Shown here piece after piece: positions 1 through 64,000 of a stretch of DNA of 64,000 bases. Each line of letters opens with the position of its first letter. The stretch's first letter is position 1. The stretch is from Streptomyces sp. NBC_00490. Lineage in GTDB: Bacteria; Actinomycetota; Actinomycetes; Streptomycetales; Streptomycetaceae. Under the pieces are notes generated by a model, which saw nothing but the letters and a program-made list of their open reading frames with translations, did not search any database and was not told the DNA's origin. The translations under genes were made by a program, and so were the position numbers. The stretch covers positions 7,812,001 to 7,876,000 of the forward strand of contig NZ_CP107869.1 of the NCBI RefSeq assembly GCF_036013645.1, read 5' to 3'.

Positions 1-81
1 CAGGTGAAGAACACCGCGCTGTGGGACACACCCGGAATCAGCTCCCTGATGGCGGACGTGACGGTCTGGCGGGCAACCTAG
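1..81 (+). CDS. 3' end of an unidentified gene (partial)
   Basis: The frame beginning at base 1 stays open and ends at a TAG at 79-81. It encodes the last 26 residues of a protein that starts outside the window, ending in ...SLMADVTVWRAT. The fragment is too short to assign a family. It converges on the LacI-family gene, with 25 bases between the two stop codons. The neighbouring sugar genes make a carbohydrate-active protein possible, but the sequence does not show this. Confidence 0.5.
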   Translation, partial: QVKNTALWDTPGISSLMADVTVWRAT

Positions 82-106
82 GCCCCGTAAACCCCGCCGA
101 CCCGCC

Positions 107-1150
107 CTACCCCCGAGGCCGTCCCGTACTCGCCCGCTCCACCAACCGCGTCGACAACTCCGTCCGCGTCCCCTCCGGCCGCGTCCCCTCCATCATCCGC
201 ACCAGCAGCCGCGTGGCCGTCGCCGCCATTTCCGACAGCGGCTGGCGGACGGTGGTGAGGGCGGGGCTGGCCCAGCGGGCCTCCGGGAGGTCGTCGAAGC
301 CGACGACGCTGATGTCGTCCGGGATGCTCAACCCCTGTTCCGCCAGGGCCTCGTAGACGCCGAGAGCCATCCGGTCCGAGCAGACGAAGACGGCGGTGGG
401 CGGCTCGGGGAGGTCGAGGAGTTCCCGCATGCGTTCGCGGGCGACGGACTCGTCGAACCCGGCGTGGCGTACGTACTCCGGCCGCTGCCGCACCCCCGCC
501 GACGCGAGCGCCGAACGGTAGCCCGCCACCCGGGCGGTGCTGCACATCTTGCGCCGGTTCCCGGCGATCACCGCGATCCGCTCATGGCCCAGCGCCAGCA
601 GATGTTCGGTCGCGGCCATCCCGCCCTGCCAGTTGGCCGCGCCCACCGACACCACGCCCGCCGGCGGGTCCACCACGGGGTCGATCATCACGAACGGGAT
701 GCGGTGCTGCTCCAGCCACGCGTACTGGGAGGGCGTCAGCTCGGCCAGGTTGAACAACACCCCTGACGAACCACGGGCGATGAGCTTGTCCAGCCAGCCC
801 CGCTCCGGCCGGCCGCACCGCTGGCGGGTCAGCCCGGCCGACACCACCACCTCCAAGCCCGCGTCGTGAGCGGCCTCCTCCACGCCGTGCAGCACCGCCC
901 CCGACCAGGAGCTGTTGAGTGAGTGCACGACGAGGTCGACCAGCGCCGGCGGTTTCGCCGCGTCGAAGCGGGGTCTGCGGACATAGCCGAGCCGGTCCAG
1001 GGCCTCGGTGACGCGGCGGCGGGTCTCGGGTGCGACGTCCTCCCGGCCGTTGACGACTTTGGAGGCGGTGGGCACGGACACCCCCGCCTCCCGGGCCACG
1101 ACTGCCAGCGTCGGCCCGGCCGCCACACTCGCACTCCCCGTACGGACCAT
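107..1150 (-). CDS. LacI-family transcriptional regulator
   Basis: A 347-residue DNA-binding repressor of the LacI/GalR family. The N-terminal helix-turn-helix (about residues 15-40) contains AREAGVSVPTASKVVNG. It is followed by the hinge and a periplasmic-binding-protein-like effector domain with the family's usual VVGFDDLPEARWASPALTTV segment near the C-terminus. I chose the ATG at 1150 because GGAGAGG lies just upstream. An in-frame start at 1201 would add 17 residues with no homology and a poorer ribosome site. A 20-base palindrome centred on AAGCGCTT lies 56-75 bases upstream and is a likely autoregulatory operator. The ligand is unknown. The sugar genes around it suggest a saccharide from plant cell wall. 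Confidence 0.9.
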   Translation of the reverse strand: MVRTGSASVAAGPTLAVVAREAGVSVPTASKVVNGREDVAPETRRRVTEALDRLGYVRRPRFDAAKPPALVDLVVHSLNSSWSGAVLHGVEEAAHDAGLEVVVSAGLTRQRCGRPERGWLDKLIARGSSGVLFNLAELTPSQYAWLEQHRIPFVMIDPVVDPPAGVVSVGAANWQGGMAATEHLLALGHERIAVIAGNRRKMCSTARVAGYRSALASAGVRQRPEYVRHAGFDESVARERMRELLDLPEPPTAVFVCSDRMALGVYEALAEQGLSIPDDISVVGFDDLPEARWASPALTTVRQPLSEMAATATRLLVRMMEGTRPEGTRTELSTRLVERASTGRPRG

Positions 1151-1205
1151 CGGGAACCACCTCTCCGGCCCGCCCGAGGGCCATGGAAAGTTATCGACCA
1201 AGGCG

Positions 1206-1225
1206 GATAGTAAGCGCTTCCTATC
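1206..1225. promoter_or_regulatory. Probable LacI-family operator
   Basis: GATAG-T-AAGCGCTT-C-CTATC is a near-perfect 20-base palindrome in which only the two positions flanking the core break symmetry. It sits 56-75 bases upstream of the LacI-family start at 1150. The AAGCGCTT core is typical of Streptomyces LacI-type operators, so autoregulation is likely. The palindrome overlaps the stop codon of the decayed GH43 fragment (1221-1223). Confidence 0.7.
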
Positions 1226-1531
1226 CTAGGTTCGCCGGGGAAAGTCGGAAAGACGCCGAGAGCTGGCGGCAGGTCAGGCGAAATCCCGTGAAATCGGCGG
1301 TGAACGCCGCGTCGACGAGGTCCACGGCGTGGATGCCGGACATCGCTCCGGTGAAACGGAGCCTGGAACCGAACCGTGGTCGTCGGAGAGCTTGCCGAAG
1401 TCGAGGAGCCCGCCGACCGGGGTGCGTGTGCCGCCCCGGACTTACCAGAACTGCGCGTCCACGCCGTCGACCGTCACCCCGAGACCGATCGGCGCGCCCG
1501 CCTCCACGTCCACGGCGGCCACCTCGGGTCC
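1221..1531 (-). pseudogene. Decayed C-terminal domain of a GH43 glycosidase
   Basis: The minus strand still reads as the C-terminal beta-sandwich of a GH43 xylosidase or arabinofuranosidase. From 1531 it gives GLGVTVDGVDAQFW, then an in-frame TAA (1442-1444), then GGLLDFGKLSDDHG. A one-base frame change near 1370 leads into RFTGAMSGIHAVDLVDAAFT and on to a TAG at 1221-1223. In intact GH43 proteins these pieces occur in this order (VTVDG, LLD..LSDD, LRFTGA.VG, TADFD.F.L). There is no catalytic domain upstream and no start codon. The fragment lies directly upstream of the LacI-family gene, in the same direction, so a regulator-enzyme pair may have lost its enzyme. The rest of the gap, 1532-1689, holds nothing recognisable. 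Confidence 0.65.
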
Positions 1532-1689
1532 TGTACACAGCACAGCGCAAACCGTGTACGGACGGTAGCGGACTGTATGCGATGTACCCCGAACAGCCTC
1601 CAGACGCCCTCGTGCGCCGGAATAGCGCGCCGTGATGTGGTGCTCTGTTGTTACCGGTGCACGAGTGCGGCGAGGAGGCTGGTGGGCGG

Positions 1690-3351
1690 ATGACGGCAGC
1701 AGTCCAGAAGGATCCCGTGGTTAGCACGCCGTACGGAGCCGTGCGCGGCCGTCAGGAGAACGGGATCGCGGTGTTCCGGGGCATCCCCTACGCGGCACCC
1801 CCCTTCGGCCCCCGAAGGTTCCGGCCGCCGCTCCCGCCCGAGCCGTGGGAGGGGGTGCGGGACGCGGGGGCCTTCGGGCCCACGGCACCGAAGCCGCCGT
1901 ACTCCGAAGCCTTCGCGCAGTACCTGTCCGACCCGGTCGTGCCCGGCGACGACTGTCTCAACCTCAACGTATGGACACCGGAGCCGGGCCGCGGGGCCCG
2001 GCTCCCGGTTCTGGTCTGGCTGCACGGCGGCGCCCTGACCAGAGGTTCTTCCGCCGTGCCGGTGTACGACGGGCATGGGTTCGCCCGTGACGGCGTCGTC
2101 TTCGTCTCGGTCAACTACCGGCTGGGGGTCGAGGGCTACGGTCTGTTCCCGGACGCCCCCGCCAACCCGGGCCTGCGCGACCAGCTCGCCGCGCTGGAGT
2201 GGGTGCACCGGTCGATCGAGGCCTTCGGTGGCGACCCGGCCCGCATCACCCTCGCGGGCCAGTCCGCGGGCGCCATCAGCACCGGCGCCCTGCTCGCCGC
2301 GCCGCAGGCCCAGGGTCTGGTGCGGCGCGCGATCCTGCAGAGCGGGCCGCCCGAGGCCGCCGACCGCGACAAGGTGCGGCGGATGGTGCGCCGGATGGCC
2401 GCACGGCTGAAGATTCCCGCCACCGCGGCCGCCTTCGCCGAGGTCGACCGCGACCTGCTGCTGCGCACCCAGGGCGAGGTCGGCCGGCTCAGCAGCCCGG
2501 TGCTCGGCGGCCCCGCCTTCGGCATCGTCGTCGACGGCGACCTCGTCCCGCGCGACCCCCTGGAGGCCCTGATCGAGGGCGACGCGGCCCGTGACGTCGA
2601 CCTGATGGTCGGCTGGACCCGGGACGAGTACCGGCTCTGGCTGGTGCCCGGCGGCCTCCTGGAACGCGTTGACCGCCTCGGCGCCGTCGCCCTGGCCGGC
2701 GCCATGGCCCGCTGCCACGCCGGCCACGAGGTGCCGCGCGGCTACCGCGTCCTGCACCCCGACGCCGGCACCGCCGAGATCGTCGGCCAGATGGTCACCG
2801 ACCACCTGCTGCGCCTCCCCCTGCACCGCCTGGCCGAGGCCCGCCCCGACGCCACGTACGTCTACGAGTTCGCCTGGCCCTCCAACCTCCCCGGCCTCGG
2901 CTCCTGCCACGCCCTGGAACTGGGCTTCGTCTTCGACACCGGCGACAGCCCCGAGTCGGCCAAGCTCGCCGGGGAAGGGGCGCCGCACGAGCTGGCCGAG
3001 GCGATGCACGGGGCGTGGGTGCGGTTCGTGGTCGACGGGGATCCGGGGTGGGAGGCGTGGGACGAGACGCACCCGGTGCGGATCTTCGGTGACGTCGGCG
3101 ACGGTCGGACGGACTACGCGATCGACGACCGCCCGGTGTCGACAGCCGACGGTCGCCCGGATTTCGCATACAGTCCGCCGTACACGGCACACGGCCCCCG
3201 CGACACCGGTCTCGCCCTCTGGGCCGCCGCCGTCACGCCTCCGGAATCCACACCCGCATCGGCCCCTCCTGACGGTTCGCCCACGCGTAGTACGGAACTG
3301 CGGTCAGTGGTACGGCGTCTCCGCCTCCCCGGCGCAGTCCGTCGGCAGTGA
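1690..3351 (+). CDS. Type-B carboxylesterase (para-nitrobenzyl esterase family)
   Basis: An alpha/beta-hydrolase of the carboxylesterase type-B family, expected to cleave carboxylic esters. Visible signatures are the N-terminal GIPYAAPPFGPRRF, the DDCLNLNVWTP motif, the oxyanion strand WLHGGALTRGSS, the nucleophile elbow GQSAGA with the catalytic Ser, and the late CHALELGFVF His region. There is no signal peptide, so it is probably cytoplasmic. The ATG at 1690 follows GGCTGGTGGGCGG; an earlier ATG at 1648 adds residues unlike the family. The protein is 553 residues. Its last 39 codons run 119 bases into the 3' end of the oppositely oriented GH127 gene, and that tail (after about 3190) has low complexity and no family match, which suggests read-through into a longer frame. 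The substrate is unknown. Confidence 0.88.
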   Translation: MTAAVQKDPVVSTPYGAVRGRQENGIAVFRGIPYAAPPFGPRRFRPPLPPEPWEGVRDAGAFGPTAPKPPYSEAFAQYLSDPVVPGDDCLNLNVWTPEPGRGARLPVLVWLHGGALTRGSSAVPVYDGHGFARDGVVFVSVNYRLGVEGYGLFPDAPANPGLRDQLAALEWVHRSIEAFGGDPARITLAGQSAGAISTGALLAAPQAQGLVRRAILQSGPPEAADRDKVRRMVRRMAARLKIPATAAAFAEVDRDLLLRTQGEVGRLSSPVLGGPAFGIVVDGDLVPRDPLEALIEGDAARDVDLMVGWTRDEYRLWLVPGGLLERVDRLGAVALAGAMARCHAGHEVPRGYRVLHPDAGTAEIVGQMVTDHLLRLPLHRLAEARPDATYVYEFAWPSNLPGLGSCHALELGFVFDTGDSPESAKLAGEGAPHELAEAMHGAWVRFVVDGDPGWEAWDETHPVRIFGDVGDGRTDYAIDDRPVSTADGRPDFAYSPPYTAHGPRDTGLALWAAAVTPPESTPASAPPDGSPTRSTELRSVVRRLRLPGAVRRQ

Positions 3352-5086
3352 CGACACCGATCCCGCCCAGCAGCCCGGGGTCGTGCCGGACCGTGAGACG
3401 GGAGCCGTGGGGCAGGGTCAGGTCCTCGAAGGGAATGCCGGGACGTTGGTCCACGCCCTCCAGGCAGTGGACCAGGGGGCCGCGTTCGATGGCCACGCAG
3501 CCGCGTACGGCGTCCACGTACGGGTCGGGGCGGGTGAGCCGGGCGTCCAGTGCGAGGTCGAGGGTGAAGGTGTCGCCCGGCGACCAGCGACGACGCACCC
3601 GCAGCCAGCCGGGGCGGGTCTCGGCGGGCGGTTCGCCGTCGGGGGCCGTCGCCGTGAACTCCGTGCACCAGGACGGGAGCCGCAGCGACAGCGTCCAGTC
3701 GGCGTCCGGCGCCTCCTCGACGGTCACCGCGATCCGCCCGTCCCAGGGGTAGCCGGTCGCCACCCGGACCCGGCCGCCGCCGGCCTCGTACACGCCCGTC
3801 GCGTACTGATGGAGCTGCAGCCCCTCGGCGTCGCCGCTCGCCATGTAGTGGGGGAGTGAGGCGAGCAGCCGCATCACGTTCGGCGGGCAGCAGGCGCAGC
3901 GGAACCAGGGAGTGCGGCGGGCCGCCTTGTCCGGTTCGTACGCGCCCTCGTACCCCTCGCGGACCTGGAGCGGGTTGACGTACAGCCAGCTGTCGCCGTC
4001 TAGGCCGACACCGGCCAGGAAGCCGTTGTAGAGGGTGCGTTCGACGAGGTCGGAGTACTTCGCGTCACCGGTCAGCAGCGCCATGCGCCACGACCACTGG
4101 ATCGACGCGATGGCGGCGCAGGTCTCCGCGTAGGCCCGGTCCGGCGGGAGCTCGTACGGCTCCCCGAAGGCCTCCCCCTCGTGACGGGCGCCGACGCCGC
4201 CCGTCAGATAGGTCTTGGTCCCCACCATCACGTCCCACAGTCGCTCGGCGACCGCATACAGTTCACGGTCGCCCGTCTCCGCGGCGAGGTCCGTCACACC
4301 CGCGAGCAGATACAGCTGCCGCACGGCGTGACCGGAGACCGTCGTGGCCTCGCGCACCGGTATGTGGTCCTGCCAATAGGCTCGGCCCAGATGGGGGTTG
4401 ACGTCGGCGTCGAGGAGCCCGTGTCCGCGCCGGTCCACGAAGTGGCCGGCCAGCTCCAGCCAGCGCCGCTCCCCGGTCTCCCGGTACAGCTCCACCAGCG
4501 CGGTCTCGATCTCGGGGTGTCCGCACACGTTGTCGATCCGCCCGCCCGGGCCGAGGACCGAGTCGATGTGCGCGGCGAACCGCTCGGCGACGTCGAGGAG
4601 TTCACGGCGTCCCGTCGCCCGGTGATGGGCCACCGCGGCCTGCAGCAGATGGCCCGCGCAGTACAACTCGTGGCCCCAGCCCAGTTCCTGCCAGCGCCGG
4701 TCCGGGCGGGCGACCTGGTAGTACGTCTGCAGATAGCCGTCGGTGTCCTGTGCGGCGGCCAGGAGAGCCGTCAACTCGTCCACATGAGCGGCCAGTTCGG
4801 GATCACCGGGGCGGTCCGCGAGCTGCCAGGACGCCGCCTCCAGCCACTTGTGCACGTCCGAGTCCTGGAACGGGAAGTCGCCGGTGAAGGCGCCCTTGCC
4901 GTCGGCGGCGGCGCGGAGGTTGCCGAGGTTCCCGGCCGCCTCCAGCCGGGCGGGGCCCTGCGCAATGCTGACGTCGGCGTTGGTGGCGCGGCGGGCGGCC
5001 CAGAATCCGTCGGTGATGCGGGCGGCTGTCGCGGGACGGAGGGCGGTGTGCGCGCCCGGGGTGAGACGGATGGGGCCGGTGCTCAT
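3233..5086 (-). CDS. GH127 beta-L-arabinofuranosidase
   Basis: A glycoside hydrolase of family 127 (former DUF1680), 617 residues, with no signal peptide, so an intracellular enzyme that removes beta-L-arabinofuranose. Bifidobacterium HypBA1 uses a zinc-thiolate nucleophile held by Glu338, Cys340, Cys417 and Cys418. The same constellation is here: E321-T-C323 in AYAETCAAIA, and C399-C400 in FRCACCPPNVMRLL. The fold is an (alpha/alpha)6 barrel followed by beta-sandwiches. The start at 5086 follows GGAG. Downstream of its LacI regulator by 100 bases, it has its own AACCGGTT operator at 5132-5149, so it is probably repressed by that protein. Arabinose-rich glycans such as hydroxyproline-linked arabinooligosaccharides or pectin side chains are likely sources of substrate (inference from family). 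Confidence 0.93.
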   Translation of the reverse strand: MSTGPIRLTPGAHTALRPATAARITDGFWAARRATNADVSIAQGPARLEAAGNLGNLRAAADGKGAFTGDFPFQDSDVHKWLEAASWQLADRPGDPELAAHVDELTALLAAAQDTDGYLQTYYQVARPDRRWQELGWGHELYCAGHLLQAAVAHHRATGRRELLDVAERFAAHIDSVLGPGGRIDNVCGHPEIETALVELYRETGERRWLELAGHFVDRRGHGLLDADVNPHLGRAYWQDHIPVREATTVSGHAVRQLYLLAGVTDLAAETGDRELYAVAERLWDVMVGTKTYLTGGVGARHEGEAFGEPYELPPDRAYAETCAAIASIQWSWRMALLTGDAKYSDLVERTLYNGFLAGVGLDGDSWLYVNPLQVREGYEGAYEPDKAARRTPWFRCACCPPNVMRLLASLPHYMASGDAEGLQLHQYATGVYEAGGGRVRVATGYPWDGRIAVTVEEAPDADWTLSLRLPSWCTEFTATAPDGEPPAETRPGWLRVRRRWSPGDTFTLDLALDARLTRPDPYVDAVRGCVAIERGPLVHCLEGVDQRPGIPFEDLTLPHGSRLTVRHDPGLLGGIGVVTADGLRRGGGDAVPLTAVPYYAWANRQEGPMRVWIPEA

Positions 5087-5131
5087 GCGGGAGGCTCCAG
5101 GATCGAGAGCGTTGCCAAGATCGTGAGCATA

Positions 5132-5149
5132 GGAAGCAACCGGTTCCGC
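5132..5149. promoter_or_regulatory. LacI-type operator upstream of the GH127 gene
   Basis: GGAAGCAACCGGTTCCGC carries the perfect AACCGGTT core followed by CC, and lies 46-63 bases upstream of the GH127 start. It shares the 10-base block AACCGGTTCC with the site at 6303-6316 before the adjacent LacI gene. This points to one repressor controlling both transcripts. Confidence 0.7.
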
Positions 5150-5186
5150 GACAAGAGGCCCATGGCGCCCGTAGCCGCGCCGCCTC

Positions 5187-6239
5187 TTACTTCAGCGGCG
5201 CCACCGAGTCCCGTACCACCACATGCGTGCCCAGCAGCAGATGCTCGTCCGGGGTGTTCGGTTCGCGCCCCAGCGCGGTCCGCACGGCGAGCCTGCCCAG
5301 CTCCTCGTAGGGAACATGCACGGTCGTCAGCGCCGGATGCAGATCCCGGGCGAACGGGATGTCGTCGTACCCGGCCAGCGACACATCGCGCGGCACACTG
5401 AGGCCCGCCTCGTGCAGCGCGGTGAGCGCGCCCGCCGCGACCATGTCGGTGGCGGCGACCACGGCCGTGAAGTCCAGCTTCCGCTCCAGCGCCTCGCGCA
5501 TCAGCCGGTGGCCTGAGTCGCGGGTGAAGTCGCCGTGCCGCACCAGTTCCCCGGCGGGCTCGACACCGCGCGCCCGGTGGGCGGCGAGGTAGCCGCGCTC
5601 GCGCCCCTGTGCCGTGCTGTGGTCGGACTTGCCGCCGAGGAACAGCACCCGCTGGTGGCCCTGGGCGAGGACGTGCGAGACCAGGGCGTAGGCGCCGCCC
5701 TCGTTGTCGTACTCGATGACCGTGACCGGTGCCCCGGGCCCCAGCGGCGGGCGCCCGCACAGTACGAGGCGTGAGCCGGCCGAGGCGAGCGAGTCGGCCA
5801 TGCGGCGGGTGCGTTCGCGGTACTCGGCGGTGTCGGCGCCGCCGCCGACGAGGATCACGGCGGCCGCCCGCTGCGCGCGCATCATCTCCACGAACTCCCG
5901 CTCGTGCCGCGCGTCGCCCTCCGTGCTGCACACCAGGCACAGATGGCCCAGCCGCATCGCCTCACGCTCCACGCCGTGCGCCATCAGCGCGAACGACGGG
6001 CCGGTGATGTCCTCGAGCACGAACGCCAGGGTGGGCGTGCCGACGCCCGCGATCGCCTTGGCGCGCGCGTCGGCGACGTAGTCCATCTCGCGGACCGCCC
6101 GCATCACGCGCGTACGGGTCGCCGCGCTCACCGGATAGTCCCCGCCCAGCACCCGGGACACGGTCGACGCGGACACCCCCGCGCGCGCCGCCACGTCCCT
6201 GATGGTGCTGCGGCTCGCGTCCTCGCTCTTCCTGGTCAT
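5187..6239 (-). CDS. LacI-family regulator of the GH127 gene
   Basis: A 350-residue LacI/GalR repressor. The N-terminal helix-turn-helix is STIRDVAARAGVSASTVSRV (residues about 11-30), followed by the hinge helix and a sugar-binding core containing VSLAGYDDIPFARDLHPALT near residue 290. It lies upstream of and parallel to the GH127 gene with a 100-base gap that contains a second operator, so it is either co-transcribed with or separately controlling that gene. A matching palindrome lies 64-77 bases upstream of its own start, consistent with autorepression. The inducer is probably an arabinose-containing saccharide, by inference from the neighbour only. Confidence 0.92.
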   Translation of the reverse strand: MTRKSEDASRSTIRDVAARAGVSASTVSRVLGGDYPVSAATRTRVMRAVREMDYVADARAKAIAGVGTPTLAFVLEDITGPSFALMAHGVEREAMRLGHLCLVCSTEGDARHEREFVEMMRAQRAAAVILVGGGADTAEYRERTRRMADSLASAGSRLVLCGRPPLGPGAPVTVIEYDNEGGAYALVSHVLAQGHQRVLFLGGKSDHSTAQGRERGYLAAHRARGVEPAGELVRHGDFTRDSGHRLMREALERKLDFTAVVAATDMVAAGALTALHEAGLSVPRDVSLAGYDDIPFARDLHPALTTVHVPYEELGRLAVRTALGREPNTPDEHLLLGTHVVVRDSVAPLK

Positions 6240-6302
6240 CCCTGCCTCGTCCCTGTCCCGGGGCTTGTCGGCCCACCCCTCGGGAACTGCGGCAACATGG
6301 AT

Positions 6303-6316
6303 GGAAACCGGTTCCC
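6303..6316. promoter_or_regulatory. LacI-type operator upstream of the LacI gene
   Basis: GGAAACCGGTTCCC is a palindrome with one mismatched pair, 64-77 bases upstream of the LacI-family start at 6239. It shares AACCGGTTCC with the site ahead of GH127 (5132-5149), as expected for autoregulation by the same repressor. Confidence 0.7.
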
Positions 6317-6385
6317 GACCCGGAGGCTAGCAGCGGGGAGGGCCGGGACGGAGGGGATGCGGCAGGAACCGCGGCGGCCGTGCGC

Positions 6386-8912
<2,527 letters not shown>

Positions 8913-9075
8913 GCCGTCGACGGTACTCCGGGGACCGGCCTCGGGCCGTGCTTGTCCACCCCGCGAACAGGCCCGGAAAGGCGGGACGTGATCGTGTCGC
9001 CCCCGCTCGGCCCAGCGTCGGGGGAGGGCAGGCGCCGGGCGGGCGCCGAGGGTCGCTCCGGGGGTGCGAGCGGTC

Positions 9076-11169
9076 TCAGCCGTTCGCCGCGTGCCGTCCG
9101 CCCCCTCGGCGGTTCCCGCGCCGCAGTCTGGTCGCCGGGACCGCGAGTCCGCCCAGCAGACCGAGCCCCAGCGCGTACGGCCACCAGCCGAGGCGGTCGT
9201 CCTCCGCGGCGCCCACGGTGCGGGTCGCCACCGCGGCCGAGGGCGAAGTCGCGGACGGGGAAGGGGACTTGCTCGCGGCGGTGGCGGTGAGCACGACGTC
9301 GTTCCCGTCACCGCCCCGGTAGCTGATCCGATAGGTGGTGTCGGCGAGCTTGACCTTCGTGCCCTCCTTCAGCCCGGTGAACGTCCCACCGGTCTTCGAA
9401 CCGCCCGTGTGGTTCAGCACGGTGATGTCGCGCGCGGGCTCGGTCCCGGCGGCCGCGAGGTCCAGGGTCCCGGCCAGGCGCACCGCACCGGTCACCTTCA
9501 ACGGCTTGTCGCGCAGGACGAGTTCGCCCTTCGCGCTCTGCGTGTAGTTCCCGGAGACCGTGAGCCCGCCGGCGACGACACCGTCGTTGGTCACCGAGCC
9601 CTTCACCGTGCCCTTGCCGCTGAGCGTGGTCGCCACCCGCAGCCCCGTCGGGCCCGCGTCCAGCCGGGAGCCCGCGGAGGTCAGCCGGATCGCCTTGCTG
9701 CGCCGCAGTGTGGCCCCCTGCCGCAGCGCCAGCGTGCCCTTCTTCACCGTGGTCGTCCCCGTGTACGCCACCCCGCTCCCCGTCAGGGTCGTCGTCGCGG
9801 CGCCCGACTGGGTGACCGACCCGCTGCCGGTGATCCGGGACAGGGCCAGGGCCCTGCCGGCGTTGTTCAGCACGAGCGAGCCGTTGTTGCCGACCTTGTA
9901 CAGACTGCCTGCGGTATACAGTCCACCGTCGCCGCCCGACCGGCCGTTGCCCAGCCGCAGCACCGCACCCTTCTCGACGGTCGTGGAGCCGTCGTAGTAC
10001 TGCACGGCCGCGAAGGTGACGTCGTTCCCGCGCGTTCCGGCGATGACGATGTCCCCGGCGCCGGGTGCGGACAGGGTGTCGTGGAACGTGCCGCCGCCGA
10101 TGGGGGCGCCCAGCGTCACCGGCCCGTTGTAGTCGAAGGTGAGCAGCGAGCGGGAGCGTGCCGCCAGCAGGTTGATGTAGACCGTCTCGGCCGTCCCCGG
10201 CATGAAGATCCTGTGCGTCGTGCCGTCGCCCCACCGGACGTTCGCGCCCTTGATGTTGGTGCCGCGCTTGTTGACGTTCTTGCGTGCGGGCGACCAGTTG
10301 AGGGACGGGTCGCTGAGCGAGGGGTCGGTGTCGCCGCCCTGGTCCGACCAGCTGTACTGGCCGGTGAGGACGACTTTGCCGCCCGGCCGGGACTGGACGT
10401 TGATGTCGCTGCCGTACTCGCGCTGGTAGAAGTCCATGCCCTCGGTGACGGTCTGCCCCAGCGGGGTGTCCACGGTCCAGGTGCCCTGGTTGAGGACCTT
10501 GCGGACGTTGGGCAGCGCGGTCGCGAACTCCGGTCGCCCGGCGTTTACCTGCGTGCCGTTGTCGATCACCCCGGAGAAGGGGTGGGTGCCCGACAGGTCC
10601 CATGTGCCCCAGAGGAAGCGCGGCTGGGTGATCAGCCCGGAGCCGCTGATGGTGCCCAGGTTGTAGGCGGATTTCAGGGACAGCCGTAGCGTGCCGTCGA
10701 CCCGGATGTTGTCCTGGTTGAGCGCGAACTGCGGGGTGCCGTAAGGGAAGTGGCCGATCAGACCGGTCGAGCCGCCGTTGCCGTACTGAAGTGTCGCGCC
10801 GCGTGCGACCGTGATCGCCGGCGGGTCAGGGGTGGTTGTGGTGACGTAGGGATGGTTGCCGCCCTGGACCGACACCTTCTGCCGCTGCCGGGCCTTCGGC
10901 AGCGTGAAGTCGCTGTTCCTGGTCAGGATCAGTGTTCCGGTGCCGCGCACGGTGAGCGTGCCCTCGCCGCGCAGGACTCCGTCGTACGTCGTCGTGCCGG
11001 AGGGGACGGTGACGACCGTGTCGCCGGCGAGCGTCACGTTCCGGCCCGCGAGCACGTCGGCGGTGATGTCGCGGGTGCCGGCTGCCCGCGCCGGGGGAGC
11101 GGCGATCAGGAAGGCGACGGTCGCGAGGGCGCCGGCTGCGGCTGCTGTCTTGTGGGTATGGCTGCGCAC
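9076..11169 (-). CDS. Cell-surface protein with autotransporter-type beta-strand repeats
   Basis: About 697 residues. The N-terminus is a typical Sec signal peptide (KTAAAAGALATVAFLIAAPPARAA). The body is a predicted right-handed beta-helix with several PATR-type repeats (autotransporter-associated beta strand), such as GSVTQSGAATTTLTGSG followed by YTGTTTVKKGTLALRQG. The C-terminus has a Ser/Pro linker, a single hydrophobic helix (WWPYALGLGLLGGLAV) and a basic tail, as in membrane-anchored Streptomyces surface proteins. No catalytic motif is obvious, so a role in binding, scaffolding or lyase activity is open. The GTG at 11169 is the best start because it heads the signal peptide, though its ribosome site is weak. 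It is divergent from the GH43 gene and shares a regulatory region holding an AAAGCGC-type site. Confidence 0.75.
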   Translation of the reverse strand: MRSHTHKTAAAAGALATVAFLIAAPPARAAGTRDITADVLAGRNVTLAGDTVVTVPSGTTTYDGVLRGEGTLTVRGTGTLILTRNSDFTLPKARQRQKVSVQGGNHPYVTTTTPDPPAITVARGATLQYGNGGSTGLIGHFPYGTPQFALNQDNIRVDGTLRLSLKSAYNLGTISGSGLITQPRFLWGTWDLSGTHPFSGVIDNGTQVNAGRPEFATALPNVRKVLNQGTWTVDTPLGQTVTEGMDFYQREYGSDINVQSRPGGKVVLTGQYSWSDQGGDTDPSLSDPSLNWSPARKNVNKRGTNIKGANVRWGDGTTHRIFMPGTAETVYINLLAARSRSLLTFDYNGPVTLGAPIGGGTFHDTLSAPGAGDIVIAGTRGNDVTFAAVQYYDGSTTVEKGAVLRLGNGRSGGDGGLYTAGSLYKVGNNGSLVLNNAGRALALSRITGSGSVTQSGAATTTLTGSGVAYTGTTTVKKGTLALRQGATLRRSKAIRLTSAGSRLDAGPTGLRVATTLSGKGTVKGSVTNDGVVAGGLTVSGNYTQSAKGELVLRDKPLKVTGAVRLAGTLDLAAAGTEPARDITVLNHTGGSKTGGTFTGLKEGTKVKLADTTYRISYRGGDGNDVVLTATAASKSPSPSATSPSAAVATRTVGAAEDDRLGWWPYALGLGLLGGLAVPATRLRRGNRRGGGRHAANG

Positions 11170-11233
11170 GGTTACGGAGACGGGCCGGACCGGCCGTCGA
11201 TAACAGAAATGTTCCTGCGAAGAGCCCGCCCGG

Positions 11234-11251
11234 TAGAAAGCGCCTTCTTTA
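11234..11251. promoter_or_regulatory. LacI-type operator in the divergent surface-protein/GH43 promoter
   Basis: TAGAAAGCGCCTTCTTTA has a GAA-N-GCGC-N-TTC dyad and closely resembles the TAGAAAGCGCTTGCC site at 15678-15692 and the GATAGTAAGCGCTTCC site at 1206. It lies about 65-82 bases upstream of the surface-protein start and 124-141 bases upstream of the GH43 start. Confidence 0.5.
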
Positions 11252-11317
11252 GTCGCGTCCGACCCGTTGACCTCCTCGTTCCCCAGCCTTACCTTTCGGC
11301 TGTTCGCAATAACAACA

Positions 11318-11339
11318 GATGTTCTCAATATCGAACATC
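11318..11339. promoter_or_regulatory. Inverted repeat before the GH43 gene
   Basis: GATGTTC and GAACATC form perfect 7-base arms separated by TCAATATC. The repeat ends 35 bases upstream of the ATG at 11375, where it could be an operator or lie at the start of the transcript. The stretch is AT-rich compared with its surroundings. Confidence 0.45.
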
Positions 11340-11374
11340 ACTCTCAGGACACCCCCATCCGAGAGGCAGTCCGT

Positions 11375-12454
11375 ATGAGCCGCACCCCCGAGGTCCCCGA
11401 CAGGCGACTGCTGCTGAAAGGCGCCCTGGCCGCGGGCGCCCTCGCCGTGACCCCCACCGTCGCCGCAGCCGCTCCGAGCCCGAAGAAGACACCCCCGTTC
11501 GTGAACCCGCTCGTCCGCAACCGCGCCGATCCCCACATCCACCGGCACTCCGACGGCCACTACTACTTCACCGCCACCGCCCCCGAGTACGACCGGATCA
11601 TCCTGCGCCGCTCCCGCACCCTGAACGGGCTGGCGACCGCACCCGAGTCGGTCATCTGGACCAAGCACGCGACCGGCCCCATGGGCGCCCACATCTGGGC
11701 GCCGGAGATCCACCGCATCGGCGGCAAGTGGTACATCTACTTCGCCTCCGCACCCGCCGAGAGCATCTGGGACATCCGTATCTGGGTCCTGGAGAACGCC
11801 AGTCCCAACCCGTTCAAGGGGACGTGGGTCGAACGCGGCCAGCTGAAGACGGCCTGGGAGACCTTCTCCCTCGACGCCACCACCTTCACCCACCGCGGCA
11901 GCCGCTACCTCGCCTGGGCCCAGCACGAGCCCGGCATGGGCAACAACACCGCGCTGTGGCTGTCGAGGATGGCGAACCCGTGGACCCTGACGGGCCCTCA
12001 AGTGCGGCTGTCCACACCCGAGTACGACTGGGAGTGCATCGGCTACAAGGTCAACGAGGGCCCCTCGGTCATCGCCCGCAACGGCCGTCTGTTCATGTCG
12101 TACTCGGCCAGCGCCACCGACTTCAACTACTGCATGGGCCTGCTGACCGCCGACGCGGACGCCGACCTCATGGACCCCGCCACCTGGTCCAAGTCGCCCA
12201 CCCCGGTCTTCACCAGCAACGACACCACGAAGCAGTACGGCCCCGGCCACAACAGCTTCACCGTCGCCGAGGACGGCCGCAGCGACGTCCTCGTCTACCA
12301 CGCCCGGCAGTACAAGGAGATCGTCGGCGACCCGCTGAACGACCCCAACCGGCACACCCGGGTCCAGAAGCTGGGCTGGAACGCGGACGGCACCCCGGAC
12401 TTCGGCATACCGGTGGCGGACACCGCCATCGACTCGGTGAAGGAGAGTGCGTGA
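11375..12454 (+). CDS. Secreted GH43 glycosidase (arabinofuranosidase-like)
   Basis: A 359-residue family 43 enzyme with a Tat signal (PDRRLLLKGALAAGALAV). The five-bladed propeller catalytic residues can be placed: general base Asp52 in RNRADPHI, the pKa-tuning Asp167 in FSLDATTFTH, and general acid Glu228 in KVNEGPSV. A late YGPGHNSF segment supplies the calcium-site His seen in many GH43 enzymes. The family acts on arabinose- or xylose-containing side chains, and alpha-L-arabinofuranosidase is the most likely activity. The ATG at 11375 follows GAGAGGCAGTCCGT. The stop is one base from the next gene's start, and AGGAGAG inside its end serves as that gene's ribosome site, so the two are translationally coupled. 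Exact linkage specificity is not readable. Confidence 0.88.
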   Translation: MSRTPEVPDRRLLLKGALAAGALAVTPTVAAAAPSPKKTPPFVNPLVRNRADPHIHRHSDGHYYFTATAPEYDRIILRRSRTLNGLATAPESVIWTKHATGPMGAHIWAPEIHRIGGKWYIYFASAPAESIWDIRIWVLENASPNPFKGTWVERGQLKTAWETFSLDATTFTHRGSRYLAWAQHEPGMGNNTALWLSRMANPWTLTGPQVRLSTPEYDWECIGYKVNEGPSVIARNGRLFMSYSASATDFNYCMGLLTADADADLMDPATWSKSPTPVFTSNDTTKQYGPGHNSFTVAEDGRSDVLVYHARQYKEIVGDPLNDPNRHTRVQKLGWNADGTPDFGIPVADTAIDSVKESA

Positions 12455-12455
12455 G

Positions 12456-13865
12456 ATGAGACGTGCGTACGCGGTACTGCTCGCCCTCTGTCTGGCCCTG
12501 GCAGGCGCCCTGGTCACCGCGGGACCGGCCCAGGCCGCCGCCCTGACGATCCCCAACGGCGTCCAGTTCACGGACAGTTCGGGAGGCGCCCTGCACGCCC
12601 ACGGCGGCGGGGTCATCAAGGTCGGGTCGTACTACTACTGGTTCGGAGAGAACCGCAACTCCGACAACACCTTCCGGTACGTGTCCGCCTACCGCTCCAC
12701 CGACCTGAAGAACTGGGAGTTCAGGAACAACGTCCTGACCCAGTCCTCCGCCGCCGAGCTGGGCACCGCCTACATCGAGCGGCCCAAGGTCATGTACAAC
12801 GCGTCCACCGGCAAGTTCGTGATGTGGATGCACAAGGAGAACGGCACCGACTACAGCGAGGCCCGCGCTGCCGTCGCCGTCTCCGACACCGTCGACGGGA
12901 ACTACACCTACCAGGGCAGCTTCCGTCCGCTGGGCACCCACATGTCCCGTGACATCACGACGTTCGTCGACACCGACGGCACCGGCTACATGGTGTCCGC
13001 CGCCAACGAGAACTACGACCTGCACATCTACAAGCTCAACTCCGCCTACACCGCCATCGACAGCCTGGTCGCCAACCCCTGGGCGGGCGGCCACCGCGAG
13101 GCCCCGGCCCTCTTCAAGCGGGGCGGCGTCTACTTCATGCTGACGTCGGGCGCGACCGGCTGGAGCGCCAACCAGCAGCAGTACGCCACCGCGACCTCGC
13201 TCGCCGGACCGTGGACGTCGATGGCCAACGTCGGCGACTCCACGACGTACAACTCGCAGACCGCGTACGTCCTTCCCGTGCAGGGCACTTCGGGCACCTC
13301 GTACCTCTACATGGGCGACCGCTGGGGCAACTCCTTCGGCGGGACCGTCAACGACTCCCGTTATGTGTGGCTGCCGTTGACCTTCCCGAGCTCCACCACG
13401 ATGTCGATGTCCTGGTACCCCGAGGTCACCGTCGACGCGGCCGCCGGGACGATCTCCGGGCGGAGCGCCACGTACAACACCCTGATCGCCCGCAACAGTT
13501 CCAAGTGCGTCGACGTACCGAACCAGTCCCTGTGGCAGGGCATCGCCCTCGCCCAGTACACCTGCAACAGCGGCAACAACCAGAAGTTCTGGTTCAAGGA
13601 CCTCGGCACCGGCTACTACCAGCTCGTCGGCCGCGGCAGCTCCCTGTGCCTCCAGGAGAACGCGTCCACTGTCACCCAGGAGAACTGCGGCAGCGGGACC
13701 ACCCAGCAGTGGTCGGTGGTCACTTCGGGCTCGTACGTCAACATCAAGGCCCGCGCCTCCGGCGAGTGCCTGGACGTGAACGGCGCGTCCACCGCCAACT
13801 CCGCCGCGATCATCACGTACACGTGCAACGGAGCGACCAACCAGCAGTGGACGCGCGGGACCTGA
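12456..13865 (+). CDS. Secreted GH43 exo-beta-1,3-galactanase with CBM13
   Basis: A 469-residue secreted enzyme. Order: Sec signal peptide (residues 1-28, ending QAAA), GH43 catalytic propeller of the subfamily-24 type (about 30-330), then a C-terminal ricin-type CBM13 with repeated QxW-like motifs and paired cysteines (about 345-469; ATNQQWTRGT at the end). HAHGGGVIKVGSYYYWFGEN and YIERPKVMYN are characteristic of exo-beta-1,3-galactanases, which release galactose from the arabinogalactan backbone and bypass its side branches. This subfamily lacks the usual catalytic-base Asp, and none is seen here. It is coupled to the GH43 gene upstream, with AGGAGAG as ribosome site and the ATG at 12456. 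Its stop is two bases from the stop of the convergent lyase gene. Confidence 0.87.
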   Translation: MRRAYAVLLALCLALAGALVTAGPAQAAALTIPNGVQFTDSSGGALHAHGGGVIKVGSYYYWFGENRNSDNTFRYVSAYRSTDLKNWEFRNNVLTQSSAAELGTAYIERPKVMYNASTGKFVMWMHKENGTDYSEARAAVAVSDTVDGNYTYQGSFRPLGTHMSRDITTFVDTDGTGYMVSAANENYDLHIYKLNSAYTAIDSLVANPWAGGHREAPALFKRGGVYFMLTSGATGWSANQQQYATATSLAGPWTSMANVGDSTTYNSQTAYVLPVQGTSGTSYLYMGDRWGNSFGGTVNDSRYVWLPLTFPSSTTMSMSWYPEVTVDAAAGTISGRSATYNTLIARNSSKCVDVPNQSLWQGIALAQYTCNSGNNQKFWFKDLGTGYYQLVGRGSSLCLQENASTVTQENCGSGTTQQWSVVTSGSYVNIKARASGECLDVNGASTANSAAIITYTCNGATNQQWTRGT

Positions 13866-13867
13866 CG

Positions 13868-15550
13868 TCAGGCCAGCAGATCGATCGCGTCGATCGACGT
13901 ACCGGCACTGAGGAAGGACGTCGACCCCGAACCGCTCGCCACGTAGATCTTCAGCGTGTTGTAGGCGCTGGTGTCCGTCAGCCAGGCGGACGCCGGCACG
14001 CTGTAGGTGAACGTGTTGTTGTTGCCCCGGTAGGAGCCCACGGTCAGCGACCGGGTGCTCGGCTGGGTGGGCGGCGAGGGGACGGCGGACGTCCAGGTGT
14101 CGTTGACGACGACCTGCGGGCGGCCGTTGGCGTACGCCGTCGTCACACCGATGCGCAGGGTGTGCGCGGCGGCGGCCTGGGCGGCCGTCAGCTTGAAGTA
14201 GACGATGATCCCGCTGTTGACGTCCTTCCACAGATAGCAGGGGAACGCCGAGGTCTCGGTGCCGCTGCCGATGACGACGTTCCCGGTCCAGGAGGCGGCG
14301 CGGACGTCGGACGGATGGGCGTACGTCATCAGGTCGGCGTTCTTGAAGCCGCTCGGCGTGCCGTTCCAGTCGTTGATGCGCCAGATCGTGCCCGCGTTGC
14401 TCGGGTCGTTCGAGGACGGGATCGCGATCGAGTTGAGGGTGGTCGTGCCGCCCGCGCTGACGGACACCGAGGTGGTGTGGACGGCGAGTTCACCCTTGAA
14501 GACGGTCAGCGTGTACGTCCCCGGAAGGACACCCGCGATGGAGAAGTAGCCGTCCGACGCCCGTGCCGAACCCCAGTACTGGGCGGCGGAGTTGGCGAGC
14601 CCGACCGTGTAGGCGTACGCGGTGTTCCGGCCGGTGATGCCGACTCCCGCGACCTTGCCCCGGCCGCTCGCGGGGACGTAGCCGGAGATGCCGAGCGAGT
14701 CCGCCCACGAGGTGGTGAGGGTTCCCGGGTACAGCGCCGAGGAGGGGGCGCCGCCGTCCGTGAAGGCGATGACGTAGGGGCCCTGGAGGCCGAAGCGCTG
14801 GGCCTCCGTCTGGTTCTCGCCGTAGTACAGGATCTCGTACAGGCCGCCGCCGTCCGCGCTCTGGTGGCGCAGGAGGGAGCGGTAGAACGGGCCGCCGGAG
14901 GCCTTCTCGTGGTTGGAGCGCACGATGTAGAGGCCGACGCTGCCGGTGGTCCAGCCGACGTAGTTGTAGTCGATGACCCGGGACTTCGTGTAGTGCTTCG
15001 AGCGGGTCTGGCCGTCGGACTTCGCGAAGACGTCCTGGGCCTCGATGGTGGTGGGCGCGTAGGTGTAGGAGTCGGACTCGTCGTTGAGGAACTTGCCCGC
15101 GTTGACGCGCAGGATGTAGCGGGTCGCCGAGACCGAGTCGTCGGCCTTGTTGGTCCACAGGTAGACGTTGTTCTCGCCGCTGCGGGCCGCGTAGTAGTGC
15201 TTCAGCGTTCCGTACGCGACCGAGATCAGGATCGTCGTGCCGGACTGCTTGATGCTCACGGTGGAGGTGCCGAGGCCGGACTCGATGTGCGAGTTCTTGC
15301 CGCCGTAGCCCTGGTACTGGGTGCCCTTGTAGACCAGCGAGGTCAGGTCGCCGTTGGTCTTGCTGACCTTGAAGACCAGGTTCGCGCCGGTGTCGACGAC
15401 GTAGTTGGAGCCGTCGTCGCTCCAGCCGAAGGTCGCGGCGGAGGCGGTCTGGGCGAGTGGGCCGGCCAGGGCGGCCGTGCCGGCGGTGGCAGCGGTGCCG
15501 AGGACGAAGGTGCGGCGGCGGACCGGTCTGTTCGCAGCGGATCCGGACAT
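13868..15550 (-). CDS. Secreted rhamnogalacturonan lyase (PL4 type)
   Basis: A 560-residue enzyme exported by Tat (NRPVRRRTFVLGTAA). The three-domain plan of polysaccharide lyase family 4 is visible: an N-terminal super-beta-sandwich ending around residue 330, a short fibronectin III-like carboxypeptidase-regulatory-like domain (YFSIAGVLPGTYTLTVFKG), and a C-terminal jelly roll that starts at TIWRINDWNGTPSGFKN and ends at SIDAIDLLA. PL4 enzymes cleave the rhamnose-galacturonate bond of the rhamnogalacturonan-I backbone by beta-elimination. The ATG at 15550 follows GGAGG; an upstream ATG at 15574 is less well placed. It is divergent from the CE12 acetylesterase, and the shared region has two palindromes of LacI type. 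The pairing of lyase and deacetylase supports joint action on acetylated RG-I. Confidence 0.9.
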   Translation of the reverse strand: MSGSAANRPVRRRTFVLGTAATAGTAALAGPLAQTASAATFGWSDDGSNYVVDTGANLVFKVSKTNGDLTSLVYKGTQYQGYGGKNSHIESGLGTSTVSIKQSGTTILISVAYGTLKHYYAARSGENNVYLWTNKADDSVSATRYILRVNAGKFLNDESDSYTYAPTTIEAQDVFAKSDGQTRSKHYTKSRVIDYNYVGWTTGSVGLYIVRSNHEKASGGPFYRSLLRHQSADGGGLYEILYYGENQTEAQRFGLQGPYVIAFTDGGAPSSALYPGTLTTSWADSLGISGYVPASGRGKVAGVGITGRNTAYAYTVGLANSAAQYWGSARASDGYFSIAGVLPGTYTLTVFKGELAVHTTSVSVSAGGTTTLNSIAIPSSNDPSNAGTIWRINDWNGTPSGFKNADLMTYAHPSDVRAASWTGNVVIGSGTETSAFPCYLWKDVNSGIIVYFKLTAAQAAAAHTLRIGVTTAYANGRPQVVVNDTWTSAVPSPPTQPSTRSLTVGSYRGNNNTFTYSVPASAWLTDTSAYNTLKIYVASGSGSTSFLSAGTSIDAIDLLA

Positions 15551-15621
15551 GGGGGGAGCCTCCTCCGAGGACATGTGGGGGTGGTGCGGGTGAGAGCGAG
15601 GGTGACAGTTGAATCGATTTC

Positions 15622-15637
15622 GCGAAAGGGCTTTCGC
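15622..15637. promoter_or_regulatory. Palindromic operator in the lyase/acetylesterase promoter
   Basis: GCGAAAG and CTTTCGC are perfect 7-base arms around GG. The site lies 72-87 bases upstream of the lyase start. Together with the AAGCGCTT site at 15678-15692 it divides the divergent region and probably controls the lyase side. Confidence 0.55.
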
Positions 15638-15677
15638 TTGCTGGAGGTTGGCAATCTTGTGAAATCGCCCCGAGGTC

Positions 15678-15692
15678 TAGAAAGCGCTTGCC
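15678..15692. promoter_or_regulatory. LacI-type operator before the acetylesterase gene
   Basis: TAGAAAGCGCTTGCC contains the palindromic core AAGCGCTT. It is 54-68 bases upstream of the CE12 start at 15746 and shares TAGAAAGCGC with the site at 11234-11251. Confidence 0.6.
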
Positions 15693-15745
15693 GATGGGGG
15701 TACGGTCCAGCCGCCAGGCCTTGTCGTGTGTCGTAGGAGCCTCGA

Positions 15746-16792
15746 ATGAGACGTTTCAACCTCGCCCTGCTGGCGACGGTCGCACTGAGCACCGCACTGA
15801 CCGCCGCCCCGGCCCATGCCGCCGCCGAGGGGCGCCATGCCCTCGGCATCGAGAACTGCACCGCCACCGCATGTCACTTCGACGTCCCCGCGGGCACGTA
15901 CGACGTGAAGGTCCTCCTCGGCGGCGACGCCGGATCGAGCACGAGCGTCAGCGGTGAGACCCGGCGTTCCCTGCTCCCCGAGACCGCCGTCGCGGCCGGC
16001 GAGCGGACCGCCCGCAGCTTCACCGTGAACGTCCGCACCCCCGAGGGTGAACCCACCGGCGCCGAGGGCACCCCCGGCCTGGACCTCGTGCTCGGCGGCT
16101 CGGCCCCCGCGCTCGCCGACATCAAGGTCACCCCAGCCCGCCACGCCCGCCAGATCTTCCTCGTCGGCGACTCCACGGTCTGCGACCAGCCCGGCGACCC
16201 GTACTCCGGCTGGGGCCAGCAGTTGCCCCAGTACCTCCGCAAGGGCGTCTCCGTCGCCAACTACGCGGACTCCGGCGAGAGCACGGTGACCTACCTGTCC
16301 AATCCTCAACTGTTCGCCACCGTCCAGCCGTTGATCCGTCGCGGCGACCTCGTCCTGGTCCAGCTCGCGCACAACGACAAGACCACCGACGAGGTGACCT
16401 ACCGGACGAACCTGGAGACACTGGTCGCCGGTATCCGGGAAAAGGGCGGGGAGCCTGTCCTCGTGACGCCTATCGTGCGACGCTGGTTCAACTCCGACGG
16501 CACCCTGAACAACAACACCGCACTCCTGGTCAACGGACTCGGCGTCGACCACCCCGCAGTCACCCGCTCGGTCGCCGCCGCGCAGGACGTCCCGCTGATC
16601 GACTTGACGGCGAAGACGAAGTCGCTCGTGGAATCCTTGGGAGTCGAGGGTTCCAAGGCGATTTACCTCTACAACGAGAAGCGGGACAACACGCACACCT
16701 CCGTGCACGGGGCCACGGTGTACGCCGGCCTCGTCCGCGATGAACTCCTCGCCCAGCACCTGGTGCCGAAAGGCCTGGTGCGGGCGGGATGA
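15746..16792 (+). CDS. Secreted rhamnogalacturonan acetylesterase (CE12, SGNH hydrolase)
   Basis: A 348-residue secreted esterase with a signal peptide ending APAHAAA. An N-terminal beta-rich module of about 110 residues precedes an SGNH-hydrolase domain. Catalytic features are Ser143 in LVGDSTVCD (block I), the Gly of block II, LAHNDKTTDE with the block III Asn, and the Asp314-x-x-His317 dyad in KRDNTHTSVHG. This is the arrangement of rhamnogalacturonan acetylesterases, which remove acetyl groups from galacturonate residues of RG-I so that lyases can act. It is divergent from a PL4-type lyase and followed by a strong hairpin terminator. The ATG at 15746 is preceded by TAGGAGCCTCGA. Confidence 0.9.
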   Translation: MRRFNLALLATVALSTALTAAPAHAAAEGRHALGIENCTATACHFDVPAGTYDVKVLLGGDAGSSTSVSGETRRSLLPETAVAAGERTARSFTVNVRTPEGEPTGAEGTPGLDLVLGGSAPALADIKVTPARHARQIFLVGDSTVCDQPGDPYSGWGQQLPQYLRKGVSVANYADSGESTVTYLSNPQLFATVQPLIRRGDLVLVQLAHNDKTTDEVTYRTNLETLVAGIREKGGEPVLVTPIVRRWFNSDGTLNNNTALLVNGLGVDHPAVTRSVAAAQDVPLIDLTAKTKSLVESLGVEGSKAIYLYNEKRDNTHTSVHGATVYAGLVRDELLAQHLVPKGLVRAG

Positions 16793-16795
16793 GCC

Positions 16796-16831
16796 CCTGG
16801 GGCGCCCCGACCGGAACCGGGGCGCCCCAGG
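16796..16831 (+). terminator. Strong hairpin terminator after the CE12 gene
   Basis: A perfect 14-base stem, CCTGGGGCGCCCCG (16796-16809) with CGGGGCGCCCCAGG (16818-16831), and an 8-base loop. It begins four bases after the acetylesterase stop codon. Confidence 0.8.
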
Positions 16832-16881
16832 CCTGTTCGCCGCGCTTGCTGAGCCGTGAGACGCCGCGGGCCGGTGGGGGC

Positions 16882-16916
16882 TGGTCGCGCAGTTCCCCGC
16901 GCCCCTTGAGGGGCGC
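16882..16916. repeat. Streptomyces intergenic repeat (GTCGCGCAGTTCCCCGCG type)
   Basis: The stretch reads TGGTCGCGCAGTTCCCC, then GCGCCCC-TTGA-GGGGCGC. I recognise this as a common intergenic repeat of Streptomyces chromosomes, with a GCGCCCC/GGGGCGC hairpin at its end. A relative occurs at 49504-49585. Confidence 0.65.
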
Positions 16917-16956
16917 GGTGCGCACCGGACGTTTCCAAAGAACCGAAAGAGAGACC

Positions 16957-18648
16957 ATGCATCTCCCTCCCGACGACCGCATCCGTAGCCCGTACACCGG
17001 ATACACCCGTGCCCACTGGGAGGCCGTGGCCGACGGCCTGCTCGCCGCTACGGAGCCGTACGCCGCCGAGGGCGGTGCCCTCTACTACTTCCCCGGCGAC
17101 CGCACCAGCTGGTCGGGGCGGCTCTCCGACGGCCTGGAGGGGTACGCCCGTACGATCCTGCTGGCCGCCTTCCGTCAGGACGAGACCGCCCTCCAGCGCT
17201 ACGCCGAGGGCCTCGCGGCCGGTGTGTCCGGCGTCTGGCCGCGCATCGAGGACCGCAGCCAGTCGCTGGTGGAGGCGGCGTCCATCGCGGTGGCGCTGCG
17301 GCTGACGCGCCCGCTGCTGTGGGACCGGCTGGACGAGGGGGTGCGCCAACGGGCCGCCGCCTGGCTCGGCGACGCGCTGACCGCCGAGGCCTGGCCCTGC
17401 AACTGGGAGTTGTTCCCGGTCACCGTCGGCGGTTTCCTCCAGGAGATCGGCCACGAGCCCGAGGCCTCGCGCAAGGCGATCGACCGCGGTCTTGAGCGCA
17501 TCGAGGAGTGGTACGTCGGCGGCGGCTGGTACACCGACGGGGAGGGGCGCAAGTTCGACTATTACAACGGCTGGGCGATGCACCTGTATCCGGTGTTGCA
17601 TGCCTGGTTCGCCGACGACAGTCGGCTGTCGACTGCATACGGTGAGCGGCTGGAGGCCCACCTCGCCGACTACGCCCGCCTGTTCGGCGGTGACGGCGCC
17701 CCCATGCATCAGGGCCGCTCGCTGACTTATCGTTTCGCCACGACGGCCCCCCTGTGGCTGGGCGCCCTGACCGGCCGTACCCCGCTCACGCCGGGGCAGA
17801 CGCGGCGGCTGGCGTCCGGGGCGCTGAAGTACTTCCTCGACCGGGGCGCGGTGAACTCCGACGGTCTGCTGACCCTCGGCTGGCACGGCCCCGACACCGC
17901 CGTCCTCCAGGGCTATTCGGGCCCCGCGTCCCCGTACTGGGCGAGCAAGGCCTTCGTCGGCCTGCTCCTTCCGCCGGACCACGAGGTGTGGACGGCGGAG
18001 GAGGAGCCGTCCCCGGTCGAGAACGCGGACGAGGTCCGACCGGTCGCCGCCCCGAACTGGCTGATCCAGTCGACCAGTTCGGACGGTCTGGTCCGTCTCC
18101 ACAACCACGGCAGCGAGGACGTGCGCTACGACCCGTTCTACACGCGCCTCGCGTACTCCACGGTGACGGCGCCCTCACCGTCGTACGACAACAGCGTGAT
18201 CGTCGGCGACGATCCGAGCCGTACCGACATCGAGCCGCTCGGGCTGGGGGACGGATGGGTGGCCTCGCGGCACGCGGCCGGCGGGGGAGCGCGGGTGACC
18301 AGTGTGGTGCTGGCGCGTGGGGCCGTGGAGGTGCGGGCCCATCTGGTGTCCGGAGCCGAGCCCGGGACGCCGGTGAGGGTCACCGGGTGGGCGGCCGGGG
18401 ACGGTGTGCTGGCGCAGGCGTTGCCCGCGGTCGGTCTCGACGCGGCGCTGACCGGGGTCACCGGCGAGGGCGGGACGCTCTTCGCCGCGCTCGTCCGGCT
18501 CACCGGCGAGCCGGATCCCGTGCCGCTGGACGAGGCCGTGACCGTACGGGCCGACGGCGCGGGCGAGTTGACGGTCCACTGGCGTGCGGGAGACGAGGTG
18601 CGGGTCCGGCTCGACGACTCCGGGGTGTCGGTCGGGGTCGAGGGCTGA
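16957..18648 (+). CDS. DUF2264 protein (GH154-like glycosidase)
   Basis: A 563-residue protein whose first 370 residues form a DUF2264 domain: GYTRAHWEAVADGLLAATEP, DGLEGYARTILLAAF, QSLVEAASIAVALRLT, then GGGWYTDGEG and KFDYYNGWAMHLYPVLHAW. The domain is an (alpha/alpha)6-barrel, and members have been classed as GH154 glycosidases acting on uronic-acid-decorated pectin fragments. The C-terminal 200 residues are beta-rich. No signal peptide is present, so it probably acts in the cytoplasm on imported oligosaccharides. The ATG at 16957 follows GAAAGAGAGACC; an earlier frame start at 16789 lies before the terminator and repeat and is unlikely. Its place beside a PL4 lyase and CE12 esterase supports a pectin role, but the reaction is inferred from family and context. 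Confidence 0.82.
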   Translation: MHLPPDDRIRSPYTGYTRAHWEAVADGLLAATEPYAAEGGALYYFPGDRTSWSGRLSDGLEGYARTILLAAFRQDETALQRYAEGLAAGVSGVWPRIEDRSQSLVEAASIAVALRLTRPLLWDRLDEGVRQRAAAWLGDALTAEAWPCNWELFPVTVGGFLQEIGHEPEASRKAIDRGLERIEEWYVGGGWYTDGEGRKFDYYNGWAMHLYPVLHAWFADDSRLSTAYGERLEAHLADYARLFGGDGAPMHQGRSLTYRFATTAPLWLGALTGRTPLTPGQTRRLASGALKYFLDRGAVNSDGLLTLGWHGPDTAVLQGYSGPASPYWASKAFVGLLLPPDHEVWTAEEEPSPVENADEVRPVAAPNWLIQSTSSDGLVRLHNHGSEDVRYDPFYTRLAYSTVTAPSPSYDNSVIVGDDPSRTDIEPLGLGDGWVASRHAAGGGARVTSVVLARGAVEVRAHLVSGAEPGTPVRVTGWAAGDGVLAQALPAVGLDAALTGVTGEGGTLFAALVRLTGEPDPVPLDEAVTVRADGAGELTVHWRAGDEVRVRLDDSGVSVGVEG

Positions 18649-18663
18649 GCCGTCTCGGGCAGT

Positions 18664-20664
18664 ATGGGGATCATGGGTGGGACGGATGAACTCGTAGAAC
18701 TGCTGGGGCGGGCCGGGCTGGAGGTCGTGGGGGAGCGGCGGGTCGAGCAGGTGCTGCCGACCCCGTTCGCGTGGTGCCATGTCGCCGAGCGGGAGGCGGA
18801 GCCGGCCGTGGCGGTGGGCTCCGATCGGGCCGACGCGGTCGCCGAGATCAACGCTCAGTGGTTCCGGCTGGCGTCCGAGACGGGGATCCTCGGCGAGGAC
18901 AGGGTGTTCCTCGTCCATGCCGGGTGCGCGTCCCGGCGGTGGACACGGGTCCGGCTCGCCGCCGACTGGGATCTCGCCGGGGTGCTCGGGGAGCGGCCCG
19001 GGCAGCCGGAGTTCCTCACCATGTCGCCGGACGGGGACACCCTGCTGGGCGTCACGACCGAGGAGCGCGCCGTCCGGCTGGTCGCCGTCGACCGGATCAG
19101 GGAGCGGCAGGAGGAGGCCGCGCGGCTTGCGGGCCGGGAGACGGCGCAGGACCGGGCGGCCGCCTGGGAGTCGCTGTTCCAGGGTCCGAGGCCCTCGGAG
19201 GAGGTGATCGACGCCTGGGCGAGCGGGCTCTCGCTCAACGGGGCCACCCCGAAGGAGCTGCGGTCCCAGCTGGTCGACAGGTCTTCGTATGCGATGTACA
19301 GCGCATTGTCGACAGAAGCCCTGGACGCGGCCTTGACCCATCCGGACTCGGATCGGCGGATGCGGGCGGCCGAGCACCAGAACATCACTCCCGAGCAGTG
19401 GGACCGGCTGATCCTCGCCGAGCAGGACGAGCGCCAACGCTGGTTGCTCACCTTGATCGCCGCCGAGCGCTGGGCCGAACTCGACGAAGGCACCTGCCGC
19501 AGACTCGCCACCGACCCGTCCCCGCGCGTCCGCTCCGAGACGGCCCGCCTCAAGACCTTGCCGCCCGACGTGTCGGTCGCGCTGGCCGCCGATCCCGACG
19601 GCGGCGTGCGGGCCGTGGCCTGTCTGACGGCCTGGCCCCATCTCGACGCCGCCGCACAGGAAGCGCTCCTGGCCGATCCGCACGGCACCGTGCGCGTCCG
19701 CGCCCGGCTGCTGCACCACCGGCAACACCCCATGCCCCGTGCCGTGTTCGAGATCCAGGAGATCCAGGAGGTCCAGGACATCCGCCGCCAGGCACTGGAG
19801 ACGTGCCGCCTGGAGCGGAGCCTGGCCGAACACCTGGCACGGCACGGCACACCGGACGAACGCCGCTCGCTGGCACGCAACCCGCGCCTGGACCCGGACC
19901 TCGTCGCCCTCCTCGCCGAGGACCCCGATGCCGACGTGCGCTACGTCGTGGCGCAGCGGGCCGACCTCACCGAGGAGCAACGCGCGCGCATCGACTTCGA
20001 GTTCGACCTGAGCCAGCACTCCTGGGCCCTCGACTGGGTCGTCGCCCTCCACGAGGACGAGGACGCCATGCGCCGCCTGGCCGCCTCCTGCCACCCGCTC
20101 ATCCGCAGAAGCGTCGCCCGCGCCCGCCGTCTGCCGCCGGACGTCGTCGCACGCCTGGCCCGGGACGAGGACCGCGTCGTCCAGCTCTTCCTGGCCGAGT
20201 CCTGCGACGACGCGCCCGCCGACATGCTCCTGAGGGTGTGGCAGTGGTGGACCGGCAGCCTCAGCTCCCCCGACCGGCCGCGCGCCCACCCCAACTTCCC
20301 CCGCCACGGCCTCCTGCGGTACGCCGACGACCCCAGCCCCCGCATGCGCCAACTGGCTCTGGACGACCCGCGGTCCACGCCCGAGCTGGTGGAACGGCTC
20401 AGCAGGGACCCCGACGAGGAGGTTCGCTACCGCGCCGCCACCGACCCCCGGCTCTCGGCGGCGGGCGCCGCGCGGCTGCTGGAGGATCCCCACGAGCACA
20501 TCCGGCATGCCGCCGCGCTCCACCCCCGGTTGCCGGTCCGGCTCCTGGTCATGCTGCTGCGGACGGGCACCGGCAACGCGGAGACGGCGGCCCGGAATCC
20601 GGCGCTGCCCGCCGACGTCGTACGCCGGATGGTCGGCATACTCACCGCCGGGGCAGCCGACTGA
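18664..20664 (+). CDS. Leucine-rich-variant/HEAT-like repeat protein
   Basis: A 666-residue protein with no signal peptide or membrane helix. Residues 1-180 form a unique N-terminal region. From about 210 to the end runs a solenoid of 22-26-residue LRV/HEAT-like repeats with units such as RNPRLDPDLVALLAEDPDAD, DPDEEVRYRAATDPRLSA and ALHPRLPVRLLVML. LRV proteins can bind an N-terminal iron-sulfur cluster, but no suitable cysteine cluster is visible here. The repeats suggest a protein-binding scaffold of unknown partner. Two ATGs (18664 and 18673) are possible. It follows the DUF2264 gene by 15 bases, so co-transcription is likely although no functional link is evident. Its 3' end overlaps the converging membrane-protein gene by 23 bases. 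Confidence 0.75.
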   Translation: MGIMGGTDELVELLGRAGLEVVGERRVEQVLPTPFAWCHVAEREAEPAVAVGSDRADAVAEINAQWFRLASETGILGEDRVFLVHAGCASRRWTRVRLAADWDLAGVLGERPGQPEFLTMSPDGDTLLGVTTEERAVRLVAVDRIRERQEEAARLAGRETAQDRAAAWESLFQGPRPSEEVIDAWASGLSLNGATPKELRSQLVDRSSYAMYSALSTEALDAALTHPDSDRRMRAAEHQNITPEQWDRLILAEQDERQRWLLTLIAAERWAELDEGTCRRLATDPSPRVRSETARLKTLPPDVSVALAADPDGGVRAVACLTAWPHLDAAAQEALLADPHGTVRVRARLLHHRQHPMPRAVFEIQEIQEVQDIRRQALETCRLERSLAEHLARHGTPDERRSLARNPRLDPDLVALLAEDPDADVRYVVAQRADLTEEQRARIDFEFDLSQHSWALDWVVALHEDEDAMRRLAASCHPLIRRSVARARRLPPDVVARLARDEDRVVQLFLAESCDDAPADMLLRVWQWWTGSLSSPDRPRAHPNFPRHGLLRYADDPSPRMRQLALDDPRSTPELVERLSRDPDEEVRYRAATDPRLSAAGAARLLEDPHEHIRHAAALHPRLPVRLLVMLLRTGTGNAETAARNPALPADVVRRMVGILTAGAAD

Positions 20665-21046
20665 CCGCGACGAAAGTCGCCATGGCCACCAGCGTCCACA
20701 GGGCGTCGATGCCGTACTCGCCCCACAGCGAGCCGGAGGAAGGCACCGAGGCGTGGGCGAGCTCGCTCACGCCCACGCCGGACGCCAGGGCGGCCACGAA
20801 GGCGGGCCGGCCGTGGCGTACCCCCTCGGACACGTCGTCCAGCAGGCTCAGCAGCGCCACCGTCATCATCACGAAGGGGGCCTCCTCCTCCCAGCCGAGA
20901 GCCGCACACAGCGCCCCGAGCGCCAGGCAGAACAGCCAGACCCGCACGGTGGGCCACACCGGGGCGGGAGGATGCGGCTCATCCGGCGGAAGCCTGAGGA
21001 AACGCTGTACAACCCGCTTGAACCGCTTGAACCGTTCGCCGGACAT
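20642..21046 (-). CDS. Small membrane protein of unknown function
   Basis: A 134-residue protein with a basic N-terminus (MSGERFKRFKRVVQRF) and about four hydrophobic segments: VWLFCLALGALCAALG, FVMMTVALLSLLDD, FVAALASGVGVSELA and ALWTLVAMATFVAVS. I do not recognise a family. The ATG at 21046 has GGGAGGT upstream; an in-frame GTG at 21079 is an alternative. It converges on the LRV-repeat gene with a 23-base overlap of 3' ends. Confidence 0.7.
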   Translation of the reverse strand: MSGERFKRFKRVVQRFLRLPPDEPHPPAPVWPTVRVWLFCLALGALCAALGWEEEAPFVMMTVALLSLLDDVSEGVRHGRPAFVAALASGVGVSELAHASVPSSGSLWGEYGIDALWTLVAMATFVAVSRLPRR

Positions 21047-21117
21047 CGCACCGACCTCCCCCGTCCGCGTGCATCGCACCTAGGAGACACGCCGGACGGG
21101 GAGGTGGTTGTACGCGT

Positions 21118-22500
21118 TCAGGGAGCCAGGCGGCTGATCTTCAGCGTCTTGGTCGTCGGGGACGCCCCGGTGAGGGCGGTCGCGTACGACGGGGTGACGG
21201 GCACGGACGCCCAGGTCAGCGCGCCGTCCTTCTGGACCGCGATGTCACCGGTGATCCGGGTGTTCACGATCTTGTCCGCGCCCTGGAACTTGCCGTTCCA
21301 GTCGATGAGCCGCAGATGAGTGCCCGCGAAGGTGCCGGTGCAGGTGCCGGCCGTGCACCGGGCGTTCTTGACGGACTCCCAGGAGAGCAGGAGCCGGTCC
21401 TTGCCGTACGGGGCGAGGCGGACGTTGACGTGATCCGTGCCCTTGGTGGTGGAGAGGTAGACCGCCTTGCCGGGACCGGAGTCGCGGTTCTTCATGAACG
21501 CGACGGCGACCTGGTGGGTGCCGGTCTTCGGCGTGACGCTCCAGCCGCGCCCGCTGGAGTCGTCGGGGTTCTTCTTGGCCGACGCGGCACCGCGGGAGGC
21601 GAAGGCGGTGGCGTAGCGGCCGGTGGCGGACTTCACCAGGTCGCCCGTACGGCCCGCGAACGTACCGCCGCAGTAGCCCGCCCAGCACTGCTCGCGCTGC
21701 ACGACCGGCGCGACGTCGGGGGCGCCGATACCGGTGGACACGAACAGGCCCGAGCGCCAGTCGTCGAAGCACAGGGAGGTGAAGGCGCCGGACGTCTCGG
21801 GGTGCAGGGCGATGCCCTCGTTGTGGCTGCAGCCCCAACTCCAGCCGCCGCTCAGCTTCTTGCCCGTGCCGCTGAGGTACGACAGTTTGTCGCCGAAGTG
21901 CCCGTCGGCGAAGCCGCCCGCGCCGTGGACCACGAAGTAGGCGCCGTACTTGGTGCCGTTCCAGGTGAGTTGTCCGTCCAGGGTGGGGGACGTGTCGTGG
22001 GTGGCGGTGCCGGTGAGCTTGGTCTGGAAGGTCTTCGTGCCGTTCGTGTAGCGGACGATCGCGGCCGCCGTCTCCTTCCACTTGTTGGTGTCGGCGACCC
22101 GGGTGAGCAGCGCGAACCCGTTGTTGTGCGCGACCAGCCCGCCGACCTCCTTGGCGCCCTCGACGATCGTGTCCGCGCCCGAACGCTTGCCGGCCGCCGT
22201 CAGCGGTGTGACGTGGATGCCGTCGGAGGCGGGCCAGGCCACCCGCAGGGTGCCGTTCGGGGCGGCCGCCGTCGCCGTGCGCGTCCACTCCCGGCTGTTG
22301 TTGTAACCCGCCGACAGATAGGGGAACTTGGCGGACAGGGACACCGTGGTCGTGGACACGGTGAGCCCGGTGGCCGTGCTCGCCCCGGCGGTCGCGTACC
22401 AGGCGCCGACGAGCGCGGCCGTGGCGGCGAGCCCCGCGATCAGCGGCTTGCGGGCGCCCCGGACACGGCGGTGGCGCGTGGTGCGTGGTGCTGAAGTCAT
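21118..22500 (-). CDS. Secreted protein of unknown function, probable beta-propeller
   Basis: A 460-residue exported protein. The basic N-terminus RHRRVRGARKPLIAG leads into one hydrophobic helix (LAATAALVGAWYATAG), a signal peptide or membrane anchor. The rest is beta-rich, with repeated short blade-like segments (LSYLSGTGKKLSG, VYLSTTKGTDHVNVRLAPYG, LRLIDWNGKFQGADKIVN) and several cysteines in pairs (EQCWAGYCGG, NARCTAGTCTG) that could form disulfides outside the cell. No catalytic motif is recognised. I chose the ATG at 22500 because the N-region then begins with the basic stretch; the frame is open further upstream. It stands alone between the small membrane protein and a VOC gene. Confidence 0.72.
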   Translation of the reverse strand: MTSAPRTTRHRRVRGARKPLIAGLAATAALVGAWYATAGASTATGLTVSTTTVSLSAKFPYLSAGYNNSREWTRTATAAAPNGTLRVAWPASDGIHVTPLTAAGKRSGADTIVEGAKEVGGLVAHNNGFALLTRVADTNKWKETAAAIVRYTNGTKTFQTKLTGTATHDTSPTLDGQLTWNGTKYGAYFVVHGAGGFADGHFGDKLSYLSGTGKKLSGGWSWGCSHNEGIALHPETSGAFTSLCFDDWRSGLFVSTGIGAPDVAPVVQREQCWAGYCGGTFAGRTGDLVKSATGRYATAFASRGAASAKKNPDDSSGRGWSVTPKTGTHQVAVAFMKNRDSGPGKAVYLSTTKGTDHVNVRLAPYGKDRLLLSWESVKNARCTAGTCTGTFAGTHLRLIDWNGKFQGADKIVNTRITGDIAVQKDGALTWASVPVTPSYATALTGASPTTKTLKISRLAP

Positions 22501-22600
22501 GCCCTGATGTGGCCACGGCCGGAGGAATGGTTGCCGCGCGCGTCGATCTCTTCGAAAAGCGCATTGATCTCCGCGAAGGCGCTGCACGAGAATCCGCCGT

Positions 22601-22969
22601 ATGACTTCCGCCATCCGTCATACGACGATCGACTGCGCCGACGCCTACGCCCTCGCCGGTTTCTGGTCCGAGGTCCTCGGTCTGCCGCTGCACGAGGACG
22701 ACCATCCCGGTGACGAGGAGGCGCTGATCGAGGCCGCGGGTCTGCTCTTCGTCACCGTTCCGGAGCCCAAGACGGCCAAGAACCGGCTCCACTTCGACAT
22801 CCAGCCGCAGGACCGCACCCGTGACGAGGAGGTCGAGCGGCTGCTCGGGCTGGGCGCCAAGCTCTTCGACGACCGGCGCAAGCCGGACGGTACGGGATGG
22901 GCGGTGCTGGCCGATCCGGAGGGCAACGAGTTCTGTGTGGAGCGCAGTGCGGCGGAGCGCGGAGCGTAG
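22601..22969 (+). CDS. VOC-family protein (glyoxalase/bleomycin-resistance fold)
   Basis: A 122-residue single VOC domain. It has the two beta-alpha-beta-beta-beta halves, with the hallmark LHFDIQPQD metal-side strand, ERLLGLGAKLFDD helix and DPEGNEFCVER C-terminal strand carrying the Glu ligand. Such proteins of the glyoxalase-like type are common in Streptomyces and their substrates are mostly unknown. The same signature occurs twice in the double-domain protein at 25060-25782. It is divergent from the secreted protein gene with a 100-base gap. Confidence 0.85.
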   Translation: MTSAIRHTTIDCADAYALAGFWSEVLGLPLHEDDHPGDEEALIEAAGLLFVTVPEPKTAKNRLHFDIQPQDRTRDEEVERLLGLGAKLFDDRRKPDGTGWAVLADPEGNEFCVERSAAERGA

Positions 22970-23027
22970 CGGGCCCCTCGGGGACACTTCGGCGAGCGCC
23001 GAACCGACACCCTTCTAGCGTGCCGGT

Positions 23028-23486
23028 ATGACCGAGAACCCGCAGGAAACCCCCGCCCTGGCCGTCACCGGGATGGTCGACCACGTGCTCGCCCTGGCCG
23101 CGACCTGGACCGCCTGGGACGGCAGGATGTACGAGACCGACGGCCGTGTCTACACCCCGCACAAGGCGATCCGCCGGGTCGCCGACCACCTCGTCGACCA
23201 TCTCGCGGAGATGGAGGCCCGGCTGGCGGGTGTGGACCCCCGGCCGGACCACTGGCACGCCTCGGCGATCACGACCGGGGCGGACCTGGCGCCCTTCACC
23301 CAGGAGGACCTGGACGAGGCCCGCAGCCGTCTGGACCGGCTGGCCCGGATCTGGGCCGCCCGCCTGAACGCGCTCACCGAGCGCGAACTCGACGACTCTC
23401 CCGGCGAGGGCTGGAGCTTCCGTGAACTCGCCCTCCACCTCCGGGAATCGACGTACTACGCGGACGCGGTGGGCGACCTGTCGTGA
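23028..23486 (+). CDS. DinB-like helical-bundle protein (tentative)
   Basis: A 152-residue all-helical protein. TPHKAIRRVADHLVDHLAEM and WSFRELALHLRESTYYADAV resemble the four-helix DinB/YfiT bundle, in which three His residues bind a divalent metal; His49, His57 and His61 are in helix positions that could do so. The family includes thiol-dependent transferases, but this member is divergent and no substrate can be named. Its last 31 bases overlap the 3' end of the converging alpha/beta-hydrolase gene. It follows the VOC gene by 58 bases in the same direction. Confidence 0.7.
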   Translation: MTENPQETPALAVTGMVDHVLALAATWTAWDGRMYETDGRVYTPHKAIRRVADHLVDHLAEMEARLAGVDPRPDHWHASAITTGADLAPFTQEDLDEARSRLDRLARIWAARLNALTERELDDSPGEGWSFRELALHLRESTYYADAVGDLS

Positions 23487-24283
23487 CCGCGCTCGCCGAA
23501 CCCCACCACGCCGACGAGATGTTCGGCGAAGGCGTCGGGATGCTGGGCGACGCCGAGGTGTCCGCCGGGGAACTCGGCGAAGGCGGTCCCGGTCCGCCGG
23601 GCAGTGAACTCCGCAGTGCGGTAGAGGAGTTGGCCGCGCGAGTCGCTGCCGGCCGCGAGGGTGAGAGCGGCGGAGGCGAGGGCGGTGAGATCGAGGTCGT
23701 AGGAGGTGAAGGGGACCAGGACGTGCGCGAGGGTGAGCGCCAAGGGATTGCCCAACTCCTCTTGCCGGGTGAGGGGTTGACCCACCAGGGGCGCCTCCGC
23801 GGCCGGGGCGGGCTGGTCGGTGAGCCCGGCGGTCATCCGCGCGGCGGCGGCTCGCAGCCCAGCCCTGCGGTAGGTGTCGACCACCTCCCGGAACATGGCC
23901 CGGTGCCGGTGCCCGTCCGGGAGTACGCCCACACAGGGCGGCTCGTGCGCGACGACGTGCCGCAACCGCTCCGGGTGCCGGGCGAGCAGGTCGAGGGCGA
24001 CGACGGCGCCGGCGCTGGTGCCGAGGACGTACGCGGTGTCGTCGTCGGCGAGGACGCTGTCGAGCACCCGTCGGGCGCTGTCGCTCCAGTCCTCGACGCG
24101 CTGGTCGTCGACGGGTGAGCCGAGCCGGCCGTGGGCCAGGCCGAGCGGGTCATGGACGACGACGGTGAACCGGTCGGCGAGTGCCTCGGTCAGCGGACCG
24201 AGCCCCATGGGGTGGCCCGCCCCGCCGGGGATGATCAGCAGCACGGGACCGCTGCCGTGGACGTCGTAGTAGAGGTCGGTCAC
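23456..24283 (-). CDS. Alpha/beta-hydrolase
   Basis: A 275-residue alpha/beta-hydrolase fold protein. Visible elements are the oxyanion-loop strand LLIIPGGAGHPMGLG, the nucleophile elbow VLGTSAGAVVALDLLA (Ser near residue 90), the cap region and the C-terminal FPGGHLGVAQHPDAF with the catalytic His. The ATG overlaps the last four bases of the TetR gene (ATGA), so the two are co-transcribed and the regulator probably responds to a substrate or product of this hydrolase. The substrate is unknown. The 3' end overlaps the DinB-like gene. Confidence 0.88.
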   Translation of the reverse strand: MTDLYYDVHGSGPVLLIIPGGAGHPMGLGPLTEALADRFTVVVHDPLGLAHGRLGSPVDDQRVEDWSDSARRVLDSVLADDDTAYVLGTSAGAVVALDLLARHPERLRHVVAHEPPCVGVLPDGHRHRAMFREVVDTYRRAGLRAAAARMTAGLTDQPAPAAEAPLVGQPLTRQEELGNPLALTLAHVLVPFTSYDLDLTALASAALTLAAGSDSRGQLLYRTAEFTARRTGTAFAEFPGGHLGVAQHPDAFAEHLVGVVGFGERGHDRSPTASA

Positions 24284-24864
24284 TCTTCCTCGCTCTCCTC
24301 GCGGGGCCAGTTCTGCAGCAGGACGTGCAGGGCGTCGATGGCGCGTTTCCAGGACTTCTGTACATCACGGGGGGCGCCGAAGCCGCCGCTCGCCTCCAGT
24401 GCGCAGTAGCCGTGGAAGGTGCTGCGCAGCAGGCGTACGGCGTCGGTGAGGTCGGGTTCCTCGAGGCCGTAGGCGCGGAGCATGCCGTAGGTGATCTCGG
24501 TGGTGCGGCGCAGGCCGGGGGAGTCGGCGACGAGGGCCTGGTCGATACGGATCTGGGTGGCCGCGTACCGCCCCGGGCGCTCCAGCGCGTACTCCCGGTA
24601 GGCCCCGGCGAACGCGGCCAGCGCGTCCTTCCCGGCCCGCCCCGCCACGGCGACGGCGATCCGGTCGATCATCTCGCCCCCGGCGAGCAGCGCGACCCGG
24701 GTCCGCAGGTCCTGAAGGTTCCTGACGTGCGAGTACAGGCTCGCGTCCTTCACCCCGAAGTGCCGCGCCAGCGCGGAGAGGGTGACGTTCTCGAACCCGA
24801 CCTCGTCGGCGAGGTCGGCGGCGGCCGCGGTGAGGCGGTCGGGGGTGATTCCTGCGCGGGCCAT
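24280..24864 (-). CDS. TetR-family regulator (WHG-domain type)
   Basis: A 194-residue repressor. The N-terminal helix-turn-helix is FENVTLSALARHFGVKDASL with the recognition helix KDASLYSHV, and the C-terminal ligand domain is of the TetR_C_33/WHG kind (FHGYCALEASGGFG). The ATG at 24864 has CCGGAG upstream and starts at the usual distance before the HTH; an ATG at 24927 adds a non-homologous leader. It is the first gene of a two-gene operon with the overlapping hydrolase. A CCTAG-N5-CTAGG repeat about 43 bases upstream is a candidate autoregulatory site. Confidence 0.88.
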   Translation of the reverse strand: MARAGITPDRLTAAAADLADEVGFENVTLSALARHFGVKDASLYSHVRNLQDLRTRVALLAGGEMIDRIAVAVAGRAGKDALAAFAGAYREYALERPGRYAATQIRIDQALVADSPGLRRTTEITYGMLRAYGLEEPDLTDAVRLLRSTFHGYCALEASGGFGAPRDVQKSWKRAIDALHVLLQNWPREESEEE

Positions 24865-24906
24865 GGGGCTCCGGGGTGCCGAAGGGAAACCTGGACTGTT
24901 CAGAAA

Positions 24907-24921
24907 CCTAGGGTCTCTAGG
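24907..24921. promoter_or_regulatory. Candidate TetR operator
   Basis: CCTAG and CTAGG form perfect 5-base arms around GGTCT, 43-57 bases upstream of the TetR start. The position suits an operator overlapping the promoter. Confidence 0.45.
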
Positions 24922-25059
24922 TCGCATGCTAGTACACGAAGGTCACGTCGAATATTGGGCTGCGCGCGATGCCGGCTCGCCCCTAGGCTTCCGCCCCGGG
25001 GAGCCGGCGAGGCGTCCTGTCGGCAGTGGCCGGGCAGCGGATCGGGAATGCGCGGGGCT

Positions 25060-25782
25060 ATGACTTGTCAACTGTTCGCGATGTGTTTCGGTGCGAGTGA
25101 GCCACGGAGTCTCGCGGGATTCTGGTCCGGGGTCCTGGGGCGGGAGCTGATCGACGACCCGCACGACGGAATCGCGCTGCTGCCCGCCGAGGAGCACGGG
25201 TTCCGGCTCCGCTTCCTTCCGACGCAGGAGAAGAAGGTCGGCCAGAACCAGATGCACTTCGACCTGACGAGCGCGTATCCGGAGCAGCAGCAGGAGACGG
25301 TGGACCGGGCGTTGCGACTCGGCGCGCGGCACATCGATGTCGGCCAACTCCCGGAGGAGGGGCACGTGGTGCTCGCCGACCCCGAGGGCAACGAGTTCTG
25401 TGTGATCCCGGCGGGCAACAACTTCCTCGCCGACACCGCGTTCATCGGAGCGCTGGCCGGCGACGGTTCGCAGGCGGTGGGGTACTTCTGGAGCGAGGCG
25501 CTGGGCTGGCCGCTGGTCTGGGACCAGGACGAGGAGACCGCGATCCAGTCGCCGCACGGCGGGACGAAGATCACCTGGGGCGGCCCGCCGGTCGCGCCGA
25601 AGACGGGCCGGAACCGACTGCACTTCGACCTCGCGCCACCCGTCGGCGGTGACCAGCGGACCGAGGTCGAGCGTCTCCTCGCCCTCGGCGCCGAGCTCGC
25701 CGACACCGACCCGGGCGAGACCGGCAGGGTCGAGATGCTCGACCCCGACGGCAACGAGTTCTGTGTACTGACGCCCCGGTAG
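25060..25782 (+). CDS. Tandem VOC-domain protein
   Basis: A 240-residue protein made of two VOC domains. The first (about 5-118) ends VLADPEGNEFCVIPAG, and the second (about 125-240) ends MLDPDGNEFCVLTPR. Each has the mid-domain strand (MHFDLTS and LHFDLAP). The domains resemble the single-domain protein at 22601-22969, so they are likely paralogues. Function is unknown; glyoxalase-like or resistance-type binding is the family default. The ATG at 25060 (after GCGGGGCT) was preferred over the ATG at 25048, but both fit. The frame upstream is open because it lies antisense to the TetR gene. Confidence 0.82.
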   Translation: MTCQLFAMCFGASEPRSLAGFWSGVLGRELIDDPHDGIALLPAEEHGFRLRFLPTQEKKVGQNQMHFDLTSAYPEQQQETVDRALRLGARHIDVGQLPEEGHVVLADPEGNEFCVIPAGNNFLADTAFIGALAGDGSQAVGYFWSEALGWPLVWDQDEETAIQSPHGGTKITWGGPPVAPKTGRNRLHFDLAPPVGGDQRTEVERLLALGAELADTDPGETGRVEMLDPDGNEFCVLTPR

Positions 25783-25822
25783 CGCGGGCCGCGGCTCAGG
25801 CCGACCACTTGGGGCGGACCGG

Positions 25823-26293
25823 ATGGCGTACGACCTGAAAGCAGTGATCGCCGAAGAGGAGTCGCTGCGCCGCGCGGCGCGGGACCTGCCCGCCGCCCGG
25901 ACGGCGTCGCTCGGACAGGGCCTGGCCCTGATGCCGATGACGCACACCCTGTTCGAGTCCGTCGCGCTCGGCGGGGGCGGGGGCGCGCTGGGGTTCTCCC
26001 GGTTGCCGGAGCCGTTCGCGAAGACCGTCGCGGCCTGGTCGGCCGGCGGCCCGGTGGCCTATGTGGAAGCCGAGTACTTCGGCGGCGTGGGCGAGCAGCG
26101 GGCCGTGGTCCGGGACGGCGGCACCGTCGTGCTGGGACCGCTGGGGGTGGAGGAGGGGGAGCCCTTTCCCCCTGACGGCGGCCCGGTCTCCCGAGCGCTG
26201 CGGCGGCTGGGGGCCGTGGCGGGGCCCGCCGAGGACGAGTTCTCCGCCGTAGGACTGGAGCGGCATCGGCACGGCGGGGCGTGGATCGTCTGA
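25823..26293 (+). CDS. Conserved hypothetical protein
   Basis: A 156-residue protein beginning MAYDLKAVIAEEESLRRAAR. It has a Gly-rich turn (LGGGGGALGF) and a strand-rich second half. No family, signal peptide or membrane segment is recognised. Codon use matches its neighbours and the start is well defined, so it is probably real. It follows the tandem VOC gene by 40 bases and may share its transcript. Confidence 0.65.
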   Translation: MAYDLKAVIAEEESLRRAARDLPAARTASLGQGLALMPMTHTLFESVALGGGGGALGFSRLPEPFAKTVAAWSAGGPVAYVEAEYFGGVGEQRAVVRDGGTVVLGPLGVEEGEPFPPDGGPVSRALRRLGAVAGPAEDEFSAVGLERHRHGGAWIV

Positions 26294-26430
26294 TACGCCT
26301 GATACGTCGGCCCGCCGTCGCGAGTCCCGGATGCCGCTGGCGGTGAACACGCCCGTCAGCGAAGCCTGTTGACCCGGTCGCCGCGGATCCCGGAGACCGG
26401 GCGAACCCTGCGGAACCGCCGGGTTCAGCT

Positions 26431-26733
26431 GTGGGCGGCGCCCACTTCCTGGTGGGCCTCGGGGTGATGTGGTTCGACGTCAACCTCAACTCCCGCCAGA
26501 CCGCGGTGACTCCGGACGCCCTGCGCAGCCGCGTGACCGGCGCGTTCGGCACCGTCAACTACGGCGTACGCCCCCTCGGCGCACTCACCGGAGGGGCGCT
26601 CGTCCCGGTCGCCGTCGGCGGAGTGCTGTCGGTGCTGTGGCTGCTGCCGTCGCCGATACCGCGGATCCGCTCCCTGGCGGACCTCCCGGCCGACCAGTCG
26701 TTGCAGAGCGCCGGGTTGAGCCCGTGCGGGTAG
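26431..26733 (+). pseudogene. Remnant of an MFS transporter C-terminus
   Basis: A 100-codon frame whose product matches the end of drug-exporter-type MFS proteins: NSRQTAVTPDALRSRVTGAF, then GVRPLGALTGGAL, then a last helix VGGVLSVLWLLPSPI followed by RIRSLADLP. In intact proteins this follows ten or eleven helices that are absent here. About ten residues between the last two helices also seem to be missing. The stretch 26294-26430 upstream shows no further transporter sequence. It is best read as a deletion relic rather than a working gene. Confidence 0.6.
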
Positions 26734-26764
26734 TCAACCCGCTCGGGCACACCACAGGAAACGG

Positions 26765-27334
26765 CTACTCCTGGGGGCCGCGGTCACCTTCCGTCGACGC
26801 CCCCACCCGGCAGGGTGCCGTCAACGCGTCCAGCGCGCGCCACACGGCACCCTCCTTCTCGTGGTCGAACTCCAGGAGCGTGCCGTCGGGCGCGGACACG
26901 GTGTACGACACCGGCTGCGACGACAGGGCGCCCCACGACTCGTACCGATGCACCAGGGCGAGGATGCGGCCGCAGCCCTCGCACCGCATCCACGGCACCA
27001 GCGCCATGCCGTCCCTGTCGACCGGCTCCAATCCCTCGAGAACCCGCAACCGCCCCTGAGAACCGGGCAGGTCGACGATGTCCGTGGCGAGCTGGTCCCA
27101 CACCCCCCACTGCGAGGCCATCGCCGCGAGTTCGGCCCGTGCCGGGTCGTCCACGGACAGCTCCAGCTCGAACAACCGGTCCACCAGCTGGAAGAGGCCG
27201 CCCTCCTGCTCGCCGATGTCCCAGCACGCCTGGATCAGCTCCACGTCCTCGGGGCCCGGCAGCAGCCCGGCGAGCCGGGACCAGACGACCCCCTCGGCGG
27301 CGTACGCCCGCACCCGTTCCTCTCGCTCGTCCAT
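26765..27334 (-). CDS. Conserved hypothetical protein with a CxxC motif
   Basis: A 189-residue soluble protein that opens MDEREERVRAYAAEGVVWSR. The N-terminal half is helical and acidic; the second half contains MRCEGCGRILALVHRYESWG, a zinc-knuckle-like CxxC. No family is recognised. It lies tail-to-tail with the MFS remnant and 46 bases upstream of the ABC permease in the same direction, though any functional link is uncertain. Confidence 0.65.
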   Translation of the reverse strand: MDEREERVRAYAAEGVVWSRLAGLLPGPEDVELIQACWDIGEQEGGLFQLVDRLFELELSVDDPARAELAAMASQWGVWDQLATDIVDLPGSQGRLRVLEGLEPVDRDGMALVPWMRCEGCGRILALVHRYESWGALSSQPVSYTVSAPDGTLLEFDHEKEGAVWRALDALTAPCRVGASTEGDRGPQE

Positions 27335-27380
27335 CGCGCCCGAGCCTAGCTCCCGGCCAGGACCACCCGTGCGGTCCCTT

Positions 27381-28187
27381 TCATCCGTTGACCCCGGTGT
27401 AGTGCTTGAGGCTGAACTGCCACAGCCGGCGCGAGCCGAGGTACGCCAGCGCCCCCAGCAGTGGCGAGGCCGCGGCCAGCCAGTACGGGACGCCGGTGTC
27501 GTGGCCGTGGCCGGTGAGCACGGCGGCCGGGAAGTAGGCGACGAACGCGAGCGGGAGGCCGTACGTCAGGAGGCCGCCCACCGCCCTCGGCAGCACGTTG
27601 AGCGGGTAGCTGCCGAAGGTGCCGAGGAGCTCCTCCAGCCAGCGCCCCCAGTAGTCGGCGGCCGGGAAACGCAGCGACGCGCAGGCGACCGCCGTGAACA
27701 GGGCCGCCTCCAGGAGCAGACCGCCGAGCACGGCCACGACCAGGTACGAGATCCGGCCCGCCGTCCAGTCGAGGTCGCTGCGGCTGAGGGCGCCCGCCAT
27801 CAGACCCACGGCCACCGTCAGGTCGCCGATCGCGTTGGTCGGGAAGTAGGACAGCTGGAGCTGGCGGTGGACCGGCATCGGACGGACCAGATAGGTGTCG
27901 ATGACCCCCTCCTGGATGCGCCGGCCAAGCCCGTGCACCCGGCCGAGGAACAGCACGAACAGGCCGTGCGCCAGCATCCGGGTCGCCGGGATCAGCAGCA
28001 CGTCCGAGCTGTCCCAGCCGCCCATCCCGGTGAACCGGGTCAGCAGCACCGTCGCGAACACGATCACCGACACCTGCCAGATCGCACCGATCGCGATCAT
28101 CATCAGGAACTCGGAGCGGTACTCCAGCTGGGCACGGAAGTTGAGACGCGTGATGCGCCACGCGATCCGGACGGCGTTCACAGGCAT
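27381..28187 (-). CDS. ABC-2 type permease (third gene of exporter operon)
   Basis: A 268-residue membrane protein of the ABC-2/COG3694 type with about six helices (IWQVSVIVFATVLLTRF, LVVAVLGGLLLEAALFTAVA, LPLAFVAYFPAAVL among them) and the cytoplasmic loop RRIQEGVIDTYLVRPMP typical of this family. It pairs with the permease at 28187-28990 and the ATPase at 28992-29987 as a complete exporter whose substrate is unknown. The start overlaps the previous stop (TGATG), with GGGAGG as ribosome site, so translation is coupled. Confidence 0.9.
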   Translation of the reverse strand: MPVNAVRIAWRITRLNFRAQLEYRSEFLMMIAIGAIWQVSVIVFATVLLTRFTGMGGWDSSDVLLIPATRMLAHGLFVLFLGRVHGLGRRIQEGVIDTYLVRPMPVHRQLQLSYFPTNAIGDLTVAVGLMAGALSRSDLDWTAGRISYLVVAVLGGLLLEAALFTAVACASLRFPAADYWGRWLEELLGTFGSYPLNVLPRAVGGLLTYGLPLAFVAYFPAAVLTGHGHDTGVPYWLAAASPLLGALAYLGSRRLWQFSLKHYTGVNG

Positions 28188-28990
28188 CAGCCTCCCTGGG
28201 AGACGACACGGCGGGCGGCCCGCCGCCACAGCAGACGGGTGAACAGGGCCAGCGCGAGGACCCAGGCGGCCTGGATCGCCAACTGGACGGCGGCGTCGGA
28301 GAGTTCGATGCGGCCGATGTAGATCGACAGGGGCACGCTCAGCGTCGCCTGGAACGGCAGGAACGTGCTCAACGTGATGAACCAGTCGGGGAAGAACCAC
28401 AGCGGCGCGTACACACCCGCCAGGAGGTTCTGCGCGAAGATCAGGATGAGCATCGCGGCGCCGTTGCGCAGCGTCCAGAAGCACAGCTGGTCGATGACGA
28501 GCATGACGTAGTACAGGACCCACTGGCCCAGCAGCAGACTGAGCGCGAACACCCCGGCCACGGCTGCCGACTTCGGGGGTTCCACGACACCGGACGCCAG
28601 ACAGACCGCGTATCCGCCCAGTGCCCAGACCAGGCCGTACAACTGCTCGCCGAAGGCGCGCAGGGCGTAGTACCGCTGGGGCTTCAGCGGGCGCAGGTAC
28701 CAGTAGATGATCGTGCCGAAGTGCATGTGCTGCAGGACCGTGTCGCGGCCCGCGTACTGGTCCAGCTCCCGCAGCCGGGAGGCCAGTACGGCGAGGACCG
28801 CGTAGGTCACCGCCTGATCGCGGTCGAGTCCGGCCGTGGTGCCGGTGTTCTGGTACAGGCCGTGCCACAGGGACGCCACCAGCACGATCTGCACGGTCAG
28901 GCGGAGCAGCGCGGCCGTCATACGGGGCGGGGTGTGCAGTTCGCCGAGGGGCGTGACGCGGGCGGCGCGCCAGGCGTGGATCGCCGCCAT
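28187..28990 (-). CDS. ABC-2 type permease (second gene of exporter operon)
   Basis: A 267-residue permease of the COG4587 type, again with about six helices (VASLWHGLYQ, WVLYYVMLVIDQLCFW, WVLALALFTRLLWRRAARR near the end). The loop QHMHFGTIIYWYLRPLKP corresponds to the conserved motif of this permease class. It is followed by the second permease with a one-base overlap and preceded by the ATPase with a one-base gap. Heterodimeric permeases with this ATPase type occur as exporters of uncertain substrate, sometimes linked to antibiotic resistance. Confidence 0.9.
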   Translation of the reverse strand: MAAIHAWRAARVTPLGELHTPPRMTAALLRLTVQIVLVASLWHGLYQNTGTTAGLDRDQAVTYAVLAVLASRLRELDQYAGRDTVLQHMHFGTIIYWYLRPLKPQRYYALRAFGEQLYGLVWALGGYAVCLASGVVEPPKSAAVAGVFALSLLLGQWVLYYVMLVIDQLCFWTLRNGAAMLILIFAQNLLAGVYAPLWFFPDWFITLSTFLPFQATLSVPLSIYIGRIELSDAAVQLAIQAAWVLALALFTRLLWRRAARRVVSQGG

Positions 28991-28991
28991 G

Positions 28992-29987
28992 TCAGACCCC
29001 TTCCGCATGGACGTAGGCGGCCCGCATCACGTCCTCGAGGTCGGCCTCGTCGAGCGCGATGTCCGTCACCTCGTACCGCTCGATGACGGCCTTCAGCGCC
29101 TGGTGCACGGTCGGCGCGTCGACGCCGTCCGGGCCGAACACCAGGCGTGGGCCCGTCTGCTGGAGCAGGGTGATGCCCGGCAGCGGGACGATCTCGGCGT
29201 GCGGGTCGGCGAGGGTGGCCCGCACCTGCCAGGTCGAGCCGAACTTGCGGCGGATCTCGTCGAGGGAGCCGTCGAGGACCAGCCGGCCGTGGTTGACGAG
29301 GACGACCCGCTCGGCGAGCCGCTCGACCTCCGTCATGTCGTGGGTGGTGAGCAGGACCGTGCGGCCCCGCTCCTCGACCTGGTGCCTGAGGAACTCCCGG
29401 ACCTGCTCCTTGACGACCACGTCCATGCCGATGGTGGGCTCGTCGAGGAAGACGACCGGCGGATCGTGCAGCAGGGCGGCGGCGAGGTCGCTGCGGACGC
29501 GCTGGCCGAGCGAGAGGTGGCGCACCCGGGTGTCCCAGAACGACGACAGGTCCAGGAGGTCGTCGAACTCCTGTAGACGGGCGGCGTGTTCGGCGTTCGG
29601 CACCTCGTAGATGTCCCGCAGGATCGCGAACGACTCCCGCACGGGGAGGTCCCACCACAGCTGGGTGCGCTGCCCGAACACCGCGCCGATGTTGCGGGCG
29701 TTGCGCTCGCGTTCCTCGTAGGGCACCACGCCCGCGACCCGGGCGTGGCCGGCGGTGGGGGTGAGGATGCCGGTGAGCATCTTGATGGTGGTGGACTTGC
29801 CCGCACCGTTCGGGCCCAGCAGGGCGAGGAGTTCGCCCGGGGACACGTCGAAGGTGATGTCGGTGACGGCGTGCTTGGCGACCCGCTCCGGGTTGACCAG
29901 GGAACGGACCGCGCCGGTGAAGCCCGGCCGGCGGACGGTGGTGTGGAAGGTGCGGGACAGTCCGCGGACCTCGATGCTGCCGACCAA
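28992..29987 (-). CDS. ABC exporter ATP-binding protein (COG4586 type)
   Basis: A 331-residue ABC ATPase. Walker A is GPNGAGKST (residues 58-66), the Q-loop FGQRTQLWWDLPV, signature LSLGQRVRSD, Walker B VVFLDEPTIGMD and the H-loop LLTTHDM. The C-terminal 90 residues form the regulatory domain seen in COG4586. No in-frame ATG or GTG gives the conserved N-terminus; the start is a TTG at 29987 with GAGGAG about ten bases before it. An ATG seven bases upstream lies in another frame. It heads a three-gene operon with two permeases. A long hairpin at 30021-30052 separates it from the beta-galactosidase transcript. Confidence 0.9.
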   Translation of the reverse strand: MVGSIEVRGLSRTFHTTVRRPGFTGAVRSLVNPERVAKHAVTDITFDVSPGELLALLGPNGAGKSTTIKMLTGILTPTAGHARVAGVVPYEERERNARNIGAVFGQRTQLWWDLPVRESFAILRDIYEVPNAEHAARLQEFDDLLDLSSFWDTRVRHLSLGQRVRSDLAAALLHDPPVVFLDEPTIGMDVVVKEQVREFLRHQVEERGRTVLLTTHDMTEVERLAERVVLVNHGRLVLDGSLDEIRRKFGSTWQVRATLADPHAEIVPLPGITLLQQTGPRLVFGPDGVDAPTVHQALKAVIERYEVTDIALDEADLEDVMRAAYVHAEGV

Positions 29988-30020
29988 GTGGCATCAACTC
30001 CTCTGTGCGCAAACACAAGT

Positions 30021-30052
30021 GCGGCCGGTCGGCAAGGATGCCGACCGGCCGC
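30021..30052 (-). terminator. Strong hairpin terminator of the importer/beta-galactosidase operon
   Basis: A perfect 14-base stem, GCGGCCGGTCGGCA (30021-30034) with TGCCGACCGGCCGC (30039-30052), and loop AGGA. It lies 60 bases beyond the beta-galactosidase stop codon on the minus strand. Confidence 0.85.
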
Positions 30053-30060
30053 TGGCGACG

Positions 30061-30077
30061 TTCCGACAGTGTCGGAA
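30061..30077. repeat. Perfect 8+1+8 palindrome
   Basis: TTCCGACA-G-TGTCGGAA lies between the beta-galactosidase stop and the terminator hairpin. It could be a second RNA hairpin or an operator for the ABC exporter downstream, whose start is 74 bases away. Confidence 0.5.
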
Positions 30078-30111
30078 TGTCGATCAATCAGTCAATCGAT
30101 TAATGGATCTC

Positions 30112-32997
<2,886 letters not shown>

Positions 32998-33873
32998 TCA
33001 GCCCTTGATGCCGGTCTGCGCGATCCCCTGCACCAGCCAGCGCTGGAGGAAGAGGAACACGAGCAACAGGGGCAGGATGGAAATGGCCGTGGCCATGAAG
33101 ATCAGGTGGTAGTTGACGGTCTGGTTGGTCATGTACGAGGACAGGGCCACCTGAATGGTCCAGGAGCTCGGGTCCTGGCCGATGACCAGGGGCCACAGGA
33201 AGGAGTTCCAGCCGCTGATGAACGTGATCGTGGCCATCGCCGCGAAGAAGTTCAGCGAGTTGGGCACGACGACCCGCCAGTACGCCCCCCAGTACGAGAG
33301 TCCGTCCACGCGTGCCGCCTCCTCCAGCTCCTTGGGGAACCCCAGGAAGTACTGCCGGAACAGGAAGCAGGTGAAACCACTGAACAGGCCCGGGATGATG
33401 AGGCCGCGGTAGGTGTCGACCCAGCCCAGCGACGACACCAGCACGAAGCTCGGCACGAAGGTGACGGCCGTCGGGATCATCAGGGTGACCAGGACGCCGT
33501 AGAAGACCTTGTTGGCGTGCCGGTACGGGATGCGGGCGAGGCCGTAGCCGGCGAGCGAGCAGATCAGCAGGATGCCGCTGGTGTGCAGGACGGCGACGAC
33601 CCAGGAGTTCCACAGGGCCCGGCCGAAGTCGACGGTCTCGTCGTTGAACGGTTCGGTGATGTTCCCCCACTGGATGTCGGTGGGGAACCACTTCCAGTCC
33701 TCGCCGGTGATCTCCGGGTCCGTCATCAGGGCGTTGCGGACGATCAGATAGAACGGGACCAGGAAGAGCAGGGCCGCGACACCGGTGGCGATGTAGAGCC
33801 CGGTGTTGCCGATGACCTTGCCCCCGCGCTTCTTGCGGGGGGTCTTCGTCACGTCAGGTGCGGTGGTGGTCAC
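32998..33873 (-). CDS. Carbohydrate ABC permease (MalG type)
   Basis: A 291-residue inner-membrane permease with six helices. The cytoplasmic EAA loop is KELEEAARVDGLSYWGAYWR, including the conserved Gly before the last helices. It ends LQRWLVQGIAQTGIKG, a typical MalG-family C-terminus. The start overlaps the MalF-type stop by four bases, and the gene is followed by the GH2 gene, so importer and hydrolase form one operon. The ATPase subunit is not encoded here; Streptomyces often share MsiK among such importers. Confidence 0.93.
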   Translation of the reverse strand: MTTTAPDVTKTPRKKRGGKVIGNTGLYIATGVAALLFLVPFYLIVRNALMTDPEITGEDWKWFPTDIQWGNITEPFNDETVDFGRALWNSWVVAVLHTSGILLICSLAGYGLARIPYRHANKVFYGVLVTLMIPTAVTFVPSFVLVSSLGWVDTYRGLIIPGLFSGFTCFLFRQYFLGFPKELEEAARVDGLSYWGAYWRVVVPNSLNFFAAMATITFISGWNSFLWPLVIGQDPSSWTIQVALSSYMTNQTVNYHLIFMATAISILPLLLVFLFLQRWLVQGIAQTGIKG

Positions 33874-34835
33874 TTGGACTCCTCACCCCTTCCAAAGCCC
33901 ATGATCTTGCCCTGGAACAGCGTGATGATCAGGATGAGCACGGTGAGGATGACCGCTCCGGCGCTGCCCTGGCCGTAGTCCTGGCTCTCACCGAGGGCCG
34001 TCTTGTACAGCTCGACGAGGGGTGGTTGACCCCAGGTCGCCTTGCCGAGCAGGTTCCAGAACTCGTCGAAGGCCTGGTAGGCGGCGATCAGCAGCAGCAG
34101 GATCACCGCGGTCGAGGTGGCCCGCAGCTGGGGCAGGGTGATGTACCGGAAGGTCTGCCAGCCCGGCTTGGCGCCGTCGATCGAGGCGGCCTCGTAGAGC
34201 TCCGCCGGGATGTTCTGGAGCGCCGCCAGGAACAGGATCATGTAGAAGCCGGCCTGGAGCCACAGCCGCAGCGTCACGATGACCAGCCAGTACCAGGGCG
34301 GGTCCGGGTTGGCCAGCCAGGCGGTGTTCTCGACGCCGAACCAGCCGATGACGGTGTTCGCCAGACCGAAGCGGACGCCGTTGAAGATGGACATCTTCCA
34401 GATCAGCGCCGCGGCCACGTAGGAGACCGCGGTCGGGATGAAGAACACCGACCGGAAGAACGCCTTCATGAACGTGAGCCGGTGCACCAGCAGCGCCAGG
34501 CCCAGCGAGAGCGCCCACGTGGTGGGCACGATGAACGCGGCGAAGACGGTGAAGGTGACCAGGGACCCGGTGAAGTCCGGGTTGTCCAGGATCGCCTTGT
34601 AGTTGTCCAGGCCGATGAACTCGCTCGGCGAGACGGTGAAGCGTGCCTCGAAGAAGCTGAGGTAGATGCTCCAGCCCATCGGCACGAAGACGAAGATCAC
34701 CAGGCCGATCAGGAAGGGGCTGGTGAAGAGCCAGAAGTTGAGGGTGCTGTTGGCCCGCAGACTCCGCCGCGGCCGCGCCTTCTCAGGCTTGGCCGGGGCG
34801 GCGTCCGTGAGGTCGAGCTTGGTGGTGGTCGACAT
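33870..34835 (-). CDS. Carbohydrate ABC permease (MalF type)
   Basis: A 321-residue permease with six helices (FWLFTSPFLIGLVIFVFVPM first) and the EAA loop AELYEAASIDGAKPGWQTFR. It is the partner of the MalG-type subunit downstream, with which it overlaps by four bases. It follows the substrate-binding lipoprotein gene by 20 bases. The cargo is inferred to be a beta-galactoside from the GH2 gene in the operon. Confidence 0.93.
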   Translation of the reverse strand: MSTTTKLDLTDAAPAKPEKARPRRSLRANSTLNFWLFTSPFLIGLVIFVFVPMGWSIYLSFFEARFTVSPSEFIGLDNYKAILDNPDFTGSLVTFTVFAAFIVPTTWALSLGLALLVHRLTFMKAFFRSVFFIPTAVSYVAAALIWKMSIFNGVRFGLANTVIGWFGVENTAWLANPDPPWYWLVIVTLRLWLQAGFYMILFLAALQNIPAELYEAASIDGAKPGWQTFRYITLPQLRATSTAVILLLLIAAYQAFDEFWNLLGKATWGQPPLVELYKTALGESQDYGQGSAGAVILTVLILIITLFQGKIMGFGRGEESK

Positions 34836-34855
34836 GTCGAGGTCCGCCCGCCGGC

Positions 34856-36112
34856 CTATCCGAACAGCTTCTTGAGCTCTGCGTTGACCTTCTTGTCACA
34901 GGCGTCGAGTGAGGCCTCCGGACTGCCGCCCTTGCGCACGGAGTTGGCGATCACGTCGTTCACCGAGGCGATCATCGACTGCGTCCAGGCGATGTTGTCG
35001 AAGTGCCCGTACTCGCTGAAGAGCTTGACGCCCTCGGCCGGCAGACCCGACTTGAGCTTGGTGGCCGACTGCGCGATCGAGGTGCGCGGCGGGATGTGGA
35101 AGCCGTAGGACAGCGCCCAGTCCTCCTGGTACTCCTTCTGGTCGATCCACAGCCACTTGACGTATTCCTTGGCCGCGTCGAGGTTCTTGCTCTTGGCGTT
35201 GACGAACATCGACCAGCCGCCGTTGGTGACCGAGAACTTGCCGGAGTCGCCGACCTTCGGGAACGGGAAGATGCCGACATCGTCGCCGAGCGCCTTCTGG
35301 ATCACCGGCATGGCCCACATGCCGCACCACTGGATCGCGGTCAGGCCCTGGGTGAAGGCCGAGGGGTCCCACCAGTCGGCGGGGGCGTCCAGGAGCAGGT
35401 TGCCGCTGGTGAACAGCTTGCGCAGCTGGCTCAGACCGTCCGCCACGGCGTCCGTGTGGTAGGCGATCTCGTTCTTGTCGTTCAGGGTGTCCGCGCCGGC
35501 CGACCAGATCAGCGGGGACTGCACGGGGGTGATGTCGTTGCCGAGGAAGGCGCCCTTGACCTTGCTCGTGGTGAGCTTGTCGATGACCTCGATCAGCTCC
35601 TCCAGCGTCTGGGGGACCTCGACCTTGGCCTTCTCGAAGAGCGAGGGCCGGTAGTAGAAGAACTGCGGGTCGTCGATCATCCGGACGCCGTATATCTTCC
35701 CGTCGACCGTGTGCGAGGCGATGTCGGCCGGGTTGAAGTCGTCCTTGACCGGGTTGATGATGTCGCTCAGGTCCGCCACCTGGCCGCTCGTCACCATCTG
35801 GAGCTGCGGGTGGAACTCGAAGACGTCGGGCGCGTTCTTGGTGAGCAGAGCCGGGAACAGCTTGTTCTCGAAGTTGGAGCCGGTGATCCACTGGGTGGTG
35901 ACGTTGGCTTCCTTGTAGGCCTTCGCGTACCGCTTGATGGCCTGCTCGGTGCCCGCCTCGCCGTACGCGTGGAAGTACTGCGTGAGGCCCTCGCCGGAGC
36001 TGCTGCGTCCGGTGTTGCCCCCGCACGCGGCCAGTCCGCCGGCGGCGGCCATACCCATGGCGGCCCGAAGAACGGTACGGCGGTCCCAGTTGACGTTACT
36101 CATTGCCGACAT
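34856..36112 (-). CDS. Sugar-binding lipoprotein of ABC importer
   Basis: A 418-residue extracellular solute-binding protein. The N-terminus has a Tat motif (WDRRTVLRAAMG) and a lipobox GLAAC with the Cys near residue 30, so it is exported folded and lipid-anchored. The body fits family 1 (MalE-like) with GGWSMFVNAKSKNLDAAKEY and KYVKWLW-type segments. It is the first gene of the importer operon; the ATG at 36112 has AAGGA upstream. The 280 bases upstream of it hold the probable promoter region and, nearer the ROK gene, that gene's terminator. Ligand specificity is unknown. Confidence 0.93.
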   Translation of the reverse strand: MSAMSNVNWDRRTVLRAAMGMAAAGGLAACGGNTGRSSSGEGLTQYFHAYGEAGTEQAIKRYAKAYKEANVTTQWITGSNFENKLFPALLTKNAPDVFEFHPQLQMVTSGQVADLSDIINPVKDDFNPADIASHTVDGKIYGVRMIDDPQFFYYRPSLFEKAKVEVPQTLEELIEVIDKLTTSKVKGAFLGNDITPVQSPLIWSAGADTLNDKNEIAYHTDAVADGLSQLRKLFTSGNLLLDAPADWWDPSAFTQGLTAIQWCGMWAMPVIQKALGDDVGIFPFPKVGDSGKFSVTNGGWSMFVNAKSKNLDAAKEYVKWLWIDQKEYQEDWALSYGFHIPPRTSIAQSATKLKSGLPAEGVKLFSEYGHFDNIAWTQSMIASVNDVIANSVRKGGSPEASLDACDKKVNAELKKLFG

Positions 36113-36292
36113 GCTTGACGTCCTTGTCTCGAGTACGGCTGCGGCCCTGCGCCCGGTGCCTGAAGCGGCTCAGCGCCAGGTGGCTCAATTGGTGTCGCGG
36201 TGCGGGACGTTAACCTTCGGCTAAGGCTTCGGCAAGGGGTTGGACGAAGTCTGTTCGAAGCGTTGCGGAGTGTTCGGGATACCGGACATCAC

Positions 36293-36327
36293 GGGTCACG
36301 GGCCGCCGCACCAGCGGCCCGCGACCC
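36293..36327 (-). terminator. Hairpin terminator of the ROK gene
   Basis: GGGTC-N2-GGGCCGC (36293-36306) pairs with GCGGCCC-N2-GACCC (36314-36327) across a 7-base loop. It lies 66 bases beyond the ROK stop codon. Confidence 0.65.
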
Positions 36328-36392
36328 CCCTTCGGGTACTGCGGGTTACTGCCTTCCGGGCCCTGCGGCCCACTGCCGGAACCAGGCTGTGA

Positions 36393-37640
36393 CTAACGCG
36401 GGTTGTGCGTCTTGGCCCTCGCGGGCGTGATGGTGCGTTTCGGCGACTTCTGGCCGACCGACTGGAGGGCGCCCTCCAGCGCGAACGTCGCCGCGCCCAG
36501 GCACACCGGATCCGTGGGGATCGGGGACAGGACGATCTCGGTGGCCGCCATCGGCCGGGGCAGCGCGTGCCGGGCGACGGCCTCGCGCACCTCCTCGACC
36601 AGGGGCTCGCCGAGGGCGGCCGCGACCCAGCTGCTGAGCACGATCACCTCGGGATTGAACAGGTTGACCAGGTTGGCGATCCCCGCGCCGAGGTAACGGA
36701 CGGTGTCGCGGAGCGTGCCGACCGCCACCGGATCGCTGTGCCGCAGCCCCTCGGCCAGGGCGGCGATGGTGGCCGTCTGGTCGTCCTCGTGCAGCAGCGG
36801 GCTGCCAGGACTCAACTCCCGCAGATTCAGCATGATCCCGGACGCGCCGACGTACGCCTCCACGCAGCCGTGCTTGCCGCAGCGGCACACCCGGCCGTCC
36901 AGGACGATCGTGGTGTGGCCCCACTCGCCGGCGCTGTTGCTCACCCCCCGGTGCAGCCCGCCGCCGAGCACGAGCCCGGCGCCCACCCCGGTGCCGAGGT
37001 TCACCACCACGGCGTTCCCGCGTCCGCGCGCGGCCCCGAACCACAGCTCGGCCACCGCGGAGGCGCGCAGCGGATTGTCCAGGTACAGCGGGTAGGCGAT
37101 GTGCTCGGTGAGCAGATCGAGCAGCGGCACGTCGTGCCAGTCCCAGTTGGGCGCGTACTCGCAGAACCCGGTGTCCCGGTCCACCTGGCCCGGCACGCTC
37201 ACCCCGACCCCGAGGACACGGGCGCCCTCGATGCCGGCCTGCGCGACCACCTGGCCCACGACCGCGGCGACATGGCCGACGACCTGCTCGGGCAGGCTCT
37301 CACCCGGGCGGACGTCCTCCTCGGCGCGGGCCAGCACGTTCAGCCCGAGGTCGAACAGCTCGACATGGACGTAGGTCTCCGCGATGTCGACACCGATCAA
37401 CGCGCCCCCCGACGCGTTGACCGCGACGAGTCCCCGGGGGCGGCCTCCCGCCGAGTCCTCGAACCCGACCTCCGTGATCATCGAGAGATCGAGCAGCTCG
37501 CCGACGAGCGTGGCGACCGTGGCCAGGCTCAGCCCGGTGGCGGCCGCCAGCTCCTGCCGGGACGTGGGCGACGCGGCGATGATCTGGCGCAGCACCTCGT
37601 AGCGGTTCGCGGTACGGATGTCACGTGAGGTGCGCTTCAC
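36393..37640 (-). CDS. ROK-family transcriptional regulator
   Basis: A 415-residue regulator. An N-terminal MarR-like helix-turn-helix (TSRQELAAATGLSLATVATL, residues 26-45) is joined to a ROK sugar-binding domain with the ATPase-like GVDIAETYVHVELFD and NLGTGVGAGLVLGGGL. The zinc signature is complete: GH-x9-CRCGKHGCVE. ROK repressors sense sugars or sugar phosphates. It lies just upstream of, and parallel to, the importer and beta-galactosidase genes, separated by a terminator and a promoter region, so it is their likely regulator. A CTTTATAAAG palindrome near 37745 may be its own control site. Confidence 0.92.
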   Translation of the reverse strand: MKRTSRDIRTANRYEVLRQIIAASPTSRQELAAATGLSLATVATLVGELLDLSMITEVGFEDSAGGRPRGLVAVNASGGALIGVDIAETYVHVELFDLGLNVLARAEEDVRPGESLPEQVVGHVAAVVGQVVAQAGIEGARVLGVGVSVPGQVDRDTGFCEYAPNWDWHDVPLLDLLTEHIAYPLYLDNPLRASAVAELWFGAARGRGNAVVVNLGTGVGAGLVLGGGLHRGVSNSAGEWGHTTIVLDGRVCRCGKHGCVEAYVGASGIMLNLRELSPGSPLLHEDDQTATIAALAEGLRHSDPVAVGTLRDTVRYLGAGIANLVNLFNPEVIVLSSWVAAALGEPLVEEVREAVARHALPRPMAATEIVLSPIPTDPVCLGAATFALEGALQSVGQKSPKRTITPARAKTHNPR

Positions 37641-37754
37641 CGGGTTGCCCCCGTCCCTTCGGCTCTCGCCGGGACGGCATCGGCACCGGCGCGGCGCAAG
37701 GCTATGGGCTGCCGGGGACTTTCGACAAGGGGTTAGGAAAGGGGCTTTATAAAG

Positions 37755-39086
<1,332 letters not shown>

Positions 39087-39087
39087 T

Positions 39088-39103
39088 TAGAGAGCGGTTT
39101 CTA
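39088..39103. promoter_or_regulatory. Palindrome in the aldO/dehydrogenase divergent promoter
   Basis: TAGAGAGCGGTTTCTA has TAGA-N-A and T-N-TCTA arms around a C-N2-G centre. It resembles the LacI-type sites of this window (TAGAAAGCGC). It lies 80-95 bases upstream of aldO and 30-45 bases upstream of the dehydrogenase start. Confidence 0.55.
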
Positions 39104-39132
39104 TCCGTTTTCCTCGACCGGGGGTCACCACC

Positions 39133-40140
39133 TTGCCCGAGCGTCCCCAGGCGCTGTTCGCCATGACCGCCGCCAACCTGGCCCACGTCTTCCCCTCGGA
39201 GGTGCTGGAGCGGCTGCGGGAGGCGGTGGACATCGACCCGGATCTCGTGGCCGAGGACTTCAGCGACCCGCGCGTCAAGGAGGCGCTGGCCCGCACCGAG
39301 ATCCTCGTGACGGGCTGGGGCTGCCCCCGCATCGACGCGACGGTCCTCGACGCCGCCCCCGGACTGCGGGCGATCCTGCACTCCGCCGGCTCGGTCAAGG
39401 GCTTCGCCACGCCGGAGATCTGGCGGCGGGGCATCGAGGTCACCTCGGCCGCCGACGCCAACGCGCTCCCTGTCGCCGAGTACACCCTCGCCATGATCCT
39501 CCTCGCCGGGAAGGACCTCTTCGTCGCCCGCGAGCGACTGCGCGCCTCGCGGGCCCACCCCGGCTGGGGCATCGTCCCCGGCATCGGCAACCACGGCCGC
39601 CGGGTCGGCGTCATCGGCGCCTCCCGCATCGGCCGCCGCGTCCTGGAACTCCTGCGCCCCTTCGACCTGCGGCCCGCGCTCACCGACCCGTACGTCACGG
39701 AGGCGCAGGCGGCCCGACTCGGCGTGCCCCTGCTGGAGCTGGACGAGCTGCTGCGGAGTTCGCAGATCGTCACCGTCCACGCGCCGGAGACCCTCGAGAC
39801 GCATCACCTCATCGGCCGCCGTGAGCTGTCCCTGATGCCCGACGGGGCGGTCCTCGTCAACACCGCGCGCGGCGGGCTGGTCGACCACGACGCCCTGGTC
39901 GCCGAACTCCGCACCGGCCGCCTCAGCGCGGTCCTCGACGTGACCGACCCCGAACCGCTCCCCGCCGACTCGCCCCTGTACGAGCTCCCCAACGCCTTCG
40001 TCACACCGCACCTCGCGGGCTCCCAGGGCAATGAGCTGGCCCGGCTCGGCGCAGCGGTGGCCGAGGAGGCGGAGCGGCTCGCGACCGGTGCCGGACCGGC
40101 GTATCCGGTGGAGCTGGCGGCACTGGAGCACGGCGCCTGA
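39133..40140 (+). CDS. D-isomer-specific 2-hydroxyacid dehydrogenase
   Basis: A 335-residue NAD(P)-dependent dehydrogenase. The Rossmann motif is RVGVIGASRIGRRVLELL, in which the usual third Gly is conserved. The catalytic residues are Arg in NTARGGLVDH, Glu in TDPEPLP and His in TPHLAGSQG. It reduces 2-keto acids or oxidises the D-hydroxy acids; the true substrate is unknown. The start is a TTG at 39133; an in-frame ATG at 39163 would shorten it by 10 residues. It is divergent from aldO and shares its regulatory region, which suggests joint control in sugar-acid or polyol use. Confidence 0.88.
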   Translation: MPERPQALFAMTAANLAHVFPSEVLERLREAVDIDPDLVAEDFSDPRVKEALARTEILVTGWGCPRIDATVLDAAPGLRAILHSAGSVKGFATPEIWRRGIEVTSAADANALPVAEYTLAMILLAGKDLFVARERLRASRAHPGWGIVPGIGNHGRRVGVIGASRIGRRVLELLRPFDLRPALTDPYVTEAQAARLGVPLLELDELLRSSQIVTVHAPETLETHHLIGRRELSLMPDGAVLVNTARGGLVDHDALVAELRTGRLSAVLDVTDPEPLPADSPLYELPNAFVTPHLAGSQGNELARLGAAVAEEAERLATGAGPAYPVELAALEHGA

Positions 40141-40233
40141 GGGGCTGCGGATTTCGTAGCTGGAGAAGGTCCTCGGTATGGATATCGATAAATGTCTGGC
40201 GTCAAAGCGGCGATATCAGTAGCTTCCCTCGTC

Positions 40234-40896
40234 ATGACGCTCGACCCGCTCCCTGAGACCGACCTCACCCGCCACCGCCGCCTGCGCGACCAGGGCAGCC
40301 TCGACCGCGCCGACCTGAACGCCATCCTCGACGCGGGCTTCGTCTGCCACCTGGGCGTGGTGGTCGAAGGTCGGCCGCTGGTCGTCCCGACCGTGTACGG
40401 ACGGGGTGACCGGGAGCTCTATCTCCACGGCTCGGTGGCGAGCCGCAGTCTCTCCGGCGGCGTCCCCGTCTGTGTCACGGTCACGCACGTCGACGGGCTG
40501 GTCCTCGCCCGGTCCGTCTTCGAGCACGGCGTGAACTACCGCAGCGCGATGATCCACGGCGAGGCCCGCAAGGTCACCGACCCCGAGGAGAAGCTGGCGG
40601 GCCTGCGCCGGCTCACCGACCACGCGACCCCGGGGCAGTGGTCGTACGCCCGCGGCCCGAGCCGCAAGGAACTCGCCGCCACCACGCTCCTCGCCCTCTC
40701 CCTCGAAGAGGCCTCGGTCAAGATCCGCAGCGGCCCGCCGGACGATGGCGACGGACCCGACGCCGGGCTCGGTCTCTGGGCCGGGACCCTGCCGCTGACC
40801 TCGGTGTGGGGCGCACCCGTCGCCGCCCCCGAACTGCCGGACGAAACGCCCGTACCGGAACACATCGCTCGACGCGAGGGGACCCGGTACGCGTGA
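40234..40896 (+). CDS. Pyridoxamine 5'-phosphate oxidase-fold flavoprotein
   Basis: A 220-residue protein with a split-barrel flavin-binding fold. LDAGFVCHLGVVVEGRPLVV, PTVYGRGDRELYLHGS and VCVTVTHVDGLVLARS match the NimA-like subgroup. Such proteins bind FMN, FAD or F420, and the reaction cannot be named. The ATG at 40234 was chosen to match the family N-terminus, and its ribosome site is weak. The 60-base gap to the radical SAM gene holds that gene's strong ribosome site, so co-transcription is possible. Confidence 0.8.
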   Translation: MTLDPLPETDLTRHRRLRDQGSLDRADLNAILDAGFVCHLGVVVEGRPLVVPTVYGRGDRELYLHGSVASRSLSGGVPVCVTVTHVDGLVLARSVFEHGVNYRSAMIHGEARKVTDPEEKLAGLRRLTDHATPGQWSYARGPSRKELAATTLLALSLEEASVKIRSGPPDDGDGPDAGLGLWAGTLPLTSVWGAPVAAPELPDETPVPEHIARREGTRYA

Positions 40897-40955
40897 CGGG
40901 CGGGCGGGGGCATAACGTGAGGAGTCGAACGCCTGAGCCGGGAGGAGATTTACGG

Positions 40956-42275
40956 ATGGGCAGCCGCACCGCACTGGTCGAAGATCTGATGGAGCGATTC
41001 CCGCACGTACCGCGGGAAGCCGTCTTCAAGGAGGATCTGCTGCGCGGCGGGGTGGCCTTCGATCCGTCCGCGCTCAGCGACAACGAGGGTGGAGAGGTCA
41101 AGCCGAAGTCGTACTTCATCTTCTCCTTCGACCACGGCACCCTGCCCGAACTCGGCGAGGCCGCGCTGCGGCGGCCACCGGAGGAGATCATCCTCACCGG
41201 CGGTCCGTACGACCTGCGCCGCACCGTCGTCTCCGTGCGCGTGAACCCGTCGTCGCCGTACCGCGTCGCCGCCGACGAGGAGGGCGTGCTCGGCCTCTAC
41301 CTCGACGGCAAGCGCATCGCCGACGTCGGTGTGCCGCCGATGCCGGAGTACTACAAGCACAAGCTCTCCAACGGGAAGTCCGTCATGGAGGTCGCCCCCA
41401 CCATCCAGTGGGGCTACCTCATCTACCTGACCGTCTTCCGGGTCTGCCAGTACTTCGGCGCCAAGGAGGAGTGCCAGTACTGCGACATCAACCACAACTG
41501 GCGCCAGCACAAGGCCGCCGGCCGCCCGTACACCGGCGTCAAGGACGTCGAGGAGGTCCTCGAGGCCCTGGAGATCATCGACCGGTACGACACCGCGAAG
41601 ACCTCCACCGCCTACACCCTCACCGGCGGCGCGATCACCAAGACGGTGGCCGGACGCGACGAGGCCGACTTCTACGGCCACTACGCCAAGGCCATCGAGG
41701 AGCGCTTCCCGGGCCGCTGGATCGGCAAGGTCGTCGCCCAGGCGCTGCCGCGCGACGACGTGCAGCGCTTCAAGGACTACGGCGTGCAGATCTACCACCC
41801 CAACTACGAGGTGTGGGACGAGTACCTCTTCAAGCTCCACTGCCCCGGCAAGGAGCGCTACGTCGGCCGCGACGAGTGGCACAAGCGGATCCTGGAGTCG
41901 GCGGAGATCTTCGGCGCGCGCAATGTGATCCCCAACTTCGTGGCGGGCGTGGAGATGGCCGAGCCCTTCGGCTTCAAGACCGTCGACGAGGCCATCGCGT
42001 CCACCACCGAGGGGCTGCGCTTCTTCATGTCGCAGGGCATCACGCCCCGCTTCACCACCTGGTGCCCCGAGCCGACCACCCCGCTCGGCAAGGCCAATCC
42101 GCAGGGCGCCCCGCTGGAGTACCACATCCGGCTGCTGCAGGCCTATCGCCAGACGATGGAGGACTTCGGTCTCTCCTCGCCCCCCGGATACGGTGAGCCC
42201 GGGCCCGGCCGCGCCGTCTTCTCCGTGAGCTCCTTCATGGACAGCCTCCCGGCACAGGAACCCGCCGAGGTGTAG
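40956..42275 (+). CDS. Radical SAM protein with CX8CX2C cluster motif
   Basis: A 439-residue enzyme predicted to bind a [4Fe-4S] cluster and S-adenosylmethionine. The three cysteines lie in VCQYFGAKEECQYCDINHNW, a C-x8-C-x2-C spacing instead of the usual C-x3-C-x2-C. The SAM-binding LTGGAIT after strand 2 and later barrel strands (YGVQIYHPNYEVWDEYLFK, VIPNFVAGVEMAEPFG) are conserved, so the fold seems intact. Cys-containing ITPRFTTWCPEPTTPLG near residue 375 may be catalytic. The N-terminal 150 residues form an extra domain rich in beta-strands (YLDGKRIADVGVPPMPEYY). GGGAGGAG precedes the ATG at 40956, and a T-tailed hairpin follows. Substrate and reaction are unknown. Confidence 0.85.
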   Translation: MGSRTALVEDLMERFPHVPREAVFKEDLLRGGVAFDPSALSDNEGGEVKPKSYFIFSFDHGTLPELGEAALRRPPEEIILTGGPYDLRRTVVSVRVNPSSPYRVAADEEGVLGLYLDGKRIADVGVPPMPEYYKHKLSNGKSVMEVAPTIQWGYLIYLTVFRVCQYFGAKEECQYCDINHNWRQHKAAGRPYTGVKDVEEVLEALEIIDRYDTAKTSTAYTLTGGAITKTVAGRDEADFYGHYAKAIEERFPGRWIGKVVAQALPRDDVQRFKDYGVQIYHPNYEVWDEYLFKLHCPGKERYVGRDEWHKRILESAEIFGARNVIPNFVAGVEMAEPFGFKTVDEAIASTTEGLRFFMSQGITPRFTTWCPEPTTPLGKANPQGAPLEYHIRLLQAYRQTMEDFGLSSPPGYGEPGPGRAVFSVSSFMDSLPAQEPAEV

Positions 42276-42303
42276 TCGCGGCGAGAGCCGATGAAGCAGT
42301 CAG

Positions 42304-42331
42304 GGTCCGGATCGAGTCGTCCGGGCCTTTT
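42304..42331 (+). terminator. Rho-independent terminator after the radical SAM gene
   Basis: GGTCCGGA (42304-42311) pairs with TCCGGGCC (42320-42327), with one G-T wobble and an 8-base loop, followed by TTTT. It begins 29 bases after the stop codon. Confidence 0.75.
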
Positions 42332-42527
42332 CTGCGTATGTCTCCAGGAGTAACAGACGCAACAGCGGCAACGAGGTGTGGGCGGGCTCGAACTCCTGGT
42401 AACCGGATTTGAATGGTGAGCTTGTCAGTTGTGTGGAAGCCGTGAAAAGCTCGTGCACTGCCGCGAGGTTCCCCACAACTCCGTTGCCAATAAGGTGAGT
42501 TGACCTCGCTTTCGATGCAGGAGTCCG

Positions 42528-43997
42528 ATGCCCGACCTGCCGACCCCCCAGGACGCCGCCGAGGCCGTGCTGTTCACCGAGTGCTGGGACGCCGTACTCT
42601 CCTACGCCGACCTCTGCACGGCCGGCTCCACCGCGGCCACCCAGCTGGCCACGGAGGCGTTCGCCCTCGGCATGCGCGAGGCCCGCACCGACGGCGGCGG
42701 CACCGCCAAGGGCGTGGGCCGCCGTGCGCCCCGGCTGCCCGTGATACCCCTGCTGCTGACGGCCGTACGCACCACCGCCGCCGCCTGGGAGACCGCCGGC
42801 CAGGGCCACCGGCTCGATCCCGACCTGCGTCTGTGGCTCAACTCGGACAAGGCCGCACGCTACACCGGCCCGCCGTTGCAGCGCCCGCTCGCCCTGCGCG
42901 GCCTGCGCGACATGCAGGAACACGACGCGGATCTGCTGTGGCTGGCCGAGGTGGAGGCGCTGCCGCTGTCCGTGGTGGCCCGCAGGCTCGGTCTGGACCC
43001 GGCCCATCTGCCGGAGGAACTCGCGCAGGTGCGCGGCCTGTTCCGGGACCGCAGTCACCGCAACCACCTCGACAGCCCGATGGCCCCGCAGTGCCGCAGC
43101 TACGCCCGCCTCCTCGACGCGGTCACCCGCGCGAGCACCGCTGACACCCCGGCGGACCTCTCCCGGCACCTCGCCACCTGTGTGCAGTGCGCCGAGGCCG
43201 CCGCCTGTCTGCGGCTGCACGGCGGCGGACTGCCCGGGGCGCTCGCGGGCGGAGTGATCGGCTGGGGCGGCCTCGCCTACCTGGAGCGCAGACGCCGGGC
43301 CGCGGAGGTGCGGCTGGGCGCCGGACGCCCGGAGACGGCCGACGCCGGTCCGCCGAACCCCGGCGCCCACAAGGCGCGTGTCGTGCGCAGCGGACTGCTC
43401 GTCACCGCCGTCCTGGTCTCACTGCTGGCCCTCGCCGTCTCGATGATGCCGGCGGGCGGCTCCATGGACGACAAAGCTTCGCTGCCCACCGACCGCCAGC
43501 CGGTGGCCGATCCCGGCGCCACCGTGCCCTCGCCGTCCGCGACCTCCGGGCCGGCGGCCTCGCCCACACCGTCCGCGGCCGGCAGCACCACCGCGAAGAA
43601 GAACCCCGGCCCCGAACCCCAGGGCACCACCTCCTCCGCCGCCCGCGACGACGAGAAGCCGAGCCCCGCCACGAGTGCGGCGGCCACCTGTGAGGTCCGG
43701 TACGAGCTGGTGAACCAGTGGCCCGACGGCTTCCAGGCCACCGTCACCGTGACCACCGACGAGGCCCTCGACGACTGGCGCGTCGCCTGGTCCTTCAAGG
43801 ACGGCCAGAAGGTCGGCCAGATGTGGGACGCGAGCTTCGCCCAGGACGGCTCCCGTGTCACCGCGAGCGCCGCGGACTACAACAGGACCGTGCGCGCGGG
43901 CGCCGACCTCGCCTTCGGCTTCCTCGCCTCCTGGCAGGGCACGAACTCCCCGGCGTACGCCTTCACGTTGAACGGGCACACCTGCTCGAAGGCCTGA
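42528..43997 (+). CDS. Sigma-like/anti-sigma-like transmembrane protein with external CBM2
   Basis: A 489-residue protein that appears to combine parts of a signalling pathway. Residues 10-60 and 120-190 resemble sigma-factor regions 2 and 4 (DAAEAVLFTECWDAVLSYAD; LPLSVVARRLGLDPAHLPEE as helix-turn-helix). H214-LAT-C218-VQ-C221 is the HxxxCxxC zinc motif of anti-sigma factors. One helix (289-307, GLLVTAVLVSLLALAVSMM) crosses the membrane. Residues 310-387 are a Pro/Ser/Thr linker. Residues 388-486 are a family 2 carbohydrate-binding module with the Cys388-Cys486 pair and aromatic residues in QWPDGF, QMWDASF and ASWQGTN. The likely topology puts the CBM outside and the sigma-like part inside, so it could sense cellulose or chitin. 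Convergent with the RsbW-like kinase, with a 35-base overlap. Sigma activity is inferred and may be lost. Confidence 0.82.
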   Translation: MPDLPTPQDAAEAVLFTECWDAVLSYADLCTAGSTAATQLATEAFALGMREARTDGGGTAKGVGRRAPRLPVIPLLLTAVRTTAAAWETAGQGHRLDPDLRLWLNSDKAARYTGPPLQRPLALRGLRDMQEHDADLLWLAEVEALPLSVVARRLGLDPAHLPEELAQVRGLFRDRSHRNHLDSPMAPQCRSYARLLDAVTRASTADTPADLSRHLATCVQCAEAAACLRLHGGGLPGALAGGVIGWGGLAYLERRRRAAEVRLGAGRPETADAGPPNPGAHKARVVRSGLLVTAVLVSLLALAVSMMPAGGSMDDKASLPTDRQPVADPGATVPSPSATSGPAASPTPSAAGSTTAKKNPGPEPQGTTSSAARDDEKPSPATSAAATCEVRYELVNQWPDGFQATVTVTTDEALDDWRVAWSFKDGQKVGQMWDASFAQDGSRVTASAADYNRTVRAGADLAFGFLASWQGTNSPAYAFTLNGHTCSKA

Positions 43998-44520
43998 CGG
44001 CATCCGTCGGACGCAGCAGCACCGGCACCGTGGCCCGGTCGGGCAGGCACCACCTCGGCGCGGACGTCCACGCGGGGCCCGTCCTGCCGGCCGCCGCGTC
44101 CGGAGCGGCGGCCTCCAGCTCGAACCACACCTCGGTGCCGACGCTGTCCTCGACGTGCCCGCTGCCCCACCGGTCGGCGAGCGCGTCGACCAGCAGCAGG
44201 CCGCGCCCGTTCTCGCTGTCCGCGTCGGAGCCCTCGCCGTGCGTCCCGGGCAGGCCCGGCCCCTCGTCCGCGACCGTGCAGCGCAGCCGGCCGGCCGTGA
44301 GGGAGAGGGTGAGCCGATAGCGGCCCCGGGCGTGCACGACCGCGTTGGTGGCGAGTTCGCTGACCAGCAGTTCGGCGGTCTCCGCCTGGTCCTGGAGCCC
44401 GTACTCGGCCAGCCACGTCCGCACGGCGGCCCTGGCGAGGCGGACCGAGGACCGTCCGGGCCCCAGGATCGTCGTACAGCCACCGCCCAGGGACAGACCG
44501 GGCGGACGGACGTCGGGCAT
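43963..44520 (-). CDS. RsbW-like anti-sigma kinase (HATPase)
   Basis: A 185-residue cytoplasmic protein with a GHKL/HATPase domain in residues 15-130. The N-box is ELLVSELATNAVVHARGRY, the G1 box VADEGPGLPG, and the G2 box ENGRGLLLVDAL. Proteins of this type bind ATP and either hold sigma factors or phosphorylate anti-anti-sigma factors; Streptomyces have dozens. The C-terminal 50 residues are unlike the family and overlap the CBM2 protein gene by 35 bases, so the frame probably extends past the usual end. Its partner is not identifiable. Its place between the sigma-like CBM2 protein and the MEDS-domain gene is suggestive only. Confidence 0.85.
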   Translation of the reverse strand: MPDVRPPGLSLGGGCTTILGPGRSSVRLARAAVRTWLAEYGLQDQAETAELLVSELATNAVVHARGRYRLTLSLTAGRLRCTVADEGPGLPGTHGEGSDADSENGRGLLLVDALADRWGSGHVEDSVGTEVWFELEAAAPDAAAGRTGPAWTSAPRWCLPDRATVPVLLRPTDAVRPSSRCARST

Positions 44521-44640
44521 GGTCGCTTCCCTTCACCCCAGCGGCTCGACCTCCACCATGCCGTCGGCGAGCCCGCGGGTCGCGGGGGAAACTACGCGCA
44601 TCCGCGCCCCGGCCCGTCAGCCCCGGACGTCACCAGGCCG

Positions 44641-45615
44641 TCACCCCGACGACGCCAGCGCCGTCTCCATCCGGATCGTCCACCCGTCCTCGGCCGCGTC
44701 CCCGGACCTCAGGTCCACGAACTCGCAGAACTGACGGGTCTGCCACAGCCCGTCCTCCGGGCACGTCTCGGGACCGGGCGGCCGGAAGCCGAGGAACGGG
44801 TCGGTGATACGGCCGTACGGCGTGCGCAGTTCGCAGACGATCCGTTCCCCGGTCGACCACAGCAGCAGCCGCGCGCTGTCCAGGCCCTGGGCGGCCGCGT
44901 AGCCGGTGGCCCCGGACACGGCCACCCCGAACCGGTCGGCCCGCTCGCCCGTCATGCCGCGGGCCTTCGCCTGCTCCGCCGCGAACCGGCGGGCACCGGC
45001 CATGTCCCCGGCGAGCGGGACCCCGACGGCCTCCGGCGGCGGCTCGGGCAGCGGAGCGAGGTCCCGGGTCGCGTACGCGGCGGGCCGGGTGAACAGGGGG
45101 CTGGGCCGGATGCCGAGCCGGTCCAGCACGGTCGGATGGGTGTGCCGGGCGGCCTCGACGACGTCGGGCGGTGCGACGCGGGTGTCGTACAGACACATCA
45201 GGTCCGGCGGCGCGCCGGTGAACAACTCGGTGGCCAGGGCCTCGTACCGCTTCCACTCGGCGATCTGGCGCGGCGAGCGGCCGTTCCAGACCGGTTCGCC
45301 CGCCATGTGCAGCCGGCCCGTGGGGCCCGCGTGCGTGACGTAGTAGTCGAGGGCGGTGGCCATGCTGTTCGCGGGTGTCCCGTGGTACCAGTGCGCGGAG
45401 TTGTGGAGGTCCACGTGCCGGGCGTCGGGGCCGAGCGCCTCGCGCAGCAGGTCCAGCTTGCGCGGGGTGGTGATGGCCACCGGGTCGGGCTCGTCCTCGG
45501 CGGCGATGCCGTCCCTGAGGAAGGGCACCGTCACCGTCAGGAACTCCTCGTCGCAGGAGTGGATGCCGGCGTGATGCTTGGGGGGAGAGGTGGTCCGCTG
45601 CTGGTGATCCGTCAT
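44641..45615 (-). CDS. MEDS-domain sensor with anti-sigma-like ATPase region
   Basis: A 324-residue protein. Residues 1-185 match the MEDS domain, a sensory module of methylotroph/methanogen DcmR type (HHAGIHSCDEEFLTVTVPFL at the start). Residues 205-324 carry a degenerate HATPase-like region: RADRFGVAVSGATGYAAAQG at the N-box position and FLGFRPPGPETCPEDGLW in place of the G1 box, so ATP binding may be lost. MEDS proteins joined to anti-sigma regions are frequent in Streptomyces and are thought to adjust sigma-factor networks in response to small molecules. The ATG at 45615 has AAGGA upstream. It is followed 120 bases downstream by the RsbW-like kinase, in the same direction. Confidence 0.8.
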   Translation of the reverse strand: MTDHQQRTTSPPKHHAGIHSCDEEFLTVTVPFLRDGIAAEDEPDPVAITTPRKLDLLREALGPDARHVDLHNSAHWYHGTPANSMATALDYYVTHAGPTGRLHMAGEPVWNGRSPRQIAEWKRYEALATELFTGAPPDLMCLYDTRVAPPDVVEAARHTHPTVLDRLGIRPSPLFTRPAAYATRDLAPLPEPPPEAVGVPLAGDMAGARRFAAEQAKARGMTGERADRFGVAVSGATGYAAAQGLDSARLLLWSTGERIVCELRTPYGRITDPFLGFRPPGPETCPEDGLWQTRQFCEFVDLRSGDAAEDGWTIRMETALASSG

Positions 45616-45681
45616 GTCCGGTTCCTTTTCATGCGATTCGTGTCGAGCGAGGTCCAAGGACAGCGAGGTCCAAGGACGTCG

Positions 45682-48003
45682 TCAGGGGCGCGGGATGCCG
45701 CGCGACGCGGTCCAGACGGCGACCTGGCTGCGGGAGGTGAAGCCCAGCTTGCTGAGGATCCGCTCCACATGGCCCTCCGCCGTCCGTACCGCGACGACCA
45801 GCCGGTCGGCGATCTGCTGGTTGGTGAGGCCCTGCCCGAGGAGTTCGGCGACCTCCGCCTCGCGGCGGGTGAGCGGACTGTCGGGCACCGCGCGGGCGGG
45901 TGACGTGCGCTCACCGAGCGCGTAGCCGACCGCGTCGTCCAGGGCGTGTTCCAGGCCCTCGCGGTGGGCGTGCCCGAACGCCTCGCCCAGCAGCGCCCGG
46001 GCGCCTTCCTCGGCCTCGTCGCGGACGGGGCCGTGGGACGGGGTGCGGTCCAGGGCGACATGGGCGTCCCGCCAGATCCGCCGGGCCGCGCCCAGCAGGA
46101 CCGCGGCGGGCCGGCCCTCGCCGACGCGGGCGTGGACCGCGGCGAGCAGTTCCAGCGTCATGCCGATCCCGAACACGTCGCCGACCGCCCGCTTGAGCCG
46201 CAGACACTCCCGGGCGTGCGTCCTGGCCGACACCTGGTCCCCCTGGGACCACTCGGCGAAGGCGAGGATGCGCAGGAGGTACGAGTGGATCCACTGCTCG
46301 CCGTGGACCAGGCAGATCCCGCGGAACTCCGCGCACAGGGCCATGGCCCGCCCGTGCTCGCCCAGGAGGCTGAGGACATGGGCCAGTTCGACGTACTTGA
46401 AGCCGACCAGGCTCATCGACTCGTCCTCGCGCGGCGGCCCGGCCAGCGCCTCCTCGTACACCTCCCGGGCCCGCTCGTAGGCGCCGCTGATCAGGAGGGC
46501 GCCGCCGCGGCCGAAGAAGGTGTGCGCGGCCTCGGTCTCGTCGCCGAGCCGCAGGGCCAGCTCGTGCGACTCCTCGGCGAGCGGCCCGCCCCGGATGGCG
46601 TCGCCCTGGCTGAGCAGCATCAGCGACAGGCACCACAACGCCCGGGCCCGTGCGCGGCTCGGCTCCGGGTCGGCGGCCAGCAGCCGCTCCAGCCAGAACC
46701 TGCCCTCCGTCAGGGCACCGGTCGCGAACCAGAAGAACCACAGATGCCCGGCCAGCTTCAGCCCGGCCCGTACCTCGCCCGGTGTGCTCAGACAGAACTC
46801 CAGCGCCGAACGGACGGTGTCCGACTCGGCGTACAGCCGCCGCACCAGCTCCGGCTGGTCGGGGCCGAACCACCGCCGCTCGCACTCCTCGACGAAGCCC
46901 AGGCACCAGTCCCGCACCCGGCGCCGGGCCGCCTCCCGCGCGCCGGCGCCGCTCTCGCACAGCCGGTCGAGGCCGTAGTGCCGGATCGACTCCAGCATCC
47001 GGTACCGGGCGTGCACGGTGTCGCCGTCGCGGACCAGGAGCGACTTGTCCACCAGCCCGGCGACGGCGTCCACCGTCGCGTCCCGGTCGAGGCCCGCGCC
47101 TGCGCAGACCTCCTCCACCGCGTCCAGGTCGAAGCTCCCGTCGAACACCGAGGCGTGCGCCCACACCGCCTGCTCCTGGGGGGTGCACAGGTCGTGGCTC
47201 CAGTCGACGGTCGCCCGCAGGGTGCGGTGCCGGGCCGGGGCGCCCTCGGTGTCGGCCAGCAGCCGGTACCGCCGGTCCAGCCGGTCCAGCACCTGCCGCA
47301 CACCCAGCGCGCGCATCCGGACCGCGGCCAGCTCGATCGCGAGCGGCAGCCCGTCCAGGCGACGGCACAGGGCGGCCACCGCCTCCTGGTTGTCCGCCGT
47401 GAGCGCGAACCCGGGCAGCACCTCCGCGGCCCGGTCGGCGAACAGGGCCAGCGCCGGATACTCCAGGGCCGGCTTCGCGGGCAGCGGTTCGCCCGGCGCG
47501 GGCGTGGGCAACGGCTGCACCTCCAGCACATGCTGCCCGGCCAGCCCCAGCGGATGCCTGCTGGTCGCCAGCACCCGCACCCGCGCGGTCCGCGCCAGCA
47601 GCGTCCCGACGAGCCGAGCGCAGGCCTCGGCCAGGTGCTCGCAGTTGTCCAGCACGAGGAGCAGATCGCGTTCCCCGAGCTGCTCGACGAGCACCTCGAC
47701 CGGCGAACGCCCCGACACATCACGGATGTTCAGTGCCTCGACCAGGGCGAGCGGCACCAGCGAGGCGTCCCGCACACCGGCCAGCTGGACCAGGTGCACC
47801 CCGTCGGCGAACCGCTTCGCCAGCGCGGGCAGGACATGCAGGGCCAGCCTGGTCTTGCCGACGCCGCCCGGCCCGGTCAGGCTGACCAGCCGGTGGGCGG
47901 CCAGCAGCCGCTTGACCTCCGCGACCTCCTGCCGCCTGCCGACGAAGCTCGACGCCCTCAGACTCCGACCGGCCGTTGCTCGCGTCGCGGATGCTTGCAG
48001 AAT
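45682..48003 (-). CDS. Large ATP-binding LuxR-family regulator with non-canonical start
   Basis: About 773 residues if started at ATT 48003. The frame has a Walker A motif (GPGGVGKTRLALHVL), Walker B LLLVLDNCEHLAEA, the NB-ARC-like VRVLATSRHPLGLAG and LDGLPLAIELAAVRMRALG, then TPR-like helices, and a C-terminal LuxR helix-turn-helix (LTRREAEVAELLGQGLTNQQ). The first in-frame GTG, at 47799, lies after the Walker A and would destroy the ATPase. No ATG, GTG or TTG exists between the stop near 48134 and that GTG. A GGAGG lies nine bases before an ATT at 48001-48003 and twelve before a CTG at 47998-48000. Either an unusual start is used or the 5' end has a frameshift. Binding of a ligand and the target genes are unknown. 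Confidence 0.78.
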   Translation of the reverse strand: MLQASATRATAGRSLRASSFVGRRQEVAEVKRLLAAHRLVSLTGPGGVGKTRLALHVLPALAKRFADGVHLVQLAGVRDASLVPLALVEALNIRDVSGRSPVEVLVEQLGERDLLLVLDNCEHLAEACARLVGTLLARTARVRVLATSRHPLGLAGQHVLEVQPLPTPAPGEPLPAKPALEYPALALFADRAAEVLPGFALTADNQEAVAALCRRLDGLPLAIELAAVRMRALGVRQVLDRLDRRYRLLADTEGAPARHRTLRATVDWSHDLCTPQEQAVWAHASVFDGSFDLDAVEEVCAGAGLDRDATVDAVAGLVDKSLLVRDGDTVHARYRMLESIRHYGLDRLCESGAGAREAARRRVRDWCLGFVEECERRWFGPDQPELVRRLYAESDTVRSALEFCLSTPGEVRAGLKLAGHLWFFWFATGALTEGRFWLERLLAADPEPSRARARALWCLSLMLLSQGDAIRGGPLAEESHELALRLGDETEAAHTFFGRGGALLISGAYERAREVYEEALAGPPREDESMSLVGFKYVELAHVLSLLGEHGRAMALCAEFRGICLVHGEQWIHSYLLRILAFAEWSQGDQVSARTHARECLRLKRAVGDVFGIGMTLELLAAVHARVGEGRPAAVLLGAARRIWRDAHVALDRTPSHGPVRDEAEEGARALLGEAFGHAHREGLEHALDDAVGYALGERTSPARAVPDSPLTRREAEVAELLGQGLTNQQIADRLVVAVRTAEGHVERILSKLGFTSRSQVAVWTASRGIPRP

Positions 48004-48268
48004 CGGAACCCGCCTCCGAACGTGGTACGCCCCGTGCGCGCCGTGGTCCGCGGTGGGCGGAGGTACGGCGGCCCTACCAAGAACATTAGGAGCGAGACCC
48101 AGGTCAGGCGCCTGTAGTGCGACATTGCCAACTGAAGGCGCTTACCTGACAGAACGTGCCCATGTCCTGTCGCGCGGCGTAAAAAACCCGTGGCGCACGC
48201 GAACGCACCTGTCTAAGGTGGGGGACGTTCCGGCGTTGACCGTGTGCGTACGAGGAGGTGTTTGACCG

Positions 48269-48337
48269 ATGGCTGTCACTGCGACGAGCGCTGCCCGCAT
48301 CCAGTTCATCAAGTCCACCTCCGTGGCCGCCGGCTGA
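48269..48337 (+). CDS. Predicted 22-residue leader peptide upstream of rsgA
   Basis: A short frame with a strong ribosome site (GAGGAGGTG, eight bases before the ATG) that begins MAVTATSAARIQFIKS and ends at TGA 48335-48337. It lies 42 bases upstream of the rsgA start, in the same direction. Either a translated leader or a small protein; no family is known to me. The gap between the two ORFs could form a hairpin over the rsgA ribosome site. Confidence 0.5.
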   Translation: MAVTATSAARIQFIKSTSVAAG

Positions 48338-48379
48338 CCACCTCACTCCTCGCCGGGGCCACCCTGTGAAGGGTCACCC

Positions 48380-49471
48380 TTGACTTCCAGCTCTCTTTTC
48401 ACCGCGCTCGCTCCCTACGGCTGGGACGACGCATGGGCGGACGAGTTCGCCCCCTACGACGCCGAAGGACTGCTGGCCGGGCGGGTCGTCCGCGTCGACC
48501 GCGGGCAGTGCGACGTCGTCACCGCGGACGGTCTCCTGCGGGCCGACACCGCGTTCGTCACCCCCCACGACCCGCTGCGGGTCGTGTGCACCGGGGACTG
48601 GGTCGCCGTCGAGCCCGGCGGCAACCCGCGCTACGTCCGCACGTATCTGCCGCGCCGCACCGCCTTCGTACGCTCCACCTCCTCCAAGCGGTCCGAGGGG
48701 CAGATCCTCGCCGCCAACGTCGACCACGCCATCGTCGCCGTCTCCCTCGCCGTCGAGCTCGACCTCGGCCGCATCGAGCGCTTCCTCGCGCTCGCCTGGG
48801 AGAGCGGGGCGCAGCCCGTGGTCGTGCTCACCAAGGCCGACCTCGTACCGGACGCGGCGACGCTCGCGCATCTCGTCCAGGACGTGGAGACCACGGCGCC
48901 GGGCGTCCCGGTGCTGACGGTCAGCGCCCACGACGGCGATGGGCTCGACGTCCTCGTCGCCGTCGTCTCCGGGGGTACGAGCGTGCTGCTCGGCCAGTCC
49001 GGAGCGGGCAAGTCGACCCTCGCCAACGCCCTGATCGGCGAGGACGTCATGGACGTCCGCGCGGCCCGGGACGTCGACGGCAAGGGGCGGCACACGACGA
49101 CCACCCGCAACCTCCTCGCCCTCCCGGGCGGGGGAGTGCTGATCGACACCCCGGGGCTGCGCGGAGTCGGTCTCTTCGACGCCGAGAGCGGTGTCGGGCA
49201 GGTGTTCTCCGAGATCGCGGAACTGGCCGAGCGGTGCCGCTTCCACGACTGCGCCCATGAGGCGGAGCCGGGATGTGCGGTGCTCGCCGCGGTCGCCTCC
49301 GGCGAGCTGGGTGAGCGGCGCCTGGAGAGTTACCGGAAGCTGATCCGGGAGAACCAGCGGATCGTCGCCAAGACCGATGCGCGGGTCCGTGCGGAGCTTC
49401 GGCGGGACTGGAAGCGTCGGGGCGCTGAAGGGAAGGCTGCGATGGAGGCCAAGCGCGGTCGGGTGCGGTAG
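48380..49471 (+). CDS. rsgA: Small ribosomal subunit biogenesis GTPase RsgA
   Basis: A 363-residue circularly permuted GTPase that acts in late 30S subunit assembly. The GTPase motifs appear in permuted order: G4 VLTKADL, G5 VSAHDG, G1 GQSGAGKST (about 205-213), G2 GRHTTTTRN and G3 IDTPGLRG. An N-terminal OB-fold comes first, and the C-terminal zinc domain has CRFHDCAHEAEPGC. The start is a TTG at 48380 with GAAGGG six bases before. In the leader AGGGT can pair with ACCCT or, in another form, AAGG with CCTT, which would hide the ribosome site. The upstream 22-codon frame may affect expression. Confidence 0.9.
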   Translation: MTSSSLFTALAPYGWDDAWADEFAPYDAEGLLAGRVVRVDRGQCDVVTADGLLRADTAFVTPHDPLRVVCTGDWVAVEPGGNPRYVRTYLPRRTAFVRSTSSKRSEGQILAANVDHAIVAVSLAVELDLGRIERFLALAWESGAQPVVVLTKADLVPDAATLAHLVQDVETTAPGVPVLTVSAHDGDGLDVLVAVVSGGTSVLLGQSGAGKSTLANALIGEDVMDVRAARDVDGKGRHTTTTRNLLALPGGGVLIDTPGLRGVGLFDAESGVGQVFSEIAELAERCRFHDCAHEAEPGCAVLAAVASGELGERRLESYRKLIRENQRIVAKTDARVRAELRRDWKRRGAEGKAAMEAKRGRVR

Positions 49472-49503
49472 CGCCTATGGGGGCGCGGGGTTGTGTCGTC
49501 GGG

Positions 49504-49585
49504 CGGCTGCGGGTGCGTTGTGGCTGGTCGCGCCCACGCGGCGGAGCCGCATATCGATACAGCCCCGCGCCCCTTCGGGGGCGCC
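49504..49585. repeat. Streptomyces intergenic repeat, second copy
   Basis: Contains GGCTGGTCGCGCCCACGCGG, the CGGCGGAGCCGC hairpin, then CAGCCCCGCGCCCC-TTC-GGGGGCGC. It is a longer relative of the element at 16882-16916. It lies between rsgA and ada-alkA, where its GC-rich hairpins could end transcription. Confidence 0.6.
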
Positions 49586-49647
49586 TCAGTGCCGTGTCCG
49601 AAATCCGCCAGCCCTGTTTTCGTCCAGGTCGCACACTGGACTGTGTG

Positions 49648-51006
49648 ATGGACGAAGACAGCAGGTACGAGGCGGTGCGGAGTCGGGACGGGCGGTTCGA
49701 CGGGGAGTTCTTCTTCGCCGTCGAGACGACCGGGATCTACTGCCGGCCCAGTTGCCCCGCCGTCACGCCGAAGCGGCGCAATGTGCGGTTCTTCGCGACG
49801 GCCGCCGCCGCGCAGGGTTCCGGGTTCCGGGCCTGCCGGCGGTGCCGTCCCGACGCCGTGCCGGGATCGGCGGAGTGGAATGTACGGGCCGATGTCGTGG
49901 GCCGTGCGATGCGGCTGATCGGCGACGGTGTCGTCGACCGGGAGGGGGTCGCCGGACTCGCGGACCGGCTGGGCTACAGCGCCCGGCAGGTCCAGCGGCA
50001 GCTCACCGCGGAACTCGGTGCCGGGCCCGTCGCCCTCGCCCGCGCCCAGCGCTCGCACACCGCGCGGGTCCTGCTGCAGACCACGGAACTGCCGGTCACC
50101 CAGATCGCGTTCGCCTCCGGGTTCGCCAGCGTGCGGCAGTTCAACGACACGATCCGCACCGTGTACGCGCAGACCCCGAGCCGGCTGCGCGACGCCGCGC
50201 CCGCGTCCCGCCGTACGGCCACCCCCGCGGCCGGTGTGCCGCTGCGGCTCGCCTACCGGGGCCCGTACCGGTCCGACGCCGTCTTCGACCTCCTCGCCGA
50301 CGAGGCCGTCCCCGGCGTCGAGGAGATGAGCGGACCGGAGGGCAAGCGCACCTACCGGCGCACGCTGCGACTGCCGTACGGCAGCGGGATCGCCGCCGTC
50401 GAGGAGCGGCCGCGCGGCTGGCTCGACGCCCGGCTCCACCTCACCGACCTGCGGGATCTGACGACCGCCGTACAGCGGCTGCGGCGCCTGTTCGACCTCG
50501 ACGCCGACCCGTACGCCGTCGACGAACGGCTCGGCGCCGACCCGCGGCTCGCCCCGCTGGTCGCGGCCCGCCCGGGACTGCGGTCACCGGGCGCGGCCGA
50601 CCCGGAGGAGCTGGCGGTCCGGGCGCTGGCCGGCCCGGCACGAACCGCGCGGCTCGTGCAGCGGTACGGCAAGGCGCTCGACGCGCCCTGCGGCAGCCTC
50701 ACCCACCTCTTCCCCGAACCGGCGGTCCTCGCCGAGGCCGAGCCCGAGGGCCCCCTCGGCGCGCTCACCACGGCCCTCGCCGACGGCGCCGTCCACCTGG
50801 ACCCCGGCGCCGACCGCGACGACGCACAGGCCGCGCTGCTCGCCCTGCCCGGCATGGACGCCCGTACCGTCGCCGTCGTCCGCACCCGCGCCCTCGGCGA
50901 CCCCGACGTGGCCCCGCCCGACCTGAACGCCCCCGACACCTGGCGCCCCTGGCGCTCCTACGCCGTACAACACCTGCGCACCGCAGGGGAGCTGGAGACC
51001 CGATGA
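49648..51006 (+). CDS. Ada-type methyl sensor fused to AlkA DNA glycosylase
   Basis: A 452-residue bifunctional protein for alkylation repair. Residues 1-80 are the Ada zinc domain with methyl-accepting and zinc-binding Cys32, Cys36 (YCRPSCPAV) and Cys63, Cys66 (FRACRRCRPD). Residues 85-180 are an AraC-type helix-turn-helix (SARQVQRQLTAELGAGPV; VTQIAFASGFASVRQFND). Residues 195-445 are an AlkA-like 3-methyladenine glycosylase (LPGMDARTVAVVRTRALGDP with the catalytic Asp later in the helix-hairpin-helix region). Methylated Cys should turn it into an activator of the repair genes. It overlaps ogt by four bases. ATG at 49648; a GTG three bases earlier is possible. Confidence 0.93.
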   Translation: MDEDSRYEAVRSRDGRFDGEFFFAVETTGIYCRPSCPAVTPKRRNVRFFATAAAAQGSGFRACRRCRPDAVPGSAEWNVRADVVGRAMRLIGDGVVDREGVAGLADRLGYSARQVQRQLTAELGAGPVALARAQRSHTARVLLQTTELPVTQIAFASGFASVRQFNDTIRTVYAQTPSRLRDAAPASRRTATPAAGVPLRLAYRGPYRSDAVFDLLADEAVPGVEEMSGPEGKRTYRRTLRLPYGSGIAAVEERPRGWLDARLHLTDLRDLTTAVQRLRRLFDLDADPYAVDERLGADPRLAPLVAARPGLRSPGAADPEELAVRALAGPARTARLVQRYGKALDAPCGSLTHLFPEPAVLAEAEPEGPLGALTTALADGAVHLDPGADRDDAQAALLALPGMDARTVAVVRTRALGDPDVAPPDLNAPDTWRPWRSYAVQHLRTAGELETR

Positions 51007-51485
51007 CCACGCACTGGACGACCGCGGACAGCCCCGTCGGCCCGCTCCTCCTCACCGCCGACCCGACCGGCGTGCTGACCTCCGTGTCCGTACCGGACCA
51101 GAAGGGCGGCCGTACGGTCCAGGACGGCTGGCTGCACGACCCCGCCCTCTTCCACGAGGCCGTGGAGCAGCTCACGGCGTACTTCGCCGGTGAGCTGAAG
51201 GAGTTCCGGCTGGAGCTGCGGGCCGAGGGCACGGAATTCCGCGAGCGGGTCTGGGCCGCCCTGGACGACGTCCCCTACGGCGCCACGACGACCTACGGCG
51301 AGATCGCCACCCGCATCGGGGCGCCCAGGGCCGCGGTACGCGCGGTCGGCGGCGCCATCGGCGCGAACCCCCTGCTGATCGTCAGGCCGTGCCATCGGGT
51401 GATCGGTGCGAACGGTTCGATGACGGGGTACGCAGGGGGCCTGGAGCGCAAGACGACGCTGCTGACGCTAGAGGGTGCTCTCTGA
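51003..51485 (+). CDS. ogt: Methylated-DNA-protein cysteine methyltransferase
   Basis: A 160-residue suicide enzyme that takes O6-alkyl groups from guanine. The active-site motif is VRPCHRVIGANGSMTGYAGG with Cys as acceptor, preceded by the helix-turn-helix GATTTYGEIATRIGAP that inserts into DNA. The start overlaps the ada-alkA stop (ATGA), so the two are translated together, and both serve repair of alkylated DNA. Confidence 0.95.
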   Translation: MTTHWTTADSPVGPLLLTADPTGVLTSVSVPDQKGGRTVQDGWLHDPALFHEAVEQLTAYFAGELKEFRLELRAEGTEFRERVWAALDDVPYGATTTYGEIATRIGAPRAAVRAVGGAIGANPLLIVRPCHRVIGANGSMTGYAGGLERKTTLLTLEGAL

Positions 51486-51508
51486 AGTCCGGTGTGCTGT
51501 CGGCATGA

Positions 51509-51889
51509 CTACGACCCTTCCACCCCATCGAGCCCCCAACTGTGAATCCGCCGAGGATGGATCCGGATGACCTCCTCGCTGAAGTGCGGGCCCAACTCGT
51601 GCGGGCCGATCAGGAGTTCCGCCTCGCCGCGGATGTCGATGCCCCGGACGGTCCAGGGGCGCAGACTGACGATGTCGTCGACCACGAGCGCGACCTTCGG
51701 GTTCTTCTGAAGGTTGCGCCACTTCTTGCTGCGCCCCATCTCGTAGCCGCCGACCAGGATCGTCCCGTCGTCCTGGGGGAAGAACCCGACCGGGTTGGCC
51801 TGGGGCTGCCCCTGGGGGGACACCGTGGCGAGCCGCCCCAGCCGCTGCGACTTCAGATACGCGCGTTCGGCCTCGCTGAATTCGGTCAT
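51509..51889 (-). CDS. PPOX-class F420-dependent oxidoreductase-like protein
   Basis: A 126-residue split-barrel protein. RLGRLATVSPQGQPQANPVG, SKKWRNLQKNPKVALVVDD and the C-terminal IRIHPRRIHSWGLD match the F420-binding PPOX group known in actinobacteria. The cofactor and substrate are inferred. It lies tail-to-tail with ogt with a 23-base gap. The ATG at 51889 was preferred; an alternative lies at 51925. Confidence 0.85.
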   Translation of the reverse strand: MTEFSEAERAYLKSQRLGRLATVSPQGQPQANPVGFFPQDDGTILVGGYEMGRSKKWRNLQKNPKVALVVDDIVSLRPWTVRGIDIRGEAELLIGPHELGPHFSEEVIRIHPRRIHSWGLDGVEGS

Positions 51890-51956
51890 GCCGCCATCCG
51901 AACACGCCCGCCCCGGCGGGCACATCGGTTCCTCGGCCTAGGGCCGCGGCCCTACG

Positions 51957-52439
51957 TCACCCCCACAGCACCACCCCCAGCCACGCCCCCATGATCAGCA
52001 GGCAGGTGAACAGCTCCGCCAGCACGCTGGAGCCGCCCGAGCGCATGACCGTGCGCAGTGCCGCTTTCGCCTCGCCGTGGCGGCCGAGGCGGAGGCGTTC
52101 GTGCAGGTAGATGCCGGCCATGAAGCCGGGGATCGCGCCCAGTACGGGGACCAGGAAGAAGCCCAGGAACGCGCCGATCCCGGCGTACACACCCATCCGG
52201 GGAGTGGCGCCGCTCGTGCGCAGACGGCGGGGCGGCAGTGCCCAGCGCACCACCTGGGACAGGAACAGCACCACGGTGGCCCCCACCAGCACCCACCAGG
52301 CGACCGGCCGCGGATCCTTCAGCGCCCACCACGAGACCGCGGCCCACACGAGCCACGACCCCGGCACCCCGGGCACCAGCACTCCGCACAGGCCGAGCAA
52401 GAGGACCAGGCCGACCAGCAGGAGGTCCCACACTCCCAT
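51957..52439 (-). CDS. DUF456 membrane protein
   Basis: A 160-residue membrane protein of the DUF456 family with about five helices. The glycine-rich turn in GLCGVLVPGVPGSWLVW and the second AFLGFFLVPVLGAIPGFMAG are conserved family features. Function is unknown. It lies 67 bases upstream of the PPOX gene, in the same direction. Confidence 0.88.
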   Translation of the reverse strand: MGVWDLLLVGLVLLLGLCGVLVPGVPGSWLVWAAVSWWALKDPRPVAWWVLVGATVVLFLSQVVRWALPPRRLRTSGATPRMGVYAGIGAFLGFFLVPVLGAIPGFMAGIYLHERLRLGRHGEAKAALRTVMRSGGSSVLAELFTCLLIMGAWLGVVLWG

Positions 52440-52726
52440 GCGTCCAGGGTGCCGGACGGTCGGAGAAACCGCAGGTCAGGACCGCCTCGCGGCAATCAGG
52501 TGGTCACCTCGCCCGGCGCTCCGCGGTGCTCAGGGCCAGGTCACAGGTGTGAGGGGAGCCAAGGCTGGGGTACCCCGGTGTCGCCGGGCGGTTCTGCCGT
52601 GGGGGGTGGAACCGTCCGGCGGCTCCATTCGTACGGCCGTTCTGTGGATCACCCGCCGTGCGGCGTGCCGCCGATTTTTCCGGATGCCCCGTTTCCATCC
52701 GGCCCTCGCGGTGGACAATTAGGGGC

Positions 52727-54202
52727 ATGAGCCAGCAGGGGGGAAGGCCCACCGGTCACGAGGACGACTGGTGGGGTCAGCTGTACGACGACACCGAGGA
52801 CGCGGGCCCGGCCGCCGCGCCCGACTCGCTGGACGACCGGTTCGCCTCGGCGGCGGGGACGGTGAACACGGGCACGGGGGTTCCGGCGCCGAGGGCGGGC
52901 GAGGAGGACACCCCGCCGACGAGGTCCCGGGCCCCCTGGGAACCGACGCAGACGACCACAGGCCCGCCGGGCTTCGCGACGGGCGGCGCTCCGCCGGGGC
53001 CCGGGAGCGGTCCGCCCGCACAGCCCCCCGACATCGCGTCCGCGGAGCCCGCGGACCGTCGTGCCGCCGGGACGGCCCCCGGATCCGGGCCGGGCGGCAC
53101 CCCGCAGGCGCGGGCGGCCGAGACCCATCCGCCCGCGAAAACACCGGCCGACGCGGCGCCCCCGCCCGCGGAGACGCCACCCGAACCACCACCCACCCGC
53201 ACCCCCACCCGGGTCGACCTCCCCACGCTCCCGCCCGGCCCCCTGGACTTCGTGGGCTCCGGCCCGCCCACCTACGACGCCGAACCCACCGCCCTCCCGC
53301 CCGCGGACCCCGACGACCTGGACGACCTGGTCGCCGACACCGTCCTCGACGGCGCCCACTACGGCTCCTGCACCCTGCGCGCCGCCTCCGTACGGGGCGA
53401 CTCCGCCCGCTTCCGGGGCGAACCCCGCCGGGACTCCCTCCTCACCGCCCGCTTCGGCACCGGGGACCACGCCCTGGTCCTCGTCGCGATGGCCACCGGC
53501 GCCCGCGCGACCCCCGGCGCCCACCGGGCCGCCGCCGAGGCCTGCCACTGGATCGGCAGGGCCGTCGGCCGCAGCCACGCACGCCTCGCCGAGGACCTCC
53601 GCGCCGGCCGCCGCGGCGACCTGAAGTCGGGGCTGCACCGCCTCACCGACCGCAGCCTCGGCAAACTCCGCGCCAGCGCAACCGAGCAGGGCATCGACCC
53701 GGAGGAGTACTCCGCCACCCTGCGCTGCCTTCTCCTGCCGGCCGACACGGGCTGCCGTACCCGCGTCTTCTTCGGCGTCGGCGAGGGCGGACTGTTCCGT
53801 CTCAGGGACGGCGAGTGGCAGGACATCGAGCCGCGCGTCCTGGACGTCACCGGCGAACCCGTCGTCGGCTTCGGCTCGCTGCCCGCCGAGACCCCCGAGG
53901 GCGACCGCCTCACCATGGACCTCGGCATCCCCACCCCGCCGAGCCCGTACGAGGCCGCCCCCGAGCCGCCCCGCGAACCCTTCCGCTTCCGCGCCTCGGT
54001 AGCCCGCCCGGGTGACACGCTCCTGATGTGCAGCGGCGGCCTCGCGGAGCCCCTGCGCGGCGAACCGGAGCTGTGCGAGTACCTCACGGACCGCTGGTCC
54101 GGCCCCACCCCACCGGGTCTCGCCGCCTTCCTCGCCGACACCCAGGTGCGGGTCAAGGGCTACGCGGACGACCGTACGGCCGCCGCCGTGTGGGAGGCGT
54201 GA
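52727..54202 (+). CDS. PP2C-fold protein, probably an inactive phosphatase
   Basis: A 491-residue protein with a disordered N-terminal part (residues 1-200, rich in Pro, Ala and Thr) and a PP2C-like domain from about 210 to the end. The fold is recognised by YGSCTLRAASVRGDSARFRG, FFGVGEGGLFRLRDGEWQDI, RPGDTLLMCSGGLAEPLRG and ADDRTAAAVWEA. The metal-binding Asp of motif II (normally ADGxG) is replaced in LVLVAMATGARATP, and the Asp of the later SDGL motif is Gly (CSGGL). Only the last Asp (DDRT) remains. It is therefore likely a phosphatase-like regulator or scaffold. No neighbour points to a partner. Confidence 0.75.
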   Translation: MSQQGGRPTGHEDDWWGQLYDDTEDAGPAAAPDSLDDRFASAAGTVNTGTGVPAPRAGEEDTPPTRSRAPWEPTQTTTGPPGFATGGAPPGPGSGPPAQPPDIASAEPADRRAAGTAPGSGPGGTPQARAAETHPPAKTPADAAPPPAETPPEPPPTRTPTRVDLPTLPPGPLDFVGSGPPTYDAEPTALPPADPDDLDDLVADTVLDGAHYGSCTLRAASVRGDSARFRGEPRRDSLLTARFGTGDHALVLVAMATGARATPGAHRAAAEACHWIGRAVGRSHARLAEDLRAGRRGDLKSGLHRLTDRSLGKLRASATEQGIDPEEYSATLRCLLLPADTGCRTRVFFGVGEGGLFRLRDGEWQDIEPRVLDVTGEPVVGFGSLPAETPEGDRLTMDLGIPTPPSPYEAAPEPPREPFRFRASVARPGDTLLMCSGGLAEPLRGEPELCEYLTDRWSGPTPPGLAAFLADTQVRVKGYADDRTAAAVWEA

Positions 54203-54229
54203 CGGCGGGGGTTGTGGATTGATGGACCC

Positions 54230-55972
54230 ATGGCCAAGCAGAACGTCGCCGAACAGTTCGTCGACATCCTCGTCCGCGCCGGTGTGCAGCGCCTCTACGG
54301 CGTCGTCGGCGACAGCCTCAACCCGGTCGTCGACGCGGTACGCCGCAACGCCGCCATCGACTGGGTGCACGTCCGGCACGAGGAGACCGCCGCCTTCGCC
54401 GCCGGCGCCGAGGCGCAGATCACCGGGAAGCTGACCGCCTGCGCGGGCTCCTGCGGTCCCGGCAACCTGCACCTCATCAACGGCCTGTACGACGCCCACC
54501 GCTCCATGGCCCCGGTCCTCGCCCTCGCCTCGCACATCCCCTCCAGCGAGATCGGGCTCGGCTTCTTCCAGGAGACCCATCCCGACCGCCTCTTCCAGGA
54601 GTGCAGTCACTACAGCGAGATGATCTCCAACCCCCAGCAGATGCCGAGGCTGCTCCAGACCGCCATCCAGAACGCCGTCGGCCGCTCCGGCGTCAGCGTC
54701 GTCACCCTGCCCGGAGACATCGCCGACCAGCCCGCCCCCGACAAGGCCGCCGAGACGGCCCTCGTCACCTCCCGGCCCACCGTCCGCCCCGGCGACACCG
54801 AGATCGACCGGCTCGTCGAGATGATCGACGCGGCCGACAAGGTCACCCTCTTCTGCGGCAGCGGCACCGCGGGCGCGCACGCCGAGGTCATGGAGTTCGC
54901 GGAGAAGGTCAAGTCCCCGGTGGGGCACGCCCTCAGGGGCAAGGAGTGGATCCAGTACGACAACCCCTTCGACGTCGGCATGAGCGGGCTGCTCGGCTAC
55001 GGCGCCGCCTACGAGGCCACCCACGAGTGCGATCTGCTGATCCTGCTCGGCACCGACTTCCCCTACAACGCGTTCCTCCCCGACGACGTCAAGATCGCCC
55101 AGGTCGACGTCCGCCCGGAGCACCTGGGCCGCCGCTCCAAGCTCGACCTCGCCGTGTGGGGCGATGTGAAGGAGACCCTGCGCTGCCTCACGCCACGGGT
55201 GCGGACCAAGCAGAACCGCAAGTTCCTCGACAAGATGCTCAGGAAACACGCCGCCGCGCTGGAAGGCGTCGTCAAGGCGTACACCCGCAAGGTCGACAAG
55301 CACGTCCCGATCCACCCCGAGTACGTCGCCTCCGTACTCGACGAACTCGCCGACGACGACGCCGTGTTCACTGTCGACACCGGCATGTGCAACGTCTGGG
55401 CCGCCCGCTACATCTCACCCAACGGCCGCCGCCGCGTGATCGGTTCGTTCTCGCACGGGTCCATGGCGAACGCGTTGCCCATGGCGATCGGCGCGCAGTT
55501 CACCGACCGGAAGCGACAGGTCGTGTCGATGTCCGGGGACGGCGGGTTCTCCATGCTGATGGGCGACTTTCTGACCCTCGTGCAGTACGACCTGCCCGTG
55601 AAGGTCGTCCTCTTCAACAACTCCTCGCTCGGTATGGTCGAGTTGGAGATGCTGGTCGCCGGGCTCCCCTCCTACGGCACCACCAACAAGAACCCCGACT
55701 TCGCCGCGGTGGCCCGCGCCTGCGGTGCCCACGGTGTCCGGGTCGAGAAGCCCAAGCAGCTGGCCGGCGCCCTCAAGGACGCCTTCCGGCACAAGGGACC
55801 CGCCCTCGTCGACGTCGTCACCGACCCCAACGCCCTGTCCATCCCCCCGCGGATCAGCGCCGAGATGGTGACCGGGTTCGCCCTGTCCGCCTCGAAGATC
55901 GTGCTCGACGGCGGCGTGGGGCGGATGCTGCAGATGGCGCGGTCCAACCTCCGCAACGTGCCGCGGCCCTAA
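54230..55972 (+). CDS. poxB: Pyruvate dehydrogenase (quinone) / pyruvate oxidase
   Basis: A 580-residue thiamine-diphosphate enzyme. The N-terminal Pyr domain has the catalytic Glu in WVHVRHEETAAFAAGAEA and the conserved CAGSCGPGNLHLINGLYD. The central FAD domain covers about 185-330. The C-terminal PP domain carries the TPP motif GDGGFSMLMGDF to FNNSSLGM. The sequence follows Escherichia coli PoxB closely in these regions, so the reaction is pyruvate to acetate and CO2 with electrons to quinone at the membrane. The C-terminal membrane-binding helix of PoxB cannot be confirmed. The start was taken at ATG 54230, with a weak ribosome site. Its stop overlaps the XRE-family gene by four bases. 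Confidence 0.9.
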   Translation: MAKQNVAEQFVDILVRAGVQRLYGVVGDSLNPVVDAVRRNAAIDWVHVRHEETAAFAAGAEAQITGKLTACAGSCGPGNLHLINGLYDAHRSMAPVLALASHIPSSEIGLGFFQETHPDRLFQECSHYSEMISNPQQMPRLLQTAIQNAVGRSGVSVVTLPGDIADQPAPDKAAETALVTSRPTVRPGDTEIDRLVEMIDAADKVTLFCGSGTAGAHAEVMEFAEKVKSPVGHALRGKEWIQYDNPFDVGMSGLLGYGAAYEATHECDLLILLGTDFPYNAFLPDDVKIAQVDVRPEHLGRRSKLDLAVWGDVKETLRCLTPRVRTKQNRKFLDKMLRKHAAALEGVVKAYTRKVDKHVPIHPEYVASVLDELADDDAVFTVDTGMCNVWAARYISPNGRRRVIGSFSHGSMANALPMAIGAQFTDRKRQVVSMSGDGGFSMLMGDFLTLVQYDLPVKVVLFNNSSLGMVELEMLVAGLPSYGTTNKNPDFAAVARACGAHGVRVEKPKQLAGALKDAFRHKGPALVDVVTDPNALSIPPRISAEMVTGFALSASKIVLDGGVGRMLQMARSNLRNVPRP

Positions 55973-57333
55973 CCCCCAGACGCCCACCTGCGGTTGGTCC
56001 AGTCGTACGAGTACTGCGGGAGCTTCTTGTCGCCCGTGGTGCGGAACGGGCTGCCGTTGTCGGTGATCCGGGCGGTGCCGGTGCGGCCCTGGGAGGACCA
56101 GTCCAGCTCCAGGTACCAGCTGCAGTCACAGGTCACCGTCCGCGCGGTGACCAGCAGGATCTCCGGATCCTCGGCCGAGACGCGGTAGGGCATCCGGATC
56201 GCGGGGATCTCGTTCTCGCCGTCGGAACCGGCTTCCGAGCGGGCGATGGGGCGGTCCGCGTCGAGGTCGACGGAGAACTGACGCGGGGTGAGGGCGCCGC
56301 CGCAGCCGTTGTCCATGGCATAGGAGTTGCCCTCGGCCGGGGCCGCGCGCCTGACGACCCGGACCCGGAGCGCCTCGAGCACCACGGCCGTGGAGCTGCG
56401 CCCCTGCACGGAGATCTGCACCATGGTCTCGCCGCCGTGCAGCGCGCCCAGGGTCGACGCCCAGACCGGGGCGTCCTGCGCGGTCGGGGGCGGCGGGACC
56501 ATGGTCGTCGGCTTGTCGATGACGTAGTGATGACCGCAGCCCGCGTTCCAGACATGGGAGTTGACGGTCCAGGTGAGGGGCACGGCAGCGCCCGGGGCGG
56601 CACCGCCGGTGGGGCTGCCGGGGCCCTTGCCGGACGGCGCGGAGGTCGGCCCGCCGGTGCCGGCGGAGGGGGACGGGGAGGTCCGGTGCGGGGAGGGCGA
56701 GGGGCTCGCCGACTTCCTCGACGCGGTGGGATCCGGTGACCTGGGAGCGGCCGACGTCGTGACGGCGGGGTCGGAGGGGCGTACGGCGGCGGAGGACGGG
56801 GAGCGGTCGTTCGACAGGGCGGACAGACCGGCGAGGGTGGCGGCGGACGCGACGGCGACCGCCGTCGTCACCAGGATCCGCCGACGGCGGTACCAGGGGA
56901 GCGGGGCGGGAGGGGCACCGAGGTTCGTGACCGTCTCGGCCTCGGGCACCGGCTCCGGCTCCGGCTGGGTTTCCGGCACCGGCTCGGAAACGGGCTCGGG
57001 ATCAGGAGTGGGATCAGGAGTGGACTCAGGGACAGGAGCGGGCTCGGGCTCCGCCACCGGTGTCCGTGGCCGCTGCCGTGCCGCCACCGCCGGTAACCAC
57101 AGCCGGTGCAGCTCCAGCCGCTCCTCCGGAGTCGCCCCGCACAACGCGGCGAAGCGCTCCACGGGGGCGAAGTCGAGGGGGACCGCGTCACCCGCGCAGT
57201 AGCGGTGCAGCGTCGAGGTGTTCATGTGCAGACGCCGGGCCAGCTGGCCGTAGCTGCGGTCCGTACGTTCCTTCAGCCGCGTGAGCAGCGCCGCGAATTC
57301 CGCGACCTCGTTCACGCCGTCCCGCTCTGACAA
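55969..57333 (-). CDS. Membrane-anchored XRE-type regulator with external domain
   Basis: A 454-residue protein. Residues 8-60 are a helix-turn-helix (SYGQLARRLHMNTSTLHRYC, XRE-like). Residues 88-140 are a Pro/Glu-rich linker with a repeated PEP-like pattern (EPVPETQPEPEPVPE). One hydrophobic segment (RRRRILVTTAVAVASAATLA, near 150) crosses the membrane, with basic residues on the inside. Then comes a Ser/Pro linker and a C-terminal domain (about 245-454) with two pairs of Cys (AGCGHHYV, VTCDCSWYLELDW) outside. The topology suits a transmembrane DNA-binding sensor. Ligand and target are unknown. It is divergent from the secreted PknH-like gene, and the 226-base gap may hold its target. Confidence 0.82.
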   Translation of the reverse strand: MSERDGVNEVAEFAALLTRLKERTDRSYGQLARRLHMNTSTLHRYCAGDAVPLDFAPVERFAALCGATPEERLELHRLWLPAVAARQRPRTPVAEPEPAPVPESTPDPTPDPEPVSEPVPETQPEPEPVPEAETVTNLGAPPAPLPWYRRRRILVTTAVAVASAATLAGLSALSNDRSPSSAAVRPSDPAVTTSAAPRSPDPTASRKSASPSPSPHRTSPSPSAGTGGPTSAPSGKGPGSPTGGAAPGAAVPLTWTVNSHVWNAGCGHHYVIDKPTTMVPPPPTAQDAPVWASTLGALHGGETMVQISVQGRSSTAVVLEALRVRVVRRAAPAEGNSYAMDNGCGGALTPRQFSVDLDADRPIARSEAGSDGENEIPAIRMPYRVSAEDPEILLVTARTVTCDCSWYLELDWSSQGRTGTARITDNGSPFRTTGDKKLPQYSYDWTNRRWASGG

Positions 57334-57559
57334 CGTTCCCCCTGTGTCTCCCGGACCGGTGACCCCATCCCAGGCACCTCATATACCTGCACGTCAGACG
57401 GGCTGGGATGGTTCCACCGTGGTGGATCGGGCGCCGGCTGTTGCGCAGGCCGCCTGTGACGGCTGATGCTCTTGGTGTCGCACCGACCGGGCCGGACCGA
57501 CCATCCGCCGTCGGCGGCATTCTCTATCCAAGCACTCACTCGTACACGGGGGACCATCC

Positions 57560-58174
57560 ATGCCCAAGCGCACCCGAGCCGGCGCCCTGTTCGCCGTCGC
57601 TGTCACAGGCCTCGCCCTCGGCGCGACGCTCGCCGCACCGGCGGACGCCGCACCGCAGACCACGCCGAAGTTCCTGTCGGCGGCCGAACTGCCGCCGCAC
57701 CCCTCGTCCTCCTGGAAGGCGGGCAAGGTCACCGACGGCGTCCCGGACGAACTCCTGAGCTGCCTGGTGGAGACGATGCCCGGCTACGACTCCAGGTACC
57801 GCTCGTTCACCACCGAACTGGAGACCAACGCCCAGCAGCTCACGATCGTCGTCGGCACCACCGCCAAGGCCAAGGCCCTCGCCGACCGCCTGAACAAGGA
57901 CATGCGCGACTGCGCCACGCGCATCGAGCAGGCCGAACCGGAGATCGACGCCACGTACAAGAACTACGGCGCGCTGTCGGTGGAGGAGGGCGCCCGCGTC
58001 CACGGTCTGCACACCGAGGCCTCCTGGGGCGCCACCGACATCCACCTGGTGTCGGTGGGCCGGGACGGGCGGACCGTCACCGTCGTGCAGTGGGGGCAGA
58101 TGGGCGACTTCGACGACGCGCCGGTGAAGGCGTTCAAGAAGACGACCACCACCGCGGTCAACAAGCTCTACTGA
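57560..58174 (+). CDS. Secreted protein with PknH-like extracellular fold (tentative)
   Basis: A 204-residue secreted protein with a Sec signal peptide (residues 1-31, ending ADAAPQ). The mature part has two cysteines (LLSCL and RDCAT) at the spacing of the PknH extracellular sensor domain, and the strands EASWGATDIHLVSVGRDGRT and VTVVQWGQMGDF fit that fold. It has no kinase domain, so it may bind a ligand or a cell-wall component. The ATG at 57560 has GGGGGA upstream. A 13-base stem terminator follows the gene. Confidence 0.7.
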   Translation: MPKRTRAGALFAVAVTGLALGATLAAPADAAPQTTPKFLSAAELPPHPSSSWKAGKVTDGVPDELLSCLVETMPGYDSRYRSFTTELETNAQQLTIVVGTTAKAKALADRLNKDMRDCATRIEQAEPEIDATYKNYGALSVEEGARVHGLHTEASWGATDIHLVSVGRDGRTVTVVQWGQMGDFDDAPVKAFKKTTTTAVNKLY

Positions 58175-58207
58175 GCCCGGCCCTCATGTGAGACCAACCG
58201 AAGAAGC

Positions 58208-58248
58208 GGAGCCGCCCTCCTGCGACGGGGGTACGGGAGGGCGGCTCC
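58208..58248 (+). terminator. Terminator hairpin after the PknH-like gene
   Basis: GGAGCCGCCCTCC (58208-58220) and GGAGGGCGGCTCC (58236-58248) form a perfect 13-base stem with a 15-base loop, 34 bases after the stop codon. Confidence 0.75.
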
Positions 58249-58998
58249 AGCTGCGTGAAATCCGGTACGGAAGCGGTGAATTCAGGCCAGATTCAACGGC
58301 GGGCGGAAGCTCGCCCCGTTCCGGCGTCCAGGACCAGCCGTCCCACCTCTGCCCCCGGTACGGCCGGATCGGCAGACCGGGGTAGACGGTGCGGTCGATG
58401 CCGGTGGTCAGCGTGTCGCCCCGGAGGTAGGCCGGAAGCCGTCCCGGAGTACCGGGCCGACCGCAGACCGCGGGGGCGGATGCAACCGCGAGCCTCCGCT
58501 CCCGGACACGGACGGTTCCGCCGGTGTACGCCGTCGAAGGCGCCGCCGGGGACGTTGTGCGGGGGAGAGGCCAGGTCGGCGGGTGCCGTGGCGGCAGTCC
58601 GGGGCAGCAACCGGAACCCGCGGATCGACCAGGGGTTTCCCCGCCCTCCGGCGCCGGCCGGTCGGGACGCCGTACGAGCAGCACATGCCACCCGCCGGAA
58701 CCGGCGGCACGCGCCCCCGCGCCGACCGTCCCGCACGAACTGCCCCGGAGCCCACCTCGGCCCCAGGCGTCCCGGGCTCCGGCCGCCCCGCACCGGGCTC
58801 CGAAACGCCCGGGCACGCGTGGTCCGCCCTCGCTCCGGTGAGCCTCAACCATGGCCGAACACCTGGTCGTTGATGATTCGACATGACTGGCGCGTGCCCG
58901 ACGGGGCATGGATCCCGTGAACGTGTTCGAGCAGGAGGGGAACCGACATCGGCACGCGGGCGGGGGTCATGAAGAGGCAGGCGCGAGGAGGCGGTCCC
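58249..58998. other. 750-base region without a confident gene
   Basis: Several reading frames are open but none has a start, codon pattern and family match. On the minus strand the frame ending near 58184 contains LRGDTLTTGIDRTVYPGLPI and RPYRGQRWDGWSWTPERGEL, which look protein-like. It runs through the terminator hairpin and has no plausible N-terminus, so it may be a relic. The last 60 bases include the promoter and ribosome site of the RsbW-like gene. Confidence 0.5.
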
Positions 58999-59451
58999 AT
59001 GGCGATCGGGGCCTTCTCGGCACAGACAGTGGAGGACGTGACCGCGAGCGCCGGGGGTAAGGCGCAGGCGTCTCAGCTCAGGCGCAGACTCGGGAAGGCG
59101 GACCTGCGGGCGGTGCCCGAAGTCCGCAGAGCGCTCCGGGAGTTGTTACGGCATTGGGGGAGGCCGGGGCGATCGGAGATAGCGGAACTGCTCACCAGTG
59201 AGCTCGTGACCAACGCGCTCATCCACACCGATCACGACGCGGTGCTGACGGCCACCGTCGCACCCGGTGGACTCAGGGTCGAGGTACGGGACTTCGTGGC
59301 CCGCCGGCCCAGCCTGCACGTACCGAACGCCGACGACGGTACGCACGGCCGGGGCCTGGTCCTCGTCCAGTCCCTCGCGGACGCGTGGGGCGTGCGGGCG
59401 CACGCGGTGGGCAAGGCGGTGTGGTTCGAACTCGACGCCGGGACCGCATGA
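58999..59451 (+). CDS. RsbW-like anti-sigma kinase (HATPase)
   Basis: A 150-residue GHKL/HATPase-domain protein. The N-box is IAELLTSELVTNALIHTDHD and the G2 box DGTHGRGLVLVQSLADAW. The usual G1 box (D-x-G/S-P) is altered to EVRDFVARRPSL, which may affect ATP binding. It probably acts on a sigma factor or anti-anti-sigma factor elsewhere, as no sigma gene is adjacent. I chose the ATG at 58999 because GAGGAGG precedes it; an in-frame ATG at 58969 is possible. A long perfect hairpin separates it from the converging DUF2637 gene. Confidence 0.85.
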   Translation: MAIGAFSAQTVEDVTASAGGKAQASQLRRRLGKADLRAVPEVRRALRELLRHWGRPGRSEIAELLTSELVTNALIHTDHDAVLTATVAPGGLRVEVRDFVARRPSLHVPNADDGTHGRGLVLVQSLADAWGVRAHAVGKAVWFELDAGTA

Positions 59452-59456
59452 CGAAC

Positions 59457-59493
59457 GGGAGGGGGGTACGGCGTGCAGCCGTACCCCCCTCCC
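59457..59493. terminator. Bidirectional terminator between convergent genes
   Basis: GGGAGGGGGGTACGGC (59457-59472) and GCCGTACCCCCCTCCC (59478-59493) form a perfect 16-base stem with loop GTGCA. It lies between the stops of the RsbW-like gene (59451) and the DUF2637 gene (59509). Confidence 0.88.
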
Positions 59494-59508
59494 GTGATGC
59501 CCGAAGAC

Positions 59509-60552
59509 TTAGCCGAACTGCTGCTCGAGGTCCTTGAGCTTGCGCTCCAGGGAGTCGAGTCGCGGCAGGGCCATGGTGTCGTCCTCGGCGGTGAGGTCGA
59601 CGGTGATGGGGTCAGTACCCTTGCGGACGGGCTGCAGGGACGGCCGTGAGCGTACGGGCAGTTGCTCCGGCGTCGATATGGCAGGCTCCGCGGAGACCAC
59701 GTCGGAGCCCCGCTCCAGAGCCTGGGCCTCGCCCGGTCGGCCGCCACCGCGGCCGATGAATCCGCGGTGACCGCGGCTGATGGCCTTGAGCTGGGCGCGC
59801 TCCATGCGCTCCTTGTCGCGGCGGCGCAGCCGGGCGGTCTCCTTCTGGCGCTTGTCCTCGCGGACCTCGTCGACCGCCTCGTCCAGGCTGCGCACGTTCT
59901 CCAGCAGCATCAGCGACCAGGCCCTGTAGGTCTCGCGAGGCGCCCGCAGCCAGCGCACGATGCGGATCTGGGGCAGCGGACGCGGCACCAGACCCTGCTC
60001 GCGCAGGGCGGCCCGGCGGGTCTGCTTCAGCGCGCGGTCGAAGAGGACGGCCGCCGAGAGGGACATGCCGGCGAAGAAGTGCGGGGCACCCGCGTGGCTG
60101 AGGCCCCGGGGCGCGTGCACCCAGTTGAACCAGGCCGCGGCGCCCGCGAACGTCCACACGAGTATCCGGGAGCCGAGGGCCGCGTCACCGTGGCTGGCCT
60201 CGCGCACCGCGAGGACGGAGCAGAACATCGCCGCGCCGTCCAGGCCGAACGGCACCAGGTACTGCCAGCCGTTGTCCAGGCCCAGGTTCTGCTCACCGAA
60301 GCCGACCAGGCCCTTGAAGGAGAGTGCGGCCGCGACGGCGGCGCAGCAGAAGAGGAGTACATAGGAGGCCGTTCCGTATATGGCTTCCTTGCGCCTGCGG
60401 CGCTCCTCGCTGCGCTCCCAGGAGTCCTCGGTCTTCACGTGCTCCCCGGCGGACCGCTTGCCGCGCGCCAGCACCGCTACCGCTGCCAGCATGCCCAGGA
60501 GCAGTACGGCGCCCGGAAGCAACCAGTTCAGCGATATGTCGGTCAGTCTCAT
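59509..60552 (-). CDS. DUF2637 membrane protein
   Basis: A 347-residue protein with an N-terminal helix (LNWLLPGAVLLLGMLAAVAV), then four helices of the DUF2637 domain (AIYGTASYVLLFCCAAVAAA, WQYLVPFGLDGAAMFCSVLA, ILVWTFAGAAAWFNWVHAPR, AAVLFDRAL). A charged helical region RQKETARLRRRDKERMERAQ follows, with a coiled coil at the C-terminus (LERKLKDLEQQFG). The domain is often found in spread proteins of actinomycete conjugative elements, but chromosomal copies without transfer genes, as here, are common. The ATG at 60552 has AAGGGA upstream. No integrase, Tra or Kor gene is nearby. Confidence 0.82.
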   Translation of the reverse strand: MRLTDISLNWLLPGAVLLLGMLAAVAVLARGKRSAGEHVKTEDSWERSEERRRRKEAIYGTASYVLLFCCAAVAAALSFKGLVGFGEQNLGLDNGWQYLVPFGLDGAAMFCSVLAVREASHGDAALGSRILVWTFAGAAAWFNWVHAPRGLSHAGAPHFFAGMSLSAAVLFDRALKQTRRAALREQGLVPRPLPQIRIVRWLRAPRETYRAWSLMLLENVRSLDEAVDEVREDKRQKETARLRRRDKERMERAQLKAISRGHRGFIGRGGGRPGEAQALERGSDVVSAEPAISTPEQLPVRSRPSLQPVRKGTDPITVDLTAEDDTMALPRLDSLERKLKDLEQQFG

Positions 60553-60726
60553 CTGGGGTCCCTTGCATTGGGATAGGGCGTGTAACGCCCGCCATAGTGG
60601 CCCAATCCCACTGGCCCTCAGGGGGTTTCGGGGCAAGAGGCCGCCAAGGAAGTGCAAGGGAATGCCCAGGGCGGCGTTCTGCTCGAACTGCCGCGTGAGG
60701 GGCGGGAGTTGAGTTCGAATAAGACT

Positions 60727-60738
60727 ACCCGTACGGGT
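60727..60738. repeat. Perfect 12-base palindrome
   Basis: ACCCGTACGGGT lies 175 bases upstream of the DUF2637 start and 119 bases beyond the stop of the FhuF-type gene. It may be an operator. The rest of the 305-base gap 60553-60857 shows no gene. Confidence 0.45.
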
Positions 60739-60821
60739 GGTTCCACGGAAAGTTCCTGCGCCAGGTGAGGAAATTGTGAATCGCCTGTAACCGAGTGGCA
60801 GCCCTGTTCGCGGATGATCTT

Positions 60822-60835
60822 AACGGACGTCCGTT
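60822..60835. repeat. Perfect 14-base palindrome
   Basis: AACGGACGTCCGTT lies 22-35 bases after the stop of the FhuF-type gene on the minus strand. It could be an operator or a small terminator hairpin. Confidence 0.45.
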
Positions 60836-60857
60836 CGCCCGCGCGCCCGAGGGGCCC

Positions 60858-61703
60858 TCAACTGGCGGCTTCGGCCAGGAGTTTGACGACCCGGTCGACA
60901 TCGCAGGTGCGCGGGCAGGTGGCGCAGGTGTCCTCGGGCTCCAGCGTGTAGTACATGCAGCAGCTGACCCGGTCCCGGGTGGGCAGCGCCTCGCCGTGCG
61001 GTCCCGTCAGCTGCCGGAAGGCCGCCGCGCCGACGTACGGCTTCGTCGAGCCCGGCAGCAGCAGCTCCAGCTCCCGCTGGGCCCGCGCCCGCTCGCTCTC
61101 GCCGAACAGCTGGGCGACGTACCAGAGCCCCTCGACGATCTCGTCCGTCACCATGCCCCACAGCGCCCGCCCGCGCCGCCGCATCCGCGGCCCGAACCCG
61201 CCGAGCACGGGCTCCAGGTGCTCGGCTATCGCGTCCCGCACCTCGGCCCGCAGTGCCTCCTCGTCGGGGACGACGCGGGCACCCGGCAGTGCGGCGGCGG
61301 GATCGCCGGGCAGGCAGGCGAAGGTGCCGGTCCGCACGGCGAAGGCCATCGGCCCCTCGGTCCGGTCGTACGAGACATGCGTCACGGGGAAGCGCGGCAC
61401 CCGGCGCTCAAGGAACCACGGTGCGGTGATCAGCAGACAGGCGGGCCAGGCGTACCGGTGCAGCCCGAAGCTCGCTATGACGTCCGGGCGTCCGCTGCGC
61501 CCGTGGTCCCGCAGCACCTGCGCGTCGTCCCACGCCAGAAAGGCGTCGAGGCCGGCCCCGCCCTCCGCGAGCGAGGCGGCGGTGACCCAGCCGCCGCCCC
61601 GGGGGGCCTGGTCGGCACGGTCCAGCTCCGCGACGGTGAATCCCGGGAAAGCCTCGGTCAGACGGCTGTAGGCGTCAGTGAGGGCCGAGGTGCGCACGGT
61701 CAT
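60858..61703 (-). CDS. FhuF-type ferric iron reductase (2Fe-2S)
   Basis: A 281-residue cytoplasmic reductase that releases iron from imported siderophores. The C-terminal cluster motif is complete: SCCMYYTLEPEDTCATCPRT, that is CC-x10-C-x2-C, which binds a [2Fe-2S] cluster in FhuF. The central SYDRTEGPMAFAVRTGTFA and RRRGRALWGMVTDEIV segments also fit the family. The ATG at 61703 follows GGTGGA; a longer frame to 61766 would run into the regulatory region. A 19-base iron box about 40 bases upstream indicates repression by a DmdR/IdeR-type regulator when iron is plentiful. Confidence 0.87.
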   Translation of the reverse strand: MTVRTSALTDAYSRLTEAFPGFTVAELDRADQAPRGGGWVTAASLAEGGAGLDAFLAWDDAQVLRDHGRSGRPDVIASFGLHRYAWPACLLITAPWFLERRVPRFPVTHVSYDRTEGPMAFAVRTGTFACLPGDPAAALPGARVVPDEEALRAEVRDAIAEHLEPVLGGFGPRMRRRGRALWGMVTDEIVEGLWYVAQLFGESERARAQRELELLLPGSTKPYVGAAAFRQLTGPHGEALPTRDRVSCCMYYTLEPEDTCATCPRTCDVDRVVKLLAEAAS

Positions 61704-61742
61704 GCGGGGTCCACCGATCCAAGACAGTTGTACGACTGTTTT

Positions 61743-61761
61743 GAAGGTAAGCCTAACCTTA
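61743..61761. promoter_or_regulatory. DmdR/IdeR-type iron box
   Basis: GAAGGTAAGCCTAACCTTA, read on the minus strand, matches 15 of 19 positions of the consensus TTAGGTTAGGCTAACCTAA. It is 40-58 bases upstream of the FhuF-type start. Confidence 0.8.
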
Positions 61762-61871
61762 CCCAAGATCGCCGGAATGTGAACCAGGGGCTTCTGCGCC
61801 TATGGTGCTTGACGGACGAGTAACAACCCGCCGTAATGACCCCAAGTACCGACACGTCCCGAGGAGGACCC

Positions 61872-62735
61872 GTGAAGCCGAGCGCGCAGGGCTCCACCGG
61901 GGTTCCACCGGCGGTACGGGTACCGCAGCAGCTCACGGCGGCACGGGGTGAGCACACGCACGGCGAGCGGCCCGTGCCTCCCGTCGGTGTGGCGCGACCG
62001 CGCCCCGAAGGCTGTGTGCCCGAGCCCCGCACCGAGCGCACCCGCACCGACGACGCAGTCGCCCCGCAGGTCCGTGCCGACCGGCCCCCGGCCGAGCCGC
62101 CCGTCCGTCCCGTCGTGCAGCGGGCCTCCGTGCGCGGGCAGATCCTCGACGCCCTGCGGACCGCGCTGGTCTCCGGTGAGCTGAGGCCCGGTGAGGTCTA
62201 CTCGGCGCCCGTTCTCGGTGACCGTTTCGGGGTGTCCGCGACGCCGGTCCGTGAGGCCATGCAGCAGCTCGCGCTGGAGGGTGCCGTCGAGGTCGTGCCC
62301 AACCGCGGGTTCCGGGTCGTGGAGCGGGGGGCGCGGGAGCTGGGTGAACTGGCCGAGGTGCGTGCGCTGATCGAGGTGCCGGTGATGCTGCGGCTGGCGC
62401 GGACCGTGGCGGTCGAGCGGTGGGCCGAGTTGCGGCCGCTCGCCGAGGCGACGGTGCGGGCCGCGTCGACCGGCAGCCGGGCGGCGTACGCCGAGTCCGA
62501 CCGCGCCTTCCATCGTGCGGTCCTCGCCCTCGCCGGCAACGACCAGCTCGTCCAGATCGCCGACGACCTCCACCGTCGCGCCCAGTGGCCCCTCGTCGGC
62601 GCCCCCGCCTTCCGCGGCCGCGCGGATCTCGTGGCCGACGCGGCGGAACACACCGCGCTGCTGGACGCGTTGATCGCCGGGGACGTGGACGTGGTGCGAG
62701 CCCTGGTGGGCGAACACTTCACGGGCGCAAACTGA
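61872..62735 (+). CDS. GntR-family (FadR subfamily) regulator
   Basis: A 287-residue regulator. Residues 1-80 are disordered and charged (EPRTERTRTDD). A winged helix-turn-helix follows (LGDRFGVSATPVREAMQQLA and LEGAVEVVPNRGFRVVERG). Then comes the all-helical FadR-type ligand domain (LGELAEVRALIEVPVMLRLA; ESDRAFHRAVLALAGN), with His residues that may bind metal. I chose GTG 61872 because GAGGAGGA precedes it; an ATG at 61836 is in frame but has no such site. It is divergent from the FhuF-type gene. Ligand and targets are unknown. Confidence 0.87.
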   Translation: MKPSAQGSTGVPPAVRVPQQLTAARGEHTHGERPVPPVGVARPRPEGCVPEPRTERTRTDDAVAPQVRADRPPAEPPVRPVVQRASVRGQILDALRTALVSGELRPGEVYSAPVLGDRFGVSATPVREAMQQLALEGAVEVVPNRGFRVVERGARELGELAEVRALIEVPVMLRLARTVAVERWAELRPLAEATVRAASTGSRAAYAESDRAFHRAVLALAGNDQLVQIADDLHRRAQWPLVGAPAFRGRADLVADAAEHTALLDALIAGDVDVVRALVGEHFTGAN

Positions 62736-62740
62736 GGCGT

Positions 62741-62936
62741 TTCTCGCCCCCGCCGCCCCTACCCGTCCCGTCCCTGGGGGCTGCGCCCCCAGACCCCCGC
62801 TTCGGCCCTGAAGGGGCCTCGTCCTCAAACGCCGGACGGGCTGGGTTTCTCAGCCCCTCCGGCGTTTGAGGAGCGGGGGTCCAGGGGGCGGAGCCCTCTG
62901 GGATGGGAACGGGTAGGGGCGGCGGGGGCGAAAAAA
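62741..62936. repeat. Long imperfect inverted repeat (Streptomyces intergenic type)
   Basis: About 90-base arms face each other: CGCCCCCGCCGCCCCTACCC and CTGGGGGCTGCGCCCCCAGA on the left, with GTAGGGGCGGCGGGGGCG and AGGGGGCGGAGCCC on the right. The centre has CAAACGCCGGACGGGCTG facing CAGCCCCTCCGGCGTTTGAG. I recognise the CTCAAACGCCGG element as widespread in Streptomyces. It occupies almost the whole space between the converging GntR and TPR genes and could end both transcripts. Confidence 0.75.
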
Positions 62937-62939
62937 GCT

Positions 62940-63698
62940 TCAGGCCGTGGCCGCCGGTGGGGGTGCCAGCTGCTGGGAGAGCCACGTCGGTACGCCGCCC
63001 AGCAGACGGAACAGCCGCCGCGCCTCCTCCCGCAACCGGGAGGCCTCCGGCTCGACTTCCGCGTCCGCCAGGGAGGCCAGCGCGGGGGCGGTCCCGACCA
63101 GGTACCCCAACTCCTCACGGATCCGCAGGGATTCGGCGAAGCCGTGCCGGGCCTCGGCCAACTCTCCGTCCCGCAGGGCGAGTCCGGCGAGATGACGCCA
63201 GGTGAAGGACAGCAGCAGCGGATCGGCATGGGCCACCGCCCCCGCATGCGCCCGCCGATACGCGGCCCGCGCCGACTGCGGCGAACGCGCGAGGTTCTCC
63301 GCCACCAACCCCCGCCGGAAGTCCAGCAACGCCCGCCCCACCGCCCCCGGAGGGATCAACGCCGCCGCCCGCCCCAGCGCCGCCCGCGCCTCGTCGGCCC
63401 GGTCCCGCACCCCGTGCAGCGTGGCGGCGTACGCAAGGTGCCCGCGTTCACAAGCGGCCGCGCCCCGCTCCTCGTCGGTGTGTGCCAGCGCCTCCGCGGT
63501 CCGCAGCGCGTCCTCGGCGTCCTGCCAGCCCTGTTCGGTGTAGAGACAGCGCTCGACCAGCAAGGACGCCCGTTGCAGCGCGACCCCCGCCTCCACCGGC
63601 TGGAGCAGCGCGGCCGCGTCGACCCAGCAGGCGCGTGAGCGCAGCCGCCATACCGCGGTCTGGAGTGGATCGTCAGGGGTCGTTCCGTTACCAGACAT
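62940..63698 (-). CDS. TPR-like helical repeat protein
   Basis: A 252-residue helical protein with TPR-like repeats from about residue 40 to the end: QDAEDALRTAEALAHTDEER, DEARAALGRAAALIPPGAVG, and RHGFAESLRIREELGYLVGT with the usual Ala/Gly spacing. No catalytic or DNA-binding motif is seen. Probably a protein-binding scaffold. ATG at 63698; an in-frame ATG at 63809 gives a longer N-terminus without repeats. It lies 142 bases downstream of the PucR-type gene in the same direction. Confidence 0.75.
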   Translation of the reverse strand: MSGNGTTPDDPLQTAVWRLRSRACWVDAAALLQPVEAGVALQRASLLVERCLYTEQGWQDAEDALRTAEALAHTDEERGAAACERGHLAYAATLHGVRDRADEARAALGRAAALIPPGAVGRALLDFRRGLVAENLARSPQSARAAYRRAHAGAVAHADPLLLSFTWRHLAGLALRDGELAEARHGFAESLRIREELGYLVGTAPALASLADAEVEPEASRLREEARRLFRLLGGVPTWLSQQLAPPPAATA

Positions 63699-63840
63699 GG
63701 CGGTATACGCCACCTCGCCCTCCCCGGCACACCATTGAGCTGTTGAGTGGTGGCCGCATCTCAGCACGAATTCCGTGGCCCGGCCAAGAGGGTGGGTGAA
63801 GGATTTCACAAAGTCGTGGGTTACCTGGCCCCGCCAGGTT

Positions 63841-64000
63841 TCAGCTCATCCGCAGTGCCAGGAAGAAATCCAGCTTGTCCTCCAGCCTCGACAGGTCACG
63901 ACTCGTCAACTGCTCGATTCGCCCCACCCGGTAGCGCAGTGTGTTGACGTGCAGGTGGAGACGGGTCGCGCACCGCGTCCACGAGCCGTCGCAGTCGAGG
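63841..64000 (-). CDS. 3' end of a PucR-type regulator (partial)
   Basis: The minus-strand frame that enters from the right edge ends at TGA 63841-63843. Its last 52 residues contain LHLHVNTLRYRVGRIEQLT, the helix-turn-helix of the PucR C-terminal family (HTH_30), and end EDKLDFFLALRMS. The N-terminal sensory part lies beyond the window. Confidence 0.82.
   Translation of the reverse strand, partial: LDCDGSWTRCATRLHLHVNTLRYRVGRIEQLTSRDLSRLEDKLDFFLALRMS

What the first reader, a model, noticed from the sequence alone, without database searches (positions are those of the whole stretch)
42528..43997. One protein joining sigma-like, anti-sigma-like and cellulose-binding parts across the membrane
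The sequence shows a region with sigma-factor-like helices and a helix-turn-helix, an HxxxCxxC zinc motif as in anti-sigma factors, one membrane helix, a long Pro/Ser/Thr linker and a complete C-terminal CBM2 with its Cys388-Cys486 pair. Known systems (for example clostridial SigI/RsgI) put the carbohydrate sensor on an anti-sigma factor that holds a separate sigma factor. Here both appear in one chain, so the sigma-like part might be cut free or act while tethered. I infer a direct route from polysaccharide contact to transcription.
Basis: partly seen in the sequence, partly recalled or inferred. Interest (0 to 1): 0.8.

Follow-up and report, generated by a model that had tools for sequence, protein, structure and literature searches.

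The report
Cellulose-binding membrane protein with degenerate sigma
A Streptomyces membrane protein carries a cellulose-binding domain outside the cell and, inside, a sigma-factor-shaped module that looks descended from a known transcription switch but seems to have lost the residues needed to touch RNA polymerase and promoters, so it probably signals in another way or not at all.

Summary
The anatomy is real. ORF 42528-43997 (489 aa) has a sigma2/sigma4-shaped module (1-182), a Cys189-His214-Cys218-Cys221 zinc-type anti-sigma domain, one membrane helix (about 285-308), a variable linker and a CBM2 (388-486, E 1e-27).

Sigma, anti-sigma and sugar-binder in one chain is not new. It is the ECF52 architecture (SCO4117, PMC5826349), for which 'sugar binds, sigma is cut free' is already the published model. 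The same genome holds a SCO4117-type gene (L046), which a profile of the window family and its paralogues matches at E 1e-31.

What is unusual is that the window protein is not an ordinary ECF52. It belongs to a well-supported clade, with strong matches only in Streptomyces in the samples searched, in which the sigma half has degenerated while staying under purifying selection. The region 2.2 Asp is in 0 of 30 orthologues against 21 of 23 ECFs of the genome. The region 4.2 recognition helix averages net charge -1.2 against +3.5. The window scores 6 bits against an ECF profile; left-out ECFs score 119-163. Four paralogues carry ricin lectins instead of CBM2.

Best reading: a membrane-anchored pseudo-sigma receptor, perhaps acting like PhyR's sigma mimic. 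'Direct transcription' is poorly supported. No experiment was possible.

The parts
42528..43997 (+). whole gene, 489 aa: pseudo-sigma / zinc anti-sigma-like domain / TM / linker / CBM2
42546..42812 (+). sigma region 2-like domain, residues 7-95; region 2.2 Asp and region 2.4 basic residues lost; the first helix of the ECF52-type model (L046 model residues 11-19) has no counterpart
42813..42878 (+). sigma2-sigma4 connector, residues 96-117; 13 of 22 positions invariant, level with the juxtamembrane stretch; lowest omega of the seven regions in 3 of 7 defined pairs and tied lowest in a fourth
42879..43073 (+). sigma region 4-like helix-turn-helix, residues 118-182; recognition helix not positive
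43074..43217 (+). zinc anti-sigma-like (ZAS) domain, residues 183-230, ligands C189, H214, C218, C221
   Evidence: invariant in 41 of 41 rows; 30 of 30 rows of A3
43218..43313 (+). conserved juxtamembrane stretch with GWGG..Y..RRRR, residues 231-262 (19 of 32 invariant)
43380..43451 (+). single transmembrane helix, residues about 285-308; Lys/Arg on the N-side, Asp on the C-side (N-terminus inside, inferred)
   Evidence: Kyte-Doolittle windows of 19 above 1.6 start at 283-295
43458..43688 (+). extracytoplasmic Pro/Ser/Thr linker, residues 311-387, fast evolving
   Evidence: omega 0.38-0.95
43689..43985 (+). CBM2, residues 388-486; W398, W417, W433, Y451 invariant in 30 of 30
42421..42447 (+). 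conserved block in the upstream region, 81-107 bp before the ATG; 14 neighbouring columns identical in 30 of 30 aligned sequences (30 of 81 collected); single copy in the genome

Best explanation
It is a membrane-anchored pseudo-sigma receptor. An ancestral ECF52-like fused sigma/anti-sigma protein duplicated in Streptomyces. In one descendant clade the sigma2/sigma4 domains kept their fold and their zinc anti-sigma partner domain but lost promoter- and polymerase-contacting residues, and in the window lineage the outer lectin is a CBM2 instead of a ricin domain. Most likely CBM2 engagement of cellulose or a similar crystalline polysaccharide, or cleavage of the chain, changes the packing of the cytoplasmic sigma-like/ZAS unit, which then binds or releases a protein partner (an anti-sigma factor, as PhyR does with NepR, or a free ECF). 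Shown by computation: architecture, descent, loss of signature residues, purifying selection. Inferred: polysaccharide as ligand, loss of transcription activity, the partner-switch output.
Against: No partner gene is identified: the neighbour found in 64 of 64 full loci has no Pfam match and is not a recognisable regulator. Loss of charge is an argument from sequence. Region 2.4 ranges overlap (one or more ECFs at -1), and 2 of 23 ECFs lack the Asp (one N, one E). Five of 30 orthologues and 1 of 8 divergent CBM2 rows have Glu at the 2.2 site. In the ricin group one row scores 34.6 bits, the region 4.2 charge reaches +5, and L173 matches Sigma70_r4_2 at 0.0031; among CBM2 rows L167 matches it at 0.0015. 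So loss may not be complete everywhere. The ligand is untested.
Confidence: 0.5

Rival explanations
1. A working ECF52-like membrane sigma factor: polysaccharide binding triggers regulated proteolysis or opening, the sigma part leaves the ZAS domain and directs transcription.
For: Same architecture and homologous to SCO4117-type L046. Fold retained. A strain expressing only the SCO4117 sigma domain sporulated later than wild type but faster than the knockout, and its own gene was up 1.3-fold (PMC5826349, section 18).
Against: Region 2.2 Asp absent in 30 of 30 orthologues, regions 2.4 and 4.2 on average negative; 6 bits against an ECF profile; no Pfam or NCBIfam sigma match; the first sigma2 helix of the ECF52-type model is absent. 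The conserved upstream block is single-copy, which gives no sign of an autoregulated regulon motif.
Confidence: 0.2
2. Trans-acting anti-sigma receptor: the sigma-like part is now only a scaffold and the intact zinc domain captures a separate ECF factor, RsgI-like, with release on polysaccharide binding.
For: All four zinc-type ligands invariant in 41 of 41 rows; ZAS omega 0.17-0.38. Class I anti-sigma domains bind sigma2 and sigma4 (PMC7406223, passages).
Against: The AlphaFold model is compact (pTM 0.88), which suggests (no contacts were measured) that the ZAS face is already occupied by its own sigma-like domains. None of the 11 window neighbours traced is an ECF gene; the other loci's own neighbours were not surveyed. 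One orthologue, L167, lacks the ZAS segment yet keeps the rest.
Confidence: 0.15
3. Surface adhesin: the protein fixes mycelium to cellulose and the cytoplasmic part is a structural anchor without signalling.
For: CBM2 with aromatic positions invariant. Genomes with a close orthologue hold more other CBM2 domains (median 10 against 3; 32 against 69 genomes), while CBM_5_12 goes the other way (1 against 3).
Against: The folded cytoplasmic parts are more conserved than CBM2 (39-59% against 19% invariant positions; CBM2 omega up to 0.75), unlike a passive anchor. The association is not corrected for kinship of the genomes.
Confidence: 0.12

Closest known systems
ECF52 sigma factors (SCO4117 of Streptomyces coelicolor); related groups ECF53 and ECF48
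   Same: One chain with sigma2-sigma4, zinc anti-sigma domain, TM, Pro-rich linker and outer carbohydrate-binding domain; homologous over the whole cytoplasmic unit to the SCO4117-type L046.
   Different: Sigma signature residues lost; first sigma2 helix missing; CBM2 in place of NPCBM; close orthologues in only part of the genus (32 of 101 genomes), whereas some profile match at 1e-10 occurs in 193 of 197 genomes of the order (that the weak single matches are ECF52 is inferred).
PhyR sigma-like domain (sigma factor mimicry, alphaproteobacteria)
   Same: ECF-like fold with degenerate promoter- and polymerase-binding regions (PMC8103513, passages); PhyR entries appear among the structural matches.
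   Different: PhyR is a response regulator in another phylum; no anti-sigma partner is known here.
Clostridial SigI/RsgI polysaccharide sensing
   Same: Outer carbohydrate-binding modules on membrane regulators (analogy only; the RsgI layout is recalled and was not compared by sequence).
   Different: There sigma and anti-sigma are separate proteins.
IutY (ECF243) of Pseudomonas putida
   Same: Sigma and anti-sigma fused in one membrane protein (PMC8999054, passages).
   Different: Active sigma released by Prc and RseP; a siderophore signal, no CBM.

Membership tests
ECF52 (architecture) | zinc finger, TM, Pro-rich extension and carbohydrate-binding domain C-terminal of a sigma domain | tested here: met
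ECF52 / functional ECF sigma factor | recognisable sigma region 2 and region 4 by family models | tested here: not met
   no sigma match for P0001 at E up to 10; Sigma70_r4_2 weakly in 4 of 30 A3 rows, best 0.019, no more often than the unrelated MarR_2 (4 of 30, best 0.0012); the divergent L167 reaches 0.0015; L046 in the same libraries matches
functional ECF sigma factor | region 2.2 acidic residue and net positive regions 2.4 and 4.2 | tested here: not met
   window has Gln at 2.2; 30 orthologue rows against 23 ECFs of the same genome; region 4.2 ranges do not overlap, region 2.4 ranges do
ECF52 | group assignment by the published ECF classification models | not tested
   the models were not available; ECF53 membership is therefore also open
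class I zinc anti-sigma domain (ZAS) | Hx3Cx2C signature after the sigma part | tested here: met
   signature as in PMC7406223 (passages); Pfam zf-HC2 itself is not reported for the window protein
CBM2 | full-length PF00553 match above cut-off, paired Cys, aromatic face | tested here: met
   96.5 bits against cut-off 24; W398, W433, Y451, C388, C486 30 of 30; that these aromatics form the binding face is recalled
PhyR-type sigma mimic | binding of an anti-sigma factor by a sigma-like domain | not testable with these tools
   needs protein interaction data
PhyR-type sigma mimic | receiver domain fused to the sigma-like domain | tested here: not met
   no receiver domain among Pfam matches of P0001

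The most novel reading that the evidence does not exclude
Streptomyces has evolved a family of transmembrane sigma mimics in which interchangeable outer lectins (ricin, CBM2) control a degenerate sigma/anti-sigma module that titrates a regulator inside the cell. That would be sigma mimicry outside PhyR and, to my knowledge, the first wired straight to a surface polysaccharide receptor.
Probability: 0.25. Interest if true: 0.8.

Novelty: new variant of a known kind. Interest (0 to 1): 0.5.

Why it matters
How actinobacteria sense insoluble polymers without taking them up is poorly understood. ECF52-type proteins were proposed as direct sensors, but experimental work is thin. This clade shows that the same body plan was kept under selection after the sigma part lost its signature. 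So either membrane sigma factors tolerate much more divergence than assumed, or the plan works by protein-protein signalling. Both are testable. It also warns that reading such genes as sigma factors, or as mere cellulose-binding proteins (as a plasmid homologue with 39% identity is annotated), may mislead.

Tried and rejected
Rejected: (a) chance resemblance of residues 1-200 to sigma factors: excluded by the transitive profile match, intermediates and tree. (b) A decaying pseudogene: excluded by omega well below 1 in the cytoplasmic parts. (c) An autoregulated promoter motif shared by a regulon: the conserved upstream block has one copy in the genome within 3 mismatches, and the reversed control pattern also gave 1. 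(d) A functional link to the three genes just downstream (HATPase, MEDS, LuxR): found in 2, 4 and 2 of 64 full-flank loci; genes further downstream are kept more often (46 and 36 of 64), mostly displaced, so these three look inserted. (e) A PDB sequence search with the N-terminal profile: three hits at E 0.34-0.64, the best a designed helical bundle, the other two sigma region 4; too weak alone. (f) MarR-type HTH: MarR_2 matched 4 of 30 A3 rows, best 0.0012; not followed, as fold and profile point to sigma region 4.

Papers: PMC5826349 abstract, passages and section 18; PMC8999054, PMC10766802, PMC8103513 and PMC7406223 passages only; all others search listings. Statements that no paper describes this degenerate lectin-bearing clade rest in an open-licence library only.

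Full report
What is there. The window lies in a 10.8 Mb two-contig genome. The ORF at 42528-43997 encodes 489 residues. Pfam finds only CBM_2 at 388-486 (E 1.3e-27) and one chance-level TM model (E 0.47). NCBIfam matches only the CBM-bearing end of an exoglucanase.

Relatives in the same genome. The protein finds four paralogues of its N-terminal half (L002, L003, L004, L008) that end in Ricin_B_lectin domains (E 6e-15 to 8e-17), not CBM2. A 12-row profile (A2: the window, seven orthologues, these four) finds two more: L046 at E 1.1e-31 and L047 at 1.1e-15 (three further places at 2e-4 or weaker were not pursued). L046 has Sigma70_r2 (2.3e-12), r4_2, zf-HC2 and NPCBM matches (r4_2 and zf-HC2 below their curated cut-offs), passes the NCBIfam sigma70-ECF cut-off, and has a TetR gene directly upstream. 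That is the layout published for SCO4117, which lies downstream of atrA and ends in smart00776 (PMC5826349, passages). I therefore take L046 as the SCO4117/ECF52 orthologue; it was not compared with SCO4117 itself. All six relatives have a strong hydrophobic stretch between the cytoplasmic and outer parts. The genome thus holds seven related membrane proteins with three recognised outer domains (CBM2, ricin, NPCBM) and one Pro-rich tail.

Descent. A tree of 60 rows places L046 and L047 on the side of the 23 ECF factors (93/82). L174 and L177 are ricin proteins that still match sigma regions 2 and 4; they lie beside a 33-row clade (99/97) made of 14 ricin rows and all 19 CBM2 rows. The outer domains of all 8 divergent CBM2 rows and all 14 ricin rows were confirmed by Pfam. 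The CBM2 rows form one group (100/100), so the outer domain probably changed from ricin to CBM2 once (inference from the tree, drawn with a midpoint root).

Loss of the working surface. In one alignment I compared 30 orthologue rows (window included), 8 divergent CBM2 relatives, 14 ricin relatives, L174/L177, L046, L047 and 23 ECF factors of the same genome. The region 2.2 Asp is present in 0 of 30, 0 of 8, 0 of 14, 2 of 2, 1 of 1, 1 of 1 and 21 of 23 rows. Mean net charge of region 2.4 is -1.43 (range -3 to 1) in the orthologues against +2.52 (-1 to 5) in the ECFs; for the region 4.2 recognition helix it is -1.20 (-3 to 0) against +3.48 (2 to 5). Exceptions: 5 of 30 orthologues and 1 of 8 divergent CBM2 rows have Glu at the 2.2 site, and the ricin group reaches +5 in region 4.2. 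A profile of the 23 ECFs scores left-out ECFs at 119-163 bits (8 tested), L174/L177 at 80-97, L046 76, L047 71, ricin rows 6-35, CBM2 rows 2-25 and the window 6.1. That these regions contact the beta' clamp and the -10 and -35 elements is established knowledge of ECF factors, not tested here.

Still selected. Against eight related loci omega is 0.00-0.35 in sigma2, 0.00-0.22 in the connector (seven pairs, one undefined), 0.04-0.40 in sigma4, 0.17-0.38 in ZAS, 0.38-0.95 in the outer linker and 0.11-0.75 in CBM2 (seven pairs). The two closest pairs rest on few changes. Invariant positions among 30 orthologue rows: connector 59%, juxtamembrane 59%, ZAS 52%, sigma4 40%, sigma2 39%, CBM2 19%, outer linker 3%. 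In ECFs the connector is usually variable (recalled), so its constancy here suggests a new interface.

Distribution and neighbours. Of 101 genus genomes 94 have some match; 32 have a close orthologue (E below 1e-85, read). In 197 genomes of the order, 193 match profile A2 at 1e-10, but the 76 listed matches stronger than the first ricin row (counted by hand) are all in the genus; the 13 matching genomes of the 16 outside it reach only 1.6e-17 to 8.1e-31. Of 64 loci with full flanks, all 64 have the same gene just upstream at 95% mean identity; I called it radical SAM from its look, and Pfam gives nothing at 1e-3. The three genes just downstream are found in 2, 4 and 2 of 64; others on both sides are found in 27 to 59 of 64. 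Genomes with a close orthologue have more other CBM2 domains (median 10 against 3, Mann-Whitney p 1.5e-8; t 4.8 after genome size), and fewer CBM_5_12 domains (1 against 3). With the five divergent carriers added, the CBM2 contrast falls to 9 against 3 (t 3.1). Neither test corrects for kinship.

Mechanism. The published ECF52 proposal is sugar binding, then proteolysis or conformational change, then release of sigma (PMC5826349; PMC8999054). For the window clade I favour the same input with a different output: a non-transcribing sigma/ZAS unit that switches protein partners. PhyR shows that an ECF-shaped domain with degenerate promoter and polymerase regions can act by titrating an anti-sigma factor (PMC8103513). 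Input, switch and partner are inferred.

Novelty. The architecture is known. The degenerate, lectin-swapped clade was not found described. I rate it a new variant of a known kind.

Noticed in passing
window 42421-42447: Block beginning CTTGTCAGTTGTG, with a CGTGAAA stretch after it, upstream of the gene; 14 columns identical in 30 of 30 aligned sequences (the first 30 of 81 collected), one copy in the genome. A gene-specific control element of unknown regulator.
   Followed up: partly
window 40953-42275: Gene directly upstream in 64 of 64 full loci, mean identity 95%; no Pfam match at 1e-3. It looks radical-SAM-like by eye.
   Followed up: partly
window 43963-44520 (-): HATPase_c_2 gene converges on the CBM2 gene and overlaps its last 35 bp; present in 2 of 64 orthologous loci, so probably a recent neighbour.
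   Followed up: partly
L167 1190-1861 (-): One orthologue lacks the whole zinc anti-sigma segment but keeps sigma-like, GWGG and CBM2 parts, and its region 4 matches Pfam at 0.0015. A natural test case for the role of the ZAS.
   Followed up: no
L174, L177: Ricin-bearing relatives that still match sigma regions 2 and 4: possible active lectin-controlled membrane sigma factors.
   Followed up: partly
L047 1423-3285 (+): Further ECF + zf-HC2 protein whose C-terminal half is a largely Pro-rich extension without a recognised end domain.
   Followed up: no
window residue 176 (43053-43055): Ser in the window where 28 of 30 orthologue rows have Cys, close to the ZAS domain.
   Followed up: no
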